From Synechococcus sp. BO 8801 (lineage in GTDB: Bacteria > Cyanobacteriota > Cyanobacteriia > PCC-6307 > Cyanobiaceae), in NCBI RefSeq assembly GCF_002252675.1, contig NZ_NQKY01000008.1, forward strand, positions 46,317 through 110,316: DNA of 64,000 nt, read 5' to 3'. A model generated the notes under the pieces. That model ran no database searches and had not been told where the DNA came from. It was given only the letters and a program-made list of their open reading frames with translations. This document shows, in pieces, positions 1 through 64,000 of this stretch. The translations under genes were made by a program, and so were the position numbers. Within the stretch, counting starts at the first letter, position 1. Each line of letters starts with the position of its first letter.

Positions 1-978
1 GCTCCGGCCCCCGTGGCCGCGCCCACCCCGGCGCCGGTGGCGGTTCCTGCCGCCGCCAGCGACGGCCGGGTGGTGGCCACCCCCCGGGCCCGCAAACTGG
101 CGGCCCAGCTCGGTGTGGCCCTGGCCTCCGTTCGGGGCAGCGGCCCCAACGGCCGGATCCAGGCCGAGGACGTGGAGCAGGCCACCGGCCAGCCCGTCAG
201 CGTGCCGCGGGTGGCCGAAGGCACCGCTCCGGCCATGGCCGCCCCGGCCGGCAACGGCGCGGCGGCCGCCCCTGCCGCCCCCGCCGGTCAGTCCTTCGGC
301 CGTGCCGGCGAGACGGTGGCCTTCAACACCCTGCAGCAGGCGGTCGTCCGCAACATGAACGCCAGCCTGGCGGTCCCCTGCTTCCACGTCGGCTACACGA
401 TCACCACCGACCGGCTCGACGCCTTCTACAAGCAGGTGAAGGCCAAGGGCGTCACGATGACGGCCCTGCTGGCCAAGGCCGTGGGCGTCACCCTGGCCCG
501 CCATCCCCAGGTGAATGCCTCCGCCAGCGACGCCGGCATGGCCTACCCCGCCTCCGTCAACGTGGCCGTGGCCGTCGCCATGGATGACGGCGGCCTGATC
601 ACCCCGGTGCTGGCTGCCGCCGACCGCACCGACCTCTATTCCCTCTCGCGCAACTGGGCCGATCTGGTCGCCCGCTCCCGCTCCAAGCAGCTCAAGCCGG
701 AGGAGTACACCACCGGCACCTTCACCCTCTCCAACCTGGGCATGTTCGGGGTCGATCGCTTCGACGCGATCCTGCCCCCTGGCACCGGCGCCATCCTGGC
801 GGTTGCCGCTTCCCGGCCCGTCGTCGCGGCCCTCAAGGACGGTTCGATCGCGGTGCGGCGCCAGATGCAGGTGAACCTCACTGCCGATCACCGCGTCATC
901 TACGGCACCCATGCCGCCGCCTTCCTCAAGGATCTCGCCGACCTGATCGAGAACCGGCCCGAAAGCCTGGCCCTCTAG
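1..978 (+). CDS. Dihydrolipoamide acetyltransferase, pyruvate dehydrogenase E2 (5' truncated)
   Basis: C-terminal 325 residues of the E2 core of the pyruvate dehydrogenase complex, which transfers acetyl groups from lipoamide to CoA. The reading frame is open from base 1, so the lipoyl domain lies outside the window. Visible parts are an Ala/Pro-rich linker, a peripheral subunit-binding domain ([14 protein letters not shown]... NGRIQAEDV), a second linker, and the catalytic domain ending in [13 protein letters not shown]. The usual HRxxDG motif reads HRVIYG. From memory, cyanobacterial and plastid E2 proteins share this change, so I do not read it as inactivation. queA follows 16 nt downstream on the same strand. 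Confidence 0.93.
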
Positions 979-994
979 GACATCTCCCTTCCGC

Positions 995-2131
995 GTGGTC
1001 ACCCCCGCCGTGCCGGATCCCGCCGACCTGCGCCTGTCGAGCTACGACTTCGCCCTGCCGCAGGAGCGGATCGCCCAGCGGCCGGTGGAGCCCCGGCACG
1101 CCGCGCGGCTGCTGGTGGTGGACCCGGCGGGGGCCGGGCCTGCCCCCCAGGCCCGCCACCTCAGCGCCTGGGATCTGCAGCACGAGCTCAGGCCCGGCGA
1201 CCTGCTGGTGGTGAACGACACCCGGGTGCTGCGGGCCCGGCTGGAGGCACGGCGGCCCGGCGGCGGTGCGGTGGAGCTGCTGGTGCTCGAGCCCTGGCCG
1301 GGCGGGGCGGGGCAGTGGCTGTGCCTGGCGCGGCCCGCCAAGAAGCTGCGGCCCGGTGACCGCCTGGAGGTGGTGGCCGGCGGCCAGCCGCCCCTGACGG
1401 TGGCGGTGGTGGGCAGCGATCCCTCCACCGGCGGCCGCATCGTGCAGTTCCCGCCGGAATGCGCCGATGCGGCGGCCCTCGAGCCCCTGCTGGTGCAGTA
1501 CGGCGCCATCCCCCTGCCGCCCTACATCCACGAACACGACGCCAGCGACAACGAGCGCTATCAGACCCGCTATGCCGCCCGTCCCGGCGCCGTGGCCGCC
1601 CCCACCGCCGGCCTGCACCTCAGCGACGAGCTGCTCTCGGCGATCAGGGAGCGGGGTGTCGGGGTGGCCACCACCACCCTGCACGTGGGCCTGGGCACGT
1701 TCCGGCCGATCGAAACGGAAGACCTCAGCGCTCTGGAGCTCCACAGCGAATGGGTGGAGGTCAGCCCGGCGCTGGTGGAGGCGGTGGCGGCCTGCCGGGA
1801 AGCCGGTGGCCGGGTGATCGCCATCGGCACCACCTCGGTGCGCAGCCTGGAGGCTGTGGCCCAGCTGCACGGCGGCGAGCTCCGGCCCCACACCGGCCCG
1901 GTGAACCTGGTGATCCAGCCCGGCTACCGCTTTGCCGTGGTGCAGGGCCTGCTCACCAACTTCCACCTGCCGAAGAGCTCGCTGCTGCTGCTGGTGAGTG
2001 CCCTGATCGGCCGCGAGCGCCTGCTGGCCCTCTACGGCGAGGCGATCGAGCGCCAGTACCGCTTCTTCTCCTACGGCGATGCCATGTGGATCGCGCCGGA
2101 GGCGGTGCTGCCAGGGGCCAGGCCAGCCTGA
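995..2131 (+). CDS. queA: S-adenosylmethionine:tRNA ribosyltransferase-isomerase
   Basis: QueA, 378 residues. It transfers and isomerises the ribosyl moiety of SAM onto 7-aminomethyl-7-deazaguanine in tRNA to make epoxyqueuosine at the wobble position. Family signatures include [17 protein letters not shown] near the N terminus, the [16 protein letters not shown] block, [21 protein letters not shown], and the C-terminal [19 protein letters not shown]. The GTG start directly precedes the conserved N terminus and the length is normal. It lies just downstream of the E2 gene and may be co-transcribed. Its stop codon abuts the terminator of the convergent sodB gene. Confidence 0.96.
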
Positions 2132-2160
2132 AAAAAAGCCCCCGGGGATCCCCGGGGGCT
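2131..2160 (-). terminator. Rho-independent terminator of sodB
   Basis: A perfect inverted repeat (2137-2160, reading agccccc and ggggat outward) is followed on the minus strand by seven T residues (A run at 2131-2137). It lies 22 nt past the sodB stop and overlaps the queA stop, so it probably ends sodB transcripts. The hairpin could also slow transcription arriving from queA, but no T tract follows it in that direction. Confidence 0.85.
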
Positions 2161-2182
2161 GGTGGTTGGTGCCGAAGCCTGA

Positions 2183-2782
2183 TCAGGCGGCGGCCAGGTT
2201 CGCGGCCACGAAGTCCCAGTTGACCAGCTTGTCGAGGTAGGTGGTCATGTAGTCGGGACGGCGGTTCTGGTAGTCGAGGTAGTAGGCGTGCTCCCACACA
2301 TCCATGGTGAGCAGGGCCTTCTGACCATGGGCCAGGGGCAGATCGGCGTTGGCGGTCTTGGTGATCTTCAGGGTGCCGCCATCGAGCACCAGCCAGGCCC
2401 AGCCGCTGCCGAACTGGGTGGCACCGGCCGCCTTGAACTGCTCGACGAAGGCGTCGAAGCTGCCGAAGTCGGCGGCGATCTTCTCGGCCAGGGCGCCGGT
2501 GGGGGCGCCGCCGCCACCGGGCTTGATGCACTGCCAGTAGAAGCTGTGGTTCCAGACCTGGGCGGCGTTGTTGAACACGCCCGCCTTGGAGGCATCACCG
2601 GCCACCGCCAGGATCACCTCTTCGAGGCTCTTGCCCTCGAGCTCGCCACCCTCGATCAGCTTGTTGAGGTTGGTGACGTAGGCGGCGTGGTGCTTTCCGT
2701 GGTGGAACTCGAGGGTCTGCCGGGAAATGTGGGGCTCGAGTGCGTCGAGGCCGTAGGGCAGTTCGGGCAGCTGGTGAGCCAT
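2183..2782 (-). CDS. sodB: Iron superoxide dismutase
   Basis: Superoxide dismutase of the Fe/Mn family, 199 residues, converting superoxide to oxygen and hydrogen peroxide. Metal ligands are visible: His in [13 protein letters not shown], His in NHSFYW, and Asp and His in [27 protein letters not shown] fits the Fe-type enzyme. There is no signal peptide, so it should be cytosolic. It is a single-gene unit with its own strong terminator and a nearby candidate -10 element, which suits independent stress regulation. Confidence 0.95.
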
Positions 2783-2806
2783 GGGAGAGGGTTGGGGTTA
2801 CGCGGC

Positions 2807-2812
2807 ATTGTA
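2807..2812 (-). promoter_or_regulatory. Candidate -10 element of the sodB promoter
   Basis: The minus strand reads TACAAT 24 nt upstream of the sodB ATG, one base from the sigma-70 consensus. No good -35 hexamer is seen at 17 nt spacing, so the promoter may need an activator. This is a pattern match only. Confidence 0.35.
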
Positions 2813-2851
2813 ACGATCGTCACCCGAATCCAGGCTGCCCGGGGCAGGGGC

Positions 2852-3517
2852 TCAGCCCTTGACCTCCAGCAGTTCCACCTCGAACACCAGGGTGGCGTTG
2901 GGGGGAATCACGCCACCGGCGCCACGCTCGCCGTAGGCCAGATCGGGGGGGATGACCAGCTTGCGCTTGCCGCCCACCTTCATGCCGGCGACGCCCTCGT
3001 CCCAGCCCCGGATCACCCGGCCGGCGCCGAGGGGGAAGGAGAAGGGGCCGCGGCCGTAGCTGCTGTCGAACTCCTTGCCGTTGGTGAGGGTGCCGCGGTA
3101 GTTGACCACCACGGTCTGGCCGCTTTTGGCCTCGGCGCCCTCGCCCATGGCCAGGTCGGTGATGCGCAGGCCGCTGGGGGTGGTGCGTTCGGTGGGGGAG
3201 ACGAGCTCGCCGCCCAAGGCCGCGGCCCCGCTGGAGGCCAGATCGGCGCTGGAGGAATCGGGGGCCATGGTGAACAGGGTGGGGTTGGGGACGTCGGGGT
3301 CGAGTTCGAGCGGGGCCGCCACGGCCTGCTTCGCCGCCGGTGCGGGGTTGGCCTGGGGCGCGGTGGCGGGGCCGGAACGGGCCAGGGCCTGCTGGACGCC
3401 GGCCTCGGCCGGGGCCGGTGCGGCGGCCTCCACCTGGGAGGGCGACACCAGCTGGCTGACGAAGGCCAGCATCAGACAGGCCACGCAGACGAACGAACTG
3501 ATCAGGATGTCGCGCAT
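2852..3517 (-). CDS. FKBP-type peptidyl-prolyl cis-trans isomerase, membrane-anchored or secreted
   Basis: A 221-residue protein with an N-terminal hydrophobic segment ([18 protein letters not shown]) acting as signal peptide or anchor. An Ala/Pro-rich linker follows, then a C-terminal FKBP domain of about 110 residues ([19 protein letters not shown] through [12 protein letters not shown]). FKBP landmarks are [23 protein letters not shown] and [18 protein letters not shown]. It likely catalyses prolyl isomerisation in the periplasm or thylakoid lumen. I chose the ATG at 3517 because it directly precedes the hydrophobic segment. The longer upstream reading frame has no such character. Confidence 0.9.
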
Positions 3518-3554
3518 GCGGAAGGACCCGGATGGGGGGATTCTGCCAGTGCGA

Positions 3555-3896
3555 TCAGTCGTTCCCTTCGCCGTTCGCCTGCCGCTGCCGCAGGGCCTGC
3601 TCCAGCCGGTCGATGCGACCGCGCAGTTCGTCGAGTTCACGCTGCCGGGCCAGGCCCAGGTCCTGCAGCAGCTGGTCACGGTTGCGCTCCAGCTGGCGTT
3701 CGGCCTGCTGTTCCACCTCCGGCGTCTCGCCCCGCAGGGCGCGCATGACGTCCTCCACCAGGGCGGAGGCGTGGCTGGGGTCGAGGCGGCCGCTGCTCAC
3801 CCATTCCTGGCTGACGTACTTGAGCCGGTCGGCCACCAGCGAGGTGGTGCCGAGGCCGCGCAGCAGCAGCATCTGCAGCAGATTGCCCTGGTCCAT
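3555..3896 (-). CDS. Phasin-like cyanobacterial protein
   Basis: A 113-residue protein, mainly helical, with a C-terminal coiled coil ([21 protein letters not shown]). It resembles small cyanobacterial proteins annotated as phasin family, which in other bacteria coat polyhydroxyalkanoate granules. No PHA synthase gene is in the window, so a role in granules is only an inference. It is divergent from lnt and lies upstream of the FKBP gene on the same strand, with a gap of 37 nt. Confidence 0.75.
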
Positions 3897-3964
3897 GAAA
3901 GAGGTTTCCTTGGGGAAACGGCGTGACTCTTCCCTGACCTTGGCGCCTCCTGCGCCCGGCGACC

Positions 3965-5536
3965 ATGGGCAATGACCGGCGTGCCGGCTGGGTCGCCGCC
4001 GCAGCCGGTGGGCTGCTGGCGGGGGCGGCCCTGCCGCCGGTGGGCTGGCCCTGGCTGCTCTGGCCCGCCGTGGTGCTGCTCTGGTCCCTGACGGAGAGTC
4101 GCATCGGCAGCGTCTCGGCGCCGCGGCGGTTCCGGCGCGGCGGGCTGTGGGGGCTGGCGGCGGTGCTGGTGAGCCATCGCTGGCTGCTCTGGCTCCACCC
4201 CCTCGACTGGATCGGGGTGCCGGGCCCCCTGAGCCTGCCCATCTGCCTGGCGCTGTGGCTGGCCATCGGCCTGGCCGGTGCCCTGCTGGTGGGGGCCTGG
4301 ACGGCCCTGGTGGGTCGGCTTGATCCCGCACGACCCAGCACGGCCCTGCTGGCGGCGGCCCTCTGGGGCCTGAGCGAGGTGCTGCTGGCCAAGGGTCCCC
4401 TGTTCTGGCTGGGGCTGGGGGCGGCGGCCCTGCCGGGGGACCGGGCCCTGGCCGGCCTGGCGGCCCTTGGGGGAGCCGGGTTCCTGGCGGCGCTGCAGCT
4501 GCTGATCGGCTGGGGCCTCTGGCGGGCGCTGCGGGCCCTGCCCGCCCAGCGGGCCCGCTGGCTGCTGGTCACGCTGGCCCTGGTGGCCACCTGCCACCTG
4601 GCCGGTCTGGCCCTGCTGGCCCAGGCCGGGGCCGAGGGCCATCGCGATGGTGATGGCCGTGGCGATGGTGGCAGGACTGAGCGCTGGCTGGTGCTGCAGC
4701 CCGCCATCCCCACCCGGGAGAAGTTCGAGGCCGACCAGCAGCGCCGGCTGCTGCAGCGGCTGGCCTTCGCCCAGCGCCAGGCGGCCGCGGCCGAACCACC
4801 GGTGCAGGGGGTGCTGCTGCCCGAAGGATCCCTGGCCCTCGGCCAGCTCCTGCCGGAGGCGGCGCCGGTGGAGGTGCTCAGCGGCGGCTTCCGCCGCGAG
4901 GGCCTGGAGCTGCGCAGCAGCCTGCTGCGCTTCGAGCCCGACCAGCGCCAGGCCGGCGGCTGGGTGGACAAGCACCGGGTCGTGCCCCTGGGCGAATGGG
5001 TGCCCCTGGCGAGCCTGTGGCGCTGGAGCGGTCTTTCGGCGGTGGGGGGGATTGAACCGGGGACAGCCTCCCGGCTGCTGTCGCGGCCGGGGGGGGATGT
5101 GGCCGTGGCCATCTGCTACGAGCTCTCCGATGGGGCGGCCCTGGCCGCCGCCACCCGCCAGGGGGCCCGCTGGCTGCTGGCCAGCGCCAACCTCGATCCC
5201 TACCCCCTGCAGTTGCAGGGGCAGTTCGCCGCCCTGGCCCAGCTGCGCGCCATCGAGACCGGCCGCTGGCTGGTGAGTTCCGCCAACACCGGCCCGAGCC
5301 TGCTGGTGGACGCCGGCGGACAGGTGCTGGAGACGCTGCCCCCGGGCCGCCCCGCCACCGGCCTGCTCACCGTGCAGCAGCGCTCAACGCTCACCCCCTA
5401 CGACCGCTGGGGCGAGAAGCCCCTGATCGGCCTCGCCCTGCTGGCGGGGGCCTGGCGCTGGATCGCCACGACCGCCAGCGGCGTCATGGCGACGGCGGTG
5501 GGTGGGGCGCCGCGGGGTCCTGGGGTGGGGCGGTGA
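3965..5536 (+). CDS. lnt: Apolipoprotein N-acyltransferase
   Basis: Lnt, 523 residues, adds the third acyl chain to the N-terminal cysteine of lipoproteins in the inner membrane. Several N-terminal membrane helices precede a nitrilase-type domain. The catalytic triad is visible: Glu in GVLLPEGSLALG, Lys in VDKHRVVPLGEWVPL and Cys in VAICYELSDG. A short Asp/Gly-rich insertion (GHRDGDGRGDGGRTE), coded by near-repeats of gatggtg, separates the membrane and catalytic parts. The 3' end overlaps the convergent MscS gene by 53 nt. Confidence 0.92.
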   Translation: MGNDRRAGWVAAAAGGLLAGAALPPVGWPWLLWPAVVLLWSLTESRIGSVSAPRRFRRGGLWGLAAVLVSHRWLLWLHPLDWIGVPGPLSLPICLALWLAIGLAGALLVGAWTALVGRLDPARPSTALLAAALWGLSEVLLAKGPLFWLGLGAAALPGDRALAGLAALGGAGFLAALQLLIGWGLWRALRALPAQRARWLLVTLALVATCHLAGLALLAQAGAEGHRDGDGRGDGGRTERWLVLQPAIPTREKFEADQQRRLLQRLAFAQRQAAAAEPPVQGVLLPEGSLALGQLLPEAAPVEVLSGGFRREGLELRSSLLRFEPDQRQAGGWVDKHRVVPLGEWVPLASLWRWSGLSAVGGIEPGTASRLLSRPGGDVAVAICYELSDGAALAAATRQGARWLLASANLDPYPLQLQGQFAALAQLRAIETGRWLVSSANTGPSLLVDAGGQVLETLPPGRPATGLLTVQQRSTLTPYDRWGEKPLIGLALLAGAWRWIATTASGVMATAVGGAPRGPGVGR

Positions 5537-6602
5537 AGGCGATGCCGCGGGACTGGAACGCCCGCAGGATGCCCAGATTGATGGCTTGCTGCAGGTCCAG
5601 AAATACCCCCACGTTGCTGTCTGGAACGAAGAACACGAACTGAAACTCCAGAGCGTCGTCAACGAAGCGGGTGAAGTGGCAGCGGTCGAACGTGGCCGGC
5701 GGATGGGCCTGGACGACGTTTTCCACGAGCCCTGGAATGGCGGCGGCTTGCTCCGCCGGCAGTTGGTCGGACACCAGAAGCGTGTGGGCGGCCCGGCGCC
5801 GGGGCAGATCACCGAAGTTGCGGATCGTCTTCTGAAGCAGCTCCTCGTTGCCGATCACGATCCGCTCTCCGCCCAGGCTGCGGATGGAAGACGAGCGGAT
5901 TCCCACCCGCTCCACCGGCCCGAGGACATCGGCGAATCCGATCAGATCGCCGATCTGGAAAGGCTTGTCGATGACGATGGTGAGGTAGCTGAGGAAGTGG
6001 CTCAATGGCCCCCGCAGGGCCAGTCCAAGCCCGATGCCGGCACCCGCCAGTGAGGCGTAGATGGCGCCGAGTGGGACCCCCTGCTTCTGAAGAAACACCA
6101 GGCTCCCGAGCCCCCAGAAGAGGGCCCGGATCATTGGAGCCAGGGCCCTGAGGGTGCTGGTCTGCTCCTCCCTGCCCAGGCGCTGCAGAGACCGTTCCAG
6201 CAGCAGGAGCAGGCTGCGGTTGATCAGCCGCACCACCAGCACCACCGCCACCAGCAGGGCGGCGCCCTCCACCAGCCGATCGGGTCCCGGATCGATCCGC
6301 AGCACCTCCCAGCCGCGCACCAAGGAGCGCCAGCCCCAGACCACCATGGCCAGATAACCCAGCGAGGCCAGGCTGCGCAACAGCAGGGGAGCGATCAGTC
6401 CGTCCGGCAGGGTGTCCGGTCTGGGAACGGCACGCCGCAGCCAGCGGCTCAGTAACCGCACCAGAAGCCACACGCCCAGCGAACCCATCAAAACCCTGGC
6501 GAGGGCCATGAGCAGGGCGAATCCCGCGGCCTGCATCGATGGGTTCAAGAGCGGGTCCATCAGTCCAAGCAAGGATTCTGATCGGCTGATGTCCATCACC
6601 AC
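5484..6602 (-). CDS. MscS-family mechanosensitive ion channel
   Basis: A 372-residue membrane protein with several N-terminal helices and the MscS core: pore helix AGAGIGLGLALRGPLSHFLS, then the beta domain (DKPFQIGDLIGFADVLGPVERVG, GGERIVIGNEELLQKTIRN). It likely opens under membrane tension to release solutes during hypo-osmotic shock. It lies 23 nt downstream of a second, larger MscS gene on the same strand, so the two may be co-transcribed. Its 3' end overlaps lnt on the other strand by 53 nt and codes for a Pro-rich tail. Confidence 0.88.
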   Translation of the reverse strand: MVMDISRSESLLGLMDPLLNPSMQAAGFALLMALARVLMGSLGVWLLVRLLSRWLRRAVPRPDTLPDGLIAPLLLRSLASLGYLAMVVWGWRSLVRGWEVLRIDPGPDRLVEGAALLVAVVLVVRLINRSLLLLLERSLQRLGREEQTSTLRALAPMIRALFWGLGSLVFLQKQGVPLGAIYASLAGAGIGLGLALRGPLSHFLSYLTIVIDKPFQIGDLIGFADVLGPVERVGIRSSSIRSLGGERIVIGNEELLQKTIRNFGDLPRRRAAHTLLVSDQLPAEQAAAIPGLVENVVQAHPPATFDRCHFTRFVDDALEFQFVFFVPDSNVGVFLDLQQAINLGILRAFQSRGIAFTAPPQDPAAPHPPPSP

Positions 6603-6625
6603 ATTGCCTTGGCGCTCGCGCAGGC

Positions 6626-8203
6626 TCAGGCTTCCCCGTCCGACGACGAAGCTGGCGGCGATGCTGGCGGTGGGGTCAGCCGACTCAACAAGGCGTCGGT
6701 GATGGCGAGGGGGAAGGTTACGTTGATGCTTTCGTTGCGCAGATGCAGATCTCTCTGGGGGAACGGAATGGTCAATTCGTGACGGCGCAGGATTGCTTCG
6801 ATGCGGAAGTTGAGCTCGCTGCGGATCTCGTACTGTCGCCGGGGCTGGTTGATCCAGACCAGCAACTGAAAATCCAGGGAACTCTCCCCGAAGCCCTTGA
6901 AGAACACCTGGGGTGATGGGGTTGCCAGGATGTCGGAGACATCCTGGCAGGCCTCCAGCAGGGCCTCACGCACCACCTGGCAATCAGAACCGTAGGCCAC
7001 TCCCACCGGAATCTTGAGACGTGCCACTGAACTCCCGTGGCTCCAGTTGACGACCCGGGACTCAAGAAACTCCACATTCGGAACGATGATCGAGATGCGG
7101 TCGAGGGTCACCACCTCGGTGCTGCGCAGATTGATGCGGGTGACGGTGCCCTGGAGGTCGCCCACTTCGACGAAATCATTCACTTTGATCGGCCGTTCGA
7201 ACATGATGATCAGGCCACTGATCAGGTTCTTGGCGATCCCCTGCAGGCCAAGCCCCACTCCCACCCCCAGGACGCTGGCGAACAGGGCCAGGGAGGTGAG
7301 ATCCAGGCCCCACAGCTGCAGCAGCACCAACGTGCCGAGGAACAACAGGCCGTACTGAACGATGAAGGCGATGGCCTCCTGGGAGCCGGGTTCGATGCCC
7401 GTGCGCTGCAGGACACGGACCCTGAGCAGGTCCTTGAGCAACGCCACCCCCCGCACCAGCACGAGGAACAGCCCCACCAGGACGACGGCGTCGAGCACGG
7501 AATAGCGGCGTCCCCCCAGGGGCAGGAAGGGGGATCCCAGGCTCTCGGTGAGGGCCTCCAGCAGACGGCTTGTCAGCAGCCGGGTGACCGGGAAGAAGCT
7601 GGAGATCAAAAGGATCGCGGCCACCCAGAGTCCAAGCCGCAGCACCACCAGTGCCCCATGGAGCAGCCAGTCCTTGGGGCCCAGAGGTTGGCTGCTGCCG
7701 GGTTCACTTCCCGACGACTGGGTGAGGGCCGAGGGCAGGTAGCGCCGCCACAGCAGCCACAGGAGCCGCTGCAGCAGGAGTGTTGCCCCAAGGATCCCCA
7801 GGGCAAAGGAGATCATGCGAACCACGTGGGCGGGCTGTCGCTCCGACCGTCCCCTGTTGATGGCTGCGGTGAGGCTTTGGCGCCACACCTCAGCCTGGCC
7901 CTGCACCGAAAGCCCCTCCTGCGTGTCGCGGCGGGTCACGGTGAGGATCACTTCGTCATCGAGGGTGATCACCGGCAGGTTATGGAGCTCCTGCACCCCG
8001 ATCCTGGCCGGGCTACGGGTCGCCATCGCCTCCTGCAGCAGACGGTTGGCCCGCTCCACCCGTTGCTCGCTCGAGAAGTCCTTGGAGGTGCTGACCGGGA
8101 ACAGGCGGATGCCGTCCAACTGGAGGTAGGCCGTGGGTTCCGGCCGCTCCTGGCCAACGGCTCCATGCAAGGGGGCCAGAACGAGCAGAAGGGCGAGGGC
8201 CAC
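6626..8203 (-). CDS. MscS-family mechanosensitive channel with periplasmic N-terminal domain
   Basis: A 525-residue MscS homologue. It begins with a signal-like hydrophobic stretch (ALALLLVLAPLHGAVGQE), then a soluble domain of about 120 residues, several membrane helices, and the MscS core (SVLGVGVGLGLQGIAKNLIS, MFERPIKVNDFVEVGDLQGT, ISIIVPNVEFLESRVVNWSHG). The start is uncertain: 8203 is a GTG, and the frame stays open upstream with basic residues that would make a better signal-peptide n-region but no obvious start codon. The partner channel gene follows after 23 nt. Confidence 0.87.
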   Translation of the reverse strand: MALALLLVLAPLHGAVGQERPEPTAYLQLDGIRLFPVSTSKDFSSEQRVERANRLLQEAMATRSPARIGVQELHNLPVITLDDEVILTVTRRDTQEGLSVQGQAEVWRQSLTAAINRGRSERQPAHVVRMISFALGILGATLLLQRLLWLLWRRYLPSALTQSSGSEPGSSQPLGPKDWLLHGALVVLRLGLWVAAILLISSFFPVTRLLTSRLLEALTESLGSPFLPLGGRRYSVLDAVVLVGLFLVLVRGVALLKDLLRVRVLQRTGIEPGSQEAIAFIVQYGLLFLGTLVLLQLWGLDLTSLALFASVLGVGVGLGLQGIAKNLISGLIIMFERPIKVNDFVEVGDLQGTVTRINLRSTEVVTLDRISIIVPNVEFLESRVVNWSHGSSVARLKIPVGVAYGSDCQVVREALLEACQDVSDILATPSPQVFFKGFGESSLDFQLLVWINQPRRQYEIRSELNFRIEAILRRHELTIPFPQRDLHLRNESINVTFPLAITDALLSRLTPPPASPPASSSDGEA

Positions 8204-8262
8204 CAGGGCCAGCAGATGGCTGCCGCGGCGACAGGGCCGGACGCGCCTCGGCCGGGCGGACC

Positions 8263-8916
8263 TCAGGTGAGCACCGGCAGGGAGCCGTGGCCGGCCGGCC
8301 GGGAGACCAGGATCTTGCGCAGCGCCAGGCGGGCGGCCCCATCGGGGTGCTCGGGCTGGCCGATGGGACCGCCTTCCGTGCCCGTGTCGTCGGGCTCCGC
8401 CATGGTCCCGGCCCCCTCCAGGGTTTCGTCCTGGGGATCGAGAAGCTCGATCACGGCCTGGCGAACACCCGCCAGGCGCCGCTCCAGCCTCCGCCGTGCC
8501 CGCTGCTCCTGCTCCAGCTCCTGCAGCAGCGCCTGCCGCTGGCGTTCGGCGGCCTCCTCGCGCCGGAGGTCCCGCTCCCGCTCGGCCTCCTCCAGGGCGG
8601 CCTGCTCCGCTTCGGCGATGGCCAGCTGCTGCCGGATGGCCTCGTGGAAGCGCTCCACTTCCGCTTCCGCCAGGCGCCGGCCCTCAAGGGCCTCGGCCAG
8701 CTCGGCCGCGAGCCGTTCCCGCTCCAGCCGGGCCTCCTCCAGCTGGGCCGCCACCTCATGGGCCCTGATGGCGGCGGCGGACTCCAGGTGGCGACGGAAA
8801 CGGCGCTCCTGCTCCAGTTCCTCCCGCAGGGCGTCGACTTCGCTGGTGGCGGCGGCGATCAGGCTCTGGGCCTGGGCGGTGAGGGCCTCGACCGCCTGGG
8901 TGAAGGAGCTGGACAT
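8263..8916 (-). CDS. Coiled-coil hypothetical protein
   Basis: A 217-residue protein dominated by a continuous charged coiled coil from about residue 15 to 155, rich in Glu, Arg, Ala and Leu heptads (for example LEEARLERERLAAELAEALE). A Gly/Pro-rich tail follows. There is no signal peptide, membrane segment or recognisable domain. I chose the ATG before SSSFTQAVEAL, because the longer frame upstream is low-complexity and unlike a conserved start. The MscS gene lies 59 nt downstream on the same strand. Function unknown; a structural or scaffolding role is possible. Confidence 0.7.
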   Translation of the reverse strand: MSSSFTQAVEALTAQAQSLIAAATSEVDALREELEQERRFRRHLESAAAIRAHEVAAQLEEARLERERLAAELAEALEGRRLAEAEVERFHEAIRQQLAIAEAEQAALEEAERERDLRREEAAERQRQALLQELEQEQRARRRLERRLAGVRQAVIELLDPQDETLEGAGTMAEPDDTGTEGGPIGQPEHPDGAARLALRKILVSRPAGHGSLPVLT

Positions 8917-9013
8917 CGGCGTGCGCAGGGGAAGGTGCTGTCCTTGCTCTAAGTCTGCGGGGGGAGGCCTGTCGGTAGCGAAGCGCTCCACCACCGGTGG
9001 GGTTCCGCTGGCC

Positions 9014-10024
9014 TCAGCCGCCGTCGAGGCGCGAACGGCGCAGCAGCACTGAGGGGGTGATGCCGTAGCGCTCCCGAAAGCTGGCAGCGAAGGAGGGCAT
9101 CTGAACGAAGCCGTGGCGGCGGGCGATGGCGGCCACGGTCTCGCCCGGCTGGGCCCGCAGCAGATCGGCGCGCACCCCGCTCAGCCGCTGGCGCTTCACC
9201 CACTGCATGGGGCTGCAGCCGAACCGCCGCTGGAACAGAACCTGCAGGTTGCGCTGCGAGTAGGCGCTGCGCCGACTGAGCTCCGTGGGGGTGATCGGTG
9301 TGTGCAGGTTGGCCTGGATCCACTCCAGCAGGTCGTCGAAGGGGCGATCGCCGCGGTGGTCGGGAACAGCCCGATCCCTTCCCTTCAGCGTCTCCGGGCA
9401 GACGATCGCGGCCACCAGCCGGAACAGCAGATCTTCCAGCTGGCAGGTCCTGAGTCCTCCCACCGACCGCAGCAGCGGGGCCTCCAGCATCCGCAGGGCC
9501 AGGTGGAGATGGCGCAGCAGGTCGGCCTGCTCGGGTGAGGCGCTGCCGTCCACCCGCAGGGTGCGCTCGAAGGCCGGCGCCCGGCCACCGGGGCCGTCGC
9601 CGAAGCCGCCCATGGCCAAGGCCGTCTCGGTCAGCCGGCGGCGATCGAGGCAGATCATCACCTCCTCGAAAGTGCCTGTGCTGGCCTTGAAAGCGGCGCC
9701 GGGCAGGTAGGCCGCCATCGGGCCGGCCTCGAGCTTCAGCCGCTGGCCGTCGCTGGTCACCTCGCCAACGCCGGACAGGGGCAGGGTGAGGGTCGCGACG
9801 GGGGAATCGTCGAAACCGATCTCCAGGGGGGAGTGGCGGCTGCAGGACACCGCGATCTGCCCCACGTGGAGGATGCCGCTGCGATGGAAGAAGCCCCCGC
9901 TGCGTTGACTCTCCAGGAAGGCGTTGAGGGGGAAGTCCCGCGCCACCCGATTGAGCAGGGCGTCGGGGTCCCTCACCTCCACCGCCCGTGACTCCAGCAG
10001 CGTCAGCGGGGCTGCAGCCGTCAT
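9014..10024 (-). CDS. AraC-family transcriptional regulator
   Basis: A 336-residue regulator with an N-terminal sensing region of about 220 residues and a C-terminal AraC/XylS double helix-turn-helix domain (LEWIQANLHTPITPTELSRR, NLQVLFQRRFGCSPMQWVKR, VAAIARRHGFVQMPSFAASF, ERYGITPSVLL). The ATG at 10024 overlaps the stop of the upstream pilin-like gene by 4 nt (ATGA), which supports this start and suggests translational coupling. The N-terminal domain shows no known ligand motif. The target is unknown; the coupled gene itself is the first candidate. Confidence 0.9.
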   Translation of the reverse strand: MTAAAPLTLLESRAVEVRDPDALLNRVARDFPLNAFLESQRSGGFFHRSGILHVGQIAVSCSRHSPLEIGFDDSPVATLTLPLSGVGEVTSDGQRLKLEAGPMAAYLPGAAFKASTGTFEEVMICLDRRRLTETALAMGGFGDGPGGRAPAFERTLRVDGSASPEQADLLRHLHLALRMLEAPLLRSVGGLRTCQLEDLLFRLVAAIVCPETLKGRDRAVPDHRGDRPFDDLLEWIQANLHTPITPTELSRRSAYSQRNLQVLFQRRFGCSPMQWVKRQRLSGVRADLLRAQPGETVAAIARRHGFVQMPSFAASFRERYGITPSVLLRRSRLDGG

Positions 10025-10545
10025 TCGTTGACGATTGAGGCCGTGATCTCGACCGAGGCATCTCCGCACTGCACGATCCGGCCGGTGGGATTGGCCACCA
10101 GGCTGCCGAGCACGAGCTGGGGGTCCGCCGGACGGATCTGGCCGGGCTGGATGTTCATGCAGATGATCGTGGTGATCCTCGGGTTCTGGGTGGGGGTGAG
10201 GAAAGCGGCTCCCACATAGGCATTGAGCTGGCCCATTTTGGGTGACTGGGCCGGAATCACATAGCTGTAGGCCGCTTCGGTGGTGGTGCGGACGGCGTAG
10301 TCGAAGGACGCCGGCAGGGTGATGCCGAAATCCTGCTGGATGTTTGAGACCGTGGCCCGGAAGGCGCCGTTCTTCTGGTAGTAGGTGCGCTGCGCCTCCA
10401 TCATCCGGGCCACGGCGTTGAGCGCCGCCGTCTGATCAGGGCTCGCCTGCGGCTGCGCCCCTGCCCCGGGACAGGCCATGGCGATGCCGAGGCCCAGGGT
10501 GGCGAGCAGCGCCGAGCTGGCGTGGCGGAACAGGGGGGAGGTCAT
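10021..10545 (-). CDS. Type IV pilin-like (G/H family) secreted protein
   Basis: A 174-residue protein with a cleavable-looking signal (SSALLATLGLGIAMACPGAGAQ). A pilin-like helix region follows (LNAVARMMEAQRTYYQKNGAFRATVSNI), then a beta-rich C-terminal half with two cysteines (IICMNI, VQCGDA) that could form a disulfide. The helix and following pattern resemble the cyanobacterial type IV pilin-like G/H family, but the classical prepilin leader (G/FTLIE) is absent. It may therefore be a secreted globular relative and not a fibre subunit. The ATG at 10545 precedes the signal peptide. It is coupled to the AraC gene by ATGA. Confidence 0.65.
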   Translation of the reverse strand: MTSPLFRHASSALLATLGLGIAMACPGAGAQPQASPDQTAALNAVARMMEAQRTYYQKNGAFRATVSNIQQDFGITLPASFDYAVRTTTEAAYSYVIPAQSPKMGQLNAYVGAAFLTPTQNPRITTIICMNIQPGQIRPADPQLVLGSLVANPTGRIVQCGDASVEITASIVNE

Positions 10546-10601
10546 GGGTGAAGGTGCGGAACCAGGGCCGGGGCGTGAACGCAGGCAGGGCCGTGAAGGC
10601 A

Positions 10602-10626
10602 GGCGGCGGTCTGTGCCTCCGCCGCC
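10602..10626 (-). other. GC-rich hairpin upstream of the pilin-like gene
   Basis: A perfect 8 bp inverted repeat (ggcggcgg and ccgccgcc) with a 9 nt loop lies 57-81 nt before the pilin-like start, probably in its 5' leader. It could be an attenuator, a protein-binding element or chance in GC-rich DNA. The rest of 10546-10818, between the divergent pilin-like and FGE genes, shows no gene. Confidence 0.35.
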
Positions 10627-10818
10627 TCCTGGCCTGGGTCTGATCTTGGGACGGATCAGCGTGCCACGTTTCACACCTTTTCTGACAGGATTCGCGCCGC
10701 ATTTCTGCGCCGCTGCGACAGTCTTGCCGTCCTGCGTTCATGGGCCGCCGCAGCCTGTGCCAACGAGTGTGTCGAAGGTGATCGATGCGACCCTGAACCC
10801 CTCTTTCACGCCCCCACA

Positions 10819-11898
10819 ATGCGGGCCGTGAGCCATCCGCAGGGCCCAGCGAATCCGTGCTTGTTCGAATCCTTGCTCGTGCATCGTCCTGAGGCCTGGA
10901 GCTTTCCGGTGCTGGCCGCCCTGCTGATCCTGGCTCTGGGGATGGGGGTGGTGCTGCTGTGGCCCGCTCCCGCCCCGGCGGCGGACCCATGCCCGCCGTC
11001 GATGGCCCCCATCCCCAGCGGTCGCTACCGCATCGGCGCGGCGGGCCGCCTGCCGGAGGAGGCGCCGTCGGAGGCGCCGGTGCGGCTGCAGCCCTTCTGC
11101 ATCGCCCGCACGGAGGTGACCAACCGCGAGTTCGCCGCCTTCGTGGCCGCCACCGGCTACCGCACCCAGGCGGAGCAGCCCCTGCCCCAGGAGCAGTTCC
11201 CGGAGCTGTCCGCCGCCGAGCGCCGCCCCGGCTCGGTGGTGTTCCGGCCGGCGTCCCCCGGAGAGCCCCTGGCGGAGCTCAGCTGGTGGCAGTGGGTGCC
11301 GGGGGCCGACTGGCGCCACCCCGAGGGCCCCGGCAGTTCCATCGACGACCGTCTCGACCATCCGGTGGTGCAGGTGTCGCTGGCGGATGCGGAGGCCTAC
11401 GCGGCCTGGGCCGGCGCCGCCCTCCCCAGCGAGGCCCAGTGGGAATTCGCCGCCCGGGGCGGCCTGCGGGATCGGGCCTTCAGCTGGGGCAACACCTGGC
11501 GGCCAGGCCAGGCCAACACCTGGCAGGGGGAGTTCCCCGTCAGCAACACCGCCGACGATGGCTTCACCGACACCGCTCCGGTGGGCAGCTTCCCCCCCAA
11601 TGGCTACGGGCTCCACGACATGACCGGCAATGTCTGGGAGTGGACGGCGGACTGGTACCGGCCCGGCCACGATCGCCTCGCCGGCCAGGACGACCCGGTG
11701 CTGGCCGACCCGGCCGCCAGCAGCGACCCGCGGGAGCCCGGGGTGGCCAAGCACGTCATCAAGGGGGGCTCCTTCCTGTGCGCCCCGAACTACTGCAGCC
11801 GTTACCGGCCGGCGGCACGGGAGGCCGAAAGCCCCGACACCGGCACCTCCCACATCGGTTTCCGACTCGTTTCCCCTCTACTGACGACCCATGGCTGA
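10819..11898 (+). CDS. Formylglycine-generating enzyme (SUMF1 family), membrane-anchored
   Basis: A 359-residue FGE-sulfatase domain protein. It should convert the cysteine of a sulfatase CxPxR motif to formylglycine, using oxygen. An N-terminal hydrophobic helix (FPVLAALLILALGMGVVLLW) places the catalytic domain outside the cytosol. Domain landmarks are IARTEVTNREFAAFVAATGY, LPSEAQWEFAARGGL, LHDMTGNVWEWTADWY and the active-site region with Cys321 and Cys326 in the CX4C spacing of aerobic FGEs (SFLCAPNYCSRYR). The gene overlaps the following sulfatase gene by 8 nt. That sulfatase carries the target motif and is the obvious substrate. Confidence 0.92.
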   Translation: MRAVSHPQGPANPCLFESLLVHRPEAWSFPVLAALLILALGMGVVLLWPAPAPAADPCPPSMAPIPSGRYRIGAAGRLPEEAPSEAPVRLQPFCIARTEVTNREFAAFVAATGYRTQAEQPLPQEQFPELSAAERRPGSVVFRPASPGEPLAELSWWQWVPGADWRHPEGPGSSIDDRLDHPVVQVSLADAEAYAAWAGAALPSEAQWEFAARGGLRDRAFSWGNTWRPGQANTWQGEFPVSNTADDGFTDTAPVGSFPPNGYGLHDMTGNVWEWTADWYRPGHDRLAGQDDPVLADPAASSDPREPGVAKHVIKGGSFLCAPNYCSRYRPAAREAESPDTGTSHIGFRLVSPLLTTHG

Positions 11899-14455
11899 AC
11901 GGCCCCTGTCCCGCCTGAGCGTCGCGCTCGGCCGCCTGCTGCGGCGCCTGGTGCCGGCGTGCCTGGCCCTAGCCCTGGTGGGCTGGTCGTTCAGGGCCGT
12001 GCCGGCCCTGGCCCAGCGGATCACCGGCACGCCCGGAGCCCCCAATGCCACCACCACGATCTCCGGCACCCAGCTGCCCGCCCCGGCGCCCCCCTTCGGC
12101 GGGGTGATCAAGGACGGGGCGCTGCAGTCGAAGCCCTGGTGGGCGCCCCGTGTGGTGCCGCCCCAAAGCGCGCCCAACGTGCTGCTGATCATCACCGACG
12201 ACGCCGGTTTCGGCGTGCCCAGCACCTTCGGCGGGGTGATCCCCACCCCGGCCATGGACCGCGTCGCCAAGGCGGGACTCCGGTACAACCGCATGTTCTC
12301 CACGGCGCTGTGCTCCCCCACCCGCGCCGCCCTGATCACCGGCCGCAACCACCACTCCGCCGGTTTCGGGGTGGTCTCGGAACAGTCCACCGGCTTCCCC
12401 GGCTACAACAGCATCATCGAGCCCGACAAGGCCACGATCGGCCGCCTGCTCAAGGACAACGGCTACTCCACGGCATGGTTCGGCAAGGATCACAACACCC
12501 CCGCCTTCCAGGCCAGCCAGAGCGGGCCCTTCGATCAGTGGCCCACCGGCATGGGGTTCGAATACTTCTACGGCTTTGTGGGCGGTGACGCCAACCAGTG
12601 GCAGCCCAACCTGTTCCGCAACACCACCCAGATCTATCCCTTTGAGGGAAAGGAGCCCGGCAGCTGGAACCTGGTGACAGAGATGGCCGATGACGCCATC
12701 GACTACATGGCGAGGATGCACCAGATCAACCCCAGCAAGCCGCTGTTCATCAAGTACGCCCCCGGGGCCACCCACGCGCCCCACCACCCCACCAAGGAGT
12801 GGGTGGAGCGGATCCATGCGATGCATCTGTTTGATGACGGCTACGAGAAACTGAGGGAGCGCATCTTCGCCAACCAGAAGAAGCTCGGCGTGATCCCCAA
12901 GGACGCCAAGCTCGATCCCTGGCCCGCCGATGTGATCACCCCCTGGGACAAATTGAGCCCGGAGGCTCAGAAGCTGTTCATCCGTCAGGTGGAGGTGTTC
13001 GCCGCCTATGCCGCCTACAGCGACTACGAAATCGGCCGGGTGATCCAGCAGTTCGACGACCTCGGCAAGCTCGACAACACGCTGATCATCTACATCAACG
13101 GCGACAACGGCACCAGTGCCGAAGGCGGTCCCCTGGGCACCCCCAATGAAGTGGCCTGGTTCAACGGCCTCAGCAAGCTGCCCGTCGAGGTGCAGATGAA
13201 GTTCTACGACGCGTGGGGCACCGAGCTCACCTACAACCACATGTCGGCGGGCTGGTCATGGGCCTTCGATACTCCGTTCAGCTGGTTCAAGCAGAACGCC
13301 TCCCGGCTCGGTGGTGTGAACCAGAACATGGTGGTGTCGTGGCCGGCGCGCATCAAGGACAAGGGCGGTCTGCGCGAGCAGTTCGTGCATGTGATCGATG
13401 TGGTGCCCACGATCCTCGAGGCGGCCGGCCTGAAGGCGCCGGAGGTGGTGGACGGCTTCCCGCAGAAGCCGATCGAAGGCACCAGTTTCCTATACACCTT
13501 CGATGGCAAGAATGCCAAGGTGCCCTCGCGCCACAAGACCCAGTACTTCGAGATGATGGGCCAGTGGGCGCTCTACAACGAGGGCTGGCTGCTGAGCACC
13601 AAGGTGAACCGGGCCCCCTGGGATGCCTTCGGCCCGGCGAACCCCGATCCGCTCAACAACCAGACGCTGGAGCTCTACGACCTCAACCGTGACTTCAGCC
13701 AGACCACCGACCTGGCGACCCAGAATCCGCAGAAGGTGAAGGAGATGAAGGCGGCGTTCATCGCCGAGGCCAACAAGTACCAGGTGTTCCCGCTCGATGC
13801 TTCGGTGGCGGCGCGCATCGTGGCGCCCCGGCCCAACATCACCGCCGGCCGCAGCGAATTCGTCTACACCCATCCAATGGTGGGCCTGCCCCAGGGGGCG
13901 TCGCCCATGCTGCTCAACACCTCCTACACCGTCAGCGCCGACATCGAGGTGCCGGCCGGCGGCGCCGAGGGCATGCTGCTCACCTCCGGCGGCCGCTTCG
14001 GCGGCTACGGCTTCTACCTTAAGAACAGCAGGCCTGTGTGGGTCTGGAACATGGTCGATCTGGAGCGCCTCAAGTGGGAGGGCACCGAGGCCCTTGCCCC
14101 CGGCAAGCACAAGGTGGAGTTCGATTTCGTCTATGACGGCAAGGGGGCCGGCACCCTGGCCTTCAACGACTTCAGTGGCGTCGGCCGCCCGGGCACCGGC
14201 ACCCTAAAGGTGGACGGCAAGGCGGTGGCCACCAAAACCATGGCCAAGACCCTGCCGATGATCCTGCAGTGGGACGAAAGCTTCGACATCGGCTCCGACA
14301 CCCTCACCGGCGTCAACGACGCCGACTACCAGCCGCCGTTCCGCTTCACCGGCACCCTCGACAAGCTCACTCTCAAGCTGGATCGGCCCAAGCTGTCGCC
14401 GGAGGAGATCAGGAGCCTGGAGGCGGCGATGCGCACGAAGGCGGCGAGTGAGTGA
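11891..14455 (+). CDS. Arylsulfatase (type I, formylglycine-dependent) with C-terminal beta-sandwich domain
   Basis: An 854-residue exported sulfatase that hydrolyses sulfate esters. A signal peptide ends near ALA-Q at about residue 42. The alkaline-phosphatase-like core shows NVLLIITDDAGFGVPSTFGG (metal-binding Asp pair), the modification motif CSPTR at Cys141-Arg145 followed by AALITGRN, and YINGDNGTS. After the core, roughly residues 640-830 form a LamG-like beta-sandwich (NTSYTVSADIEVP, FDFVYDGKGAGTLAF) that may bind substrate. Its start lies within the end of the FGE gene, so the two are translationally coupled. The natural substrate is not evident; sulfated polysaccharide or an aryl sulfate are options. 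Confidence 0.93.
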   Translation: MAERPLSRLSVALGRLLRRLVPACLALALVGWSFRAVPALAQRITGTPGAPNATTTISGTQLPAPAPPFGGVIKDGALQSKPWWAPRVVPPQSAPNVLLIITDDAGFGVPSTFGGVIPTPAMDRVAKAGLRYNRMFSTALCSPTRAALITGRNHHSAGFGVVSEQSTGFPGYNSIIEPDKATIGRLLKDNGYSTAWFGKDHNTPAFQASQSGPFDQWPTGMGFEYFYGFVGGDANQWQPNLFRNTTQIYPFEGKEPGSWNLVTEMADDAIDYMARMHQINPSKPLFIKYAPGATHAPHHPTKEWVERIHAMHLFDDGYEKLRERIFANQKKLGVIPKDAKLDPWPADVITPWDKLSPEAQKLFIRQVEVFAAYAAYSDYEIGRVIQQFDDLGKLDNTLIIYINGDNGTSAEGGPLGTPNEVAWFNGLSKLPVEVQMKFYDAWGTELTYNHMSAGWSWAFDTPFSWFKQNASRLGGVNQNMVVSWPARIKDKGGLREQFVHVIDVVPTILEAAGLKAPEVVDGFPQKPIEGTSFLYTFDGKNAKVPSRHKTQYFEMMGQWALYNEGWLLSTKVNRAPWDAFGPANPDPLNNQTLELYDLNRDFSQTTDLATQNPQKVKEMKAAFIAEANKYQVFPLDASVAARIVAPRPNITAGRSEFVYTHPMVGLPQGASPMLLNTSYTVSADIEVPAGGAEGMLLTSGGRFGGYGFYLKNSRPVWVWNMVDLERLKWEGTEALAPGKHKVEFDFVYDGKGAGTLAFNDFSGVGRPGTGTLKVDGKAVATKTMAKTLPMILQWDESFDIGSDTLTGVNDADYQPPFRFTGTLDKLTLKLDRPKLSPEEIRSLEAAMRTKAASE

Positions 14456-14462
14456 GTGAGGC

Positions 14463-14477
14463 GGGGGGCCACCCCCC
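14463..14477. terminator. GC hairpin between convergent genes
   Basis: A perfect 6 bp G/C stem with a 3 nt loop lies 8 nt after the sulfatase stop and 10 nt past the stop of the convergent small secreted protein gene. No T tract follows on either strand, so a bidirectional terminator is possible but weakly supported. Confidence 0.35.
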
Positions 14478-14486
14478 TGACGGGGC

Positions 14487-14888
14487 TCAGGGCCTGGCTG
14501 GGCAGAGCCGCCGCCATTCCCCCAGGGCCTCTCCGGCGGGGTAGTACTTGCGCAGGCCCATCGCCGCGTCGTAGCGCTGCTTCTGCGGCGAGCCGGCCCA
14601 GGTGGCGGCGGGGCAGGGCTGGGGAGCGGCTCCAGCCTTGGGCAGCTGTTCGGCCGCATCCACCCCCAGCCGCAGCCGGAACAGGCCTTCCTGGCCGTAC
14701 TGCTGGCGGAAGGCCTCCCGATCGATCGGTGCCAGGGAGCTGTTGTTGGGTTCCACGATCCCCTGCGCCTGGCCGATGGACGGGACGAGCAGGGCCAGTC
14801 CCGCCGCGAGGCCTGCGGCCCGACGTCGCCGCCATGGGGCCCGGGGGGAACGGGTGGTCAAGGGGCAGCGGGCAGGAGATCCGGCCAT
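14487..14888 (-). CDS. Small secreted hypothetical protein
   Basis: A protein of about 133 residues with an Arg-rich n-region and hydrophobic core (PWRRRRAAGLAAGLALLVPSIGQAQG), giving a mature part of about 90 residues. The mature part has two cysteines (PCPAATW, RRLCPARP) and Tyr-rich stretches (RQQYGQEGLFRLRLGVD, RYDAAMGLRKYYP). I recognise no family. The start could be the ATG at 14888 or one at 14915. A longer start would run into the tRNA terminator and is unlikely. It lies just downstream of tRNA-Ala on the same strand. Confidence 0.65.
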   Translation of the reverse strand: MAGSPARCPLTTRSPRAPWRRRRAAGLAAGLALLVPSIGQAQGIVEPNNSSLAPIDREAFRQQYGQEGLFRLRLGVDAAEQLPKAGAAPQPCPAATWAGSPQKQRYDAAMGLRKYYPAGEALGEWRRLCPARP

Positions 14889-14967
14889 CCTGTCGGCTGC
14901 ACTGGCGCCGGCCATTTCCGGCTCAGCCAGCTTGCCCACAGCACCAAGGCCCCCCAGGGGCCCGATC

Positions 14968-14991
14968 AAAAAACCCCCAGGGGAGCCCTGG
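14968..14991 (-). terminator. Terminator downstream of tRNA-Ala
   Basis: On the minus strand, 10 nt past the tRNA 3' end, the stem CCAGGG/CCCTGG with a 3 nt loop is followed by GGG and six T residues. This is a convincing intrinsic terminator. It separates the tRNA from the small secreted protein gene. Confidence 0.8.
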
Positions 14992-15001
14992 ATCAAGGAA
15001 A

Positions 15002-15074
15002 TGGAGCCAAGCGGACTCGAACCGCTGACCCCCTGCATGCCATGCAGGTGCTCTACCAGCTGAGCTATGGCCCC
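15002..15074 (-). tRNA. tRNA-Ala(GGC)
   Basis: A 73 nt tRNA starting GGGGCCATAGCTCAG and ending TTGGCTCCA. The acceptor stem contains the G3:U70 pair that defines alanine identity. The D-arm (AGCTCAGCTGGTAGAGC) and T-arm (GCGGTTCGAGTCCGC) are standard. The anticodon stem CCTGC/GCAGG carries the loop ATGGCAT, giving anticodon GGC, which reads GCC codons and suits this GC-rich genome. CCA is not encoded. There is no intron. Confidence 0.96.
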
Positions 15075-15141
15075 ATTGGTGCGCCGGTTTCCCGGTGCTT
15101 GAGGAGCTTACAACGTGGCCGATCCCACCCCTCGGGCGTGC

Positions 15142-15756
15142 TCACACCTGACGCCAGACCGCCACCAGGCGGCCCTGCACGCTCACCTGGTCGGCGGGCA
15201 GGAGGATCGGTGCGTAGGCGGGGTTGGCGGCCTCCAGCCGCACCTGGGCCCCCTGGCGGTGGAAGTGCTTGAGGGTGGTGCCGCTGCCGGGCACCAGGGC
15301 GCTCACGATCGTGCCCTCCCGTAGCCGGGAGGGATCAGCCACGGGCTCCATCAGCACCACGTCGCCATCGGCGATGTGGGCGTCCACCATCGAGTCGCCG
15401 TTGACGGTGAGGGCGAACAGGCCGCGGGTGTCGAGCACCGGGGCCAGATCGAGGTGCTCCTGCACGTCGTCGAAGGTTTCCACCAGGCCGCCGGCCGCCA
15501 CGGCCCCGAGCACGGGGATGCCCGCGGGGGCGTGGCCCAGGAGCTGGAGCGTGCGGGCCTGGCCCTCCTGCCAGGTGATCCAGCCCTTCTGCTGCAGGTG
15601 GCGCAGGCGGCTCTGGATCGGCGCCGGCGACCGCAGGCCCATGGCCTCCATCATCTGGCGGATCGAGGGGCTGTGGCGGTGGCTGCCGATGTAGTCGGCG
15701 AGCCAGTCGTAGAGCTGCCGCTGGGCCTCGGTGAGCTCCTGGTGGGTGGCGACCAC
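15142..15756 (-). CDS. lexA: LexA repressor
   Basis: A 204-residue LexA with an N-terminal winged helix (SPSIRQMMEAMGLRSPAPIQSRLRHL) and a C-terminal S24 peptidase domain. Self-cleavage features are present: the Ala88-Gly89 bond in AVAAGG, Ser122 in NGDSMVD and Lys163 in TTLKHF. It can therefore act as a RecA-stimulated self-cleaving repressor, unlike some beta-cyanobacterial LexA proteins that lack these residues. The start is GTG at 15756. A near-consensus LexA box lies just upstream, suggesting autoregulation. Confidence 0.95.
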   Translation of the reverse strand: MVATHQELTEAQRQLYDWLADYIGSHRHSPSIRQMMEAMGLRSPAPIQSRLRHLQQKGWITWQEGQARTLQLLGHAPAGIPVLGAVAAGGLVETFDDVQEHLDLAPVLDTRGLFALTVNGDSMVDAHIADGDVVLMEPVADPSRLREGTIVSALVPGSGTTLKHFHRQGAQVRLEAANPAYAPILLPADQVSVQGRLVAVWRQV

Positions 15757-15760
15757 GGGC

Positions 15761-15774
15761 AGTACGGATGAACC
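15761..15774. promoter_or_regulatory. Candidate LexA operator in front of lexA
   Basis: The sequence agtacggatgaacc matches 13 of 14 positions of the cyanobacterial LexA box as I recall it (RGTACNNNDGTWCB), with A in place of T in the second half-site. It lies 5 nt upstream of the GTG start, where bound repressor would block initiation. Confidence 0.45.
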
Positions 15775-15853
15775 ACTCCCTTTCTGCCATCCCGCGCGCG
15801 GTTTGTCCAGGGCCGGGCCTGCCGCTGCCCTCCGGAGCCCGCCGGTGGCGCCC

Positions 15854-16816
15854 TCAGTCGCTGACGCCCCCCAGCAGGGTGGCGAGCAGGGCCTGCTGCA
15901 CGTGCAGGCGGTTCTCCGCCTGGTCGAACACCCGGCTGGCGGCCCCCTCGATCACACCGGCGCTGATCTCCTCACCCCGGTGGGCGGGGAGACAGTGCAG
16001 CACGATCGCCCGCGGATCGGCCTCGGCCAGCAGGTCCTCGTCGAGGCACCAGCCGCTGAAGGCCTGCTCCCGCTGGGCCTGCTCCTCCTCCTGGCCCATG
16101 GAGGCCCAGACATCGGTGTAGAGGACATGGGCCCCCCGGGCCGTCGCCACGGGGTCCTGCAGCACCGTGATCGAGCTCCGCCCGCCGCTGAGGGTCCGGG
16201 CCTGCTCCACCACCGCCGGGCTGGGGGCGAAACCGTCGGGGCTGCCGATGCGCACGTCCATCCCCAGCAGGGCCCCGACGAGCATCAGCGAGTGGGCCAT
16301 GTTGTTGCCATCGCCCACGTAGGCCAGGGTGAGGCCGTGCAGGTCGGTGGGGCCGTGGCCGAAGCTCTCCTGGATCGTCAGGGCATCGGCCAGGGCCTGG
16401 CAGGGGTGCTCCAGGTCGGTGAGGGCGTTGATCACCGGGATCGAGGCCCAGTGGGCGTAGTCGACCAGGTCCTCCTGGGCGAAGGTGCGGATCGCCAGGG
16501 CATCGCAGTAGCGGCTCAGCACCCGGGCCGTGTCGGCGATCGGCTCGCCCCGCCCCACCTGGGTGACGGCTGGGTTGAGGTCGATCGTCTGGCCGCCCAG
16601 CCGGGCCATGGCGACGATGAAGCTCACCCTCGTGCGGGTGGAGGCCTTGGAGAAGATCAGCCCCAGCACCCGGCCGGCCAGGTCGATACGCCGCTCACCG
16701 CCCTTCAGGTGGCGGGCCAGCTCCAGCAGGGCGAGGGTCTGGGGACCGTCGAGGTCGGCCGAGGAGAGCAGGTCGCCGCCCTTGAGGGCGGCGAGCGGGG
16801 CTGAGGGGGACACCAT
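15854..16816 (-). CDS. argF: Ornithine carbamoyltransferase
   Basis: ArgF, 320 residues, makes citrulline from ornithine and carbamoyl phosphate in arginine synthesis. The carbamoyl-phosphate site STRTR is at residues 59-63 (FSKASTRTRVSF). HPCQALADALTIQE, the ornithine-loop region (VWASMGQEEE) and the catalytic HCLPAHRG motif are all intact. The length is normal and the start is ATG. It lies in a run of minus-strand genes, but the intergenic distances (45 nt to the GT39-like gene, 97 nt to lexA) leave the operon structure open. Confidence 0.96.
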   Translation of the reverse strand: MVSPSAPLAALKGGDLLSSADLDGPQTLALLELARHLKGGERRIDLAGRVLGLIFSKASTRTRVSFIVAMARLGGQTIDLNPAVTQVGRGEPIADTARVLSRYCDALAIRTFAQEDLVDYAHWASIPVINALTDLEHPCQALADALTIQESFGHGPTDLHGLTLAYVGDGNNMAHSLMLVGALLGMDVRIGSPDGFAPSPAVVEQARTLSGGRSSITVLQDPVATARGAHVLYTDVWASMGQEEEQAQREQAFSGWCLDEDLLAEADPRAIVLHCLPAHRGEEISAGVIEGAASRVFDQAENRLHVQQALLATLLGGVSD

Positions 16817-16862
16817 GGCCCACGTCCCAAAGAACCCTTATGCGAGATCGACCCCCCCCACG

Positions 16863-18401
16863 TCAAGGGGGACAGGGGCGCAGGCCGTGGCGCGCGGGCT
16901 GCGCCGGGCTGGTGCGGGGCAGCAGGATGAACGAGGTGGCCTGCCAGGCTCCCGGCGCTTCCCAGCAGGCCAGCTGCGGGTTGGCGGCGCCCAGCTCCTC
17001 CATCCATTCCCGGCTGCCGTGGAACGCCAGCAGCGGCTGCTGCAGGGGCCCGGGGTCCGCTGTGTCCCGTTCCGTCAGATCCCGCAGCTGGCCGGGCCGG
17101 AAGTAGGTGCCCATCAGGGCATCGGTGCGCCAGCCCGTGCTCCAGCAACCACCGGCGCAGAGGCCGGTGCTGTTCACGAAGGCCGCCATGGCCCGATAGT
17201 TCTCCAGTGGTGTCTGTTTCTCGGCCAGCAAGCGCTGGCCGGTCCGCAGCTGCAGCAGCAGCACGGCGGCGAGCAGAACGGCCAGGCAGCGGCGGCGGAA
17301 GCGGCCCAGACCGGCACTGAGCTCCCAGCCCGTCCCCACCAGGTAGGCCACGGCCGGCAGCACCACGATGGTGTAGCGGGCCTGGCTCATGGGCTTGATC
17401 GGATCGATCACCAGCATCAGCGCCAGGAACAGGCCGATCACCAGCAGCAGGTAGCGGGCCTCCCCCAGGGCCTGGGGCAGCTGGTGGGTCGGCCCCACGA
17501 GGAAGCGGCGCAGGTTCCGCCAGGAGCCGAAGGCGCAGCCGATCCCCACGGCCAGGCCGACCAGGCCCAGGACGGCCAGGTCTCTCTGGTCCAGGTCCAG
17601 CACGGGAAGCAGGCCGCGGCTGAACTGCTCCAGGGTGCCGATGATCGGCGTCACCTCGATCCAGTCGATCCGGTCGAACTTGGCGCTGATCGAACTGGTC
17701 AGCCCATGGCCGAGGGGCGGCAGCAGCAGCAGCAGCCCCAGGCCGAGCGCGTCCCGCCGTCGCCGCAGCACCCGTCCATCAGCGGCGCTCACCGCCAGCA
17801 CCACCAGCACGAACAGCAGCGAGAAGTAGTGCGTCAGGGACAGCAGCACGCAGGCCAGAGCGAAGCCCCAGCGCAGGGCGGCCTCGTGGCGTCCCGGCCG
17901 CTGGCGCAGCAGCAGGGCCGTGCCCAGCATCAGCGTCGACAGCGCCAGTGAGAGGGCGTAACTGCGCGCCTCCTGGGCATAGAAGAGGAAGGAGGGGCTG
18001 GTGCCCAGGAAAGCCACCGTCGCAAGACGGCGACCGCTGCCGCGTCCGGAACTGCCCAGGGCCGCCGTCACCAGGCCGAGGGCGGCGATCAGAAAGCTGA
18101 GGCTGCGGGTGGCGCTCTCTCCGCCGCCGAAGATCCCGATCCAGAGCTTCAGCAGGACCTGGTAGAGGGGGGGATGGGTATCGGGGAGCAGCCAGTCCTG
18201 GAACAGCACGCCCCAGTCGGCGCTGCTGGCGGCCACCGACCAGATCTCATCGGACCAGTAGGAATAGGCCGTGGTCAGCCCCTGTCCGGCTGCCCAGAGG
18301 CAACCCAGGATCAGGACGGCGGTCAGAAGTCGCCGGGGAGGGCGCTGGAGCGGTCGGGTGGCGGGTGGGGGCCCCGAAGGCTCTGTCCCGACCACCATCA
18401 C
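16863..18401 (-). CDS. GT39-like membrane glycosyltransferase
   Basis: A 512-residue polytopic membrane protein with about ten hydrophobic segments. The first outside loop carries the acidic motif YSYWSDEIWSV, followed by DTHPPLYQVLLKLW. This pattern is typical of the dolichyl-/undecaprenyl-phosphate-sugar dependent GT39/ArnT superfamily. It likely transfers a sugar from a lipid carrier to a lipid or protein on the periplasmic side. The C-terminal soluble part of about 110 residues contains several cysteines (GLCAGGCWS). The acceptor is unknown. It follows ftsH on the same strand. Confidence 0.82.
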   Translation of the reverse strand: MMVVGTEPSGPPPATRPLQRPPRRLLTAVLILGCLWAAGQGLTTAYSYWSDEIWSVAASSADWGVLFQDWLLPDTHPPLYQVLLKLWIGIFGGGESATRSLSFLIAALGLVTAALGSSGRGSGRRLATVAFLGTSPSFLFYAQEARSYALSLALSTLMLGTALLLRQRPGRHEAALRWGFALACVLLSLTHYFSLLFVLVVLAVSAADGRVLRRRRDALGLGLLLLLPPLGHGLTSSISAKFDRIDWIEVTPIIGTLEQFSRGLLPVLDLDQRDLAVLGLVGLAVGIGCAFGSWRNLRRFLVGPTHQLPQALGEARYLLLVIGLFLALMLVIDPIKPMSQARYTIVVLPAVAYLVGTGWELSAGLGRFRRRCLAVLLAAVLLLQLRTGQRLLAEKQTPLENYRAMAAFVNSTGLCAGGCWSTGWRTDALMGTYFRPGQLRDLTERDTADPGPLQQPLLAFHGSREWMEELGAANPQLACWEAPGAWQATSFILLPRTSPAQPARHGLRPCPP

Positions 18402-18422
18402 ACCGCTGCAGGAGACCAGTTT

Positions 18423-18456
18423 CGGGACATTAGGCCTGATTCCCAGGCCCGTCCCG
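18423..18456 (-). terminator. Extended hairpin downstream of ftsH
   Basis: Outer stem CGGGAC/GTCCCG encloses an inner GGCCT/AGGCC stem, 12 nt beyond the ftsH stop. No T run follows. It may terminate ftsH transcription or stabilise its 3' end. Confidence 0.4.
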
Positions 18457-18467
18457 TCGTCTGCTCT

Positions 18468-20363
<1,896 letters not shown>

Positions 20364-20468
20364 GCTGCGCGCAACGTCGAATGGGCCCAAGCTAGGTCTG
20401 GTCGTCACCCGCCGTTCCCACCCCCGGTCGGGAGAACCGAACGCCCCGCCCTCGGCTTCCCACCCCCC

Positions 20469-21185
20469 ATGTGCGGCCGCTACTCCCTGGCCACCCGCCT
20501 CGACCGGCTGCTGCCCCGGCTGAAGGGCCCGCTGCCCCCGGGGCTGGAGGACCATTACGCCCCCCGGACCCAGGTGCGGCCGGGGGAGCCCGTGCTGCTG
20601 CAGCGCCAGGAGCACGGCCGCCTGGAGGTGGCCCTGGCCCTGTGGGGGCTGGTGCCGGACTGGTGCCCTGACCCGGCGGGTCGCCGCCGACCCATCAACG
20701 CCCGCAGCGAGACGGTGGGGGAGAAACCCTTCTTCCGCGGCGCCTGGCGCCACCGCCGGGCCCTGATCCCCGCCGATGGCTTCTACGAATGGCAGACGAG
20801 GACGGTGGACGGCCGTGCCGTCAAGCAGCCCTGGCTGTTCCGTCGCCGGGATCGGCGCCCCTTCTGGCTCGGCGGGCTCTGGGACCGCTGGCTGGGGGCG
20901 GACGGTGGTGAGCTCGAGACCTGCGTCGTGCTCACCACCGCCCCCAACGACCTGCTGGCCCGGGTACACGACCGCATGCCGGTGGTGATCCCCGACGGGC
21001 TGGAGGAGGCCTGGCTGGAGTCCGTCGATGGCCCGGCCCTGCGGGCCCTGGAACCCCTGATGGCCCCCTGGGACCCGGCGCCGTGGGAGGCGGTGAAGCT
21101 GGAGATGGGGCAGCCGGCCACCGTTCAGCTCGATCTGCTGGCCGCCACGACGGACGAGCCAGCGGGCGACCCGCCGGGCCGCTAG
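20469..21185 (+). CDS. SOS response-associated peptidase (SRAP/HMCES/YedK family)
   Basis: A 238-residue SRAP protein, which crosslinks to abasic sites in single-stranded DNA to protect them. The essential cysteine is residue 2 (MCGRYS), exposed after Met removal, which fixes the start at 20469. The other active-site parts are visible: Asn in PINARSETV, Glu in ADGFYEWQ and His in VHDRMPVVI. It is divergent from ftsH, with 105 nt between the starts. No LexA box was found in that gap. Nif11 and DUF427 genes follow on the same strand. Confidence 0.93.
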   Translation: MCGRYSLATRLDRLLPRLKGPLPPGLEDHYAPRTQVRPGEPVLLQRQEHGRLEVALALWGLVPDWCPDPAGRRRPINARSETVGEKPFFRGAWRHRRALIPADGFYEWQTRTVDGRAVKQPWLFRRRDRRPFWLGGLWDRWLGADGGELETCVVLTTAPNDLLARVHDRMPVVIPDGLEEAWLESVDGPALRALEPLMAPWDPAPWEAVKLEMGQPATVQLDLLAATTDEPAGDPPGR

Positions 21186-21211
21186 AGAGGGATGGCCCTG
21201 ATGCCGGTCCC

Positions 21212-21466
21212 ATGAGCCTCGACCAGCTGGATGCGTTTCTGGCCCACGCCAGGACGGATGCCGCCCTCGATCGCCGCCTCCACGACCCGGCCGACCCCCC
21301 GGATCTGGCGGCGTTTCTGGCCCTGGCCCGCGGCGCCGGTTTCGCCGTCGACGAGGCCGATGTGATCGCCGCCCAGCAACGGGCCGAGGCCGGCCTCAGC
21401 GACGAGGAGCTGCAGGCCCGGGCGGGGGCCGAGGCCCGGCGCCTGCGCCACTTCATTCCCGGCTGA
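21212..21466 (+). CDS. Nif11-type leader-like small protein
   Basis: An 84-residue protein with a Nif11-like fold: start MSLDQLDAFLAHARTDAALD, central FLALARGAGFAVDEADVIAAQ and end LSDEELQARAGAEARR. In picocyanobacteria Nif11 domains serve as leader peptides for RiPPs such as prochlorosins, or occur alone. Here only about ten residues follow the AGA site, with no Cys, Ser or Thr, so no lanthipeptide core is present. The ATG at 21212 matches the family start. The gene lies 26 nt after SRAP and 5 nt before DUF427, suggesting an operon. Confidence 0.8.
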   Translation: MSLDQLDAFLAHARTDAALDRRLHDPADPPDLAAFLALARGAGFAVDEADVIAAQQRAEAGLSDEELQARAGAEARRLRHFIPG

Positions 21467-21471
21467 TCCCC

Positions 21472-21954
21472 ATGGCCGAGCCCGTCGCCAGCTATCCCCG
21501 GCCCCCGGCACTGCTGACCTGCAGCCAGCACGTGCGGGTGGAGGCCCTGGGGCGGGTGCTGTGCGACACCCATCGCAGCCTGCAGGTGCTCGAAACCTTC
21601 CATCCCCCCGTCTTCTATCTCTCTCCGGAGGATGTGGATCTGACCCTGCTGGAGTCCGCGGCCGGCTCCAGCTTCTGCGAATGGAAGGGCGTGGCCCGCT
21701 ACTTCGACCTGGTGGCCCCGGACGGCGCGGGCGGCGAGCGCCGCCTGCGAAGGGCGCTGTGGAGTTACCCCTCACCCACCCCGGCCTTCGAGGCCCTGGC
21801 CGGCTGGCTGGCCTGCTACCCGGCGCTGATGGACGGCTGCTGGGTGGATGGGGAGCGGGTGGTCCCCCAGCCCGGCGGCTTCTACGGCGGCTGGATCACC
21901 AGCGCCGTGGAGGGCCCGTTCAAGGGGGATCCGCGGCATCCGGAGCTGCGCTGA
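21472..21954 (+). CDS. DUF427 domain-containing protein
   Basis: A 160-residue protein of the DUF427 family. Family features are VFYLSPEDVDLTLLE, SSFCEWKGVARYFDL, a second WSYPSPTPAFEAL block, and the end GGFYGGWITSAVEGPFKG. The biochemical function of the family is not established as far as I know. It is cytosolic, with no signal peptide. It is third in the likely SRAP-Nif11-DUF427 unit. The 3' end overlaps the convergent HLRGGD transferase gene by 35 nt. Confidence 0.88.
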   Translation: MAEPVASYPRPPALLTCSQHVRVEALGRVLCDTHRSLQVLETFHPPVFYLSPEDVDLTLLESAAGSSFCEWKGVARYFDLVAPDGAGGERRLRRALWSYPSPTPAFEALAGWLACYPALMDGCWVDGERVVPQPGGFYGGWITSAVEGPFKGDPRHPELR

Positions 21955-23005
21955 GTGCGGACCTCGCCCCTGCCCCCGTCGGGAGTCGCCAGTGGAGCAG
22001 CAGGTCGAGGCGGTTGGAGGAGCGCTGCCATGCATCGGCATAGCCAGGCAGCCGCAGCATCTCCACGTTCACCCGGTCGGAGTCCAGCATGGTTGGGTTC
22101 AGATGTTCGATCAGGAAGACATCCGTACAATGGAACTGGCGGATGCGCTCAGAGAGCAGGGCGGCGGCCAGGGCGAAGGTGCCGACTCCGGAGGTGGCCA
22201 GATGGGTGGCGTGGCGCAGAAGCTGGAAATCGTCTTCGACGGATCCGCAGACAAGGTCATGGATGGGGAACAACGAGAGCACGGCATCCAGCAGCGGGTG
22301 GGTGGTGCCTGGTTCCGTGACGATGATGGCCCTGCGGTGCCGTTCGCTGAGCTCTCGATAGAAGTGGAGAGGGTTGGTGATGTAGTACCGATTCTCCAGG
22401 TTCGCCACATCTCCACCACGCAGATGAATCACCAGCGTGCTCTCCAGTTGGGCGCCTGAAAACGTTCCCGGTAGAGGTTTGCGGATGTGCGGGAGCAGAT
22501 GGGTGCGGGCGATGCGGTGCGCCTGCCGGTGGATGTACTGACGGCCGAGAAGGCAGTCACGACGTGGCTTATCGCCCTTCGCAAAGGCCATGCGTTGATG
22601 GCCTGAGCGGGAGAAACCGTACTCCATGTAGTGAAAGAAGAGGCCAGACAGATGCGTCCGGGCTGCCGCAGAGGTGTCGATACGGAAGTCAAGGCTGAAC
22701 GCCTTCACGATGTTGCGCAGTGGGCCGGACTGGATGAAGTCCTCGTCCACCTGCACCGATCCCCGGAAGGCTTCGGCATGGGCGATCACCACGATCAGCT
22801 GCTGGATGTTGTTCCCGGTTCTTCCGTACCATTGGGCCAGCGTGAAGGTCGCGGCTCCGGAGGGAAGGCTCAGGCGCAGTTTCCTCCGTTGCAGCCGAAG
22901 CCGGCGCAGCAGGCCCCAGGCCTGCTGCGCCGCTCTCCACCCCACCACATGTCGTTTCGCCCGACGCTTCAGGTCTGACCAGCGCAGCGGGCGGATGGCG
23001 GGCAT
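21920..23005 (-). CDS. HLRGGD-motif glycan transferase (fucosyltransferase-like)
   Basis: A 361-residue soluble protein. The segment TLVIHLRGGDVANL resembles the HxRxGD nucleotide-sugar motif of GT11/GT65-type fucosyltransferases, and SVEDDFQLLRHATHLATSGVGTFALAAALLS resembles their C-terminal donor-binding region. It may therefore decorate a surface glycan, but donor and acceptor are unknown. I chose the ATG at 23005 (MPAIRPLRWSDL); another start is possible. Its base composition is visibly less GC-rich than its neighbours, which suggests separate acquisition. It converges on DUF427 with a 35 nt overlap. Confidence 0.68.
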   Translation of the reverse strand: MPAIRPLRWSDLKRRAKRHVVGWRAAQQAWGLLRRLRLQRRKLRLSLPSGAATFTLAQWYGRTGNNIQQLIVVIAHAEAFRGSVQVDEDFIQSGPLRNIVKAFSLDFRIDTSAAARTHLSGLFFHYMEYGFSRSGHQRMAFAKGDKPRRDCLLGRQYIHRQAHRIARTHLLPHIRKPLPGTFSGAQLESTLVIHLRGGDVANLENRYYITNPLHFYRELSERHRRAIIVTEPGTTHPLLDAVLSLFPIHDLVCGSVEDDFQLLRHATHLATSGVGTFALAAALLSERIRQFHCTDVFLIEHLNPTMLDSDRVNVEMLRLPGYADAWQRSSNRLDLLLHWRLPTGAGARSALSAAPDAADPP

Positions 23006-23058
23006 GGCGTCGGCGACGTCTTGTGGGGGTTCAGCAGCTGAGGCGCTGACTTTGCCCC

Positions 23059-24156
23059 TCAGGTTGGCCCGTCCACAGCACCCTGCCAGAGAAGGTCCCG
23101 GCCCAGCCAGCCGATGGCCGCGTCCCCCAGGGACCAGCCGTCCTCCAGGTTCTCCAGGCCCAGGTCCGCCAGGGGGGTGCGGGCGGCGTGGCCGCCGAGC
23201 AGCTTCGGTGCGATCACCGCGGCCAGCTGCTGCACGCAGTCCTGGCGCAGGGCCGCCGCCGCCAGCGCGGGCCCGCACTCCCACAGCACCCGGTTGCAGC
23301 CCCGCCGGGCCAGGGCGATCGCCAGCGCCGCCGGTTCGCAGGCCTCCAGGGCCAGGCGTTCCACCCCCAGCCGATCGAACCGGTCGCGGCGATCCTGGGG
23401 CGCCTCCGGTCCGTGGACCAGCAGCGTCGCCGCCGGGGCCGGATCCCAGAGTTGAGCCGCCGCCGGCAGATCCAGGCCGCGGCTGAGCACCACCCGCAGC
23501 GGTTCGGGCGTGCGCCGCCCCCGGCTGGTGAGCAGGGGGTCGTCGGCCCGCACCGTGCCGCCACCCACGATCACCGCATCGCAGCGGGCCCGCAGGCGGT
23601 GCACCCAGTCCCGGGCCCCCGGACCGCTGATCCACTGGCTGACGCCGTTGGGCAGCGCCGTGCGGCCATCCAGGCTCATGGCCCACTTGAGGATCCCCAG
23701 GGGCCGGGCGGTGGCGATCCGGTGCAGAAAGGGCCGGTTGAGCCGGCGCGCCTCGGCTTCCATCACCCCTTCGATCACCTCCAGGCCCGCCGCCCGCAGC
23801 CGGGCGATGCCGCCGCCGGCCACCCGGGGGTTGGGGTCGGCCATGGCCAGCACCACCCGGCCGATGCCGGCGGCGAGCACCGCCTCGCTGCAGGGGGGGG
23901 TGCGGCCGTGGTGGCAGCAGGGTTCCAGGGTCACGACCAGGGTGCCGCCCCGGGCCCGCTCCCCCGCCTGGGCCAGGGCCCCCACCTCCGCATGGGCCTC
24001 ACCGGCGCGCGCATGGAATCCCTCCCCCACCAGCTGCCCGCCTGGGTCGAGCACCACGGCGCCCACCAGGGGATTGGGGCTGGTGCGGCCCTCGGCGAGG
24101 GCGGCCAGCTGCAGGGCCCGGGCCATCCACCGATGCCAGGGGGAACCGGGGCTCAT
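23059..24156 (-). CDS. ribD: Bifunctional riboflavin biosynthesis deaminase/reductase
   Basis: RibD, 365 residues, catalyses deamination and then side-chain reduction of the GTP-derived pyrimidine in riboflavin synthesis. The N-terminal deaminase has the zinc site AGEAHAEVGAL and LEPCCHHGRTPPCSEAVLAAG. The C-terminal reductase has LKWAMSLDGRTALPNG, ISGPGARDWVHRLRARCDAVIVGGGTV split by a short linker, and LWECGPALAAAAL. The ATG at 24156 forms an ATGA overlap with the DUF3122 gene upstream, which supports this start over the longer one. It is the last gene of a GH116-DUF3122-ribD unit. Confidence 0.94.
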   Translation of the reverse strand: MSPGSPWHRWMARALQLAALAEGRTSPNPLVGAVVLDPGGQLVGEGFHARAGEAHAEVGALAQAGERARGGTLVVTLEPCCHHGRTPPCSEAVLAAGIGRVVLAMADPNPRVAGGGIARLRAAGLEVIEGVMEAEARRLNRPFLHRIATARPLGILKWAMSLDGRTALPNGVSQWISGPGARDWVHRLRARCDAVIVGGGTVRADDPLLTSRGRRTPEPLRVVLSRGLDLPAAAQLWDPAPAATLLVHGPEAPQDRRDRFDRLGVERLALEACEPAALAIALARRGCNRVLWECGPALAAAALRQDCVQQLAAVIAPKLLGGHAARTPLADLGLENLEDGWSLGDAAIGWLGRDLLWQGAVDGPT

Positions 24157-24662
24157 GGGGCGGGGGCGTCCGGCAGGCTGCGCCATTCGGCCACCACGTA
24201 GGGGGGCACCGCCAGTTCACTGAACACCCGCGGCAGCCGCAGCCGCAGGGGCCGGTTGCGCTCCAGATCGGCCAGCAGCGGAGCCAGGTCGAACTCGGCC
24301 GCGGCGGAGCGGTTGTCCCGGGCCAGGGCGGCACTGGCCAGGGTGACGTCCTCCAGGTCCCAGCGCAGCCGGCCGCTGCGCACCTCCAGGGCGGTGGGAT
24401 GGTCGAGGCGCACCTTGCCGGGGTAGCCCACGATCCGCAGCCGCAGCGGTCCACCCGGCGGCCCTTCCCGGTAGGCGACCACCTGCCAGCTCTGGTCGTC
24501 GAGGTCGCGCAGGCTCTCCAGGCTGCGCACCACCGGCGTGCCCTCGGCGTCCGGGTGGGCATGGACCTGGGCCAGGGCCGCCGACGGGGCGATGGCCAGG
24601 ATCAGGGCCAGCAGGGGGGCCAGCAGCAGAACCTCGATCCGCCCGAACGTCCGCTGGCTCAT
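24153..24662 (-). CDS. DUF3122 domain-containing secreted protein
   Basis: A 169-residue protein with a signal peptide (VLLLAPLLALILAIAPSAALAQ) and a DUF3122 body: VHAHPDAEGTPVVRSLESLRDLDDQ (given in two parts in family alignments), SWQVVAYREG and LRLRIVGYPGKVRLDHP. The family is largely restricted to cyanobacteria and has no known function. It is linked by ATGA overlaps to both the GH116 gene upstream and ribD downstream. No catalytic motif is evident. Periplasmic location is inferred from the signal peptide. Confidence 0.85.
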   Translation of the reverse strand: MSQRTFGRIEVLLLAPLLALILAIAPSAALAQVHAHPDAEGTPVVRSLESLRDLDDQSWQVVAYREGPPGGPLRLRIVGYPGKVRLDHPTALEVRSGRLRWDLEDVTLASAALARDNRSAAAEFDLAPLLADLERNRPLRLRLPRVFSELAVPPYVVAEWRSLPDAPAP

Positions 24663-27166
24663 GGCTGGCGCTCGGCGCCGGGGATCGGCTGCCAGCCGGT
24701 GTGGGTGGCCCAGAGGGCCCAGATCGCCATCGCCCGCAGGTAGTGGCAGGCCCGGAAGGTGCCGGCGGCGGTGATCGCCTCCGGGGTGCGGAACTGCAGG
24801 CCCCCCTCGTACACCTGGCGCACCACGGCGCCGGTGATGGCGAAGGCGGTGCCGCTCTGGTCCATCAGCCGGTAGTAGGCGGCCAGACCGAAGTTGATGC
24901 CGGTCCAGACCTCCAGTGGATGGGTGCCCTTCGGATCAAGGGGGGTGCCGTCGCGGCGCAGGCCGTTGGCCACCCCGAGGCGGCCCCCCTCGAACCCCTC
25001 GAAGCACGCCTCGCGGATCGCGTTCAGGGCCGAGCGGGCCCGCTCGTCGGCCACCACCGGCGGCAGCCCCAGCAGGCGGGCGTAGAAGTCGCCGCAGAGC
25101 TGGTCGGCCATCACCACCGGGGTGCCGCTGCCGGCATCGATTTTGTAGTACTCGCCGTTCCAGAGCAGGGCATCGAAATGGCTTCGGGACTGCTCCAGCC
25201 AGCCGCCGAAGCGCCGCTGCTCCTCGGCGGTGTCGAGCCCCAGCTCCAGCTGCAGTTGCTGGCCGATGGCCAGGGCCGCCTCCAGGGCGGCGATCCAGAG
25301 GGCACCGCAGTAGGCGCTCACCCCCTGCAGGGGCCAGTCGTCGAAGGTCTGGTCCGGGGCACCACCGTTGTCGGGCAGCCCGTCGTCGTTGACGTCGAAC
25401 TGCTTGAGGTAGTCGAGGGCGGTCACCGCCGCCGGCCAGCAGTCCGCCAGGAAGGCGATGTCCGGGCCGCTGGGGGCCAGGCGGTAGGTGCGCCAGACCT
25501 GCAGCACGAAGTCGCTGGCCAGGTCCTTCCAGAGGTTGCAGTCCTGGTAGGCGGTGTAGTTGGTGGCGTCGAAGGGGCGCTCGTTCGGGGCCCCGAGGTC
25601 GTGGGGGGTGGCGCCGGCCACCTTGCGGGCCGCCTCCACCCGGCCCCGCCCCTGGGTGAAGTACCAGCCGATCGGCCGCGGCGTGGGATCGGCGGCGGGG
25701 ATGGCGCGGGCGAAGCTGCGCAGCACGGCCTTGTCGAGTTCGGGCCAGAGCTGCAGCAGGGCGAAGGAGCCGTACAGCCGCACGTCGAGGCTTTCGTACC
25801 AGGCGTAGTCGAGGCACTCGAGCACCCCGAAGCGACCCACCGGATCGCCTGGGCTGGCGGCCGTCCAGAGGCTGCCGCCGCTGGCCAGGTCGTAGAGCTC
25901 GTTGAGCAGGGCCATGCGCAGGGGCTCCGCCAGGTCGTGGCGTTGCACCACCGGCGCCTGCCAGGCCTCGATCGCGGCCTGCCAATCGCGCCATTCGGCC
26001 AGGGCTTCACCGGCGATGGCGGCGGCGTTGTCGCCTTCGGCGGAGAAGAAGTCGGTGTAGCGCCGCAGGGCGCGGGTGCCGGTGGCGAAGGCCGTCACCG
26101 GCAGGTCCCAGCTGATCACCACCGGGATCTCGAGCGAGGCGCCCGGCTCCAGCCGGAAGCGCACCGCCAGGGCGGCGCTGAGGGGATCGTCGCCGGTGCT
26201 GCGGCGGTCGTTGTCGCTGTCGGGGATCGAGCCGTCACGGCTGAAGGGTTCCCAGAGTTCCGCCCCGTCGCCGCTGGGATCCCAGCGGCTGCAGCGGAAC
26301 ACCTCCAGCCCCGGGTGGTTCAGCGCCGCCTCGTCGGGCACCGCCAGACACCATTGCCCTTCCCCTTCGGCCAGGGGCTGGGAGCGTTCGCCCTCCAGCA
26401 GCAGGCCCTTGAGGCCGGCCCCGTCGACCCAGCGGTTGCGCTGCCCCTTGCCACGGCCGATCGCCGGCACGTAGTTGTGCTCCGGGCTGCCGTCATCCCG
26501 GAAGTGGACCTCCGCCGCCGGGTCGGTGTTGGTGAACCAGCCGACGGTGTTGCGCCAGCTCAGCAGCAGGGACAGATCCAGCGGCTGATCCGTTGGGTTG
26601 CTGAACGTCCAGGCGAAGACGGCGACGGGGTAGCTGGTGCGCTGATAGTCGCCGGGAAGGATCGGGCTGAAGGCCTCGCAGCGCACGTCGGCGCTGAACA
26701 CCGCGGCGTAGTGGTGGGAGCTGATCGGGTAGCGCACCGCCACGGTGCCGCTCGGCTGCTCCCGCGTGGCGGCGGGGTACCAGCTCCAGGCGGCCAGCGG
26801 CGGGCCGGCGTCGGGGCGGGACGCGTCAGAGACGGGGGTGGTGGCCAGGGCATGGGCCCGCCGCCCTTCGCCGTCCTGCTCGAAGAGGGCGAACTGGCAG
26901 TCGGGCAGCACGCCGAACCAGTGCTCGCCTCCGTCGAGGTGCCAGAGGTTGAAGGCGCCGTCGATGCCCCGGCCCAGGCAGCCGGCGCCGAAGCCCCCCA
27001 GGGGCATGCCGTGGTTGGGGCCGTCGTCGAGGTTGCTGGCGTAACGCACCGTATAGGGCTGGCTCCAGCCCTGGCCGAAGGGTCGCGACCAGCTGGCCTC
27101 GGGGGGCTGCCAGGGACTCCTGCCGCGCCGCAGGTTGTGGAGAGCGGAGAGGCCGAAGGGCGCCAT
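24659..27166 (-). CDS. GH116-family glycoside hydrolase (GBA2-like)
   Basis: An 835-residue protein of the GH116 beta-glucosidase/glucosylceramidase type. An N-terminal beta domain (MPLGGFGAGCLGRGIDGAFN) precedes an (alpha/alpha)6 barrel. The nucleophile Glu is probably in GVLECLDYAWYESLDVRLYG, and the acid/base Asp in PDQTFDDWPLQGVSAYCGAL, where GH116 alignments place them. There is no signal peptide, so the substrate should be intracellular; glucosylglycerol, glucosyl lipids or oligosaccharides are possible and none is proven. It heads a three-gene unit by ATGA overlap with DUF3122. Confidence 0.88.
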   Translation of the reverse strand: MAPFGLSALHNLRRGRSPWQPPEASWSRPFGQGWSQPYTVRYASNLDDGPNHGMPLGGFGAGCLGRGIDGAFNLWHLDGGEHWFGVLPDCQFALFEQDGEGRRAHALATTPVSDASRPDAGPPLAAWSWYPAATREQPSGTVAVRYPISSHHYAAVFSADVRCEAFSPILPGDYQRTSYPVAVFAWTFSNPTDQPLDLSLLLSWRNTVGWFTNTDPAAEVHFRDDGSPEHNYVPAIGRGKGQRNRWVDGAGLKGLLLEGERSQPLAEGEGQWCLAVPDEAALNHPGLEVFRCSRWDPSGDGAELWEPFSRDGSIPDSDNDRRSTGDDPLSAALAVRFRLEPGASLEIPVVISWDLPVTAFATGTRALRRYTDFFSAEGDNAAAIAGEALAEWRDWQAAIEAWQAPVVQRHDLAEPLRMALLNELYDLASGGSLWTAASPGDPVGRFGVLECLDYAWYESLDVRLYGSFALLQLWPELDKAVLRSFARAIPAADPTPRPIGWYFTQGRGRVEAARKVAGATPHDLGAPNERPFDATNYTAYQDCNLWKDLASDFVLQVWRTYRLAPSGPDIAFLADCWPAAVTALDYLKQFDVNDDGLPDNGGAPDQTFDDWPLQGVSAYCGALWIAALEAALAIGQQLQLELGLDTAEEQRRFGGWLEQSRSHFDALLWNGEYYKIDAGSGTPVVMADQLCGDFYARLLGLPPVVADERARSALNAIREACFEGFEGGRLGVANGLRRDGTPLDPKGTHPLEVWTGINFGLAAYYRLMDQSGTAFAITGAVVRQVYEGGLQFRTPEAITAAGTFRACHYLRAMAIWALWATHTGWQPIPGAERQP

Positions 27167-27181
27167 GGGGCCAGACGAGGT

Positions 27182-27207
27182 GGGCCCAGCTTGTCAGAGC
27201 TGGCCCC
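27182..27207. promoter_or_regulatory. Near-perfect inverted repeat in a divergent intergenic region
   Basis: GGGCCCAGCT and AGCTGGCCCC form a 10 bp dyad with one mismatch around a 6 nt loop. It lies between the divergent starts of the GH116 gene (27166) and the acyltransferase gene (27262). No T tract follows. It could be an operator shared by both genes or a leader hairpin. Confidence 0.35.
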
Positions 27208-27261
27208 TCAGCGAGTGCCCATCCGGATCGCCATTACCCTGCCTGCAATCGTCGGGGCGGC

Positions 27262-29376
27262 GTGAATTCTCTTGTGCGGCTTTTCGGCACGGGCATCCTG
27301 CCGCCGCAGCGCTCCAGGGCCTATCGGCCCGAGATCGACGGCCTGCGGGCCGTGGCCGTCATTGCGGTGCTGATCAACCACCTCGATCCCCGCTGGTTGC
27401 CGGGTGGCTTCCTCGGCGTCGACATCTTCTTCGTGATCTCGGGCTATGTGGTCACCTCGTCGCTGCTGGCGCGGCGGGATGGCAGCCGCTGGCAGTTCCT
27501 GCGCCGCTTCTACGGCCGCCGGATCCGACGCCTGATGCCGGCGCTGGTGGTGAACATCGCCGTCGTCTCGGCCCTGTTCTCGATGCTGGTCTCGCCGCTC
27601 GATGATTTCTTCGCGCCGGTGATGCGGACCGGCACCGCGGCCCTGTTCGGGGTCTCCAATCTCTACCTGCTCCGTCAGGGCTCGAACTACTTCGCCACCG
27701 ACAACCACTTCAACGCCTTCATGCACACCTGGTCGCTGGGGGTGGAGGAGCAGTTCTATCTGGTCTGGCCGGCGGTTCTGCTGCTCTGCGGTCTGGGGGT
27801 GGCCGGGGCCGGCAGCGGCGCCCTGCGGCGGCTCAAGCTGGCCAGCCTGCTGCTGCTGGCCCTGTCCCTGGCCCTCTATCTGGGCCTGAGCCTGGGCGGC
27901 AACGCCGAACGGGCCTTCTTCCTCACCACCGCCCGGTTCTGGGAACTGACGGCGGGTTGCGTGGCCTACCTGCTGCATCGCGGCAGCGGCAGCGCCCGCG
28001 ACCTGGGCCAGAAGCTGGCCCTGCCCCGCTGGCGCCAGCCCCTGGCCCTGCTGGCCCTGGTGGCGTCGCTGGCCCTGCTGCTGCTGCCGGAGGCCTGGAG
28101 CCTGGGCACCACCGTTGGGATCACGGCGCTGACGGCGCTGCTGCTGCTGCTGCTCCAGCCCGCCGGGGGCATCGGCCGCTGGCTGTGCCATCCCGCCTGC
28201 CTGGCCATCGGCATGGTCTCCTACTCGCTCTATCTCTGGCACTGGCCGGTGATCGTGCTGGCCCGCTGGACGGTGGGCTTCAACGCCGTCACCCTGCTGC
28301 CGGTGCTGGTGCTGATCACCCTGTGCACGGCCCTCTCCTACCGGCTGGAGTGCCTGTTCCGCTACGGCCACCCCGCCATCCCCGGCCTTCTCTATCCGGC
28401 CATGACCGTGCTGGTCGCCGTCTTCAGTGCGGGCCTGCAGGGGCCGCTGCTGGGCCGGATCTTCGTCGGTGAGCGCCGCCACGCCATCGGCACCACGGCC
28501 AACATGAAGCGCATCGGCGGCACGACCGTCGACACGGTCCACTGCTTCCAGGAGCCCACCGATCCGGTGGCCAGGGGCGATGGGCCCGACCCCTGCCTGG
28601 CCCTGGGGCCGAAGGGGAAGGACCTTCCCACCCTCTTCTTCCTGGGGGACAGCCACACCCACGTGCTGATTCCCCTCGGGGAGAAGCTGCTGGCCAGCGG
28701 CCGCTTCAACGTGTCCTTCATGGCCCGGGGCGGCTGCCCGGTGCCCTTCTTCCCCCGCTGGGCGGAGGGCGCCCCGGAGCAGACCCGCTACCGCCGCTGC
28801 CGCCCCTATGCCGACAACGAGGAGCGCCGGGTGCTGGCCCGCCTGCGGCCTGGAGACCGGGTCGTGCTGGTGTCGAATCTGGCCGGCCACCTGAAGGGAA
28901 TCCAGGGGGAGACCCGCTTGAACGCCGAGGCCTCCTATGCCGCCGCGCTGCGGCGATTCGATGCCGAGGTGCGTCGCCGTGGGGCGGACGTGGTGGTGTT
29001 CGGCCCCCTGCCCACCTTCCCCCAGCTGAAGATCGGCGGTCCGCTCACCCTCTGCCAGACGGAGTGGTTCCGTCCCGCCTGGTCCCTCGGTTCCCAGTGC
29101 CAGCCGGTGCTGCGGCCGCGCCGGCAGGAGCTGGCCGCGATCGCTCCGGCCCAGCGCCTGCAGGAGCGCACCATCCGCGACCTGGCCGGCACACGCCTGT
29201 TCACCCCTTTCGACAGCATCTGCCCGCCGACCCAGGCCGTCTGCTCCAGCGTCCGGGCCGGGACGCCCCTCTACAGCGACGAGACCCACCTCACCAACGC
29301 GGGTGCCCTGCTGCTCTATCCCCGCCTGATGGCCTTCCTCGAGGGTCAGGCGGACGGGGCGCCGCCACCCAGCTGA
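27262..29376 (+). CDS. Membrane O-acyltransferase with C-terminal SGNH domain (OafA/YrhL type)
   Basis: A 704-residue protein. The N-terminal acyltransferase-3 domain has about ten helices and the motifs RPEIDGLRAVAVIAVLINH, GGFLGVDIFFVISGYVV, RRIRRLMPAL and HTWSLGVEEQFYLVWP. The C-terminal SGNH domain has block I FFLGDSHTHVL and the terminal DETHLTNAGALLLYP with the catalytic Asp and His. Such fusions move acyl (often acetyl) groups across the membrane onto surface polysaccharide. Start is GTG at 27262. The stop lies in a 15 bp tandem repeat, and the 3' end overlaps a small convergent gene by 31 nt. Confidence 0.93.
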   Translation: MNSLVRLFGTGILPPQRSRAYRPEIDGLRAVAVIAVLINHLDPRWLPGGFLGVDIFFVISGYVVTSSLLARRDGSRWQFLRRFYGRRIRRLMPALVVNIAVVSALFSMLVSPLDDFFAPVMRTGTAALFGVSNLYLLRQGSNYFATDNHFNAFMHTWSLGVEEQFYLVWPAVLLLCGLGVAGAGSGALRRLKLASLLLLALSLALYLGLSLGGNAERAFFLTTARFWELTAGCVAYLLHRGSGSARDLGQKLALPRWRQPLALLALVASLALLLLPEAWSLGTTVGITALTALLLLLLQPAGGIGRWLCHPACLAIGMVSYSLYLWHWPVIVLARWTVGFNAVTLLPVLVLITLCTALSYRLECLFRYGHPAIPGLLYPAMTVLVAVFSAGLQGPLLGRIFVGERRHAIGTTANMKRIGGTTVDTVHCFQEPTDPVARGDGPDPCLALGPKGKDLPTLFFLGDSHTHVLIPLGEKLLASGRFNVSFMARGGCPVPFFPRWAEGAPEQTRYRRCRPYADNEERRVLARLRPGDRVVLVSNLAGHLKGIQGETRLNAEASYAAALRRFDAEVRRRGADVVVFGPLPTFPQLKIGGPLTLCQTEWFRPAWSLGSQCQPVLRPRRQELAAIAPAQRLQERTIRDLAGTRLFTPFDSICPPTQAVCSSVRAGTPLYSDETHLTNAGALLLYPRLMAFLEGQADGAPPPS

Positions 29377-29624
29377 TCGCTCCCCAGCTGATCGCTGCCC
29401 AGCTCCTGCTCGATCAGGGCATCGAGGGTCACGGCGCTGCGCACCAGGGACTGGTAGCGCTGCACCACCCGCCGGTTGCGCTCCAGCCAGCTGCCGGCGT
29501 CCCCACCGCCCCCGAGTGGGTGGCCGCCCGGGCCTGAGCGGTCGTCATCCAGCAGCTCGAGATCGCTCTGGTGGGCCAGCAGGGCGACCACCAGGCTGTG
29601 GATCCGCTGGCGTCGATCGCTCAT
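29346..29624 (-). CDS. Small hypothetical protein
   Basis: A 92-residue soluble protein with a helical N-terminal region (RRQRIHSLVVALLAHQSDLELLDDD), a Gly-rich middle and a second helix (ERNRRVVQRYQSLVRSAVTLDALIEQEL). It ends in a duplicated GSDQL peptide. I recognise no family. The ATG at 29624 is divergent from cobL, 35 nt away. It overlaps the end of the acyltransferase gene by 31 nt on the other strand. The coding look is reasonable but the call rests on composition and context only. Confidence 0.5.
   Translation of the reverse strand: MSDRRQRIHSLVVALLAHQSDLELLDDDRSGPGGHPLGGGGDAGSWLERNRRVVQRYQSLVRSAVTLDALIEQELGSDQLGSDQLGGGAPSA
29371..29400. repeat. 15 bp tandem duplication at a gene end
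   Basis: agctgatcgctcccc is followed directly by agctgatcgctgccc (14 of 15 identical). The first copy contains the acyltransferase stop codon. On the other strand it codes the doubled GSDQL of the small hypothetical protein. Confidence 0.85.
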
Positions 29625-29659
29625 GGGCAGGGGGTGGGGCCGGCACGTCCGGGAGCATC

Positions 29660-30955
29660 ATGGCCATAAGTGGCACAGGGGCACGGCTGGAGGGTTCGCT
29701 GCTGGAGGTGCTGGGCACCGATGCCGCCGGCCTGGCGGGTCTCTCCCGCCACTGGCAGGACCGGATCCGGCAGGCCGATCTGGTGGCGGCCCCCCGGCGT
29801 CTCCTGGCGGACCTCGAGGCCTGGCGGGGTGAGGCCCCCGCGCCGGAGCTGCTGGCCAGCGACCGGCCCGCCGACCTGCTGCCCCGGCTGGAGCGGGCCC
29901 TTTCCACCGGCCAGCGGGTGGTTCTCCTCGCCAGCGGCGACCCCCTCTGGTTCGGCATCGGCCGTCTGCTGCTGCAGCACCTTCCGGCCGAACGCCTCCG
30001 CTTCCATCCGGCCCCCACCTCCCTGCAGCTCGCCTTCGCCCGTCTGGGGCGGCCCTGGCAGGACGCCTCCTGGATCAGCCTCCATGGCCGTGACCCCGAG
30101 CCGCTGGCGGCCCGTTTGCAGCAGCGGCCCGCCGCCCTGGCGGTGCTGACCGATCCGGCCCGGGGCGGCGCCGACGCCGTGCGCCGGATCCTGCGGGCGT
30201 CGGGGCTGGAGGCCGCCTATGAGCTCTGGCTGGGGGAGCGCCTGGGCCATCCGGCGGAGCGGCTGCAGCGGCTGGCGCCCGACGACCCCCTGCCGCCCGA
30301 TCTCGATCCCCTGCACCTGGTGCTGCTGATCGCGCTCCAGCCCGCCGTGCCTCCGCCTCAGGCCCTGCCGCTGTTCGGCCTGGCCGATGGCCTCTGGTTG
30401 CAGCACCCCGATCAGCCGGGGCTGATGACCAAACGGGAGGTGCGTATCCAGCTGCTGGCCGATCTGGAGCTGCCCGAGACAGGGGTGCTCTGGGACATCG
30501 GCGCCGGGGTGGGGTCGGTGGGGCTGGAGGCGCTGCGCCTGCGCCCCGCCCTGGAGCTGTGGGCGGTGGAGCGCCGGCCCGGGGCCGCCGCCCTGATCGG
30601 CGCCAACGCGGACCGGCTGGGGGTGCGGCCTACGGCGGTGCTGGAGGGGGAGGCCCCGGCCGCCCTGGCCCCCCTGCCCGATCCCGACCGGGTGCTGATC
30701 GGCGGCGGCGGCCGGGACCGGCGCGTGGTGCTGGAGGCGGTGCTGGACCGGCTGCGGCCCGGCGGGGTGGTGGTTCTGCCCCTGGCCACGGTCGAAGCCC
30801 TGGCCCAGCTCAGGCCCCAGCTGGAGCAGGCCGGGCTGGCGGTGACGGTCAGCCAGATCCAGGCCTGGCGCGGCGCCCCCCTGGCGGAGGGCACCCGCCT
30901 GGCGCCCCTCAATCCCGTGCTGGTGCTGAAGGGGTCGCGCCCGGCAGCGGGGTGA
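29660..30955 (+). CDS. cobL: Precorrin-6Y C5,15-methyltransferase (decarboxylating), CbiE-CbiT fusion
   Basis: A 431-residue bifunctional enzyme of cobalamin (or pseudocobalamin) synthesis. The N-terminal CbiE domain has the tetrapyrrole-methylase pattern (RVVLLASGDPLWFGIGRLLL, FHPAPTSLQLAFARLG). The C-terminal CbiT domain has the SAM site GVLWDIGAGVGSVGLEALR, preceded by MTKREVRIQLLADLEL, which is typical for the CbiT entry. The ATG at 29660 starts at MAISGTGARLEG; the frame upstream is low-complexity. The 3' end overlaps the convergent DUF192 gene by 47 nt. Confidence 0.93.
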   Translation: MAISGTGARLEGSLLEVLGTDAAGLAGLSRHWQDRIRQADLVAAPRRLLADLEAWRGEAPAPELLASDRPADLLPRLERALSTGQRVVLLASGDPLWFGIGRLLLQHLPAERLRFHPAPTSLQLAFARLGRPWQDASWISLHGRDPEPLAARLQQRPAALAVLTDPARGGADAVRRILRASGLEAAYELWLGERLGHPAERLQRLAPDDPLPPDLDPLHLVLLIALQPAVPPPQALPLFGLADGLWLQHPDQPGLMTKREVRIQLLADLELPETGVLWDIGAGVGSVGLEALRLRPALELWAVERRPGAAALIGANADRLGVRPTAVLEGEAPAALAPLPDPDRVLIGGGGRDRRVVLEAVLDRLRPGGVVVLPLATVEALAQLRPQLEQAGLAVTVSQIQAWRGAPLAEGTRLAPLNPVLVLKGSRPAAG

Positions 30956-31418
30956 TCCGCACCGGGGTGCCCACGCTGATGCCGAGCACGGCGGCCTGGC
31001 CCGCCGCCAGTTCCAGCACTCCGTCCATCGGCGTGTCGGGGCCGTAGCTGCGGCAGGGCAGGTTCATGCAGGGGGGCACGTCCGTCTCCAGGGCCGCCAC
31101 GCGACCGTCGCGGATGAACAGCATGTCCAGGGGTTCGGGCGTGCGGTGCATCCAGAAACGGGCCACGGCGGGGGGCGCATAGGGGAACCACATGCCACGC
31201 AGGTGGGGCAGGGGCGGGCGCATCTGCAGCCCCATGGCGTACTGGCGCTCGCCCCGGGGCACCTCCAGCTGGATGCAGCGCGCCGGTGGCGGCCCTTCCA
31301 GGCACCACTGGGCGGTGATGGGCAGGAACTGGGGCGGGCTCTGGCTCAGACCCGGCCCGCAGCCGAGCAGCCCGACGACGCCGGCGATGGTCAGGCTCCG
31401 GAGCAGGGAACGGCTCAT
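30909..31418 (-). CDS. DUF192 family putative lipoprotein
   Basis: A 169-residue protein with an N-terminal lipobox (GVVGLLGCGPG), so it is probably a lipid-anchored periplasmic protein and a substrate for Lnt. The DUF192 domain shows VPRGERQYAMGLQMRPPLP, a GMWFPY-type segment, FWMHRTPEPLDMLFI and the end GVLELAAGQAAVLGISVGTPV. The family has no firmly known function. ATGA overlap with the upstream response-regulator gene (start 31418, stop 31415) indicates co-expression. The 3' end overlaps cobL. Confidence 0.87.
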   Translation of the reverse strand: MSRSLLRSLTIAGVVGLLGCGPGLSQSPPQFLPITAQWCLEGPPPARCIQLEVPRGERQYAMGLQMRPPLPHLRGMWFPYAPPAVARFWMHRTPEPLDMLFIRDGRVAALETDVPPCMNLPCRSYGPDTPMDGVLELAAGQAAVLGISVGTPVRITPLPGATPSAPARD

Positions 31419-32125
31419 GGCACGGGCCCCACGGGGGGACGCCCGTCGCTGAGGCAGTAGCCCCGCCCCCGCACGGTGTGGATCAGCCGCGGTTCCCCGT
31501 CCTGCTCCAGTTTCTGGCGCAGATAGCGCACGTAGACCTCGATCACGTTGCTGGCACCTCCGCCCTGGTCGGCCCAGATCTCCTCAAGGATCTGCTCCCG
31601 GCTCACGACCGTTCCCTTCTGACGCAGCAGCAGCAGCAGCAGCTGGTACTCCCGGGCCGTCAGGCTGAGCTGGCGCTGACCGCGCCACCCCTGGCAGGCC
31701 ACCGGATCGATGCGCAGATCCGCCACCTTCAGCAGCGTGGACACCGGCATGGGGGCCTGGCGCCGGGCGAAGCCCAGGTGCAGCCGCAGCCGGGTGAGCA
31801 GGTCGCTCGTGCCCAGGCTGGGCAGCCAGAAATCATCGGCGCCCCACTCCAGGCAATGGCTGCGGCTCTCGACGCTGTCGCTGGTGATGCCGAGCAGCAG
31901 TGGGCGGGCCCCCAGCCGGCGACGCAGCTCCGGGATCCGCGCTTCGCTGCCGGGCGACAGGACCACCGCCGCCGGCAGCTCCTCCCCGGACTCCTGCAGC
32001 TGCGGCCGGTAACCGGAGACCTCCAGCCGCGGCGCGAGGCCTGCGGCCTCCGGGCCCACCAGCAGCACCACGGTCGGTGGTGAGGACGTGGTCGAGGGTG
32101 GCGTGGTCGAGGGTGGCGTGGTCAC
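31415..32125 (-). CDS. OmpR-type response regulator with degenerate receiver
   Basis: A 236-residue protein. The C-terminal winged-helix domain is clear ([60 protein letters not shown]). The N-terminal domain has the receiver layout but lacks the key residues: the acidic pair is missing ([12 protein letters not shown]), the phospho-acceptor position reads VVLSPGS (about Ser57), and the conserved Lys region reads FWLPSLG. It likely works without phosphorylation. The GTG start at 32125 overlaps the nadK stop by 4 nt (GTGA). The first residues are TTPPS repeats coded by a 15 bp tandem repeat. Confidence 0.85.
32088..32125. repeat. 15 bp tandem repeat at the 5' end of the response-regulator gene
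   Basis: gtggtcgagggtggc occurs twice in direct tandem (32088-32102, 32103-32117), followed by a partial third copy (gtggtcac) that includes the start codon. It codes for TTPPS units, so copy changes would keep the frame. Confidence 0.9.
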
Positions 32126-33048
32126 AGGGGGGCGTCGGCGTGGCTGCTGGAGGGCTTGGCCACGTGGGGCAGGCCCCAGCCCAGCTTGTTGCGCAGCACC
32201 TGGAAGAACTCGTGGTCGGCCAGCCGCACGAAGCGCACCGGATGCTCGCTGCGGCGCACCAGCACCCGGTCCTCGGGCCAGATGTAACAGCCGGCGCTGC
32301 CGTCGACCACCATCATCAGCCGCTCGGGGGTGGCGGGGAACACGGTCACCGGCTCCTGGTCGCTGAAGACCAGGGCCCGGGAGGCGAGGGAATGGGCGGC
32401 GATCGGTGTCAGCTGCAGCACCGGACAGTCGGGGGTGATCACCGGCCCTCCGGCGCTGAGGGCGTAGGCGGTGGAGCCGGTGGGGGAGGAGAGGATCACC
32501 CCGTCGGCGGCGATGTCCACGGGGGCGTGGCGGCCGATGGCGATCTCGAAGTGGCACATGCTGGTGAGCGGCTCCCGGTGCAGGGCCATCTCGTTGAGAC
32601 AGAGCACCTCCCAGCGCCGCTGCTCGCCCCGCATCACGCTCACCACCAGCATGGAGCGCTCCTCCACGGTCCATTCCCCGGCCACCACCTGGGCCAGGGC
32701 CTGGTCCAGGTCCTTGAGGTAGGCCTCCGCCAGGAACCCCAGATGGCCGGTGTTGATCGTCAGGATCGGCACGCCGATCGGGGCGGTCTGGCGGGCGGCG
32801 GAGAGAACGGTGCCGTCCCCCCCCAGCACCAGGGCCAGGGCCATCTCCTCATCGAAGCTGGCGGGCACGCAGGCGGCGTAGCCCCGGGAGCGCAGGTGCT
32901 GGTCGGGATTGGCGAAACCCACCACGCCACCGGAGCTGCTCACCCGTGCGACCTCCAGCCCGGCGGCGGTCAGCCGGTTCTCGATCAGGTCGGCGGTGCT
33001 GATCGCCAGATCCTTGCCGTCATTGACGATCAGTCCGACCCGGGGCAC
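32122..33048 (-). CDS. nadK: NAD kinase
   Basis: NadK, 308 residues, phosphorylates NAD to NADP. The nucleotide site [14 protein letters not shown], the LNEMALHR motif and the [16 protein letters not shown] region are intact. The GTG start at 33048 gives [15 protein letters not shown], matching the family N terminus; the longer frame upstream has no similarity. The response regulator is coupled by a GTGA overlap. The C-terminal tail beyond the core (about 25 residues, [13 protein letters not shown]) is common in picocyanobacterial NadK as far as I recall. Confidence 0.94.
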
Positions 33049-33207
33049 CGATCGCAGGCTGAATGGCAGACAGACTCTAGGAGGACGCGGAACGGCAGCC
33101 ACGGCTGCAGGGGACGGGCGAAACCAGGTTGGGGAGATGGCCTTTCGGCCTCCCTGGCCGTCGTCGCCGAACAGGGCCTGCAGGCCGAGTTGCCAGTGCC
33201 CGGATGG

Positions 33208-33234
33208 TTGAAGACAAAGCGACAGCGTTAACAT
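33208..33234 (+). promoter_or_regulatory. Candidate promoter of the sulfotransferase gene
   Basis: TTGAAG at 33208-33213 and TAACAT at 33229-33234, spaced 15 bp, lie in a locally AT-richer patch 31 nt before the GTG start. The spacing is shorter than ideal. The remainder of 33049-33264 (between divergent nadK and this gene) shows no gene. Confidence 0.3.
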
Positions 33235-33264
33235 CCGGGCACTTCGTCCCGTCGGCTGCTGCCG

Positions 33265-34131
33265 GTGAAGCTTCTTTACATCGGTGGTCTCGAGCACAGC
33301 GGGACCACCCTCACCGAGCAGTTGCTGAGCAGCCATTCCCGCAGCCTCAGCCTGGGAGAGATCGCTTCCTTCTTCTCTCCCTCCCACATGAAGGCCTATC
33401 TCCGTGCCTGGGGAGATCATGACGACGTGCGTCGCTGTTCCTGTGGCAGTGACTGGGAGGATTGTTCCTTCTGGGGACAGCTCACCCATCTCAATGGCCT
33501 GAATTCAGACCTTCCTCTGGACGAGAAATATGCCCAGCTGATCAGATTCATCCGACGCCAGCTTGGTGATGATGTGCTGGTGACGGATTCTTCCAAGTCC
33601 GTGGAAGCCCTGGGCGCCCTGCGCAGTGCCCTGCGGCGCGAAGCCGCCAGCCAGGATCGTTTCGGGCTGATCCTCGTGACCAAGGATGTGCGCAGCTTCA
33701 CGGCTTCGATGAAGCGCAAGAGTGGCGGCAAGGGGCTGCTTTCCGATTTCCGTTCGATGAACTACTGGACCCATGCCAATACCAAGTGGTTGAAGGTTCT
33801 GGCCGCCGATCCTTCCATCCCCCATCGCATCAACCTTTACGAACACCTCTGTCTCGATACGCTGGGTCAGGTCAACGCGCTGCTGGCGATGGTTGAAGAA
33901 GCCCCCCTCCCCAGCCTGGACATCGCCAACACGCGATCGCACATCGCCATGGGGAACAAGGACTTCCTGATGCGCAATCGCAGCCGTGTCCGCTACGACC
34001 AGCGCTGGTTCACCGATGACGCCATTCTTTTGGCCTATCTCATCAACGGCCCGGCCAGACGTCTCAACCACCGTTTCTATCGAATGGGCCAGCAGCTCGC
34101 CGCAGACCTGCCCAGGAGTTCAGCGATCTGA
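33265..34131 (+). CDS. PAPS-dependent sulfotransferase family protein
   Basis: A 288-residue protein starting at GTG 33265. The 5'-phosphosulfate loop is visible near the N terminus ([20 protein letters not shown]) and a 3'-phosphate motif follows in the middle ([19 protein letters not shown]). It likely transfers sulfate from PAPS to a glycan or lipid. A cysteine-rich stretch ([16 protein letters not shown]) is notable. Base composition is clearly less GC-rich than nadK and pheS on either side, suggesting later acquisition. No neighbouring sulfate-activation genes are seen. Confidence 0.82.
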
Positions 34132-34192
34132 GGAGGCTGAATCAGGAGGGTGCGATCGACCAGGGTGCACGGCCGATCTCAGAGAACGCGGC

Positions 34193-35200
34193 TCAGAACT
34201 GCTCCAGGAAGCGCAGATCGCTGTTGAACAGCCGGCGGATGTCGTCGATGCCGTGGCGCACCATGCAGAACCGCTCCACCCCCAGGCCGGCGGCGAAGCC
34301 GCTCCAGCGTTCCGGATCGATGCCCAGGCCCTCCAGCACTGCCGGGTCCACCATGCCGCAGCCCATCACCTCCAGCCAGCGGCCCCGCCACTGCACGTCC
34401 ACCTCGGCGGAGGGCTCGGTGAAGGGGAAATAGCTGGCCCGGAACCGCACCGGCAGATCACCGAAGAACTGCTGCAGGAAGGTGGTGACCGTGCCGCGCA
34501 GGTGGCTGAAATCCAGCCCCTCGTCGAGGGCGAGCACCTCCACCTGGTGGAACACCGGCGAGTGGGTGGCATCCACCGCATCGCGCCGGTAGACCCGCCC
34601 GGGGGCGATCACCCGCACCGGCGGGGGGTTGGCCTCGAGGTGGCGGATCTGCACGGGGGAGGTGTGGGTGCGGAGCAGCCGGTCGCCCCCCAGGTAGAAG
34701 GTGTCCTGCATGTCCCGGGCCGGGTGGTGCTCCGGGATGTTGAGGGCGGTGAAGTTGTAGTGGTCGGTTTCGATCTCGGGCCCTTCGGAAACCCGGTAGC
34801 CGAGGCCGGCGAAGATGTCGACGATCTCCTCGATCGTGCTCTGCAGCGGATGGCGGTGGCCCGGCGGCACGTAGCTGCAGCCCGCCGTCACATCGATCCG
34901 CTCCCGCTCCAGCCGCTCCGCCATGGCGGCGCTGCGGACGGCCTCGAGCCTGGCGCCCAGCAGCTGCTGCACCTGGTCCTTGAGGAGGTTGGCCCGCTGG
35001 CCCACCAGGGGGCGCTCCTCACCGGGGAGGCGGCCCATGGCACCGAGCACCCCGGAGAGCCGTCCCTTCTTGCCCAGCAGGCCCACCCGCAGCTCCTCAA
35101 GGGCCGTGGCGTCCCCGGCGGCGGCGATGGCGGCGGCGGCCTCCGCCTCCAGGCGCTCCAGCTGGTCGGTGAGCTGCTGCAGGCTGACGGTGGTGCTCAC
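34193..35200 (-). CDS. pheS: Phenylalanyl-tRNA synthetase alpha subunit
   Basis: PheS, 335 residues, the catalytic subunit of phenylalanyl-tRNA synthetase. An N-terminal coiled-coil arm ([20 protein letters not shown]) precedes the class II core: LHPLQ-type entry [38 protein letters not shown] (in part), motif 2 region [18 protein letters not shown], and motif 3 [19 protein letters not shown]. The GTG start at 35200 gives the usual length; the longer frame adds unrelated residues. It is divergent from surE by 74 nt. pheT is not in the window. Confidence 0.95.
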
Positions 35201-35274
35201 GGCACGGATCGGGGGGAGGAAGCGACTGTAGGCAGCAGCGTCTAGCTTGCCGGCAGTCCACGCGGTCGAGGCCG

Positions 35275-36087
35275 ATGGCACCGCTCCGGATCCTGATCAG
35301 CAACGACGACGGGGTGTTCGCCGACGGCATCCAGGCCCTGGCGGCCGAGGCCGTCGGCCGCGGCCACACCGTCACCGTGGTCTGCCCGGACCGGGAGCGC
35401 TCCGCCACCGGCCACGGACTCACCCTCCAGACCCCGTTGCGGGCGGAGCGGGCCGACGAACTCTTCGCGGCGGGCGTCACCGCCTGGGCCTGCAGCGGCA
35501 CCCCCTCCGACTGCGTCAAGCTGGCCCTGTTCCGGCTGCTGGAGCAGCCGCCGGACCTGGTGCTCTCCGGCATCAACCACGGCCCCAACCTCGGCACCGA
35601 CGTGCTCTATTCGGGCACCGTCTCGGCGGCGATGGAGGGCACGATCGAGGGACTGCCGGCCTTGGCGGTGAGCAGCGCCGACTTCCACTGGCGTCGCTTC
35701 GAGGCGGCGGCGGCCCTGGCCCTTGATGTGGCCGAGCGGATGCTGGCCACCAGCTGGCCCGAGGGGCTGCTGCTCAATCTCAACGTCCCGCCCCGGCCCG
35801 CCGCAGACCTCGCCCCGCTGCGCTGGTGCCGCACGGCCGTGCGGCGCTACATCGATCAGTTCGAGAAACGCACCGATCCCCGTGGCCGCACCTACTACTG
35901 GCTGGCCGGCGAAGTGGTCGACGACCTCGAGGGCACCGGCGCCGGTCCGGCCGAATGGCCCACCGATGTGGCCTGGGTGCAGCAGGGCGGACCGTCCCTG
36001 ACGCCCCTGCAGCCCGAACTCTTCTGGCGGGGCTCCGTCGCCTCATTGCCGGCCGTGGAGGCCTTGGGCGATCAGGTCTTGCGATAG
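35275..36087 (+). CDS. surE: 5'/3'-nucleotidase SurE
   Basis: SurE, 270 residues, a metal-dependent nucleoside monophosphate phosphatase. The metal site [12 protein letters not shown], the [14 protein letters not shown] segment and the [19 protein letters not shown] motif are all present. No signal peptide, so cytosolic. The 3' end overlaps the convergent DUF3611 gene by 16 nt. The tail from about residue 235 is typical of picocyanobacterial SurE in length. Confidence 0.95.
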
Positions 36088-36653
36088 ATCCGCTGCAGCA
36101 GCCACAAGCTGAGGATCAGGGCGATCAGGTGGGCGAACAGCACCTGGGTGTTGCTCAGCACCGAAAGCATCTCGATCGAGGTGATCGGCAGCCCCACCAC
36201 CCGGCCGCCGCTGCCTGGGGTCCCCTGCATCTGGGCCCCGAAGAAGCCCGGCACCTGCTGGGAGGCCTGCACGAAGAGGCTGCCGGCCAGGGCCTGATAG
36301 CCCACCGCCGCGAGGGTGAGCCCGCCCAGGTCGGCCAATAGACCGCGTTTCACCAGGCGCGTGGTTTCGCCCTTGCTGGGGCGTGCCGGGCTGGCCAGGG
36401 CGCGGCCGCAGCGCACCACCAGCCAGGATTGCCACAGACTCCAGAGCAGAACCAGGAATGACAGGGTGGTGAGGGAAAGGCCGGGGCCCAGCCCCAGGGC
36501 ACGGGAGGAGTTGGCCGCCATCTGGCCGCCGATGTTGTTGAAGATCAGCACCCCCACCACCACCACTCCGAGGGCGAGCTGGACCCAGAAGCGCACCCAG
36601 CCCATGCGGCGCAGGGCATCGGCCATGCGCTGCAGATCCAGCGTGTCGACCAT
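36072..36653 (-). CDS. DUF3611 family membrane protein
   Basis: A 193-residue polytopic membrane protein with about four helices ([65 protein letters not shown]). It resembles the DUF3611 family found in cyanobacteria and plastids, whose function is not established. The ATG at 36653 is followed by a short soluble N terminus ([20 protein letters not shown]). It is divergent from ribF and converges with surE, overlapping its end by 16 nt. Confidence 0.87.
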
Positions 36654-36716
36654 GGGGAGAAGGGCGAAGGCCCCAAACTTGGCATGGGAGGATCCAGCCG
36701 GCGAGGGCCGAGGCCG

Positions 36717-37673
36717 TTGATCCCGCTTCACGACCCCTCCAGCGCCCTGCGCCCCACCGCCGTCGCCCTGGGCAGCTTTGATGGCCTGCATCGGGGTCAC
36801 CGGAGCGTGATCGCCGCCGTCACCGCGCCCATGGCCGCCGGCCAGGAGCGGGCGGTGCCCACGGTGGTCAGCTTCTGGCCCCATCCCCGCGAGGTGCTCC
36901 ACGGCGAAACGCGGCTGCGGCTCGATCTCCCGGAGGAGAAGCTGGAACTGCTCGAACCCCTCGGCATCGAGCAGCTGGTGCTGGTGCCCTTCACCCGCGA
37001 GCTGGCGGCGCTGACCCCGGAGCCCTTCGTGCGCCAGGTGCTGGCCGAACGGCTCCAGGCCCGCAGGATCGCGGTGGGCACCAACTTCCGCTTCGGCGTC
37101 GATCGCCGCGGGGACGTGGACGACCTGGCCCGCATCGGCGCCAGCTTCGGCATCGACGTGCAGGTGGTGCCGATGCTGTGGGATGGGGCCGAGCGGGTGA
37201 GCAGCAGTCGCATCCGGCGGGCCCTGGCGGCCGGCGACATCGACGAGGCGGCGCGGCTGCTGGAGCGTCCCTACCGTTTCAGCGGCCAGGTGGTGAGCGG
37301 TCGGGGCCTGGGGCGCCAGCTGGGCTGGCCCACCGCCAACCTGGCGGTGGACGGCCGAAAGTTCCTGCCGCTGGAAGGGGTCTATGCGGCCCTGGCCTGG
37401 CGCGACGGCGGCGAGGGACCGATGGCGGCGGTGATGAACCTGGGCCCCCAGCCCACCGTCGATCCCCTGGCCCCATCGGCGGTGGAGGTGCACCTGCTGG
37501 AGCGCCGGCTGGAGCTGGTGGGGGCCCATCTGACCGTGCAGCCCCTGCGGCTGCTGCGGCGCCAGCAGGCGTTCGCCAGCCTCGAGGCCCTCAGCGAGCA
37601 GATCCGGCTGGATGCCGATCGGGCCGGCGATCTCTGCCGGACACTCGGACCCCCTGGGGAGGCTTCCACCTAG
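36717..37673 (+). CDS. ribF: Bifunctional riboflavin kinase/FAD synthetase
   Basis: RibF, about 318 residues, makes FMN and FAD. The N-terminal adenylyltransferase domain has AVALGSFDGLHRGHRSVI and VGTNFRFGVDRRGD; the SSSRIRRAL signature follows. The C-terminal kinase domain has GRGLGRQLGWPTANLAV and AAVMNLGPQPTV. I place the start at TTG 36717 (LIPLHDPSSALRPTAV), where related proteins begin from memory. An ATG at 36684 in the same frame is the alternative and would add 11 residues. It runs toward thiE, 71 nt downstream. Confidence 0.93.
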   Translation: MIPLHDPSSALRPTAVALGSFDGLHRGHRSVIAAVTAPMAAGQERAVPTVVSFWPHPREVLHGETRLRLDLPEEKLELLEPLGIEQLVLVPFTRELAALTPEPFVRQVLAERLQARRIAVGTNFRFGVDRRGDVDDLARIGASFGIDVQVVPMLWDGAERVSSSRIRRALAAGDIDEAARLLERPYRFSGQVVSGRGLGRQLGWPTANLAVDGRKFLPLEGVYAALAWRDGGEGPMAAVMNLGPQPTVDPLAPSAVEVHLLERRLELVGAHLTVQPLRLLRRQQAFASLEALSEQIRLDADRAGDLCRTLGPPGEAST

Positions 37674-37744
37674 GGGCAGGACATCAGTTCCTCCCGCCCG
37701 AAGAAGCCCTCCCATACCCTGGAGGCCTCACCCGCCCCGGTCCG

Positions 37745-38860
37745 GTGACGCCCCAGCCTCCAGTCCCGTCGCCGCCGCTGTCCGGCCGTGAGCGTGGTTC
37801 CACCCACCGTGCCGCCAGCGAGCGTGCCGCCATCGAGCGGCTGCTTGATGCCAACCTCGACCGGGCTCGGGAGGGGCTGCGGGTGCTGGAGGACTGGGCC
37901 CGCTTCGCCCTCGACCGTCCCGACCTGGTGGCCCGTACCAAGGACCTGCGCCAGCGCCTGGGGCGGCTGCACCGGACCTCCTACAAGCTGGCCCGGCACA
38001 CCGCCAGCGACCCGGCCACGGGCCTGGCCCATCCGGCCCAGGCCGAACGGCAGGACGGCGCCAGTGTCCTGGCCGCCAACGCCGGACGGGTGCAGGAGGC
38101 CCTGCGGGTGCTGGAGGAGTTCGGCCGGCTTGAGGACCCGGAGCTGGCGGCCGAGGCGGCGTCGATCCGCTACGCCCTCTACGACGTGGAGGTGGATCTG
38201 CTCCAGGCCGGCCGTGACGGCGACGGGCGCCGGGCCCTGCTGCGCCGCTGCCATCTGTACCTGGTGACCAGCCCGGTGGACGGCCTGGAGGCCGTGGTGG
38301 CCGCCGCCCTGGCGGCGGGGCTGCAGCTGGTGCAGTACCGCGCCAAACCCGACGCCCCCCTGGATGACCGGAGTCGCTTCGCCCAGGCCAGCGCCCTGCG
38401 CCAGCTCTGCCACCGCCATGGCGCCCTGTTCCTGGTCAACGACCGCATCGACCTGGCCCTGGCGGTGGGGGCCGACGGCGTCCACCTCGGCCAGGGCGAC
38501 CTGCCGCCCTCGGTGGCCCGCCGCCTGCTGGGGCCCGACCGGCTGATCGGCCGCAGCACCCACCGGCTCGAGGACTTGCGCCAGGCGGTCGCCGATGGCT
38601 GCGACTACGTGGGGGTGGGGCCCGTCAACGCCACGCCCACCAAGCCCGGCCGCGAGCCGGTGGGGCTGGCCTACGTGACCCAGGCGGCGGCGGAATCCCC
38701 CCTGCCCTTCTTCGCCATCGGCGGCATCGATCCGGGCAACCTGGCCGCCGTGCGCCGTGCCGGGGCGGATCGGGTGGCGGTGGTGCGGGCCATCACGGCC
38801 GCCGCCGACCCCGGCGCCGCGGTCGCCGCCCTGCTGGCGGGGCTGGAGGCTGAGGCATGA
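37745..38860 (+). CDS. thiE: Thiamine-phosphate synthase with N-terminal ThiD2 domain
   Basis: A 371-residue fusion. The C-terminal half is ThiE, joining the pyrimidine and thiazole moieties of thiamine (QYRAKPDAPLDDRSR, FLVNDRIDLALAVGADGVHLGQGD, GRSTHRLEDLRQA, YVGVGPVNATPTKPGR, FFAIGGIDPGN). The N-terminal half (RLLDANLDRAREGLRVLEDW, RVQEALRVLEEFGRL) is the helical ThiD2 domain, described as an HMP-phosphate kinase in other bacteria. The start is GTG 37745. thiS overlaps the stop by 4 nt (ATGA). Confidence 0.93.
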   Translation: MTPQPPVPSPPLSGRERGSTHRAASERAAIERLLDANLDRAREGLRVLEDWARFALDRPDLVARTKDLRQRLGRLHRTSYKLARHTASDPATGLAHPAQAERQDGASVLAANAGRVQEALRVLEEFGRLEDPELAAEAASIRYALYDVEVDLLQAGRDGDGRRALLRRCHLYLVTSPVDGLEAVVAAALAAGLQLVQYRAKPDAPLDDRSRFAQASALRQLCHRHGALFLVNDRIDLALAVGADGVHLGQGDLPPSVARRLLGPDRLIGRSTHRLEDLRQAVADGCDYVGVGPVNATPTKPGREPVGLAYVTQAAAESPLPFFAIGGIDPGNLAAVRRAGADRVAVVRAITAAADPGAAVAALLAGLEAEA

Positions 38861-39084
38861 CGGGTGGCATGACGGGAGACCTGCTGCTGCGGGTCAATGG
38901 GGAAGCGCGCCGCTGCCCCGCGGGTCTGTGTCTCGATGCCGTGCTCGTGGCGCTCGGCTACCAGCCGCGTCTGGTGGTGGTGGAGTTCAACGGTGAGATC
39001 CTGCCCAGGGATCGCTGGCCAGCCCAGGCTGTGGTGGAATCCGATGTGCTGGAAGTGGTCACCATCGTGGGGGGCGGTTCCTAG
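38857..39084 (+). CDS. thiS: Sulfur carrier protein ThiS
   Basis: ThiS, 75 residues, ubiquitin-fold sulfur carrier for the thiazole ring of thiamine. Features are LLLRVNGEARRCPAG, VALGYQPRLVVVEFNGEI, VESDVLEVVTIVGGG. The protein ends in GGGS, not the GG terminus needed for adenylation, so removal of Ser or use of an alternative form is implied. The start could be this ATG or the in-frame ATG at 38869. ATGA coupling to thiE. thiG is not in the window. Confidence 0.92.
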   Translation: MTGGMTGDLLLRVNGEARRCPAGLCLDAVLVALGYQPRLVVVEFNGEILPRDRWPAQAVVESDVLEVVTIVGGGS

Positions 39085-39111
39085 ATTCCTGCCATCGCAA
39101 CGTCGTACCCC

Positions 39112-40062
39112 ATGGGTTCCCGCTTGTTCCGGCGCCTGGCCGGTCTGATGGTCGTGCCCGTGCTGGTGGCCGGCCTGGTGATCGCCTCCCCGCCGCCGGC
39201 CCAGGCCGCCAGCGGTGGTCGCATCGGTGGTGGCAGCTTCCGTTCGGCGCCCTCCATGCCCCGCAGCTACGGCGGCGGCGGTGGCTACGGGGGCGGCAGC
39301 TTCGGCGGCGGCGGCTACCGGGGCGGCGGCATCGGCTTCCCCTTCATCGTGCCGATCTTCGGTTTCGGTGGCGGCGGCCTGTTCGGTTTTCTGATCCTGA
39401 TGGCCGTGGCCGGCGTGGTGGTCAACGCCCTGCGCGGCGGTGGCGGCGGCCCGGCCCTGGCGGGTTCCGGTTCCGAGCTTTCCTACAGGCCACGCCCGGA
39501 CGGGCCGGTCTCGATCGCCCAGGTCCAGGTGGGCCTGCTGGCGTCCGCCCGCGATCTCCAGGACGATCTGCGCCGGCTGGCCGGTTCGTCGGACACCTCC
39601 AGCAGCAGCGGCCTGCAGCGGGTGCTGCAGGAAACCAGCCTCTCCCTGCTGCGCCATCCCGATCTCTGGGTGTACGCCAACGGCGAAGTGGGCCAGGTGC
39701 CCTTCGCCAGCGCCGAATCCACCTTCAACCGGCTCTCCATGCAGGAGCGCAGCAAGCTGGAACGCGAACTCACCGCCAACGTGGCCGGGCGCCGCTTCAG
39801 TGAGCCCGCCCCCGTGGCCCCCGGTGCCAGCGATGCCGCCAGCGATTTCATCGTCGTCACCCTGCTGGTGGCCAGCCGGCGCAACCTGGCGATCAAGGGG
39901 GCCGGCACCGCCGACGACCTGCGCGATTCGCTCCAGAAACTCGGTGCAGTCGGCGCGGACGATCTGCTGGCCATCGAGGTGATCTGGCAGCCGGAAGGGG
40001 CCGGCGAGGTGCTCACCACCGAGCAGGTGATCACGGCCTACCCCAACCTGCAGCATCTCTGA
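39112..40062 (+). CDS. DUF1517 domain-containing protein
   Basis: A 316-residue protein. A signal-like helix (LAGLMVVPVLVAGLVIASPPPAQA) is followed by a Gly/Ser-rich low-complexity stretch (GGGGGYGGGSFGGGGYRGGG), a second hydrophobic helix (FGFLILMAVAGVVVNAL), and a C-terminal DUF1517 domain (VSIAQVQVGLLASARDLQDD, DFIVVTLLVASRRN, IEVIWQPEGAGEVLTTEQV). The family is widespread in cyanobacteria and plastids, with thylakoid or envelope location, and no firm function. It lies 27 nt after thiS on the same strand. Confidence 0.9.
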   Translation: MGSRLFRRLAGLMVVPVLVAGLVIASPPPAQAASGGRIGGGSFRSAPSMPRSYGGGGGYGGGSFGGGGYRGGGIGFPFIVPIFGFGGGGLFGFLILMAVAGVVVNALRGGGGGPALAGSGSELSYRPRPDGPVSIAQVQVGLLASARDLQDDLRRLAGSSDTSSSSGLQRVLQETSLSLLRHPDLWVYANGEVGQVPFASAESTFNRLSMQERSKLERELTANVAGRRFSEPAPVAPGASDAASDFIVVTLLVASRRNLAIKGAGTADDLRDSLQKLGAVGADDLLAIEVIWQPEGAGEVLTTEQVITAYPNLQHL

Positions 40063-40125
40063 ACCTGCGGCCTTGCCGGCCGGCCTGCCGTCCCCCACAC
40101 TGCGCGGCAGAAGCCGCAGGCGCCG

Positions 40126-40284
40126 ATGCCTCCCCATCGGATCAGCTGGATCAACTCCCCGGTGCTGCTGGAGGCCATCGAGCGTTACGAGCAGGGCCGT
40201 CTGCCGCGCCCCCTGGCCCTCTGGCTCCAGACCGTGCTGGAGCTGGAGGCTCCTCCGGCGGGTCCCCTGCGTCCCGGCGGCTGA
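40126..40284 (+). CDS. Small hypothetical protein (52 residues)
   Basis: A short open frame, ATG 40126 to TGA 40284, coding for MPPHRISWINSPVLLEAIER followed by YEQGRLPRPLALWLQTVLEL and a Pro/Gly tail. It has an amphipathic helical look, typical codon use for the region and fits exactly between DUF1517 and the convergent larB gene, whose stop begins at the next base. I recognise no family. It was found by reading the gap directly and needs comparison with relatives. Confidence 0.5.
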   Translation: MPPHRISWINSPVLLEAIERYEQGRLPRPLALWLQTVLELEAPPAGPLRPGG

Positions 40285-40986
40285 TCAGCCGGCCCGGTCC
40301 AGCTGCAGGATCCGCAGGGCGGCCATGGCGGCCCCGTAGCCGTTGTCGATGTTCACCACGGTGAGCCCGGGGGCGCAGCTGGCCAGCATGCCCATCAGGG
40401 CCGCCTGGCCGCCGGCGCTCACCCCATAGCCCACCGCCACCGGCACCCCGATCACCGGCTGGGGCAGCAGGCCGGCCAGCACGGTGGGCAGGGCCCCCTC
40501 CATGCCGGCGCAGGCGATCAGCACCCGGGCCTGGCGCAGCCCCTCCAGCTGCCCCAGGAGCCGGTGCAGTCCGGCCACGCCCACGTCGAGCACCAGGTCG
40601 CTGGCCACCCCATGGCAGGCCAGGCCCAGGCGCGCCTCGGCCGCCACCGTGAGGTCGCTGCTGCCGCCGCCGAGCACCGCCACCCGCCCGAGGGCCGGAT
40701 CCGGCGGCGGCGGTGCGGGCCAGGTGAGGCAGCGGGCCAGCGGATGGTGGACGGGGGCTTCCCCGTCCCCGAGGGCCCCAAGGGCGTCCAAGCGCTCCTG
40801 GAGCCGCCGCTCCACCGCCGCGGCCTTCTCCGCCGACATGCGGGTCACCAGGGCCAGCTCCCCGGCCCGGCGCATCTCCAGCATCACGGCGGCGATCTGC
40901 TCGACGCTCTTGTGCTCGCCCCAGACCGCCTCCACCATGCCGAGCCGCCCGCGGCGGCCCAGGTCGAGCCGGGCGTCCTCGCTCAA
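40285..40986 (-). CDS. larB: LarB-like nickel pincer cofactor biosynthesis protein
   Basis: A 233-residue protein of the LarB/AIR-carboxylase-like family. LarB carboxylates nicotinic acid adenine dinucleotide in synthesis of the nickel-pincer cofactor. The N-terminal part reads LDLGRRGRLGMVEAVWGEHKS, and the PurE-like C-terminal part includes AVLGGGSSDLTVAAEA, IACAGMEGALPTVLAGL and VVNIDNGYGAAMAALRI. The TTG start at 40986 overlaps the TIGR03792 stop by 4 nt (TTGA) and keeps the conserved N terminus. No larC, larE or larA is seen nearby. Confidence 0.87.
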   Translation of the reverse strand: MSEDARLDLGRRGRLGMVEAVWGEHKSVEQIAAVMLEMRRAGELALVTRMSAEKAAAVERRLQERLDALGALGDGEAPVHHPLARCLTWPAPPPPDPALGRVAVLGGGSSDLTVAAEARLGLACHGVASDLVLDVGVAGLHRLLGQLEGLRQARVLIACAGMEGALPTVLAGLLPQPVIGVPVAVGYGVSAGGQAALMGMLASCAPGLTVVNIDNGYGAAMAALRILQLDRAG

Positions 40987-41483
40987 CGCCCCTCCTCCTC
41001 CACCGGCGGGGTCAGAGCCACCCACTCCAATTCGCCGGCGTGGACCAGGGGAAAGGGGTTGGCGGCCCCGGCCAGCCACCGGGCCTCAGGATCGCGGGAC
41101 AGGGCCCGCCGGGCCGCGACCTCGAACCGACCCTGCACCGCATCGATCTCGCTGGCCGGGATGGCCAGCCACTGGCGGCGGCTGCGCCAGCGGATCAGCA
41201 GCAGACCTTCCTCCCGTTCCGCGTCCCAGAGCAGCTCCCGGCCCAGGAAGCCGTCCTGGCGTTGCAGCCACGGTCCCCAGCTCTCCTCCTCCGCCTGCAG
41301 CCAGGCCCCCCGGGCGTCGGCGGGCACCTTCACCCTCAGGTGCTCCACCACCGGCCCCTGGGGCTGGGCGAGGGCGGCCGGGGTGGCGGCCTGGGCCGTG
41401 GCGGGAAGGCCGACCAGCACGACAGTGAGCAGGAAGAACGCGGCCAGCAAGGTAGCCAGCCAGCGGTTCGGTCGACGGATCAC
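40983..41483 (-). CDS. TIGR03792 family secreted protein
   Basis: A 166-residue protein with a signal peptide ([25 protein letters not shown]). The mature part resembles a dimeric alpha-beta barrel: [63 protein letters not shown]. This matches the uncharacterised cyanobacterial family TIGR03792. The GTG start at 41483 overlaps the ispF stop (GTGA), and its stop overlaps the larB start (TTGA), so the three genes are translationally linked. Function unknown. Confidence 0.85.
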
Positions 41484-41965
41484 GGCCGCTGCAGCAGCGC
41501 CACCGCATGGCAGGCGATGCCCTCCTGGCGGCCCGTGGGCCCGAGTCCCTCGTTGGTGGTCGCCTTGACCCCCACCTGCTCAGGGGCCAGGCCCATGCGG
41601 CCGGCGATCGCCTCCCGCATGGCGGCGATGTGGGGCTTGAGCCGGGGCCGCTCCGCCACCACCACCGTGTCGACGTTCAGCACGAGCCAGCCCCGCTCCG
41701 CCACCAGCGCCACCACCTGCTCCAGCAGCACCAGGCTGTCGGCGCCACGCCAGCGCTCGTCCTCCGGCGGAAAGTGGGTGCCGATGTCCCCCAGGCTGAG
41801 GGCCCCCAGCAGGGCATCCATCAGGGCGTGCACGAGTACGTCGGCGTCGCTGTGGCCGTCCAGCCCCAGGCCGTCGGGGTGCTCCAGGCGCACGCCGCCC
41901 AGGATCAGGGGACGGCCGGGGACGAGCCGGTGGATGTCGTAGCCGTTGCCGATGCGCAGCTGCAT
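41480..41965 (-). CDS. ispF: 2-C-methyl-D-erythritol 2,4-cyclodiphosphate synthase
   Basis: IspF, 161 residues, forms the cyclic diphosphate of the MEP isoprenoid pathway. Zinc ligands are in NGYDIHRL and [32 protein letters not shown] and the C-terminal [25 protein letters not shown] match the family. The ATG at 41965 fits the usual length. trmD lies 52 nt upstream on the same strand, and a TIGR03792 gene is coupled downstream. Confidence 0.96.
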
Positions 41966-42017
41966 GGGGGGCGGTGGGGGCGGATCCAGTGTCGCCGGTG
42001 CGGGGCGATGGCGCGCC

Positions 42018-42713
42018 TCAGGTTTCCTGCTCCGCCTGCCACTGGGCCAGCAGGTCGGCGCGGCGCTCGCGGGTGCGGGCCACCTGCTGCTCCTGGCGCC
42101 AGCGGGCGATGGCGCCATGGTCGCCGCTGCGCAGCACCTCCGGCACCGCCATGCCGCGGAACTCCGCCGGCCGGGTGTAGTGGGGGTGCTCCAGCAGCAG
42201 GCTGCTGTGGCTTTCGGCTTCGAGGCAGTCCGGTGAACCCACGGTGCCGGGAAGCAGCCGCACCACGCCGCTGATCACCACCAGGGCCGGCAGCTCCCCG
42301 CCGGTGAGCACGAAATCGCCCAGGGACACCTCCTCGTCCGCCAGGGGCCGGATGCGCTCGTCGAAGCCCTCGTAGTGGCCGCAGAGCAGCACCAGCTGGT
42401 CGTGCTCGGAGGCCCAGCGGCGCAGGTCGCGCTGGTGCAGCGGCTGGCCCTGGGGGCTCATCAGCAGCACGCGGCGGCGCGGCAGCACCGGGATCGCCTC
42501 GAAGGCGGCGTAGACCGGCTCGGGCTTGAGCACCATGCCGGCACCGCCGCCGTAGGGCACGTCGTCCACCTTGCGGTAGCGATCGGTGGCGTGGTCGCGG
42601 GGGTTGTGGGTGTGGACCTCGGCGATGCCGGCGGCGAAGGCACGGCCGATCACCCCCAGCCCCAGCAGGGGCGTGAAGGCGTCCGGCACCAGGCTCACCA
42701 CGTCGAAGCGCAT
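42018..42713 (-). CDS. trmD: tRNA (guanine-37-N1)-methyltransferase
   Basis: TrmD, 231 residues, methylates G37 next to the anticodon and prevents frameshifting. The family pattern is clear: [66 protein letters not shown] and [14 protein letters not shown]. The length is normal. It lies 7 nt after the phycobiliprotein lyase gene on the same strand and may be co-transcribed. Confidence 0.97.
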
Positions 42714-42720
42714 GGGGAGC

Positions 42721-43242
42721 TCAGCCGGCGGGTCGGCTGACCCGCCGGATCTCGGAGCTGAAGCTGGCCCGGCCCGGGCGGCCGTCGGGGTGGTGCTCCA
42801 CGCTGCTGCGCAGGCGCAGGTTGGCCTTGGTGAACCAGATCCGCTCCCGCACCGACGCCCCGGCCCGCTCGCTGGTCAGCTCCAGGCTCCCATCCGGCCA
42901 CAGCTGCCAGTGCCCCGTGCTGGCGGCCCCGTCCGGGGCGCTGCCCTGGAAGCCGCCGTCGGGACGGAACAGCAGCCGGTGGCGGCCACCGCCGGGTGGG
43001 GTGATCTCCAGCCCTCCCGGCTCGCCGCTCTGCTCAGGGGCCAGGTAGGTGACCGTCAGTTCGCCCCGCTCGGAGCTGTGCCAGCTGGCCTCGTCCGCCT
43101 CGGCCTCCCGCGCCGCCTCTGCCGCCTCCTCGAGGCTGAAGCAGCTGCGCAGGGAGAGCCAGTCGCCGGCGCAGAAGGCCAGGAACGCCGCGATCGTCTC
43201 GGGAGGGAAGGGGGCGGCGGGCGGCTCGGTCGCGCTGGTCAC
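42721..43242 (-). CDS. Phycobiliprotein lyase, CpcS/CpeS type
   Basis: A 173-residue lipocalin-like protein that attaches phycobilins to cysteine residues of phycobiliproteins. Family features: FLAFCAGDWLSLRSCFSLEE near the N terminus, WHSSERGELTVTYL, and the C-terminal ERIWFTKANLRLRSSVEHH. Its presence points to phycobilisome-based light harvesting. Whether it serves phycocyanobilin or phycoerythrobilin sites cannot be told from sequence alone. It precedes trmD by 7 nt. Confidence 0.88.
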   Translation of the reverse strand: MTSATEPPAAPFPPETIAAFLAFCAGDWLSLRSCFSLEEAAEAAREAEADEASWHSSERGELTVTYLAPEQSGEPGGLEITPPGGGRHRLLFRPDGGFQGSAPDGAASTGHWQLWPDGSLELTSERAGASVRERIWFTKANLRLRSSVEHHPDGRPGRASFSSEIRRVSRPAG

Positions 43243-43344
43243 GGAGGGGGCGGCGGGAGATCGGGGCCGGTGGGCCCCGGTTGGGATCCTCGCAAACCCC
43301 CCGCTGCAGGGGTGCGCTGTGGGGGCTGCAGAGCGCCGGCGGCC

Positions 43345-44328
43345 TCAGTCGCCCCGGTAGCCCAGCTCGGCCAGCCGGCCCGGATGGCTGCGCCAGTTGG
43401 GCACCACCTTGACGAACAGCTCGAGGTACACCGGACCGTCGAACACCTTCTGCATCTGCAGCCGCGCCCCCTGGCCGATCGCCTTGAGCATCTGCCCCCC
43501 CTTGCCGATCAGGATGCCCTTCTGGCTGCTGCGCTCCACCAGCACGGTGGCGAGCACGGCCGTGCGCACCTTGCCCTTCGCCTCCTCCTCCACGATCCGC
43601 TCGATCCGCACCGCCACCGAGTGGGGCACCTCCTCCCGGGTGAGGGTCAGCACCTGCTCCCGGATCAGCTCCGCCAGCAGCAGCTGCTCCGGCTGGTCGC
43701 TGACCGTGTCGGCCGGGTAGAGCAGGGGGCCCGGCGGCAGGTCGGCCGCCAGGGCCTCCACCAGGGCCTGGCAGCCATCGCCGTTGAGGGCGCTGCAGGG
43801 GTGCAGGGGCCAGGTCACGGGGCGATCGCCACCCTCCGCCATCAGCTCCCGGTAGGTGGCGGCCAGATCCTCGGCGTCGGCGCCGACCCGGTCGCTCTTG
43901 TTGAGGGCCACATGCACCGGCACGCGGCTGTGGCGGAGCAGGTCGACGATGAACCCGTCCCCCCGGCCGGCCGGCTGGCTGGCATCCACCAGCAGCAGCA
44001 CCACATCCACCTCGCCGATGGCACCCCGGGCGCTCTGGACGAGGCGTTCCCCCAGCAGGTGATGGGGTTTGTGGATCCCCGGGGTGTCCAGCAGGATCAG
44101 CTGGGCGGCGGGGGTGGTGAGGATGGCCCGCAGCCGGTTGCGGGTGGTCTGGGCCACGGGGGAGGTGATGGCCACCTTCTGGCCCACCAGCTGGTTGAGC
44201 AGGGTGGATTTGCCCACGTTCGGCCGGCCGATCAGGGCCACGAAGCCGGAACGGAAGACAGGCGCTTCAGGGTTGCCCTCATCGGGCTGGGCATCGCCGG
44301 GGCTGGCGGTCGGGGCGCTCGGGTCCAT
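43345..44328 (-). CDS. era: GTPase Era
   Basis: Era, 327 residues, binds 16S rRNA during 30S subunit maturation. G1 is GRPNVGKSTLLN, G2 region SPVAQTTRNRLRAIL, G3 DTPGIHKP, G4 NKSDRVG. The C-terminal KH domain has IVVERxSQKGI-like LVERSSQKGILIGKGGQMLKAI (in two parts) and ends FVKVVPNWRSHPGRLAELGY. The ATG at 44328 places a 27-residue Asp/Pro-rich leader before the G domain. It is divergent from the next gene by 46 nt. A 102 nt GC-rich gap follows before cpcS. Confidence 0.96.
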   Translation of the reverse strand: MDPSAPTASPGDAQPDEGNPEAPVFRSGFVALIGRPNVGKSTLLNQLVGQKVAITSPVAQTTRNRLRAILTTPAAQLILLDTPGIHKPHHLLGERLVQSARGAIGEVDVVLLLVDASQPAGRGDGFIVDLLRHSRVPVHVALNKSDRVGADAEDLAATYRELMAEGGDRPVTWPLHPCSALNGDGCQALVEALAADLPPGPLLYPADTVSDQPEQLLLAELIREQVLTLTREEVPHSVAVRIERIVEEEAKGKVRTAVLATVLVERSSQKGILIGKGGQMLKAIGQGARLQMQKVFDGPVYLELFVKVVPNWRSHPGRLAELGYRGD

Positions 44329-44374
44329 AGCCTCAACACTGCCAGTCCGCGGGCCCCGCCGCCCGTCCGCCGCC

Positions 44375-44950
44375 ATGACCGATGACGCCCCGCTGACCGA
44401 GACCCCCTTGAACGGGACCCCCCTGGCGCCGAGCTTCCCCCAGGCGATGGAGATCGCGGCCCAGTGGATCGGTCTCTGGGAAGCCGGGGAACTCAGCGAT
44501 GAGGTGCTGGCCGATCGGGTGGGGGAGCTGGTGGCGAGCCGGGACGGGGCCCGTGGCTTTTTCGTGGTCGGCCTCACCGGCGAGGCGCCCCTGCTCGACC
44601 GGCTGCCGGAACCCCTGGTGGTCGCCCTGCGGCAGGTGGGTCCGGGGGTGGTGGATCTCACCGCGCGCAATCTGGCCATGAGCACGGCGATGGTGCTGCA
44701 CCACCGCCGTTCAGGGGACCTGGAGCACCAGGCCGGCTCGGAGCGCGTCCAGCTGCGCAGCACCGAGCTGCTGCGCCAGCTGGAGCCGGTGGCCGTGAAG
44801 CAGCGCCTCGAGACCCTGCTGGCGGCCGCCGCGGAGGACGGTGCAACCGAGGCGGTGGTGGCGGAGGACAGGGCCTTCCTCGACCGCTGGGGGTACGACG
44901 CCGAACAGCGTCAGGCAATCGCCGCCGCCATCGAGGCCGTGGCTGACTGA
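44375..44950 (+). CDS. Conserved hypothetical cyanobacterial protein
   Basis: A 191-residue soluble, mostly helical protein (FPQAMEIAAQWIGLWEAGEL, MAMSTAMVLHHRR-like LAMSTAMVLHHRRSGD, VQLRSTELLRQLEPVAVKQR, LDRWGYDAEQRQAIAAAIEA). It has the look of conserved picocyanobacterial proteins of unknown function. The ATG at 44375 is 46 nt from the divergent era start. It converges on the beta-barrel gene with a 33 nt gap. I can assign no activity. Confidence 0.75.
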   Translation: MTDDAPLTETPLNGTPLAPSFPQAMEIAAQWIGLWEAGELSDEVLADRVGELVASRDGARGFFVVGLTGEAPLLDRLPEPLVVALRQVGPGVVDLTARNLAMSTAMVLHHRRSGDLEHQAGSERVQLRSTELLRQLEPVAVKQRLETLLAAAAEDGATEAVVAEDRAFLDRWGYDAEQRQAIAAAIEAVAD

Positions 44951-44983
44951 GCCACGAACCCGGCAAACATCCTGGCCTGGGCC

Positions 44984-45664
44984 TCAGAACTTCAGGTAGA
45001 GCAGCGTCATGGCCTGAAGGGCGTCGAAAGTGACGCCATCGGGCAGGAAGACGTAGTTGACGTTGAACCCGAGGGTCACGTTCTGGGTGATGTTCAGATC
45101 GACGCCGCCGGTGAGCATGGCGTTCGTCTGGCCGGTGGAATAGGTGTTGGTGGCGATACCGCCCCCCAGGTAGGGGGAGACCACGGAGCGACGGAACAGA
45201 TCCAGGGTGAGGGGCAACTGGAAGGAGGTCTGGCCGTTGTAGCGGCCCAGCACATCACGGTTGCCGAAGATCACACTGGGACGCAGGGAGACCGCCAGGG
45301 TTTCATTGAGTTTGTACCCGATCCGACCGGTGAACACCCCGCTGTTGGGCAGGTCACTGCCGAAATTGACGCCCCCACCGATGCCGTAGATGCCCACGTT
45401 CTCGATCGGTTTGCCCTGACGCGGCACGATCGCCAGCTCGGCGGGATCCCGGTTGGCCGGAGGCGGGAGGTAGTCGGCAGGAAGGGTGGCCGCGTCGGTG
45501 ACGGGTTCCCAGCCGGCCGCCGCGGGCTCCGGGGCGATGGGGACCCAGGGAGCCGGTGGCGCCGGCAGCGACTGGGCCCGACCCGGATCGGCAGCCAGGG
45601 CCAGGGCCAGCCAGGCCAGACCGACCAGGGCGCCGCCGCCTGGGTGGAGCCGGATCCGCTTCAC
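44984..45664 (-). CDS. Outer-membrane beta-barrel-like protein in the export operon
   Basis: A 226-residue exported protein. A signal peptide (LVGLAWLALALAADPGRAQ) is followed by a Pro-rich linker and alternating strands typical of a small barrel (VGIYGIGGGVNFGS, GVFTGRIGYKLNETLAVSLR, NVTLGFNVNYVFLPDG), ending in LLYLKF with the C-terminal aromatic expected for outer-membrane insertion. It overlaps the stop of the Pro/Ala-rich gene by 4 nt and lies downstream of the Wza-type gene. Its role in export is unproven. Confidence 0.75.
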   Translation of the reverse strand: MKRIRLHPGGGALVGLAWLALALAADPGRAQSLPAPPAPWVPIAPEPAAAGWEPVTDAATLPADYLPPPANRDPAELAIVPRQGKPIENVGIYGIGGGVNFGSDLPNSGVFTGRIGYKLNETLAVSLRPSVIFGNRDVLGRYNGQTSFQLPLTLDLFRRSVVSPYLGGGIATNTYSTGQTNAMLTGGVDLNITQNVTLGFNVNYVFLPDGVTFDALQAMTLLYLKF

Positions 45665-46746
45665 TGGGCCACCACGGCGCCGGCTGGACCGGCCGGGGCC
45701 GGGGTGGGGGCGGGAGCTTCCGCCACAGGGGCCACCGTGGCAGCGGCCGGGGGCGGTGGCGGGGCGATCGGGGCGCTGCTGGCCACCGGCGAGACCCGCA
45801 CAGGGGCGGGGGTGGCCCTGTCCTCAGCAGGGAGCGGCTGCAGGTTCACGACCGTGGGGGTGACGGTCCCGGGGGCCTGGGCCGGCTGGCGGCTGGACCA
45901 CTCCTTGATGTCCTCGATCACCGCGGGATCGTCCGGCTGGCTGAGCACATCGACGCTGCCGTCGGCCTGGATCGCAAGGGGCACCTGGGTGGGCTTGCTG
46001 ACCCGGGTCGAGGGCACATGGATGACCCGGGCCTGCTGGAGCTTGGCCGTCTTGGTGGGCGTGGGGGTCGGCAGGGTGCGGATCGCCTGGCGCATCGGTT
46101 CCCTCAGGTTCTGGGGAATGGGAGCCATCGGATCGCCGCTGCTGGCCCAGCGGGCCCGCTCCGCCCGGGCCACGGTCGGCATGGCGGGCAGGCCAAGGTC
46201 CTGGATGGTGAGCACACCACCGAGGAGCTCGGAATTCGAGAAGTTGCGCTGCAGCAGGGTCTGGGCGCTGCCCAGGCCGGTGGTGCCGAGGGGAGGCCCA
46301 TCGATGCGGAAGGACGCCGGGCGGGACGGGGCCTTGGCCAACTGGACCGGGGCGGTGCTCCGGCGGGCGACCGCCGGACGGCGACCGGGATCGGGCCGGG
46401 CGCGCGACACGTTGGAGGGACCGCTGAGATCGAGGCTGCGTGCGAGGGGGGCATCCAGCAGCGAACCGATCTTTTCGGAGGCCGAACTCAGCACATGGCC
46501 GGTGGTGGTGCCCAGGTCGTCGAGGGGCGAGGAGGTGTCGGGCGCTGGGGTGGTGGCCGTTGCTTCCGGCGCTGAGGCGATTGCTTCGTCCGTCCCCTTC
46601 GGATCAGCCGGCTGGGGGATGGTCATGTCCTTGACCCGCGACTGCCAGCGGTCGTGGGCATCGATGGCCAGCAGCGGCAGCCAGATGGACTGGCTCAGCA
46701 GGGCCCAGGCGATGGCTTTGGGGCTGATGGTGGGTTCGCGGTACAT
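45661..46746 (-). CDS. Pro/Ala-rich membrane-anchored hypothetical protein
   Basis: A 361-residue protein with one N-terminal hydrophobic segment (AIAWALLSQSIWLPLLAI), a long disordered Ser/Thr/Pro region, a more ordered centre (LLQRNFSNSELLGGVLTIQD, NLREPMRQAIRTLP, VPLAIQADGSVDVLSQPDD) and a Pro/Ala-rich C-terminal tail. I recognise no family. It sits between the Wza-type and beta-barrel genes (22 nt gap, then ATGA overlap), so it is a candidate accessory of polysaccharide export, perhaps spanning the periplasm. Confidence 0.72.
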   Translation of the reverse strand: MYREPTISPKAIAWALLSQSIWLPLLAIDAHDRWQSRVKDMTIPQPADPKGTDEAIASAPEATATTPAPDTSSPLDDLGTTTGHVLSSASEKIGSLLDAPLARSLDLSGPSNVSRARPDPGRRPAVARRSTAPVQLAKAPSRPASFRIDGPPLGTTGLGSAQTLLQRNFSNSELLGGVLTIQDLGLPAMPTVARAERARWASSGDPMAPIPQNLREPMRQAIRTLPTPTPTKTAKLQQARVIHVPSTRVSKPTQVPLAIQADGSVDVLSQPDDPAVIEDIKEWSSRQPAQAPGTVTPTVVNLQPLPAEDRATPAPVRVSPVASSAPIAPPPPPAAATVAPVAEAPAPTPAPAGPAGAVVAQ

Positions 46747-46768
46747 GGGAGGGCTCGAGAAGCGGTTT

Positions 46769-48034
46769 TCAGCGGAAGTTGTTGTTGTTTCTGTTGCCGT
46801 TGAATGTATCTCGGAAGAAATAATAGGAGCTGGCGGCCTGACTGAGGGGAACGATGACCTGATTGATGACGTCGAGGGCCTCGGCGTAGAAGGTGCGATT
46901 GACGATGATCGTGTCCCTGTCCCGGAGCGGGGGATTCAGCCCCTTGGAGACGCCGATCCCATCCCGGTAGCTGTAGACCTCCCGGGTGGTGGTGCCGTTG
47001 CGGTTGAGGCGGACGAGCTCGATGTCGTTCTTGTTGGCCCGCCAGTTCTCCGCACCACCGGCCCGGAAGATGGCCTCGGCCAGGGGGGTGTTGGCGGGAA
47101 GGCTGAGGTTGCCGGGGCTGCGGACCTCGCCGATCACCGAGACATTGATGGTGGCCGGGGCCAGGTTGGTGGCGCCGATCTGGAGGATTTCCTCGGGGAT
47201 CAGATCCTCCGTGCGGGCGACCACGATCGTGTCGCCGTCGAACAGGATCGGGTTCTGCCGCTGGTTGCCGACCTGGAAGACCTGGGCCAGGTCCAGAACG
47301 GTCTGCTTCTGACTGCCGTCGGGCCCGGCCAGACGCCGCAGCAGCACCTTGCGGATGTCGGCGTTCAGGGTGACGCCGCCGGCGGTCTGGATCGCGGAAA
47401 CTGGTGTGGAGAAGGAGGCCAGGGGGTAGAGGCCAGGACGACCCACCTCGCCGATGATGGTCACCTTCACGGGGCGGGGCGAAACGAGGCTGAGGATCAG
47501 CTCAGGCCGCACCAGCTGCTTCGCGTAGAGCGAGGTGAGCCAGCGGGTGGCCTGGCCGATGGTCAGGCCGGTGAGCTGCACCGATCCCAGGAGCGACAGG
47601 GTCGAAGTGCCGTCGGGAAGGATGGAGACCGCACCGCCGATGGCGGAGGCGGAAGGGTCGGTGAAGGTGAGTTGCAGACCATCCCCGGGGCCGAGGACGT
47701 AAAGATCGTTGTAGACCTCCGTGACCGTGAGGGGCAGAGGGGCCGAGGAGGCGGGGCCAGCCAGGGGAGCGGCGCTCACGGCCGCGGCACCGCGCCAGGG
47801 GGAATGGGGCGCCACCCCCTGGGGCACCGAGGCCTTCAGTCCTGTCGGAGCCACCATCGCACCGACCAGACCCAGTGCGCCGAGGGAGGAAAGACGCCGC
47901 CGGATCGTGGGGCGAAGGCTCCTGCCACGGGAGGTTCCGTCAGATGCTGCAGATCCCTGACCTGCGGCAGATTCCCGGCGTGCCGACTGGCCTGCAGATC
48001 CCTGGCGTACAGATGTTCTGGGAGGAGAAGCCAC
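46769..48034 (-). CDS. Wza-type polysaccharide export protein (SLBB domains)
   Basis: A 421-residue outer-membrane polysaccharide secretin-like protein. A signal or anchor (LSSLGALGLVGAMVAPTGLKA) is preceded by about 45 hydrophilic residues, so the true start may be later. The export motif LYVLGPGDGLQLTF begins the Poly_export domain, and two SLBB domains follow (VTIIGEVGRPGLYPL, VSVIGEVRSPGNLSLP). It ends in an Asn-rich tail (GNRNNNNFR). It is divergent from the tyrosine-kinase gene and heads a three-gene unit with the two hypothetical envelope proteins. Confidence 0.9.
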   Translation of the reverse strand: MASPPRTSVRQGSAGQSARRESAAGQGSAASDGTSRGRSLRPTIRRRLSSLGALGLVGAMVAPTGLKASVPQGVAPHSPWRGAAAVSAAPLAGPASSAPLPLTVTEVYNDLYVLGPGDGLQLTFTDPSASAIGGAVSILPDGTSTLSLLGSVQLTGLTIGQATRWLTSLYAKQLVRPELILSLVSPRPVKVTIIGEVGRPGLYPLASFSTPVSAIQTAGGVTLNADIRKVLLRRLAGPDGSQKQTVLDLAQVFQVGNQRQNPILFDGDTIVVARTEDLIPEEILQIGATNLAPATINVSVIGEVRSPGNLSLPANTPLAEAIFRAGGAENWRANKNDIELVRLNRNGTTTREVYSYRDGIGVSKGLNPPLRDRDTIIVNRTFYAEALDVINQVIVPLSQAASSYYFFRDTFNGNRNNNNFR

Positions 48035-48136
48035 CGAAGGACATTAATCGGATTACCACCATAGACGCCCGAGTCAAGGGGGCATTCTTTGCTGGTTGCC
48101 ATTATCATCGGCTCAACTTTCCCTGCGGTTCATAAC
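48035..48136. promoter_or_regulatory. Divergent promoter region of the export and kinase genes
   Basis: A locally AT-richer stretch between divergent genes. On the minus strand TTGACT (48072-48077) resembles a -35 box, with a weak -10 (TAATCC at 48050-48055, spacing 16). An AAGGGGG stretch precedes an alternative TTG start of the kinase at 48089. The promoter assignments are weak. Confidence 0.3.
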
Positions 48137-50716
48137 GTGACAACGACGGGTGTTCCTCCTGAGACCTTTCCGGGTGGAACCGCGCGCCCGCTGTCCCTTC
48201 CCGCCGCGGGTGGTCCGGGTCCAGGCGCTTTCGATCCGTCGCAGCAGAGCCCCCTCAGCCCCATCGGCGAGGGCCAGTCCGGCGGCGGCGGCCTGGGGGG
48301 CCTCGTACGGACGGTCAAGCGCCGTCAGTCCATCTTTCTGATCACCTTCGCGGTGGTGACCGGCGTTCTGGCGATCAACACGCTGCGTCAGCGCATCTTC
48401 TCCCCCGTCTACCAGGGGGGGTTCCAGATGCAGATCAGCAACCCCTTCGACAACCCTGGCGGCGGCGGCGGCGGCGGTTCCGTTGAGACGATCGCCCGCA
48501 GCGAGATCAAGACCGATGTGCCCAGTCTCATCGTTCTGATGCGCAGCCCCCTGCTGCTCGGGCCGGTCGCCCAGCGTCAGGGCGTGCCGCTCCGGGCCCT
48601 GGAGAGCAACCTTTCCATCAACCAGGAGTCGGCCCGGGTCGACAACGTCCTCAACGTGTCGCTGCGCTGGCCCGATCCAGCCAAGGGCAAGGCGATCCTG
48701 CGGCAGCTCGCCAAGGATTACACCGCCTTCTCCCTGACCCAGCGCCAGGCGGCGGTCAACTCCGGCGTCCGCTTCCTCGACGAGCAGGCCCCCGCGATCG
48801 AGGAACGGGTCACCAAGCTCTCCCAGGAGATGCTCAGGTTCCGGGAACGCAACAATTTCGTTGACCCGGCCACGGCGGCCAGCCAGATCCTCGGGGCCCG
48901 CGAAGGTCTGGTCAACCAGCTGCGCACCCTTCAGAACGAGCAGGTGCAGCTCGACAGCCAGCTGAAATCGATCCAGACCGGCAAGCTGCAGTTCACCCCC
49001 AGCGGTGCCCCCACCGCCCTTGAGCAGCTGGGTCGGAACAGCGTTCTGGTGCCGGGCAGGGGGGGATCTTCCGGAGCCGAGGCTGCCAGCGGCACCAAGA
49101 CGCCCCTTGACCTCCTCAACCAGTTTGAACAGGAACTGGCCACCGCCAAGGGCACGTTCAAGGACAACTCTCCGATCGTTCAGTCCCTGATCGCCCGCCG
49201 CAACCAGTTGCTCCCCGTTGTGCAGCGGCAGGCTGCCGACGCCGTCAAGGCCCGGCTGCTTTCCAACGTGGCCCAGCAGGATGAGATCAACCGTCAGATC
49301 CTTCTGCTGAGCGAGAACTTCCGGAACAATCCCCAGAAGATGTCGGAGTTCGAGAACATCAACCAACGGCTCTCGATCGCCAGGGAGCAGTACTCCTCCT
49401 ACATCCAGGCCAGGGAGCGTTACCGGCTCGAGATGGCCCGTTCCATTTCCCCCTGGGAAGTGATCGGACCTCCCGATTTCGGCGGCAGTCCGGTGGAGCC
49501 CAACATCCAGCGCAACCTGCTGAGGGCGATCATGATCGGTCTTCTGGCCGGTCTCGGCGCCGCCATCCTCCGCGAGCGGACCGACAACGTTTTCCACACC
49601 CCCATGGAGGTGGAGAAGGACCTGCAGCTGCCGGTTCTGGGTCTGATCCCCTACCTGCCCCTCGAGCCCGGTGTCGACATCGCCACCAGCATCTCCAAGA
49701 TGTCCTCGAGCGAGCGCTTCGCCATCAAGGAGTCGCTGCGCAGCCTGTTCACCACCTTCCGACTGCTCCGCGCCGACAGCAGCATCCGCATGGTGGGCAT
49801 CACCTCCTCCACCCAGGGGGAAGGCAAGTCCCCCGCGGTCGCGGTGTTTTCCCGCACCCTGGCCGACCTCGGCCTCAAGGTGCTCGTCATCGACTCCGAC
49901 ATGCGGCTGCCGATGCAGGCCCGCTACCTGGGTGTGGAGCAGGGCGACGGCCTTTCCACCCTGCTCTCGGATTCAACGCGCAAACCGACGGATTTCATCC
50001 ACTCCATCGCCGAGAACATGGACGTGCTTCCGGCCGGCCCGAAGCCGCCCGATCCGGCCAAGCTGCTCAACTCAACCCGCTGCAAGGAAGTCATGGACGA
50101 GATCCGTGCCCTTCCCGGCTACGACATCATCGTCGTGGATGCGCCTCCCTGCCTGATGCTGGCCGATCCGATCCTGCTGGGAGAGAAGCTCGACGGCATC
50201 CTCTTCCTGGTCGGCCTCGGCAAGGTGAGTCGTGAGCTGGCTCCCCAGGCCAGCCGTCGCATCCGGGCCTCCGGGGTGGATGTGCTCGGCATCATCTGCA
50301 ACCAGGTCAATTTCCCCAGCCGCCTCAACGATTACGGCTACGAATACGGCTACTACTACCACTACGCCTACGCGTCGGCGTCGGGTTACGCCAAGAGCGC
50401 CAGCGAACCTTCCACCGGTGGATTCGGCAGTTATGTGCAGCGCTATCGCGACAGCTACATGAAGGGTGCCGCGACCAATTCCTACATCTCCGCCCGCTAC
50501 AACGAGGGCGAATCCGACGTCAAGACCTACTACCGCGAGGACGAGGATCAGGGGTCTGCGCCCGTCGCCTCCAATGGCGGCCTCGGACCCAGCGCCGGCT
50601 CCTCCAGTTCCCTGCCTCCCGCCGAGAGGGTTTCCTCCCGTCGCCACCGTCCCTCCAGTGATGGTGGTGGCGGCCCGATGGGCTGGCTGCGCAAGCGCTT
50701 CGGGAACAGGGGCTGA
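48137..50716 (+). CDS. Wzc-type polysaccharide co-polymerase and tyrosine autokinase
   Basis: About 859 residues. An N-terminal Gly-rich leader and membrane helix (SIFLITFAVVTGVLAIN) are followed by a Wzz/PCP periplasmic domain with coiled coil, a second helix (LRAIMIGLLAGLGAAIL) and a BY-kinase domain: Walker A SSTQGEGKSPA, Walker A' VLVIDSDMRL and Walker B IIVVDAPP. Right after the ATPase core is a tyrosine cluster (nine Tyr within YGYEYGYYYHYAYASASGY), then further Tyr-rich tail. It likely controls polymer length and export through autophosphorylation. A TTG at 48089 is an alternative start. Confidence 0.92.
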   Translation: MTTTGVPPETFPGGTARPLSLPAAGGPGPGAFDPSQQSPLSPIGEGQSGGGGLGGLVRTVKRRQSIFLITFAVVTGVLAINTLRQRIFSPVYQGGFQMQISNPFDNPGGGGGGGSVETIARSEIKTDVPSLIVLMRSPLLLGPVAQRQGVPLRALESNLSINQESARVDNVLNVSLRWPDPAKGKAILRQLAKDYTAFSLTQRQAAVNSGVRFLDEQAPAIEERVTKLSQEMLRFRERNNFVDPATAASQILGAREGLVNQLRTLQNEQVQLDSQLKSIQTGKLQFTPSGAPTALEQLGRNSVLVPGRGGSSGAEAASGTKTPLDLLNQFEQELATAKGTFKDNSPIVQSLIARRNQLLPVVQRQAADAVKARLLSNVAQQDEINRQILLLSENFRNNPQKMSEFENINQRLSIAREQYSSYIQARERYRLEMARSISPWEVIGPPDFGGSPVEPNIQRNLLRAIMIGLLAGLGAAILRERTDNVFHTPMEVEKDLQLPVLGLIPYLPLEPGVDIATSISKMSSSERFAIKESLRSLFTTFRLLRADSSIRMVGITSSTQGEGKSPAVAVFSRTLADLGLKVLVIDSDMRLPMQARYLGVEQGDGLSTLLSDSTRKPTDFIHSIAENMDVLPAGPKPPDPAKLLNSTRCKEVMDEIRALPGYDIIVVDAPPCLMLADPILLGEKLDGILFLVGLGKVSRELAPQASRRIRASGVDVLGIICNQVNFPSRLNDYGYEYGYYYHYAYASASGYAKSASEPSTGGFGSYVQRYRDSYMKGAATNSYISARYNEGESDVKTYYREDEDQGSAPVASNGGLGPSAGSSSSLPPAERVSSRRHRPSSDGGGGPMGWLRKRFGNRG

Positions 50717-50754
50717 GGGTTCGGTTCGTTTCAGCTCAGGGTTCGCTGCAGGTG

Positions 50755-50775
50755 AGGGCCCGTTTCAGGGGCCCT
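50755..50775. terminator. Hairpin between convergent kinase and phosphatase genes
   Basis: A perfect 7 bp stem (AGGGCCC/GGGCCCT) with a 7 nt loop containing the stop codon of the phosphatase gene, 39 nt past the kinase stop. No long T run, so a bidirectional terminator is plausible but not certain. Confidence 0.45.
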
Positions 50776-51352
50776 TCCCCCCGCCAAGGAGGGGCTCCAC
50801 CGGCCCCGTCTCCAAACCGTCACCCATGGCTGGGCGGGCGCAGAGCAGCATTTCGAGCATCACCAGGTGGTCATAGATGGGCATGGCCATCGGGTGGCAG
50901 CGACGCACCCAGGCCAGGGCCGCCAGCGGATCGATGCCGCGCAGTCGGGCCGTCAGGCCAACCGCCAGAAGGGGGGAGCGTTCGTACCCCGCCATGCAGT
51001 GCAGATAGATGGGAGCGGCCTGGTTCACCAGCGCTTCCGCCCTCGCCAGGGCCAGGGCCAGTCGCTCCTGGCGCAGCGGCTCCTGCTGCCTGTGGTCGGG
51101 CAGGGAGACCCGGTCGCTGCTCCAGCCGGGGGGAACGATCAGGGCGCTTTCCTCCTCCGGATAGCAGCAGCTGAAGCGGCTGCGGATCCCGGCCTCCTCC
51201 AGCTGTTGCCAATGCCTGGCCGTGCGCGGCATGGGACCGATCGCCAGCTGACCGTTGAGCACCCAGCTGCAGGGCAGGGAGCGGTCGGGCATCGGCGGCA
51301 GGGGCCGGTCCTGCCTCAGGCTATGGAGAAACTGCCGCAGGGGGCCCATCAT
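50765..51352 (-). CDS. Cys-based protein phosphatase (dual-specificity/tyrosine type)
   Basis: A 195-residue phosphatase. The signature IYLHCMAGYERSPLLA carries Cys119 and Arg125 in the CX5R loop, with the probable general acid Asp86 in RVSLPDHRQ. No signal peptide, so cytosolic. I chose the ATG at 51352 (MMGPLRQFLHSL); the longer frame is unlike a protein start. It lies 37 nt after the exosortase-associated gene on the same strand and converges on the tyrosine kinase. It is a natural candidate to reverse kinase autophosphorylation. Confidence 0.85.
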   Translation of the reverse strand: MMGPLRQFLHSLRQDRPLPPMPDRSLPCSWVLNGQLAIGPMPRTARHWQQLEEAGIRSRFSCCYPEEESALIVPPGWSSDRVSLPDHRQQEPLRQERLALALARAEALVNQAAPIYLHCMAGYERSPLLAVGLTARLRGIDPLAALAWVRRCHPMAMPIYDHLVMLEMLLCARPAMGDGLETGPVEPLLGGGKGP

Positions 51353-51389
51353 CGGCGTGCCCTCGACGGGTGGCGCTTGTCGGTTGCGC

Positions 51390-52055
51390 TCACGTCCGGG
51401 TTCGCAGCACCGGCTCCACCAGGGCCAGCACCTGCTGCCAGAGGCGGTCGGAAGGGGGCTTTCCCTTGGGCCCACGCAGGCTGATCAGGGTGCAGGCATA
51501 GGTGCGATGGGGCTGGAGCCCGATCACCTTCTCGATGGCGGACTCCCTCCCGACCGCCAGACGATCGGCGAGGGTGGTGAGCTGTTCACGGGTGACCCCG
51601 AAGGGCTTCTCCGGGCCAGGGCCTGACATCAGGCAGGTCTGGAGGGTGGGGCGGTCCTTGGTCAGTCCCCTTGCCGTCGGGACCGGGCTGCCGATCAGGC
51701 GGCGCTGGATGAGATTCAGGCTGGCCTGGTCCCGCCCGATGACACTGGTCTGGAAGTTGAAACGCTGGCGCACCGTGCCGCCCATCAGGGTCAGCTCGAA
51801 CCCCTCCTGCAGGGGCAGGACGACCGGCGCCGTGGTGGAAAGTTCGTAGCTGCGCTTCGCCGGCCAGGGGGGGGCGAGGCTGGGGGCCGTCTCCGGCAGC
51901 AGCTGGGCCCCGCGCAGCGCCGCTTCCAGCTGCTCAGCCGGCAGGGCACGCGGTGCCGCGGGCCAGCGCGGCAGCAGGATCGCCTGGGTCGCCAGAAGGG
52001 CCGCAGCGACGGCGAAGGTGCCGTACCAGCGGACCAGAAGGGGAGGGGTGATCAC
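51390..52055 (-). CDS. Cyanoexosortase A system-associated protein
   Basis: A 221-residue protein with one N-terminal membrane helix (WYGTFAVAAALLATQAILLP) and an external domain (SYELSTTAPVVLPLQEGFEL, RPTLQTCLMSGPG, GREGLQ-like IEKVIGLQPHRTYACTLISL). Size, topology and position match the partner proteins encoded next to cyanoexosortases. The GTG start at 52055 overlaps the exosortase stop by 4 nt (GTGA). Its biochemical role is not established. It may help sorting or substrate presentation. Confidence 0.75.
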   Translation of the reverse strand: MITPPLLVRWYGTFAVAAALLATQAILLPRWPAAPRALPAEQLEAALRGAQLLPETAPSLAPPWPAKRSYELSTTAPVVLPLQEGFELTLMGGTVRQRFNFQTSVIGRDQASLNLIQRRLIGSPVPTARGLTKDRPTLQTCLMSGPGPEKPFGVTREQLTTLADRLAVGRESAIEKVIGLQPHRTYACTLISLRGPKGKPPSDRLWQQVLALVEPVLRTRT

Positions 52056-52990
52056 GCTCCTTCCCCCGGTTGCGGCGGGGCGGGCAGGGGGGGAAGTTCC
52101 CGCTCGAGCAGCCGCATGTAGACCATGCCGAAGATCATCACCGCCACTCCGGAAAAGACCAGGGAGCCGGTGCTCTCGTGGAAGAAATCGAACAGCCAGC
52201 TGCCCTTGCCTTGGCCGTTGCCCGCGAACACCGCCAGCAGGGCGATGCGGAAGGTGTTGCAGACCAGGCCGATCACCGGCGCCATCAGCAGCACCACGGC
52301 ACGGCTGGTCCAGGAGCGGATCGGAAAGGCCAGCAGGAAGATGACGCCCACGCACAGGATCTGGGCCATCAGGTCCACCCCGTTGCAGGGGCCGAGCACC
52401 CGTACGCCGCCGCCTGGCAGCAGCACGCTGCGAGCGTTCACCGTGACGTCGAGTCCGAGCACGCTCAGCCAGAGACCGGAGAGGCTCGCGGTGAGCAGGC
52501 TGATGGGGGCTTCCGGCAGGGTCCGCATCAGCAGGGCGAAGCTTGGAAGCAGCATCAGGCAGAGCAGCGGATCGCGGAAACGGCCCAGGCTGGCCGGTTT
52601 CTCCGCCATCAGACCCAGGCTGAGGCCGCCGATCGGCGCCAGGGCGAACAGCAGACCGTCCCAGTGGAGGATCAGCGCCGAGCGGGCCAGGACCCAGACC
52701 AGCAGCAGGCTGCCGATGACCAGTCCCCAGGCGCCTGGCCTGGGCCGGAGGTCCTCGAACTGGTCCTCCATGCAGATCACCGCCCCCCCCCACACCAGCA
52801 CCGCGAACACGGTGATGTGCTCGCTCTGGCTGCTCTGGAAGACGGCGATGTTCTGGACCGCCACCGCAGCGGCCAGGGCCAGCCAGAGGTTGCGGGGCGT
52901 GGGCGGGGGAACGGCCGGGATCGCGGCCCGCCAGCCCGGAGGAATCCTCTGAAGGAGGCCGCTGAAGAGTCGCTCGATGGTGTTGCTCAT
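52052..52990 (-). CDS. Cyanoexosortase A
   Basis: A 312-residue polytopic membrane transpeptidase of the exosortase family, predicted to cleave PEP-CTERM sorting signals and pass proteins to the cell surface. The catalytic triad is visible: Cys202 in LGPCNGVD, Arg248 in CNTFRIALL and His271 in FFHESTGSLVFS. About eight hydrophobic helices. The 4 nt overlap with capD upstream and the associated gene downstream defines a coupled operon. No protein with a PEP-CTERM tail is encoded in this window. Confidence 0.88.
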   Translation of the reverse strand: MSNTIERLFSGLLQRIPPGWRAAIPAVPPPTPRNLWLALAAAVAVQNIAVFQSSQSEHITVFAVLVWGGAVICMEDQFEDLRPRPGAWGLVIGSLLLVWVLARSALILHWDGLLFALAPIGGLSLGLMAEKPASLGRFRDPLLCLMLLPSFALLMRTLPEAPISLLTASLSGLWLSVLGLDVTVNARSVLLPGGGVRVLGPCNGVDLMAQILCVGVIFLLAFPIRSWTSRAVVLLMAPVIGLVCNTFRIALLAVFAGNGQGKGSWLFDFFHESTGSLVFSGVAVMIFGMVYMRLLERELPPLPAPPQPGEGA

Positions 52991-54924
52991 CGGGCCAGGG
53001 CGTCGAGCAGAGGGGAGGCCGGGAGACCCTCTTCAGGATCGTATTCCGGGACCAGGCGCCGCAGCAGCTGGCTCGAGGCGGCTTCGTCCCACTGGGCGAG
53101 CGCCTCATGCAGCTGCTGGATCAGGGGCCCCAGCTGTTCGCTGTCCCGATGGGGTTCGGTGGCCCTGCGGATCAGCGGGTGCTGGGTGGGCTGGTCGGCG
53201 GCGCTGATCAGGAGCTCCTCGTAGAGCTTTTCCCCCGGCCGCAGGCCGGTGTACTGGATGGCGATGTCCCCGTCGCTGTTGTGCTCGTCGCGCACCCGCA
53301 GCCCGGACAGCTCGATCATCTGGCGGGCCAGGTCGGCGATCCGGACCGGTTCGCCCATGTCGAGCAGGAAGAGATCGCCGCCCATGGCCATGCCGGTGGC
53401 CTGCAGCACCAGCTGGACGGCCTCCGGGATGGTCATGAAGTAGCGGGTGATGGCCGGATGGGTGACGGTGACCGGCCCACCTCTGGAGATCTGCTGATGG
53501 AACAGGGGGATCACCGAGCCGGAGGAGCCCAGCACGTTGCCGAACCGGACCATCGAGAGGATCGGGCCACCGTCCTCGATCTCGGCAGCAGCGGCCTGGA
53601 TCAGCAGTTCGCAGATGCGCTTGCTCGCTCCCATGACATTGGTGGGGCGAACGGCCTTGTCGGTGGAGATCAGGGTGAGCCGGCTCACGCCCGAGGCCCG
53701 GGTGGCGGCGATCACGGCCTCGGTGGCGCCGATGTTGTTGGCGATGCCGGCGCAGAGGTTGGCCTCAACGAGGGGAACGTGCTTGTAGGCGGCGGCATGG
53801 AAGATCGTGTCGACCCGGTGCTGACGGCAGATCAGGGTGAGGCGGGCCGCGTCACAGGCATCGCCGAGGACGGCATGGAGCTCGACGCCGCAGGGTTTGG
53901 AGCCCAGCTCCCGCTCGATGGCGTAGAGGGCGAATTCGTTGCGCTCGACCAGCAGCAGCCTGGCGGCACCCAGGCCCACGACCTGGCGGCACAGCTCGCT
54001 GCCGATCGAGCCACCGGCGCCCGTCACCAGCACCACCTTCCCCTCGACGCCGGCCTTGAGCAGCACCGGGTCGGGGTTAGAGGGTTCGCGGCCAAGAAGA
54101 TCCTCGATCGCCACCGGCTGCAGGTCGGAGACGATCCTCTGGCCGGTGGCCATCTGGGCCAGCGAGGGGACCGAGAGGACTTCCAGTCCCCGGTGGGTGA
54201 GCTGATCCACCAGCAGGCGTTTGCGCCGCCGCGACATGGTGGGCATCGCCAGCAGGACCTTGCGGACGCCGTGACGCTCGATCAGACGGGGCAGCCGCAG
54301 GGGCGAGTGGATGGCCATGTTCTGGAGGGTCCGGCCCTGCAGGCCCTCATCGTCATCAAGGAAGCCGACGATGCGGAAGCGGGGGTCGTTGCGCAGGGCC
54401 AGCAGCAGACCCATGCCGGAGGCGCCGGCGCCGTAGATGAGGGTGCCATCACCCTGGGAGCCGCCGGGGGAGTGGTTCTCCCGTTGATCGAGGTGATGGA
54501 CCAGGACGTCACGCAGCACGATGCGGCTGGCGATGGCCCCGCCGGTGAACAGCAGCCAGTAGAGAATCCAGAAGGATCTTGGTGGCTGGGCACCGCCGAT
54601 CAGGGTGCTGCTCAACAGCAGGATCAGCACCATCGCGCCGGAGCGGGGCACCAGCCCGTAGAGGGAGTGGCTGCCGGCGTAGCGGGTGAGCCCCCGATAC
54701 CAGCCCGAGACCACCAGGACGGGCAGGCCGGTGATGACGGCCAGGGGCAGCAGCAGGATCGTGGAGGGCATGAAGCCCTTCAGGGTGGTGGCGTCCGGCA
54801 GACGCAGGATGAAGGCGCCGAGATAGGAGGCGACGATCATCAGACCATCGAAGACCACCAACAGCAGCCGGCGGGCCAGCAGCTGCTTCTGCACGTAACG
54901 AAGAAATGAGAGCTGGGGAATCAA
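52987..54924 (-). CDS. Membrane-bound nucleotide-sugar dehydratase/epimerase (CapD/WbpM family)
   Basis: A 645-residue protein with four N-terminal helices (RLLLVVFDGLMIVASYLGAF onward), a first Rossmann region (GTLIYGAGASGMGLLLAL) and a C-terminal SDR domain (VVLVTGAGGSIGSELCRQ). The catalytic stretch STDKAVRPTNVMGASKR has the Met-x3-Lys arrangement of the UDP-HexNAc 4,6-dehydratase branch. It probably makes a 6-deoxy-4-keto sugar for surface glycan. The start is TTG at 54924. It is first in the operon with exosortase, partner and phosphatase. Phased 11 bp repeats lie 35 nt upstream. Confidence 0.92.
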   Translation of the reverse strand: MIPQLSFLRYVQKQLLARRLLLVVFDGLMIVASYLGAFILRLPDATTLKGFMPSTILLLPLAVITGLPVLVVSGWYRGLTRYAGSHSLYGLVPRSGAMVLILLLSSTLIGGAQPPRSFWILYWLLFTGGAIASRIVLRDVLVHHLDQRENHSPGGSQGDGTLIYGAGASGMGLLLALRNDPRFRIVGFLDDDEGLQGRTLQNMAIHSPLRLPRLIERHGVRKVLLAMPTMSRRRKRLLVDQLTHRGLEVLSVPSLAQMATGQRIVSDLQPVAIEDLLGREPSNPDPVLLKAGVEGKVVLVTGAGGSIGSELCRQVVGLGAARLLLVERNEFALYAIERELGSKPCGVELHAVLGDACDAARLTLICRQHRVDTIFHAAAYKHVPLVEANLCAGIANNIGATEAVIAATRASGVSRLTLISTDKAVRPTNVMGASKRICELLIQAAAAEIEDGGPILSMVRFGNVLGSSGSVIPLFHQQISRGGPVTVTHPAITRYFMTIPEAVQLVLQATGMAMGGDLFLLDMGEPVRIADLARQMIELSGLRVRDEHNSDGDIAIQYTGLRPGEKLYEELLISAADQPTQHPLIRRATEPHRDSEQLGPLIQQLHEALAQWDEAASSQLLRRLVPEYDPEEGLPASPLLDALAR

Positions 54925-54958
54925 TCGTTCAGTTCGGCGGTGATCGACGAATCAGGAA

Positions 54959-54991
54959 ATGCAGTGGGGATGCAGTGGGAATGCAACGGTG
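54959..54991. repeat. Three phased 11 bp direct repeats upstream of capD
   Basis: ATGCAGTGGGG, ATGCAGTGGGA and ATGCAACGGTG follow directly on each other. An 11 bp period places the ATGCA cores on about the same face of DNA, as in direct-repeat sites for OmpR-type response regulators. They end 35 nt before the TTG start of capD. Confidence 0.7.
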
Positions 54992-55180
54992 AAAAAAACA
55001 GCTGCGGCGAAGAGAAGGAAGCGACGTCTGAATGGCTGCCCACCAGTGTTGACTTACCTCGATGACTTGCCCGTGCAACGCTTCCGCTCAAGCGAACAGG
55101 AGGCCAGCAGATGCATGAGAGGGGTGATTGGCGCCGACTGGACGGAGCAAGGCTAGGCAATCACATGGAGATCGTCATTC

Positions 55181-55199
55181 TCACACACCAATAGTGTGA
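55181..55199. promoter_or_regulatory. Short dyad TCACAC-N7-GTGTGA
   Basis: A perfect 6 bp inverted repeat with a 7 nt spacer, between the WecA-like gene end and the capD promoter region. The arms and spacing resemble a CRP-type site (TGTGA-N6-TCACA) in reversed orientation, so no regulator is named. No T run follows, so it is not a clear terminator. Confidence 0.3.
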
Positions 55200-55255
55200 T
55201 GCCGGAATGGATCATGGCCGTGGCAATACCTGCACCTTTTGACGTTACTGCCCAT

Positions 55256-56194
55256 TCAGGGGGAGAAGGGGACGGCCTGGTGCCGATCGAGCCACAGGCC
55301 CAGAGCCAGCTCCAGCAGCAGCAGGCCGAGCTCCAGGGGCAGGCCCTGGAGGAGCAGGGCCGCCCCCAGCAGGGCGGTGGCGCCGATGTAAAGCAGGGCC
55401 ACCCGGGCATGGGGCCAGCCGGCCTGATGCAGGCGCTGATAAAGGTGCAGGCGGTGGGCCTGGAAGATGGGTTGCCCCGCAGCCAGCCGGCGCAGGACGC
55501 AGAGGCAGGCGTCCCCCAGCAGCGGGAAGCCCGCCAGCAGCAGACCCAGGGCCAGGGCTGGCGTGGCCTGCTGCAGCACCATCCCGGCGATGACCGCCCC
55601 CAGGAAGGTGCTGCCCACATCCCCCATGAACACCCGTGCCGGGCTCCAGTTCCAGGCCAGGAAGCTCAGCAGGGCTCCGATCAGCGGCACCAGCGCGTGG
55701 CCGCCATCGGGGGTCATGGCCAGGAAGGCCACGATCAGCAGCACCGCGGCGCAGCCGGCGACGAGGCCGTCGAGCCCGTCGCTGAAGTTGACGAAGTTGA
55801 TCACCGCCGTGGCCGCGAACACCGCCACCGGCACCAGCCACCAGGGCAGGGCCAGGGGTGAGATCGCCACCAGCGCCAGGGCCGTGGCGATCTGCACGCC
55901 GTAGCGCCAGGCGGCCGGCAGATCGAGGCGGTCGTCCAGCAGGCCCACCAGGGCCAGCGGCAGACAGATCAGGGGGACCCAGGCCGGCCAGCCCTCCCCG
56001 GCGAACGGAGCCAGTCCGCTGCCAACGAGGACGAAGGCCAGCCCCCCGCCCCTGGGGGTGGGTCGCTGATGGGAGCTGCGGGCGTTGGGCTGATCCACCA
56101 GCCGGCGCCGCAGCAGGGGCAGGAGCCGGTGCAGCAGCAGCGCGCCGAGGCCGGCGCCCAGCAGCAGGAAGGCCAGGCCGTGCAGGGGGGTCAT
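55256..56194 (-). CDS. WecA/MraY-type undecaprenyl-phosphate sugar-1-phosphate transferase
   Basis: A 312-residue polytopic membrane enzyme that starts surface glycan synthesis by moving a sugar phosphate to undecaprenyl phosphate. Motifs: GLLDDRLDLP (Mg-binding Asp pair), INFVNFSDGLDGLVAG, ARVFMGDVGSTFLGA and FQAHRLHLYQRLHQAG. The HRLHLYQRL motif fits the WecA rather than the MraY branch. The ATG at 56194 overlaps the epimerase stop by 4 nt (ATGA). The glycan repeat made here is probably exported by the Wza/Wzc proteins nearby. Confidence 0.92.
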   Translation of the reverse strand: MTPLHGLAFLLLGAGLGALLLHRLLPLLRRRLVDQPNARSSHQRPTPRGGGLAFVLVGSGLAPFAGEGWPAWVPLICLPLALVGLLDDRLDLPAAWRYGVQIATALALVAISPLALPWWLVPVAVFAATAVINFVNFSDGLDGLVAGCAAVLLIVAFLAMTPDGGHALVPLIGALLSFLAWNWSPARVFMGDVGSTFLGAVIAGMVLQQATPALALGLLLAGFPLLGDACLCVLRRLAAGQPIFQAHRLHLYQRLHQAGWPHARVALLYIGATALLGAALLLQGLPLELGLLLLELALGLWLDRHQAVPFSP

Positions 56195-57114
56195 GGCACC
56201 AGCGGCAGCACGGGAAAGGGTTCGGGGGATCCCCCGAGAAGGTGGTGGGCCGGCGTGAAGCCGGCCAGGTCGGCGCCCATGCGCAGCACCGCCTCAAAGC
56301 GCTTCGGGGAGAGCAGCAGCAGCGGCGAGGCGAGGGACAGGAACAGGCGCGGCGGCAACGCCAGCAGGCGGCAGCGGCGGGCCCGATCCCCCCGGTCGGT
56401 CGCGTCCTGGAGGCGCCGGAGCATGGCCGCGTAGCTCAGGGTGTCGTCGCCGCCGAGGGGGAGGTGCACCGGCTGGGACGGGTCGAAGCCGTCCTCGGCC
56501 AGGCGGTCGGCCAGGTGCAGGGCCACGGCGGCCAGCTGGCGGCAGTGGATGGGCTGGCGCAGCCCTCCTTCGCCGGGCAGGGGCAGCAGGGGCAGGCGGC
56601 GCAGCAGCTGGCGCAGCCGGCTGAGGTTGCGATCACCCAGGGGGCCGGCCTGGCCGTAGATGAGGGTGGGGGCCAGGATCCGCAGGGGGCGGGCGTGGGC
56701 GGCGCAGGTCCGGCTCAGCGACTCCTCCGCCTGCCGCAGCCGCCGCACCAGATCGCGGTCAAAGCGGTTGGCGGCGAAGCGCTTGGTGATCACCGAGGAG
56801 GAGGAGCAGGCGATCACCCCCTGCAGCCGGCCGAAGCGGGCAGGGTCGCGGCCGGCGAACCGCTCCAGCCAGGGGGCGAACGACCAGATCGGGGCAAAGC
56901 TGACCAGCAGCCCCGCCGGCACCTCGGCCCCGGCACCGGTGTCCTCGAGGTCGCAGCGCAGGAACGGCGGTGCCTCGCCACCGCCGCTGCCGCCGCTGGC
57001 CGGGGGCAGCGGCGGCCGGCGCCCCGCCACCACCAGCTCCCGCCCTGCCGCCAGAGCGATCAGGGCCTGGCCGCTCGGGCTGGTGGCCCCGAAGAGCGTG
57101 ATCGGCGCAGGCAT
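56191..57114 (-). CDS. NAD-dependent epimerase/dehydratase family protein
   Basis: A 307-residue SDR-like protein. The N terminus ITLFGATSPSGQALIALAAG is the Rossmann loop, shorter and less canonical than GxxGxxG. VIACSSSSVITKRFAANRFD aligns with the catalytic Ser region, and LRILAPTLIYGQAGPLGDRN with the substrate region, but no clear YxxxK is seen (FAANR in its place). It may bind NAD(P) without being a typical epimerase. ATGA coupling to the WecA-like gene suggests a role in sugar-nucleotide supply. Confidence 0.75.
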   Translation of the reverse strand: MPAPITLFGATSPSGQALIALAAGRELVVAGRRPPLPPASGGSGGGEAPPFLRCDLEDTGAGAEVPAGLLVSFAPIWSFAPWLERFAGRDPARFGRLQGVIACSSSSVITKRFAANRFDRDLVRRLRQAEESLSRTCAAHARPLRILAPTLIYGQAGPLGDRNLSRLRQLLRRLPLLPLPGEGGLRQPIHCRQLAAVALHLADRLAEDGFDPSQPVHLPLGGDDTLSYAAMLRRLQDATDRGDRARRCRLLALPPRLFLSLASPLLLLSPKRFEAVLRMGADLAGFTPAHHLLGGSPEPFPVLPLVP

Positions 57115-57131
57115 GGGGGGGACCAAGGGGA

Positions 57132-57866
57132 TCAGACGCAGTCGTTGCCGTCGAGGCGGCCATCCCATCCTGTGAGGCGCCAGAGGGAGGCGCGCAGCTG
57201 GTCGCGCCGGAGGCGAAACTCGGATTCGGGCCGCAGATCACCGGTCTCGGCTTCGGAGCCGACCACCCGCCAACCGGTGCCGGCATAGACGATCCGGGCG
57301 ATCGCCAGGGTGCGCTCCATGTGGGTCGGGGCGGTCACGATCGTGACCTGGCCGGGTTTCGGCCACGTCTCCAGCAGCTTGGCCAGATGGGTGACCAGGC
57401 CCACCGTGTCGCAGGCCGGCAGCAGTCGCACGATCCTGGAGGTGTCCTTTGGCCAGAGCTGGCGATCCTTCAGGTGGTTGGTGGTGATGGCCTGGTACTC
57501 GGCGTTGCCCTGGAGCACCAGATAAGCGCCCGGCCGGTCCCGCCAGAGCAGCATGGCGGACTGGCTGCGCCAGGGATCCTCGATGAAGGCGGAGATGACG
57601 TCCGGGCCCGTGGCGGGGGCCTTCGGGACGTTCGTGACGGCCTGCCGCGACGGCCGGGGGGAGGCGCCCCGTGTCCCCTGCCAGGCGGGAGCGAAGAACC
57701 AGGCGAGGCCGCCGGCGACACCCAGGGCCAGGACCCCCAGCCGGGTCTTCCGGTTCCACCAGAGCCGCTGCAGCAGGGAGCCCTCCCGCTGCCGCGGCTT
57801 TTTCCTGCGGACCCGTTGCCGCCGCGGTTCCCGGTCGTCCCCAGGTGGCCTCTCCTCCTCGGGCAA
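57132..57866 (-). CDS. YdcF/ElyC-like (DUF218) membrane-anchored protein
   Basis: A 244-residue protein with a basic N-terminal tail, one helix (LGVLALGVAGGLAWFFAP) and an outer domain. GAYLVLQGNAEYQAITTNHL, ACDTVGLVTHLAKLLETWP and VTIVTAPTHMERTLAIARIV have the layout of the DUF218/YdcF fold, where the last block carries a conserved polar motif. In other bacteria such proteins act in envelope glycan homeostasis. It lies 17 nt upstream of the epimerase gene on the same strand. Confidence 0.68.
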   Translation of the reverse strand: MPEEERPPGDDREPRRQRVRRKKPRQREGSLLQRLWWNRKTRLGVLALGVAGGLAWFFAPAWQGTRGASPRPSRQAVTNVPKAPATGPDVISAFIEDPWRSQSAMLLWRDRPGAYLVLQGNAEYQAITTNHLKDRQLWPKDTSRIVRLLPACDTVGLVTHLAKLLETWPKPGQVTIVTAPTHMERTLAIARIVYAGTGWRVVGSEAETGDLRPESEFRLRRDQLRASLWRLTGWDGRLDGNDCV

Positions 57867-57894
57867 GGGAATCGCTGCGCAGGCCTGGCCAAGC

Positions 57895-58773
57895 TTATCG
57901 GTCCCGTCTGGGGGGTCTCGGCCCCTGTCCGGCCCCGGGCCGGCGACTCCAGAGCCGCCGGACGTAGCGCAGGCCGAAGGGGAGCCCCCAGAGCCACCCG
58001 AAGGACCGGCGATAGGCCAGGGCGACCTCCTGAAGCCGCCGGCCGGTCTGCTGGCCGCTGGCCCCCGCTACCCCCATGTGGACCAGTTCCAGATCCAGGC
58101 CCTTGGCGGTCAGGTCCCGGCTGGTGCTGAGGCGCAGGAAGTAGTCGAGGTCGGCGGAGAGCCGGAAGGGTTCGGCGTAATGGTCGAGGCGCCGCCGGGC
58201 CCCGGGGCCGATCAGGGTGGCCTGGTGGGGAGGGGTGGACCCCAGGAACAGGCTGAGGCGGAAGGCCCTGCAGCTGGAGAAGGCGGTGCGCCGTCCCAGC
58301 CGCGTGGCCCCGTCCGGCCCCTTGCCCGCATAGCGGCCGCTGCAGACCACCAGATCCGGCGGCTGAACCCCGCGGGGCCCCCGCTGCGTCGCCTCCATGG
58401 CCTCCTCGAGCACGGTGCGGGAGGGCGCCCAGTCGTCACTGCCCCAGAACAGCAGCCAGTCCTCCGGGGGCGCTTCCCGGAAGCCCTGGTTCATGGCCCC
58501 GAAGATGCCGGGGAGCGCCGGATCCTGGGGTTGCCAGCGGAAGCGGTGGTCCCGGTGGCAGAGGGCCTCCAGCCAGGCCCGGTGCTCCGCTCCGCTGGGC
58601 CCGTCGATGAACAGCACCTTCCAGTGGGGCCAGCTCTGGCGCTGCAGGGAGTTCACCAGCCGCGGCAGCAACTGGTGGGAATCGAGGGTGGGAACGATCA
58701 GGCTGAGCCCGGTGGCGGCGCCGTCGGGCGGCGTGGCGCCGGTGGCGGGGCCGGGTGGCGGTGTGGCGCTCAC
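57895..58773 (-). CDS. Family 2 glycosyltransferase
   Basis: A 292-residue GT-A enzyme: GLSLIVPTLDSHQLLPRLVN at the N terminus, VLFIDGPSGAEHR, a candidate DxD-like FWGSDDWAPSR, and FRLSADLDYFLRLS near the C terminus. It lacks membrane helices and should add a sugar on the cytosolic side. The start is GTG 58773, overlapping the carbamoyltransferase stop (GTGA). The longer frame upstream is antisense-like and discarded. Donor and acceptor unknown. Confidence 0.87.
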   Translation of the reverse strand: MSATPPPGPATGATPPDGAATGLSLIVPTLDSHQLLPRLVNSLQRQSWPHWKVLFIDGPSGAEHRAWLEALCHRDHRFRWQPQDPALPGIFGAMNQGFREAPPEDWLLFWGSDDWAPSRTVLEEAMEATQRGPRGVQPPDLVVCSGRYAGKGPDGATRLGRRTAFSSCRAFRLSLFLGSTPPHQATLIGPGARRRLDHYAEPFRLSADLDYFLRLSTSRDLTAKGLDLELVHMGVAGASGQQTGRRLQEVALAYRRSFGWLWGLPFGLRYVRRLWSRRPGAGQGPRPPRRDR

Positions 58774-60521
58774 CCCTGCCGGCGGATCAGCACGTCGCCG
58801 AGCACGAGCAGGTCCATGCGGGTGCGCAGGAAGCAGTCGAGGGCCTGGGCGGGGGTGCAGACGATCGGTTCGTTCTCGTTGAACGAGGTGTTGAGCACCA
58901 TCGGTACGCCCGTGAGGTCGGCGAAGGCTCGGATCAGGCGGTAGTAGCGGCCGTTGTCGGCGGCATTGACGGTCTGGAGCCGCCCGCTGCCGTCCACGTG
59001 GGTGACGGCCGGGATGCGGGGGCGCTGCTCCTCCCGGATCGGGTACACCTGCATCATGAAAGGGACCTCCCCGTCGAGGCTGAACCATTCGCCCACTGCC
59101 TCGGCCAGCACCGAAGGGGCGAAGGGGCGGAACGATTCCCGGCGCTTGATCTTCAGGTTGAGGATGTCCTTCATGTCGGCGCGGCGCGGGTCCCCGAGGA
59201 TCGAGCGGTGCCCCAGCGCCCTGGGTCCCCATTCCATGCGGCCGTCGAACCAGCCGATCACCAGCCCCTCGGCGATCGCCGCGGCCACCTGCTCGCACAG
59301 GACCCCCTCCTCCGGCCGCTCCATGCTGCATCCGGCCTGCTCCAGGGCTGTGCGGGTGTCCGCTCTGGCCAGCAGTTCCTCCACTTCACCGGGGGCCGGC
59401 TGACTGCCCAGGTAGGCATGGCGCATCGGCGTGGAACGGGGCTGGCCCAGGCCGTGCCAGACCTCAAGGGCGGCGCCGAGGGCTCCCCCCGCATCGCCGG
59501 CGGCCGCCTGGACGTAGACGCGCCGGAAGGGGGTGGCCAGGGTCACCTTGCCGTTGGCCACCGAGTTGGCGCCGCAGCCCCCGGCGATGCAGAGCTGGTC
59601 GCTGGGGTGGTTTCGGTGCAGGGCCCGGAGCAGGTGGAAGAAGGCCTCCTCATACATCGCCTGGGCCGAGCGGGCGATGTCCATGTGGTGCTGCTCCAGC
59701 GGCTGATCCGCGCGGCGGGCGGGGCCGAGCAGGGCTTCCAGCTCCGGACTCCAGTGGCTGCCCACCACTGGGGCGCCGTTGCTCCATTGGTGCGGCAGCT
59801 TCTGGGTGGCATGGAGGAAGTAGCGCAGATCCAGGCGGTAGGTGCCGTCGTCCTGCAGCCGCACGATGCGGCGCATCGCCTCCATCCGGGTGGGCTGGCC
59901 GTAGGGCGCCAGTCCCATCACCTTGTATTCGTCGCCGTAGTTGGGGAAGCCCAGGTACTGGGTGATGGCCGTGTAGAAGGCGCCCAGGGAATGGGGGAAC
60001 CAGATCTGGCCATCGAGGCTGAGCTGGTTCCCCTGGCCATACCCCCAGGCACCGCTGGCGAAGTCACCGAAGCCGTCCACCGAGATCACCGCCGCCTCCT
60101 CGAAGGGGGAGGCGAAGAAGGCCGAGGCCAGGTGGGCCCGGTGGTGCTCCACGAAGTGCAGCTGGGCCCTGATCGCCGCCCCGGGGAAGGCCTGGGCCAG
60201 CTGCTGGCCCAGATCGGCCCGTTCCCGCTTGTTGCGCCAGCGGGCGACCAGGAAGCGGGGATCGGGACGGTGCCCCAGGGTGTAGGCCACCTTGCGCCAG
60301 CGGTGGGCCCCCGGCTGGGAATTGATGGCGACGTGGTCGAGGTCGGCGGGGCCCACGCCGGCATCGGCCAGGCACCAGGCGATGGCCTCCGATGGGAACC
60401 CGGCCCAGTGCTTGATGCGGCGGAAGCGCTCCTCCTCGGCGGCGGCGACGATCACCCCATCCCGCACCAGGGCGGCGGCCGCATCGGCGTGGAAGGCATT
60501 GATGCCCAGGATGAGCGTCAT
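58770..60521 (-). CDS. NodU/TobZ-type carbamoyltransferase
   Basis: A 583-residue enzyme that transfers carbamoyl groups from carbamoyl phosphate via an adenylate, typically to sugar hydroxyls. N-terminal Kae1-like domain: LILGINAFHADAAAALV, HFVEHHRAHLASAFFA, VISVDGFGDFASGAWG. C-terminal YrdC-related part: GWFDGRMEWGPRALGHRSIL and RESFRPFAPSVLAEA. The ATG at 60521 starts at MTLILGINAF. It likely modifies the surface glycan. A repeat-rich 294 nt region lies upstream. Confidence 0.93.
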   Translation of the reverse strand: MTLILGINAFHADAAAALVRDGVIVAAAEEERFRRIKHWAGFPSEAIAWCLADAGVGPADLDHVAINSQPGAHRWRKVAYTLGHRPDPRFLVARWRNKRERADLGQQLAQAFPGAAIRAQLHFVEHHRAHLASAFFASPFEEAAVISVDGFGDFASGAWGYGQGNQLSLDGQIWFPHSLGAFYTAITQYLGFPNYGDEYKVMGLAPYGQPTRMEAMRRIVRLQDDGTYRLDLRYFLHATQKLPHQWSNGAPVVGSHWSPELEALLGPARRADQPLEQHHMDIARSAQAMYEEAFFHLLRALHRNHPSDQLCIAGGCGANSVANGKVTLATPFRRVYVQAAAGDAGGALGAALEVWHGLGQPRSTPMRHAYLGSQPAPGEVEELLARADTRTALEQAGCSMERPEEGVLCEQVAAAIAEGLVIGWFDGRMEWGPRALGHRSILGDPRRADMKDILNLKIKRRESFRPFAPSVLAEAVGEWFSLDGEVPFMMQVYPIREEQRPRIPAVTHVDGSGRLQTVNAADNGRYYRLIRAFADLTGVPMVLNTSFNENEPIVCTPAQALDCFLRTRMDLLVLGDVLIRRQG

Positions 60522-60641
60522 GGAGCTGCGGAACCGGATGGCGGGTGGAGGACGGTCTGGAGGGGAGCGGTCCCGCAATGGGGGGTGGGCGGAACCCTGT
60601 CCGGGCCAGAGGCGCTGGGGCCGTCCCGATGGTTCCCACCA

Positions 60642-60669
60642 CCCGGTCGGCCTCGACATCCCCGGTCGG
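60642..60669. repeat. Two CCCGGTCGG direct repeats, period 19
   Basis: CCCGGTCGG occurs at 60642-60650 and 60661-60669, starts 19 bp apart, close to two helical turns. They lie next to the 17 bp tandem repeat in the same intergenic region. Confidence 0.7.
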
Positions 60670-60673
60670 ACGG

Positions 60674-60707
60674 CCGGATCAAGGGATGGACCGGATCAAG
60701 GGATGGA
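60674..60707. repeat. Perfect 17 bp tandem duplication
   Basis: CCGGATCAAGGGATGGA occurs twice without a gap (60674-60690 and 60691-60707). A third GGATG follows shortly. It lies 153 nt upstream of the carbamoyltransferase start. Confidence 0.95.
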
Positions 60708-60815
60708 GATGGGCAGCGGATGAAACCGCGGAGACGAGGTCCGCCGGCGGCGGGATTCTAGGCGACCTTTCCGAAGCCATCCCTGACATCGCCGCCGGCC
60801 ACGCCGGGAACCGGC

Positions 60816-62663
60816 TCACGGGCGGGGCGCCGGCGAGAGGCTGAGGCCGAGGTGCACCTCCAGCCAGTGCTGGAGGACCATCAGGCTCCAGCGCCGGTAC
60901 CAGGGCGCCAGATCGATCCCCCGGGGTGTCGAGGGCAGCCGCAGGGCCAGGGGCGAGGCCGGGTCGTCCAGCCACAGCTGGAACGGGAAGCGGAACCCCT
61001 GCTTGGGGCGGTTCAGGAACCAGTCGGGCAGTTCCGGCACGCTGCGGGCCAGCAGTTGTTTGCCCTCCGCCAGCCGCAGGGCGGCGGGGATCGGGGCCAG
61101 CCGGCGCTGCAGCTGGGCATCCACCAGGGGCAGGCGCAGCTCCAGCCCGGCGGCCATCGCCATCACGTCGCTGTCCGGCAGCAGCTGGTTGCGCAGGTAG
61201 CGGCTGCCCTCCAGCCAGGCGACCCCCTCGCGGCCCCCCGGCGCAACGCCGCCGTCGCCAAGGCTGTTCCCGATCCCGCCGCGACCCGCCGTCGGCACCG
61301 CGGCAGCGGGCTCGGGACGGAGCCCCCAGTGCGCCAGCAGACGCTGGGTTTCGGAGGGGGAGAACAGCCCCCGGAAGCAGCCGTAGGCCTCCGCCAGGGA
61401 GGCGGGCGCTTCCAGGAGTCCGCTGATCCGCTGCAGTCGGGCGCCACGCCCCTGGGGCAGCCGCTGCAGCAGCCACGCCGCCGGCGGCCCGGCGGGGCCG
61501 ATCAGGCTCCGCCAGCGCCGCAGTTTCGGCACCATCCGGAAGCTGGGGTAGCCACCGAACAGCTCATCCCCGCCGAGCCCGGAGAGGGCCACCTTCAGCC
61601 CGTGCTCCGTGGCCAGCCGGGCCACGCACCAGGTGTTGTACCCGTCGATGGAGGGCTGGTCCTGGCTGGCCAGGAAGGCCGGCAGCCACTGGCGGGCCTG
61701 GTCGGCCGTGAGGTTCAGGGGCGTGTGATGGGCGCCGAAGTGGGCGGCGATGCGGGCCGCCGGCCCGGATTCATCGAAGCCGCCGGCGCCCGGCGTCGCG
61801 AAGCCGATCGTGAAGGTGTGCAGGCCCCGGGGGGCGAGCGCCAGCAGGGAGGCGGAATCGAGCCCGGCGCTGAGGAACAGCCCCACCGGCACATCGCTGA
61901 CCATGTGGGCCGCCACCGAATCCTCGAGGGCCGAGCGGGTGAGGGCCACCGCCTCGGCCGCCGTCATGGCGCCGGCGCCGGTGGCGCCCACAAGGCTCTC
62001 GGGCAGGGCCCCCCAGGGCTGCACCGTCAGCCGACCCTGGCGCCAGGTGGCGGCGTGGCCGCAGGGAAGGCGCTGCACCCCCGCCACCAGGGTGTCGGGC
62101 TCGCTCACCGATCCGGTGGCCAGGTAGCGCCCCAGGGCCTGGCGGTTCAGGCTCGGCGGCTGGCCGTCGGCCGCCAGCAGGGCCCGCAGCTCCGAGGCGA
62201 AGGCGAGGCTGCCCCCCGGGCCGCTGCGCAGATAGAGGGGCTTGATGCCGTGGGGATCGCGGGCGAGCAGGGCGCTGCGCTCCCGGGTGTCGTAGAGGCA
62301 GAAGGCGAACATGCCCCGCAGCGCCCCCAGCCCGTCCAGGCCCCGGCTGACCAGCCAGGCCAGCAGCACCTCCGTGTCGCCGCTGCCCCGGAAGCGCTGC
62401 CCCTCCGCCTCGAGCCGGCGCCGCAGCTCGGCATGGTTGTAGATCTCGCCGTTGAACACCAGCTGCCAGCGGCCGCAGGCGGAGGCCATCGGCTGGTGGC
62501 CCAGGGGGGAGAGATCCAGGATCGCCAGGCGCCGGTGCACCAGGCAGGCCCCGGCGTCCTGCCAGACGCCGGCATCATCCGGGCCCCGGTGGGCGAGACG
62601 CGGGCCGACCCGGGCGGCGAAGTCGCCCGGGTCCCTGCCCAGCTGGCCCGCGATGCCGCACAT
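60816..62663 (-). CDS. Asparagine synthase-like glutamine amidotransferase
   Basis: A 615-residue AsnB-family protein. The N-terminal glutaminase domain has the nucleophile Cys2 (MCGIAGQLG), HRGPDDAGVW and LVFNGEIYNHAELRRRLE. The synthetase domain has the ATP loop LFLSAGLDSASLLA and LSGLGGDELFGGYPSFR. In surface-glycan clusters such proteins often amidate a sugar acid or other precursor and do not serve bulk asparagine synthesis. The ATG at 62663 is fixed by Cys2. The glycosyltransferase gene upstream ends 5 nt before it. Confidence 0.9.
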   Translation of the reverse strand: MCGIAGQLGRDPGDFAARVGPRLAHRGPDDAGVWQDAGACLVHRRLAILDLSPLGHQPMASACGRWQLVFNGEIYNHAELRRRLEAEGQRFRGSGDTEVLLAWLVSRGLDGLGALRGMFAFCLYDTRERSALLARDPHGIKPLYLRSGPGGSLAFASELRALLAADGQPPSLNRQALGRYLATGSVSEPDTLVAGVQRLPCGHAATWRQGRLTVQPWGALPESLVGATGAGAMTAAEAVALTRSALEDSVAAHMVSDVPVGLFLSAGLDSASLLALAPRGLHTFTIGFATPGAGGFDESGPAARIAAHFGAHHTPLNLTADQARQWLPAFLASQDQPSIDGYNTWCVARLATEHGLKVALSGLGGDELFGGYPSFRMVPKLRRWRSLIGPAGPPAAWLLQRLPQGRGARLQRISGLLEAPASLAEAYGCFRGLFSPSETQRLLAHWGLRPEPAAAVPTAGRGGIGNSLGDGGVAPGGREGVAWLEGSRYLRNQLLPDSDVMAMAAGLELRLPLVDAQLQRRLAPIPAALRLAEGKQLLARSVPELPDWFLNRPKQGFRFPFQLWLDDPASPLALRLPSTPRGIDLAPWYRRWSLMVLQHWLEVHLGLSLSPAPRP

Positions 62664-62668
62664 CGGCC

Positions 62669-63889
62669 CTAGGCCTCCCGCAGGGTGGGGATCCGGCCGG
62701 GGGGGGCAATCGCCTCCAGGTGGGCGAGGAAAGTCCGCCGGGCCGCCTGGGGGCTCGCCTGCTCCCGCACCCACGTGAGAGCGCCGGTGGAGAGGCGTTT
62801 GCGCCGGTCCCGGTCGGCGCCGATCGCCGCGATCGCCGCCGCCATGGCGGCGGGATCACTGGCCACCAGCTGGCCGGTGCGGTCGTCGATCACGTAGTCC
62901 TCCGGGCCGCCGCAGCGGGTGCTGACGACCGGAACGCCGCAGGCCATCGCCTCCAGGGCCGCGATGCACAGCCCTTCCTGGTGGGAGGGGATCACGAACA
63001 CATCCAGGGTCTGCAGCAGCTCCGCCAGGGCGGCGGGGCCCAGAGAGGGGAGGCAGCGCACCCGCTCGGCCAGTCCCATCGCCACCAGGGGGCCGCGCAG
63101 GCGATCGACGTCCTGTTCGCCGGCCAGCACGAGTTCGACGGGGTGGCCGGCGGCGACGAGGCGGGCCACGGCCTCCAGCAGCAGGGTGATGTGCTTGCGG
63201 GGATCGCCGTAGCGCCCGGCGAAGCCGACGCGCCAGGGCACCACCCGTTCGGGGGCGGGACGGAAGACGGCGGGATTGACCGGCATCCGCATCACGCCGT
63301 CCATGGGGCGGTGGGCCAGCGCCTCCAGGGCCCTGGCCGTGTAGCCGCTCAACGCCAGGATCCGCCCGCGGGGGGCCCGCAGCACCTGGCGCTCCAGCCG
63401 CTGCAGCACCGGTCCGTTGAGCATCCGGTCGAGCAGCCGCCGGGGCCGGGAGAAGCCCCTGACGCGGTCGACGCGATCCTCCTTCCAGGGGGTGGCCACC
63501 CAGGCCAGGAAGGGAATCCCCAGGCGGGCGAAGGGGGTGGCGCAGAGGGGATTCCCCGTCACCGAAAGGTGCAGGTCGCAGCCGGCCACCAGCTCCCGCC
63601 AGGCCCGCCGCGGCAGGTAGTGGGTGAACTCCAGCTCCGGCAGCCAGGCCCCCAGGCCATGGCCCTCATGGTCGCCGTAGACGCGGCGCTGCATCTGGCC
63701 CGGCTTTCGGCCGCTGGGGACCGCATGCAGCGGCACCGACAGACGCGGATGGGCGCTCCAGGGGGCATACCAGGCGAAGACGGGCTCGATGTCGAGCTCC
63801 TCGAGCATCCGGGTGACCGCGGTGGTCATGGCGGGCACGCCGCCGTCCACCGGTTCGATGGTGCTGACCAGGGCACGGGGCCGCCTCAT
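62669..63889 (-). CDS. Family 4 glycosyltransferase
   Basis: A 406-residue GT-B enzyme. N-terminal acceptor domain: VSTIEPVDGGVPAMTTAVTR. C-terminal donor domain: WRVGFAGRYGDPRKHITLLL, LVLAGEQDVDRL and the EX7E motif in SHQEGLCIAALEAMACGVPV. It transfers a nucleotide-activated sugar in the cytosol. Its ATG overlaps the truncated epimerase stop by 4 nt (ATGA), and the asnB-like gene follows after 5 nt, so these three are probably co-transcribed. Confidence 0.92.
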   Translation of the reverse strand: MRRPRALVSTIEPVDGGVPAMTTAVTRMLEELDIEPVFAWYAPWSAHPRLSVPLHAVPSGRKPGQMQRRVYGDHEGHGLGAWLPELEFTHYLPRRAWRELVAGCDLHLSVTGNPLCATPFARLGIPFLAWVATPWKEDRVDRVRGFSRPRRLLDRMLNGPVLQRLERQVLRAPRGRILALSGYTARALEALAHRPMDGVMRMPVNPAVFRPAPERVVPWRVGFAGRYGDPRKHITLLLEAVARLVAAGHPVELVLAGEQDVDRLRGPLVAMGLAERVRCLPSLGPAALAELLQTLDVFVIPSHQEGLCIAALEAMACGVPVVSTRCGGPEDYVIDDRTGQLVASDPAAMAAAIAAIGADRDRRKRLSTGALTWVREQASPQAARRTFLAHLEAIAPPGRIPTLREA

Positions 63890-64000
63890 TGCCTGAGCCA
63901 GCCGAACAGATCGCGGTTGTCGCGGACCCAGCGGATCAGGTGGCGCACGCCGGCATCGACGCTGATCTCCGGCGTCCAGCCCAGCTGCTCGGCGGCCTTG
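63886..64000 (-). CDS. Sugar-nucleotide epimerase/dehydratase, C-terminal fragment (cut by window edge)
   Basis: The last 37 residues of a gene that begins outside the window. KAAEQLGWTPEISVDAGVRH followed by LIRWVRDNRDLFGWLRQ matches the C-terminal helix region of SDR sugar-nucleotide epimerases and dehydratases (K-A-x3-LGWxP pattern). It is coupled by ATGA to the family 4 glycosyltransferase. The exact sugar specificity cannot be judged from this end. Confidence 0.75.
   Translation of the reverse strand, partial: KAAEQLGWTPEISVDAGVRHLIRWVRDNRDLFGWLRQ

Follow-up and report, generated by a model that had tools for sequence, protein, structure and literature searches.

Gene content and organisation of the exosortase locus

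The DNA analysed (the window) is a 64,000 nt stretch of Synechococcus sp. BO 8801 contig NZ_NQKY01000008.1, referred to as contig C3 in the analysis. It contains genes for a CapD-type dehydratase, an exosortase, a partner protein and a phosphatase, flanked by genes for polysaccharide synthesis and export (Table 1). The tight joins reported for the four genes by the first-pass annotation were borne out by the sequence, with an ATGA overlap between capD and the exosortase gene, a GTGA overlap between the exosortase and partner genes, and 37 nt from the partner stop to the phosphatase start. The convergent wzc gene ends 48 nt from the phosphatase stop codon.

Table 1. Features of the exosortase locus, with positions in the window
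Feature	Position	Strand	Evidence and remarks
WecA/MraY-type polyprenyl-phosphate sugar-phosphate transferase	55256..56194	-	PF00953 101.5 bits; conserved block, upstream
CapD/PglF-type membrane nucleotide-sugar dehydratase	52987..54924	-	PF02719 375.4 bits (cut-off 20.2) + CoA_binding_3
Exosortase, picocyanobacterial clade	52052..52990	-	PF09721 97.4 bits (cut-off 25.7), TIGR03763 129.5 (cut-off 150)
Exosortase motifs			C202-N-G, N245-x-x-R248, H271-x-x-x-G275
Exosortase partner protein	51390..52055	-	GTG start; N-terminal membrane helix + alpha/beta domain
Dual-specificity-like protein phosphatase	50765..51352	-	ATG start; motif HCMAGYERS
Wzc-type polysaccharide co-polymerase / tyrosine autokinase	48089..50716	+	TIGR01007 118.9 bits (cut-off 108.05)
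Wza-type polysaccharide export protein	46769..48034	-	SLBB + Poly_export domains above cut-off

This spacing suggests that capD, the exosortase, partner and phosphatase genes form an operon. A promoter scan of positions 50500-55500 detected no sigma-70-like promoter, and two terminator-like sites in the same interval were both within coding sequence, one of them on the strand of the genes. Of 35 named loci with a related exosortase, some of them truncated at contig ends, 24 contain the complete four-gene set. Since the four-gene order is kept across loci, the arrangement is not due to chance.

CapD has a Polysacc_synt_2 domain (PF02719) behind a membrane/CoA-binding-like half (PF13727, 33.9 bits). 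Its gene adjoins that of the exosortase in 25 of the 35 named loci and in seven of 20 family loci, so that this adjacency is confined to part of the clade. The WecA/MraY-type transferase was also found in 24 of the 35 named loci. The exosortase is upheld as a member of a conserved block of genes within an EPS locus.

The exosortase and its partner

The exosortase cleared the PF09721 threshold and has all three motifs of exosortase (EpsH), namely C-x-G (C202-G204), N-x-x-R (N245-R248) and H-x-x-x-G (H271-G275), with C202, R248, H271 and G275 invariant over 17 aligned exosortase rows. Six segments exceeded the threshold in a simple hydropathy measure, about eight membrane helices being typical of the EpsH family. 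TIGR03763 (cyanoexosortase A) was the top NCBIfam model for the scanned clade members; the window enzyme scored 129.5 bits with it, below the cut-off of 150, and 43.4 bits with the CrtB (cyanoexosortase B) model, for which the cut-off is 300. In a phylogenetic tree, 30 CrtA rows formed one group (support 100/99) with the window exosortase outside it. The residue following the catalytic Cys is also clade-specific, with C-N-G in the clade of the window enzyme and C-S-G in cyanoexosortase A. The label 'cyanoexosortase A' given by the first-pass annotation is thus approximate: it identifies the nearest curated family but is ruled out as a name for the enzyme by score and tree. By these comparisons, the enzyme is assigned to an exosortase clade near, yet outside, cyanoexosortase A.

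In 33 of the 35 named loci, the exosortase gene is followed downstream by a homolog of the partner gene. The partner could not be named by family, as it had no NCBIfam match at E<=10 and no Pfam match at E<=0.01, while the partner protein model TIGR04153 found nothing genome-wide at E<=10. Foldseek returned nothing convincing (best E 0.026) for a predicted structure of modest confidence (pLDDT 75), and VIA-align gave a top Z of 6.3 (1vr8, rmsd 4.2, 114 aligned) with SciW, LpqN, MTC28 and others within approximately 1 Z of this match. Several of these matches belong to the Mog1/PsbP-like fold, and SciW binds a membrane segment of its client. No fold was assigned, as Z values below 8 may reflect mere common arrangement. 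The partner would be a membrane-anchored periplasmic accessory protein.

C-terminal tails within and beyond the genome

No sorting substrate had been seen by the first-pass annotation in the 64 kb window, and this holds: a tail model gave no match at E<=10 on the contig or among the window ORFs, and the 13 window rows returned by a looser P-x-P pattern were all GC-rich frames unlike proteins. The missing substrates are, however, a limit of the window and not of the genome. A whole-genome tail search identified 15 intact ORFs ending in VPGPLPxxGAAAAFGxSRxLRxR (one remnant tailed gene, L026, was kept out of this number), dispersed over the genome with none of the 15 on the contig of the window. 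The notion of a sorting system without substrates is thus not supported. In the genome-wide search for PEP-CTERM tails proposed at the outset, no protein scored above cut-off with the curated models TIGR04155 and PF07589, the PGP-tailed proteins included.

The layout of these tails is that of PEP-CTERM, with Pro-Gly-Pro replacing Pro-Glu-Pro. The near-invariant Pro-Glu-Pro of PEP-CTERM proteins was not found, the Gly of Pro-Gly-Pro being invariant in all 15 tails, and a basic end follows the hydrophobic stretch in every case (15/15). A signal-peptide-like N-terminus was detected by script in 13 of the 15 proteins and by eye in one more (L013); the locus of the remaining one, L021, is cut. Tailed proteins and PEP-tailed proteins also have a ScyD/ScyE body family in common (299 bits).

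Among 151 Cyanobiaceae genomes, PGP-type tails were found in 19 of 19 genomes positive for the exosortase clade and in four of 132 negative genomes (Fisher P 1e-20, kinship ignored). Because PGP tails were the basis of the model used for this cross-genome search, it may under-count PEP tails within the family; the full PEP-model search covered the BO 8801 genome only. Of the four genomes with tails and without this exosortase clade, two (G096 and G103) are incomplete and two (G037 and G083) have a second exosortase clade. Their existence, and the occurrence of tails and exosortase mostly in the same genera, would agree with processing of the tails by another membrane protease or sortase, the link to the exosortase being a correlation with habitat. 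This is very unlikely, as presence of tails and exosortase also contrasts within genera (g18, g30, g35 and g45) and exosortase genes are adjoined by tail genes: they are often flanked by them in relatives, including distant ones (L101-L105 and L144), and in genome G102 the only tail gene precedes the exosortase gene by about 1 kb. Moreover, the picocyanobacterial tails align with cyanobacterial PEP tails at all but the Glu position.

It is less credible still that the exosortase is an orphan or decaying enzyme without substrates, retained merely within the EPS block. The tail-free window and the lack of above-threshold matches to the curated models in the whole genome point that way, but this reading is ruled out by the 15 intact tailed proteins unless these are unrelated to the enzyme, and the invariant catalytic residues and the co-occurrence of tails with the exosortase clade also argue against it.

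In the 20 of 30 family tail loci that were read, the Glu position was occupied by Gly or Ala, never Glu. Outside the Cyanobiaceae, 28 of 28 tails read were PEP (two further class tail loci were too short to read, and the class sample included only two genomes of the exosortase clade). Hosts of the cyanoexosortase A clade carry PEP tails. One explanation of these patterns is an ordinary cyanoexosortase A acting on ordinary PEP-CTERM proteins, in which Gly arose by drift and specificity is unchanged. Cyanoexosortase A is the closest curated enzyme, its model is the best NCBIfam match for scanned clade members, and the layout of the tails is identical, with those of TIGR04155 alignable along VPxPxxxLGxxxAxGF. 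This explanation is possible but doubtful given the consistent Gly or Ala in the family, the uniform PEP outside it, the separate clades, the sub-threshold score, the C-N-G in place of C-S-G and the lack of TIGR04153 in the genome. On balance, the evidence leans slightly towards a shift of the recognition signal from Pro-Glu-Pro to Pro-Gly-Pro (or Pro-Ala-Pro), accompanied by the C-S-G to C-N-G change and a new partner family.

The phosphatase, Wzc and the proposed system

The phosphatase matched human DUSP23 (phmmer, E 6e-8), and all 39 homologs from these loci carry an HCx5R[ST] loop (HCx5RS in the window enzyme). It was rejected as a Wzb-type LMW-PTP, as PF01451 (LMW-PTP, Wzb) has no match on contig C3; its matches in the genome lie on contigs C43 and C2 only, and these two LMW-PTPs could be the true Wzb. 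Each of the 20 phosphatase copies fetched from outside exosortase loci shared its stretch of DNA with a homolog of wza or wzc, and several exosortase loci lack the phosphatase. The phosphatase thus tracks Wza/Wzc and not the exosortase, and is better read as the counterpart of the tyrosine kinase Wzc, which is encoded convergently and is its likely substrate. Wzc has a Tyr-rich C-terminus (NDYGYEYGYYYHYAY). Such a Tyr cluster was found in 43 of 47 Wzc proteins with a phosphatase in the locus versus two of six without (P 0.003, kinship ignored), after eight named loci judged duplicates of family loci and L207, in which wzc is cut off, were left out. The cluster was poor despite the phosphatase in L101, L215, L218 and L226, and present without it in L108 and L109.

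The first-pass annotation had suggested that sorting, glycan synthesis and phosphorylation are regulated jointly. Support for this is partial, as the phosphatase follows Wza/Wzc. The stronger form, in which the four genes are a single regulatory unit and the phosphatase directly controls sorting or the dehydratase, draws on the tight spacing and the frequent retention of the full set; it is improbable given the association of the phosphatase with Wza/Wzc away from the exosortase and its absence from several exosortase loci. The phosphatase fits a putative export switch of the Wzc/Wzb kind whose presence in this operon is coincidental.

With the gene order, motifs, substrates, co-occurrence and clade observed here, the locus probably represents an exosortase/"PGP-CTERM" system built into a Wzx/Wzy-type EPS export block, in a freshwater picocyanobacterium resembling Cyanobium. 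The Cys/Arg/His exosortase most likely recognises secreted proteins by a C-terminus in which V-P-G-P-L-P is followed by a short hydrophobic stretch and then an Arg-rich end, and would cut them near Pro-Gly-Pro, after which they may be released or re-attached at the envelope. There, the sorted proteins would meet polysaccharide exported by Wza/Wzc, for which CapD may provide a modified sugar. The phosphatase most likely removes phosphate from the Tyr-rich tail of Wzc, in the role of Wzb.

As described (Haft 2006, PMC1569441), the PEP-CTERM/EpsH system has the same three motifs, EPS context and tripartite C-terminal tail, with one enzyme serving many substrates coded far away. It differs in the near-invariant Pro-Glu-Pro, a triad argued there to mark enzyme contact, which is Pro-Gly-Pro or Pro-Ala-Pro here. 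The cyanoexosortase B locus of Nostoc punctiforme (PMC12188702) likewise includes Wza, Wzc and Wzy, has a partner gene downstream and is tied to cell-surface polysaccharide, but belongs to another subfamily, has PEP substrates and an upstream aminotransferase rather than CapD. Synechocystis also pairs a tyrosine kinase with a Y-rich tail (Wzc) with a phosphatase (Wzb), although Wzb is an LMW-PTP (PMC6562117) and the window phosphatase is dual-specificity-like. The open-licence literature contained no related report of a VPGPLP tail or PGP-CTERM, which does not demonstrate absence from print, and none of PEP-CTERM in Cyanobium; the one paper that brings together picocyanobacteria and exosortases concerns Planctomycetota.

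If the proposed system is real, it escapes the curated models tested here. Freshwater picocyanobacteria would then have a group of surface proteins, now uncovered, that these models overlook. The phosphatase would be a testable dual-specificity-like stand-in for Wzb. The clade-wide replacement of Glu, together with a change beside the catalytic Cys, would constitute a natural experiment on exosortase specificity.

The exosortase block and its probable tailed substrates

The first-pass annotation had described a CapD dehydratase, an exosortase, a partner protein and a phosphatase as a closely joined operon with no sorting substrate in view. The arrangement was borne out, with the four genes in this order on the minus strand and their junctions consisting of an ATGA overlap, a GTGA overlap and a 37 nt gap. 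A WecA-like transferase is encoded upstream on the same strand, while wzc is convergent with the phosphatase gene (48 nt between stop codons) and wza lies farther on. Among named records, Cyanobium sp. N.Huapi 1H5, Aphanothece cf. minutissima CCALA 015 and Microcystis elabens FACHB-917 come closest.

Genes of the block and its neighbours, with domain evidence
Gene	Position	Strand	Evidence
WecA-like transferase	55256-56194	minus	
CapD-type dehydratase	54924-52987	minus	PF02719, 375.4 bits
Exosortase	52990-52052	minus	PF09721, 97.4 bits
Partner protein	52055-51390	minus	no domain match
Phosphatase	51352-50765	minus	dual-specificity families, sub-threshold only; phmmer match to human DUSP23, 6e-8
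wzc	48089-50716	plus	
wza	46769-48034	minus	

The lack of a substrate was likewise confirmed for the 64 kb window, where no sorting tail was found. Curated PEP-CTERM models gave only sub-threshold matches across the whole genome, the best of which were genuine C-termini (VPGPLPILGAGVAFGFSRRLRRRI and two similar sequences). A tail model built from these three was run on the genome and detected 16 significant places, comprising 15 full ORFs and one remnant, none of them on the window's contig. In all 15 ORFs V-P-G-P-L-P was invariant and was followed by a basic end. A signal-peptide-like start was identified in 13 of the 15 by script and additionally by eye in L013; the L021 locus is truncated. 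Several of the protein bodies fall into families in which exosortase tails are already known: one is ScyD/ScyE (299 bits against a cut-off of 80) and two resemble the 'cistern' PEP-CTERM family, under its cut-off. Two further bodies are DUF1194 proteins. The remnant (L026, contig C12, 59794-59847) is a degraded tail clustered with the intact tailed genes L016, L017 and L020, a sign of local substrate duplication and decay. At genome scale, the puzzle of the missing substrate is solved by a tail variant of a known sorting system, and this variant is new as judged against open-licence papers and named profile libraries.

Tail variants and exosortase clades

The founding exosortase paper describes PEP as nearly invariant and gives the enzyme motifs as C-x-G, N-x-x-R and H-x-x-x-G (PMC1569441). 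The best tails read outside the Cyanobiaceae were all Pro-Glu-Pro (28 of 28) and those within the family, found with a PGP-trained model, were Pro-Gly-Pro (19 of 20) or Pro-Ala-Pro (one). Applied to 194 genomes of the class, the PGP model gave clear tails only in the window's genome and G005, with partial matches (E near 1e-3) in three more. Among 14 tails near exosortases, nine were Pro-Gly-Pro and five Pro-Ala-Pro, one of the latter being the same gene again. Since Pro-Ala-Pro tails are present at loci L103, L100 and L144, the middle residue seems to be required to be small and not specifically Gly.

The exosortase tree showed three groups. Cyanoexosortase A (CrtA) of other cyanobacteria forms one, with 30 rows and support 100/99; ten Cyanobiaceae rows form a second clade (100/100); and the PGP clade, to which the window's enzyme belongs, has 39 rows and a single further row on a long branch (99/92). 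The second clade (L108, L109, L051-L053, L055-L057, L059 and L243) occurs mostly in genomes without PGP tails. Catalytic Cys and Arg were found in 79 of 79 rows and His in 78, the last row ending before it. The residue after the Cys is Asn in 34/39 PGP rows, Ser in 29/30 CrtA rows and Thr in 8/10 second-clade rows. This position is a candidate specificity site, though residues typical of a clade may also simply reflect descent.

PGP-clade exosortases (E<=1e-24, confirmed by tree) were present in 19 of 151 family genomes, all 19 with tails, versus tails in four of the 132 others (Fisher p 1e-20, kinship ignored). Two of these four, G096 and G103 (85% and 88% complete), had no exosortase match, and G037 and G083 carry a second-clade enzyme. 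Contrasts inside genera g18, g30, g35 and g45 speak against kinship as the sole cause. In distant relatives, tail genes adjoin the exosortase, one each at L101 and L105 and two each at L102, L103, L104 and L144; the sole tail of G102 lies ~1 kb upstream of its exosortase. At L144 the PGP-clade exosortase (7001-7807) is flanked by two PAP-tailed genes (tails at 5687-6217 and 8640-9539). The contig was assigned to the gammaproteobacterium Thiodictyon, so it is either wrongly binned or the result of gene transfer.

Partner genes, phosphatase and Wzc

Related exosortases were located in 35 named loci, some of them truncated at contig ends; the partner was found in 33, wzc in 31, phosphatase in 29, CapD in 25 and all four block genes in 24. 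By the identical test, 20 family-sample loci contained partner in 12, phosphatase in ten and CapD in seven. These counts mark the exosortase and its partner as the stable core, with CapD and the phosphatase as later or looser companions.

The motif HCx5R[ST] was conserved in 39 of 39 phosphatase homologs at these loci. Among the 151 family genomes, 37 had homologs, and many of these have no PGP-clade exosortase; each of the 20 copies examined away from exosortase loci was accompanied by wza or wzc within its stretch. The window's Wzc has a C-terminal Tyr cluster (at least five Tyr per 30 residues), a feature of 43/47 Wzc proteins with a phosphatase in the locus versus 2/6 without (p 0.003, kinship ignored). 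At L096-L099, exosortase loci also lacking the phosphatase, the Tyr-rich Wzc C-terminus is largely gone (maximum 1 to 4 Tyr per 30 residues). In Synechocystis, a Y-rich Wzc tail is dephosphorylated by Wzb, an LMW-PTP (PMC6562117), whereas the window's phosphatase resembles dual-specificity enzymes. A Wzb-like action on the Tyr-rich tail of Wzc is likely but not secure, because two LMW-PTPs are encoded elsewhere in the genome.

Proposed sorting at the cell surface

We infer that the window's exosortase cleaves at PGP tails. The nearest cyanobacterial experiment concerns CrtB of Nostoc, whose deletion altered the PEP-CTERM exoproteome and polysaccharide adhesion (PMC12188702). Sec-exported proteins would be held in the membrane through the C-terminal tail, cleavage close to Pro-Gly-Pro would release or transfer them, and the processed proteins may then act at the cell surface together with polysaccharide.
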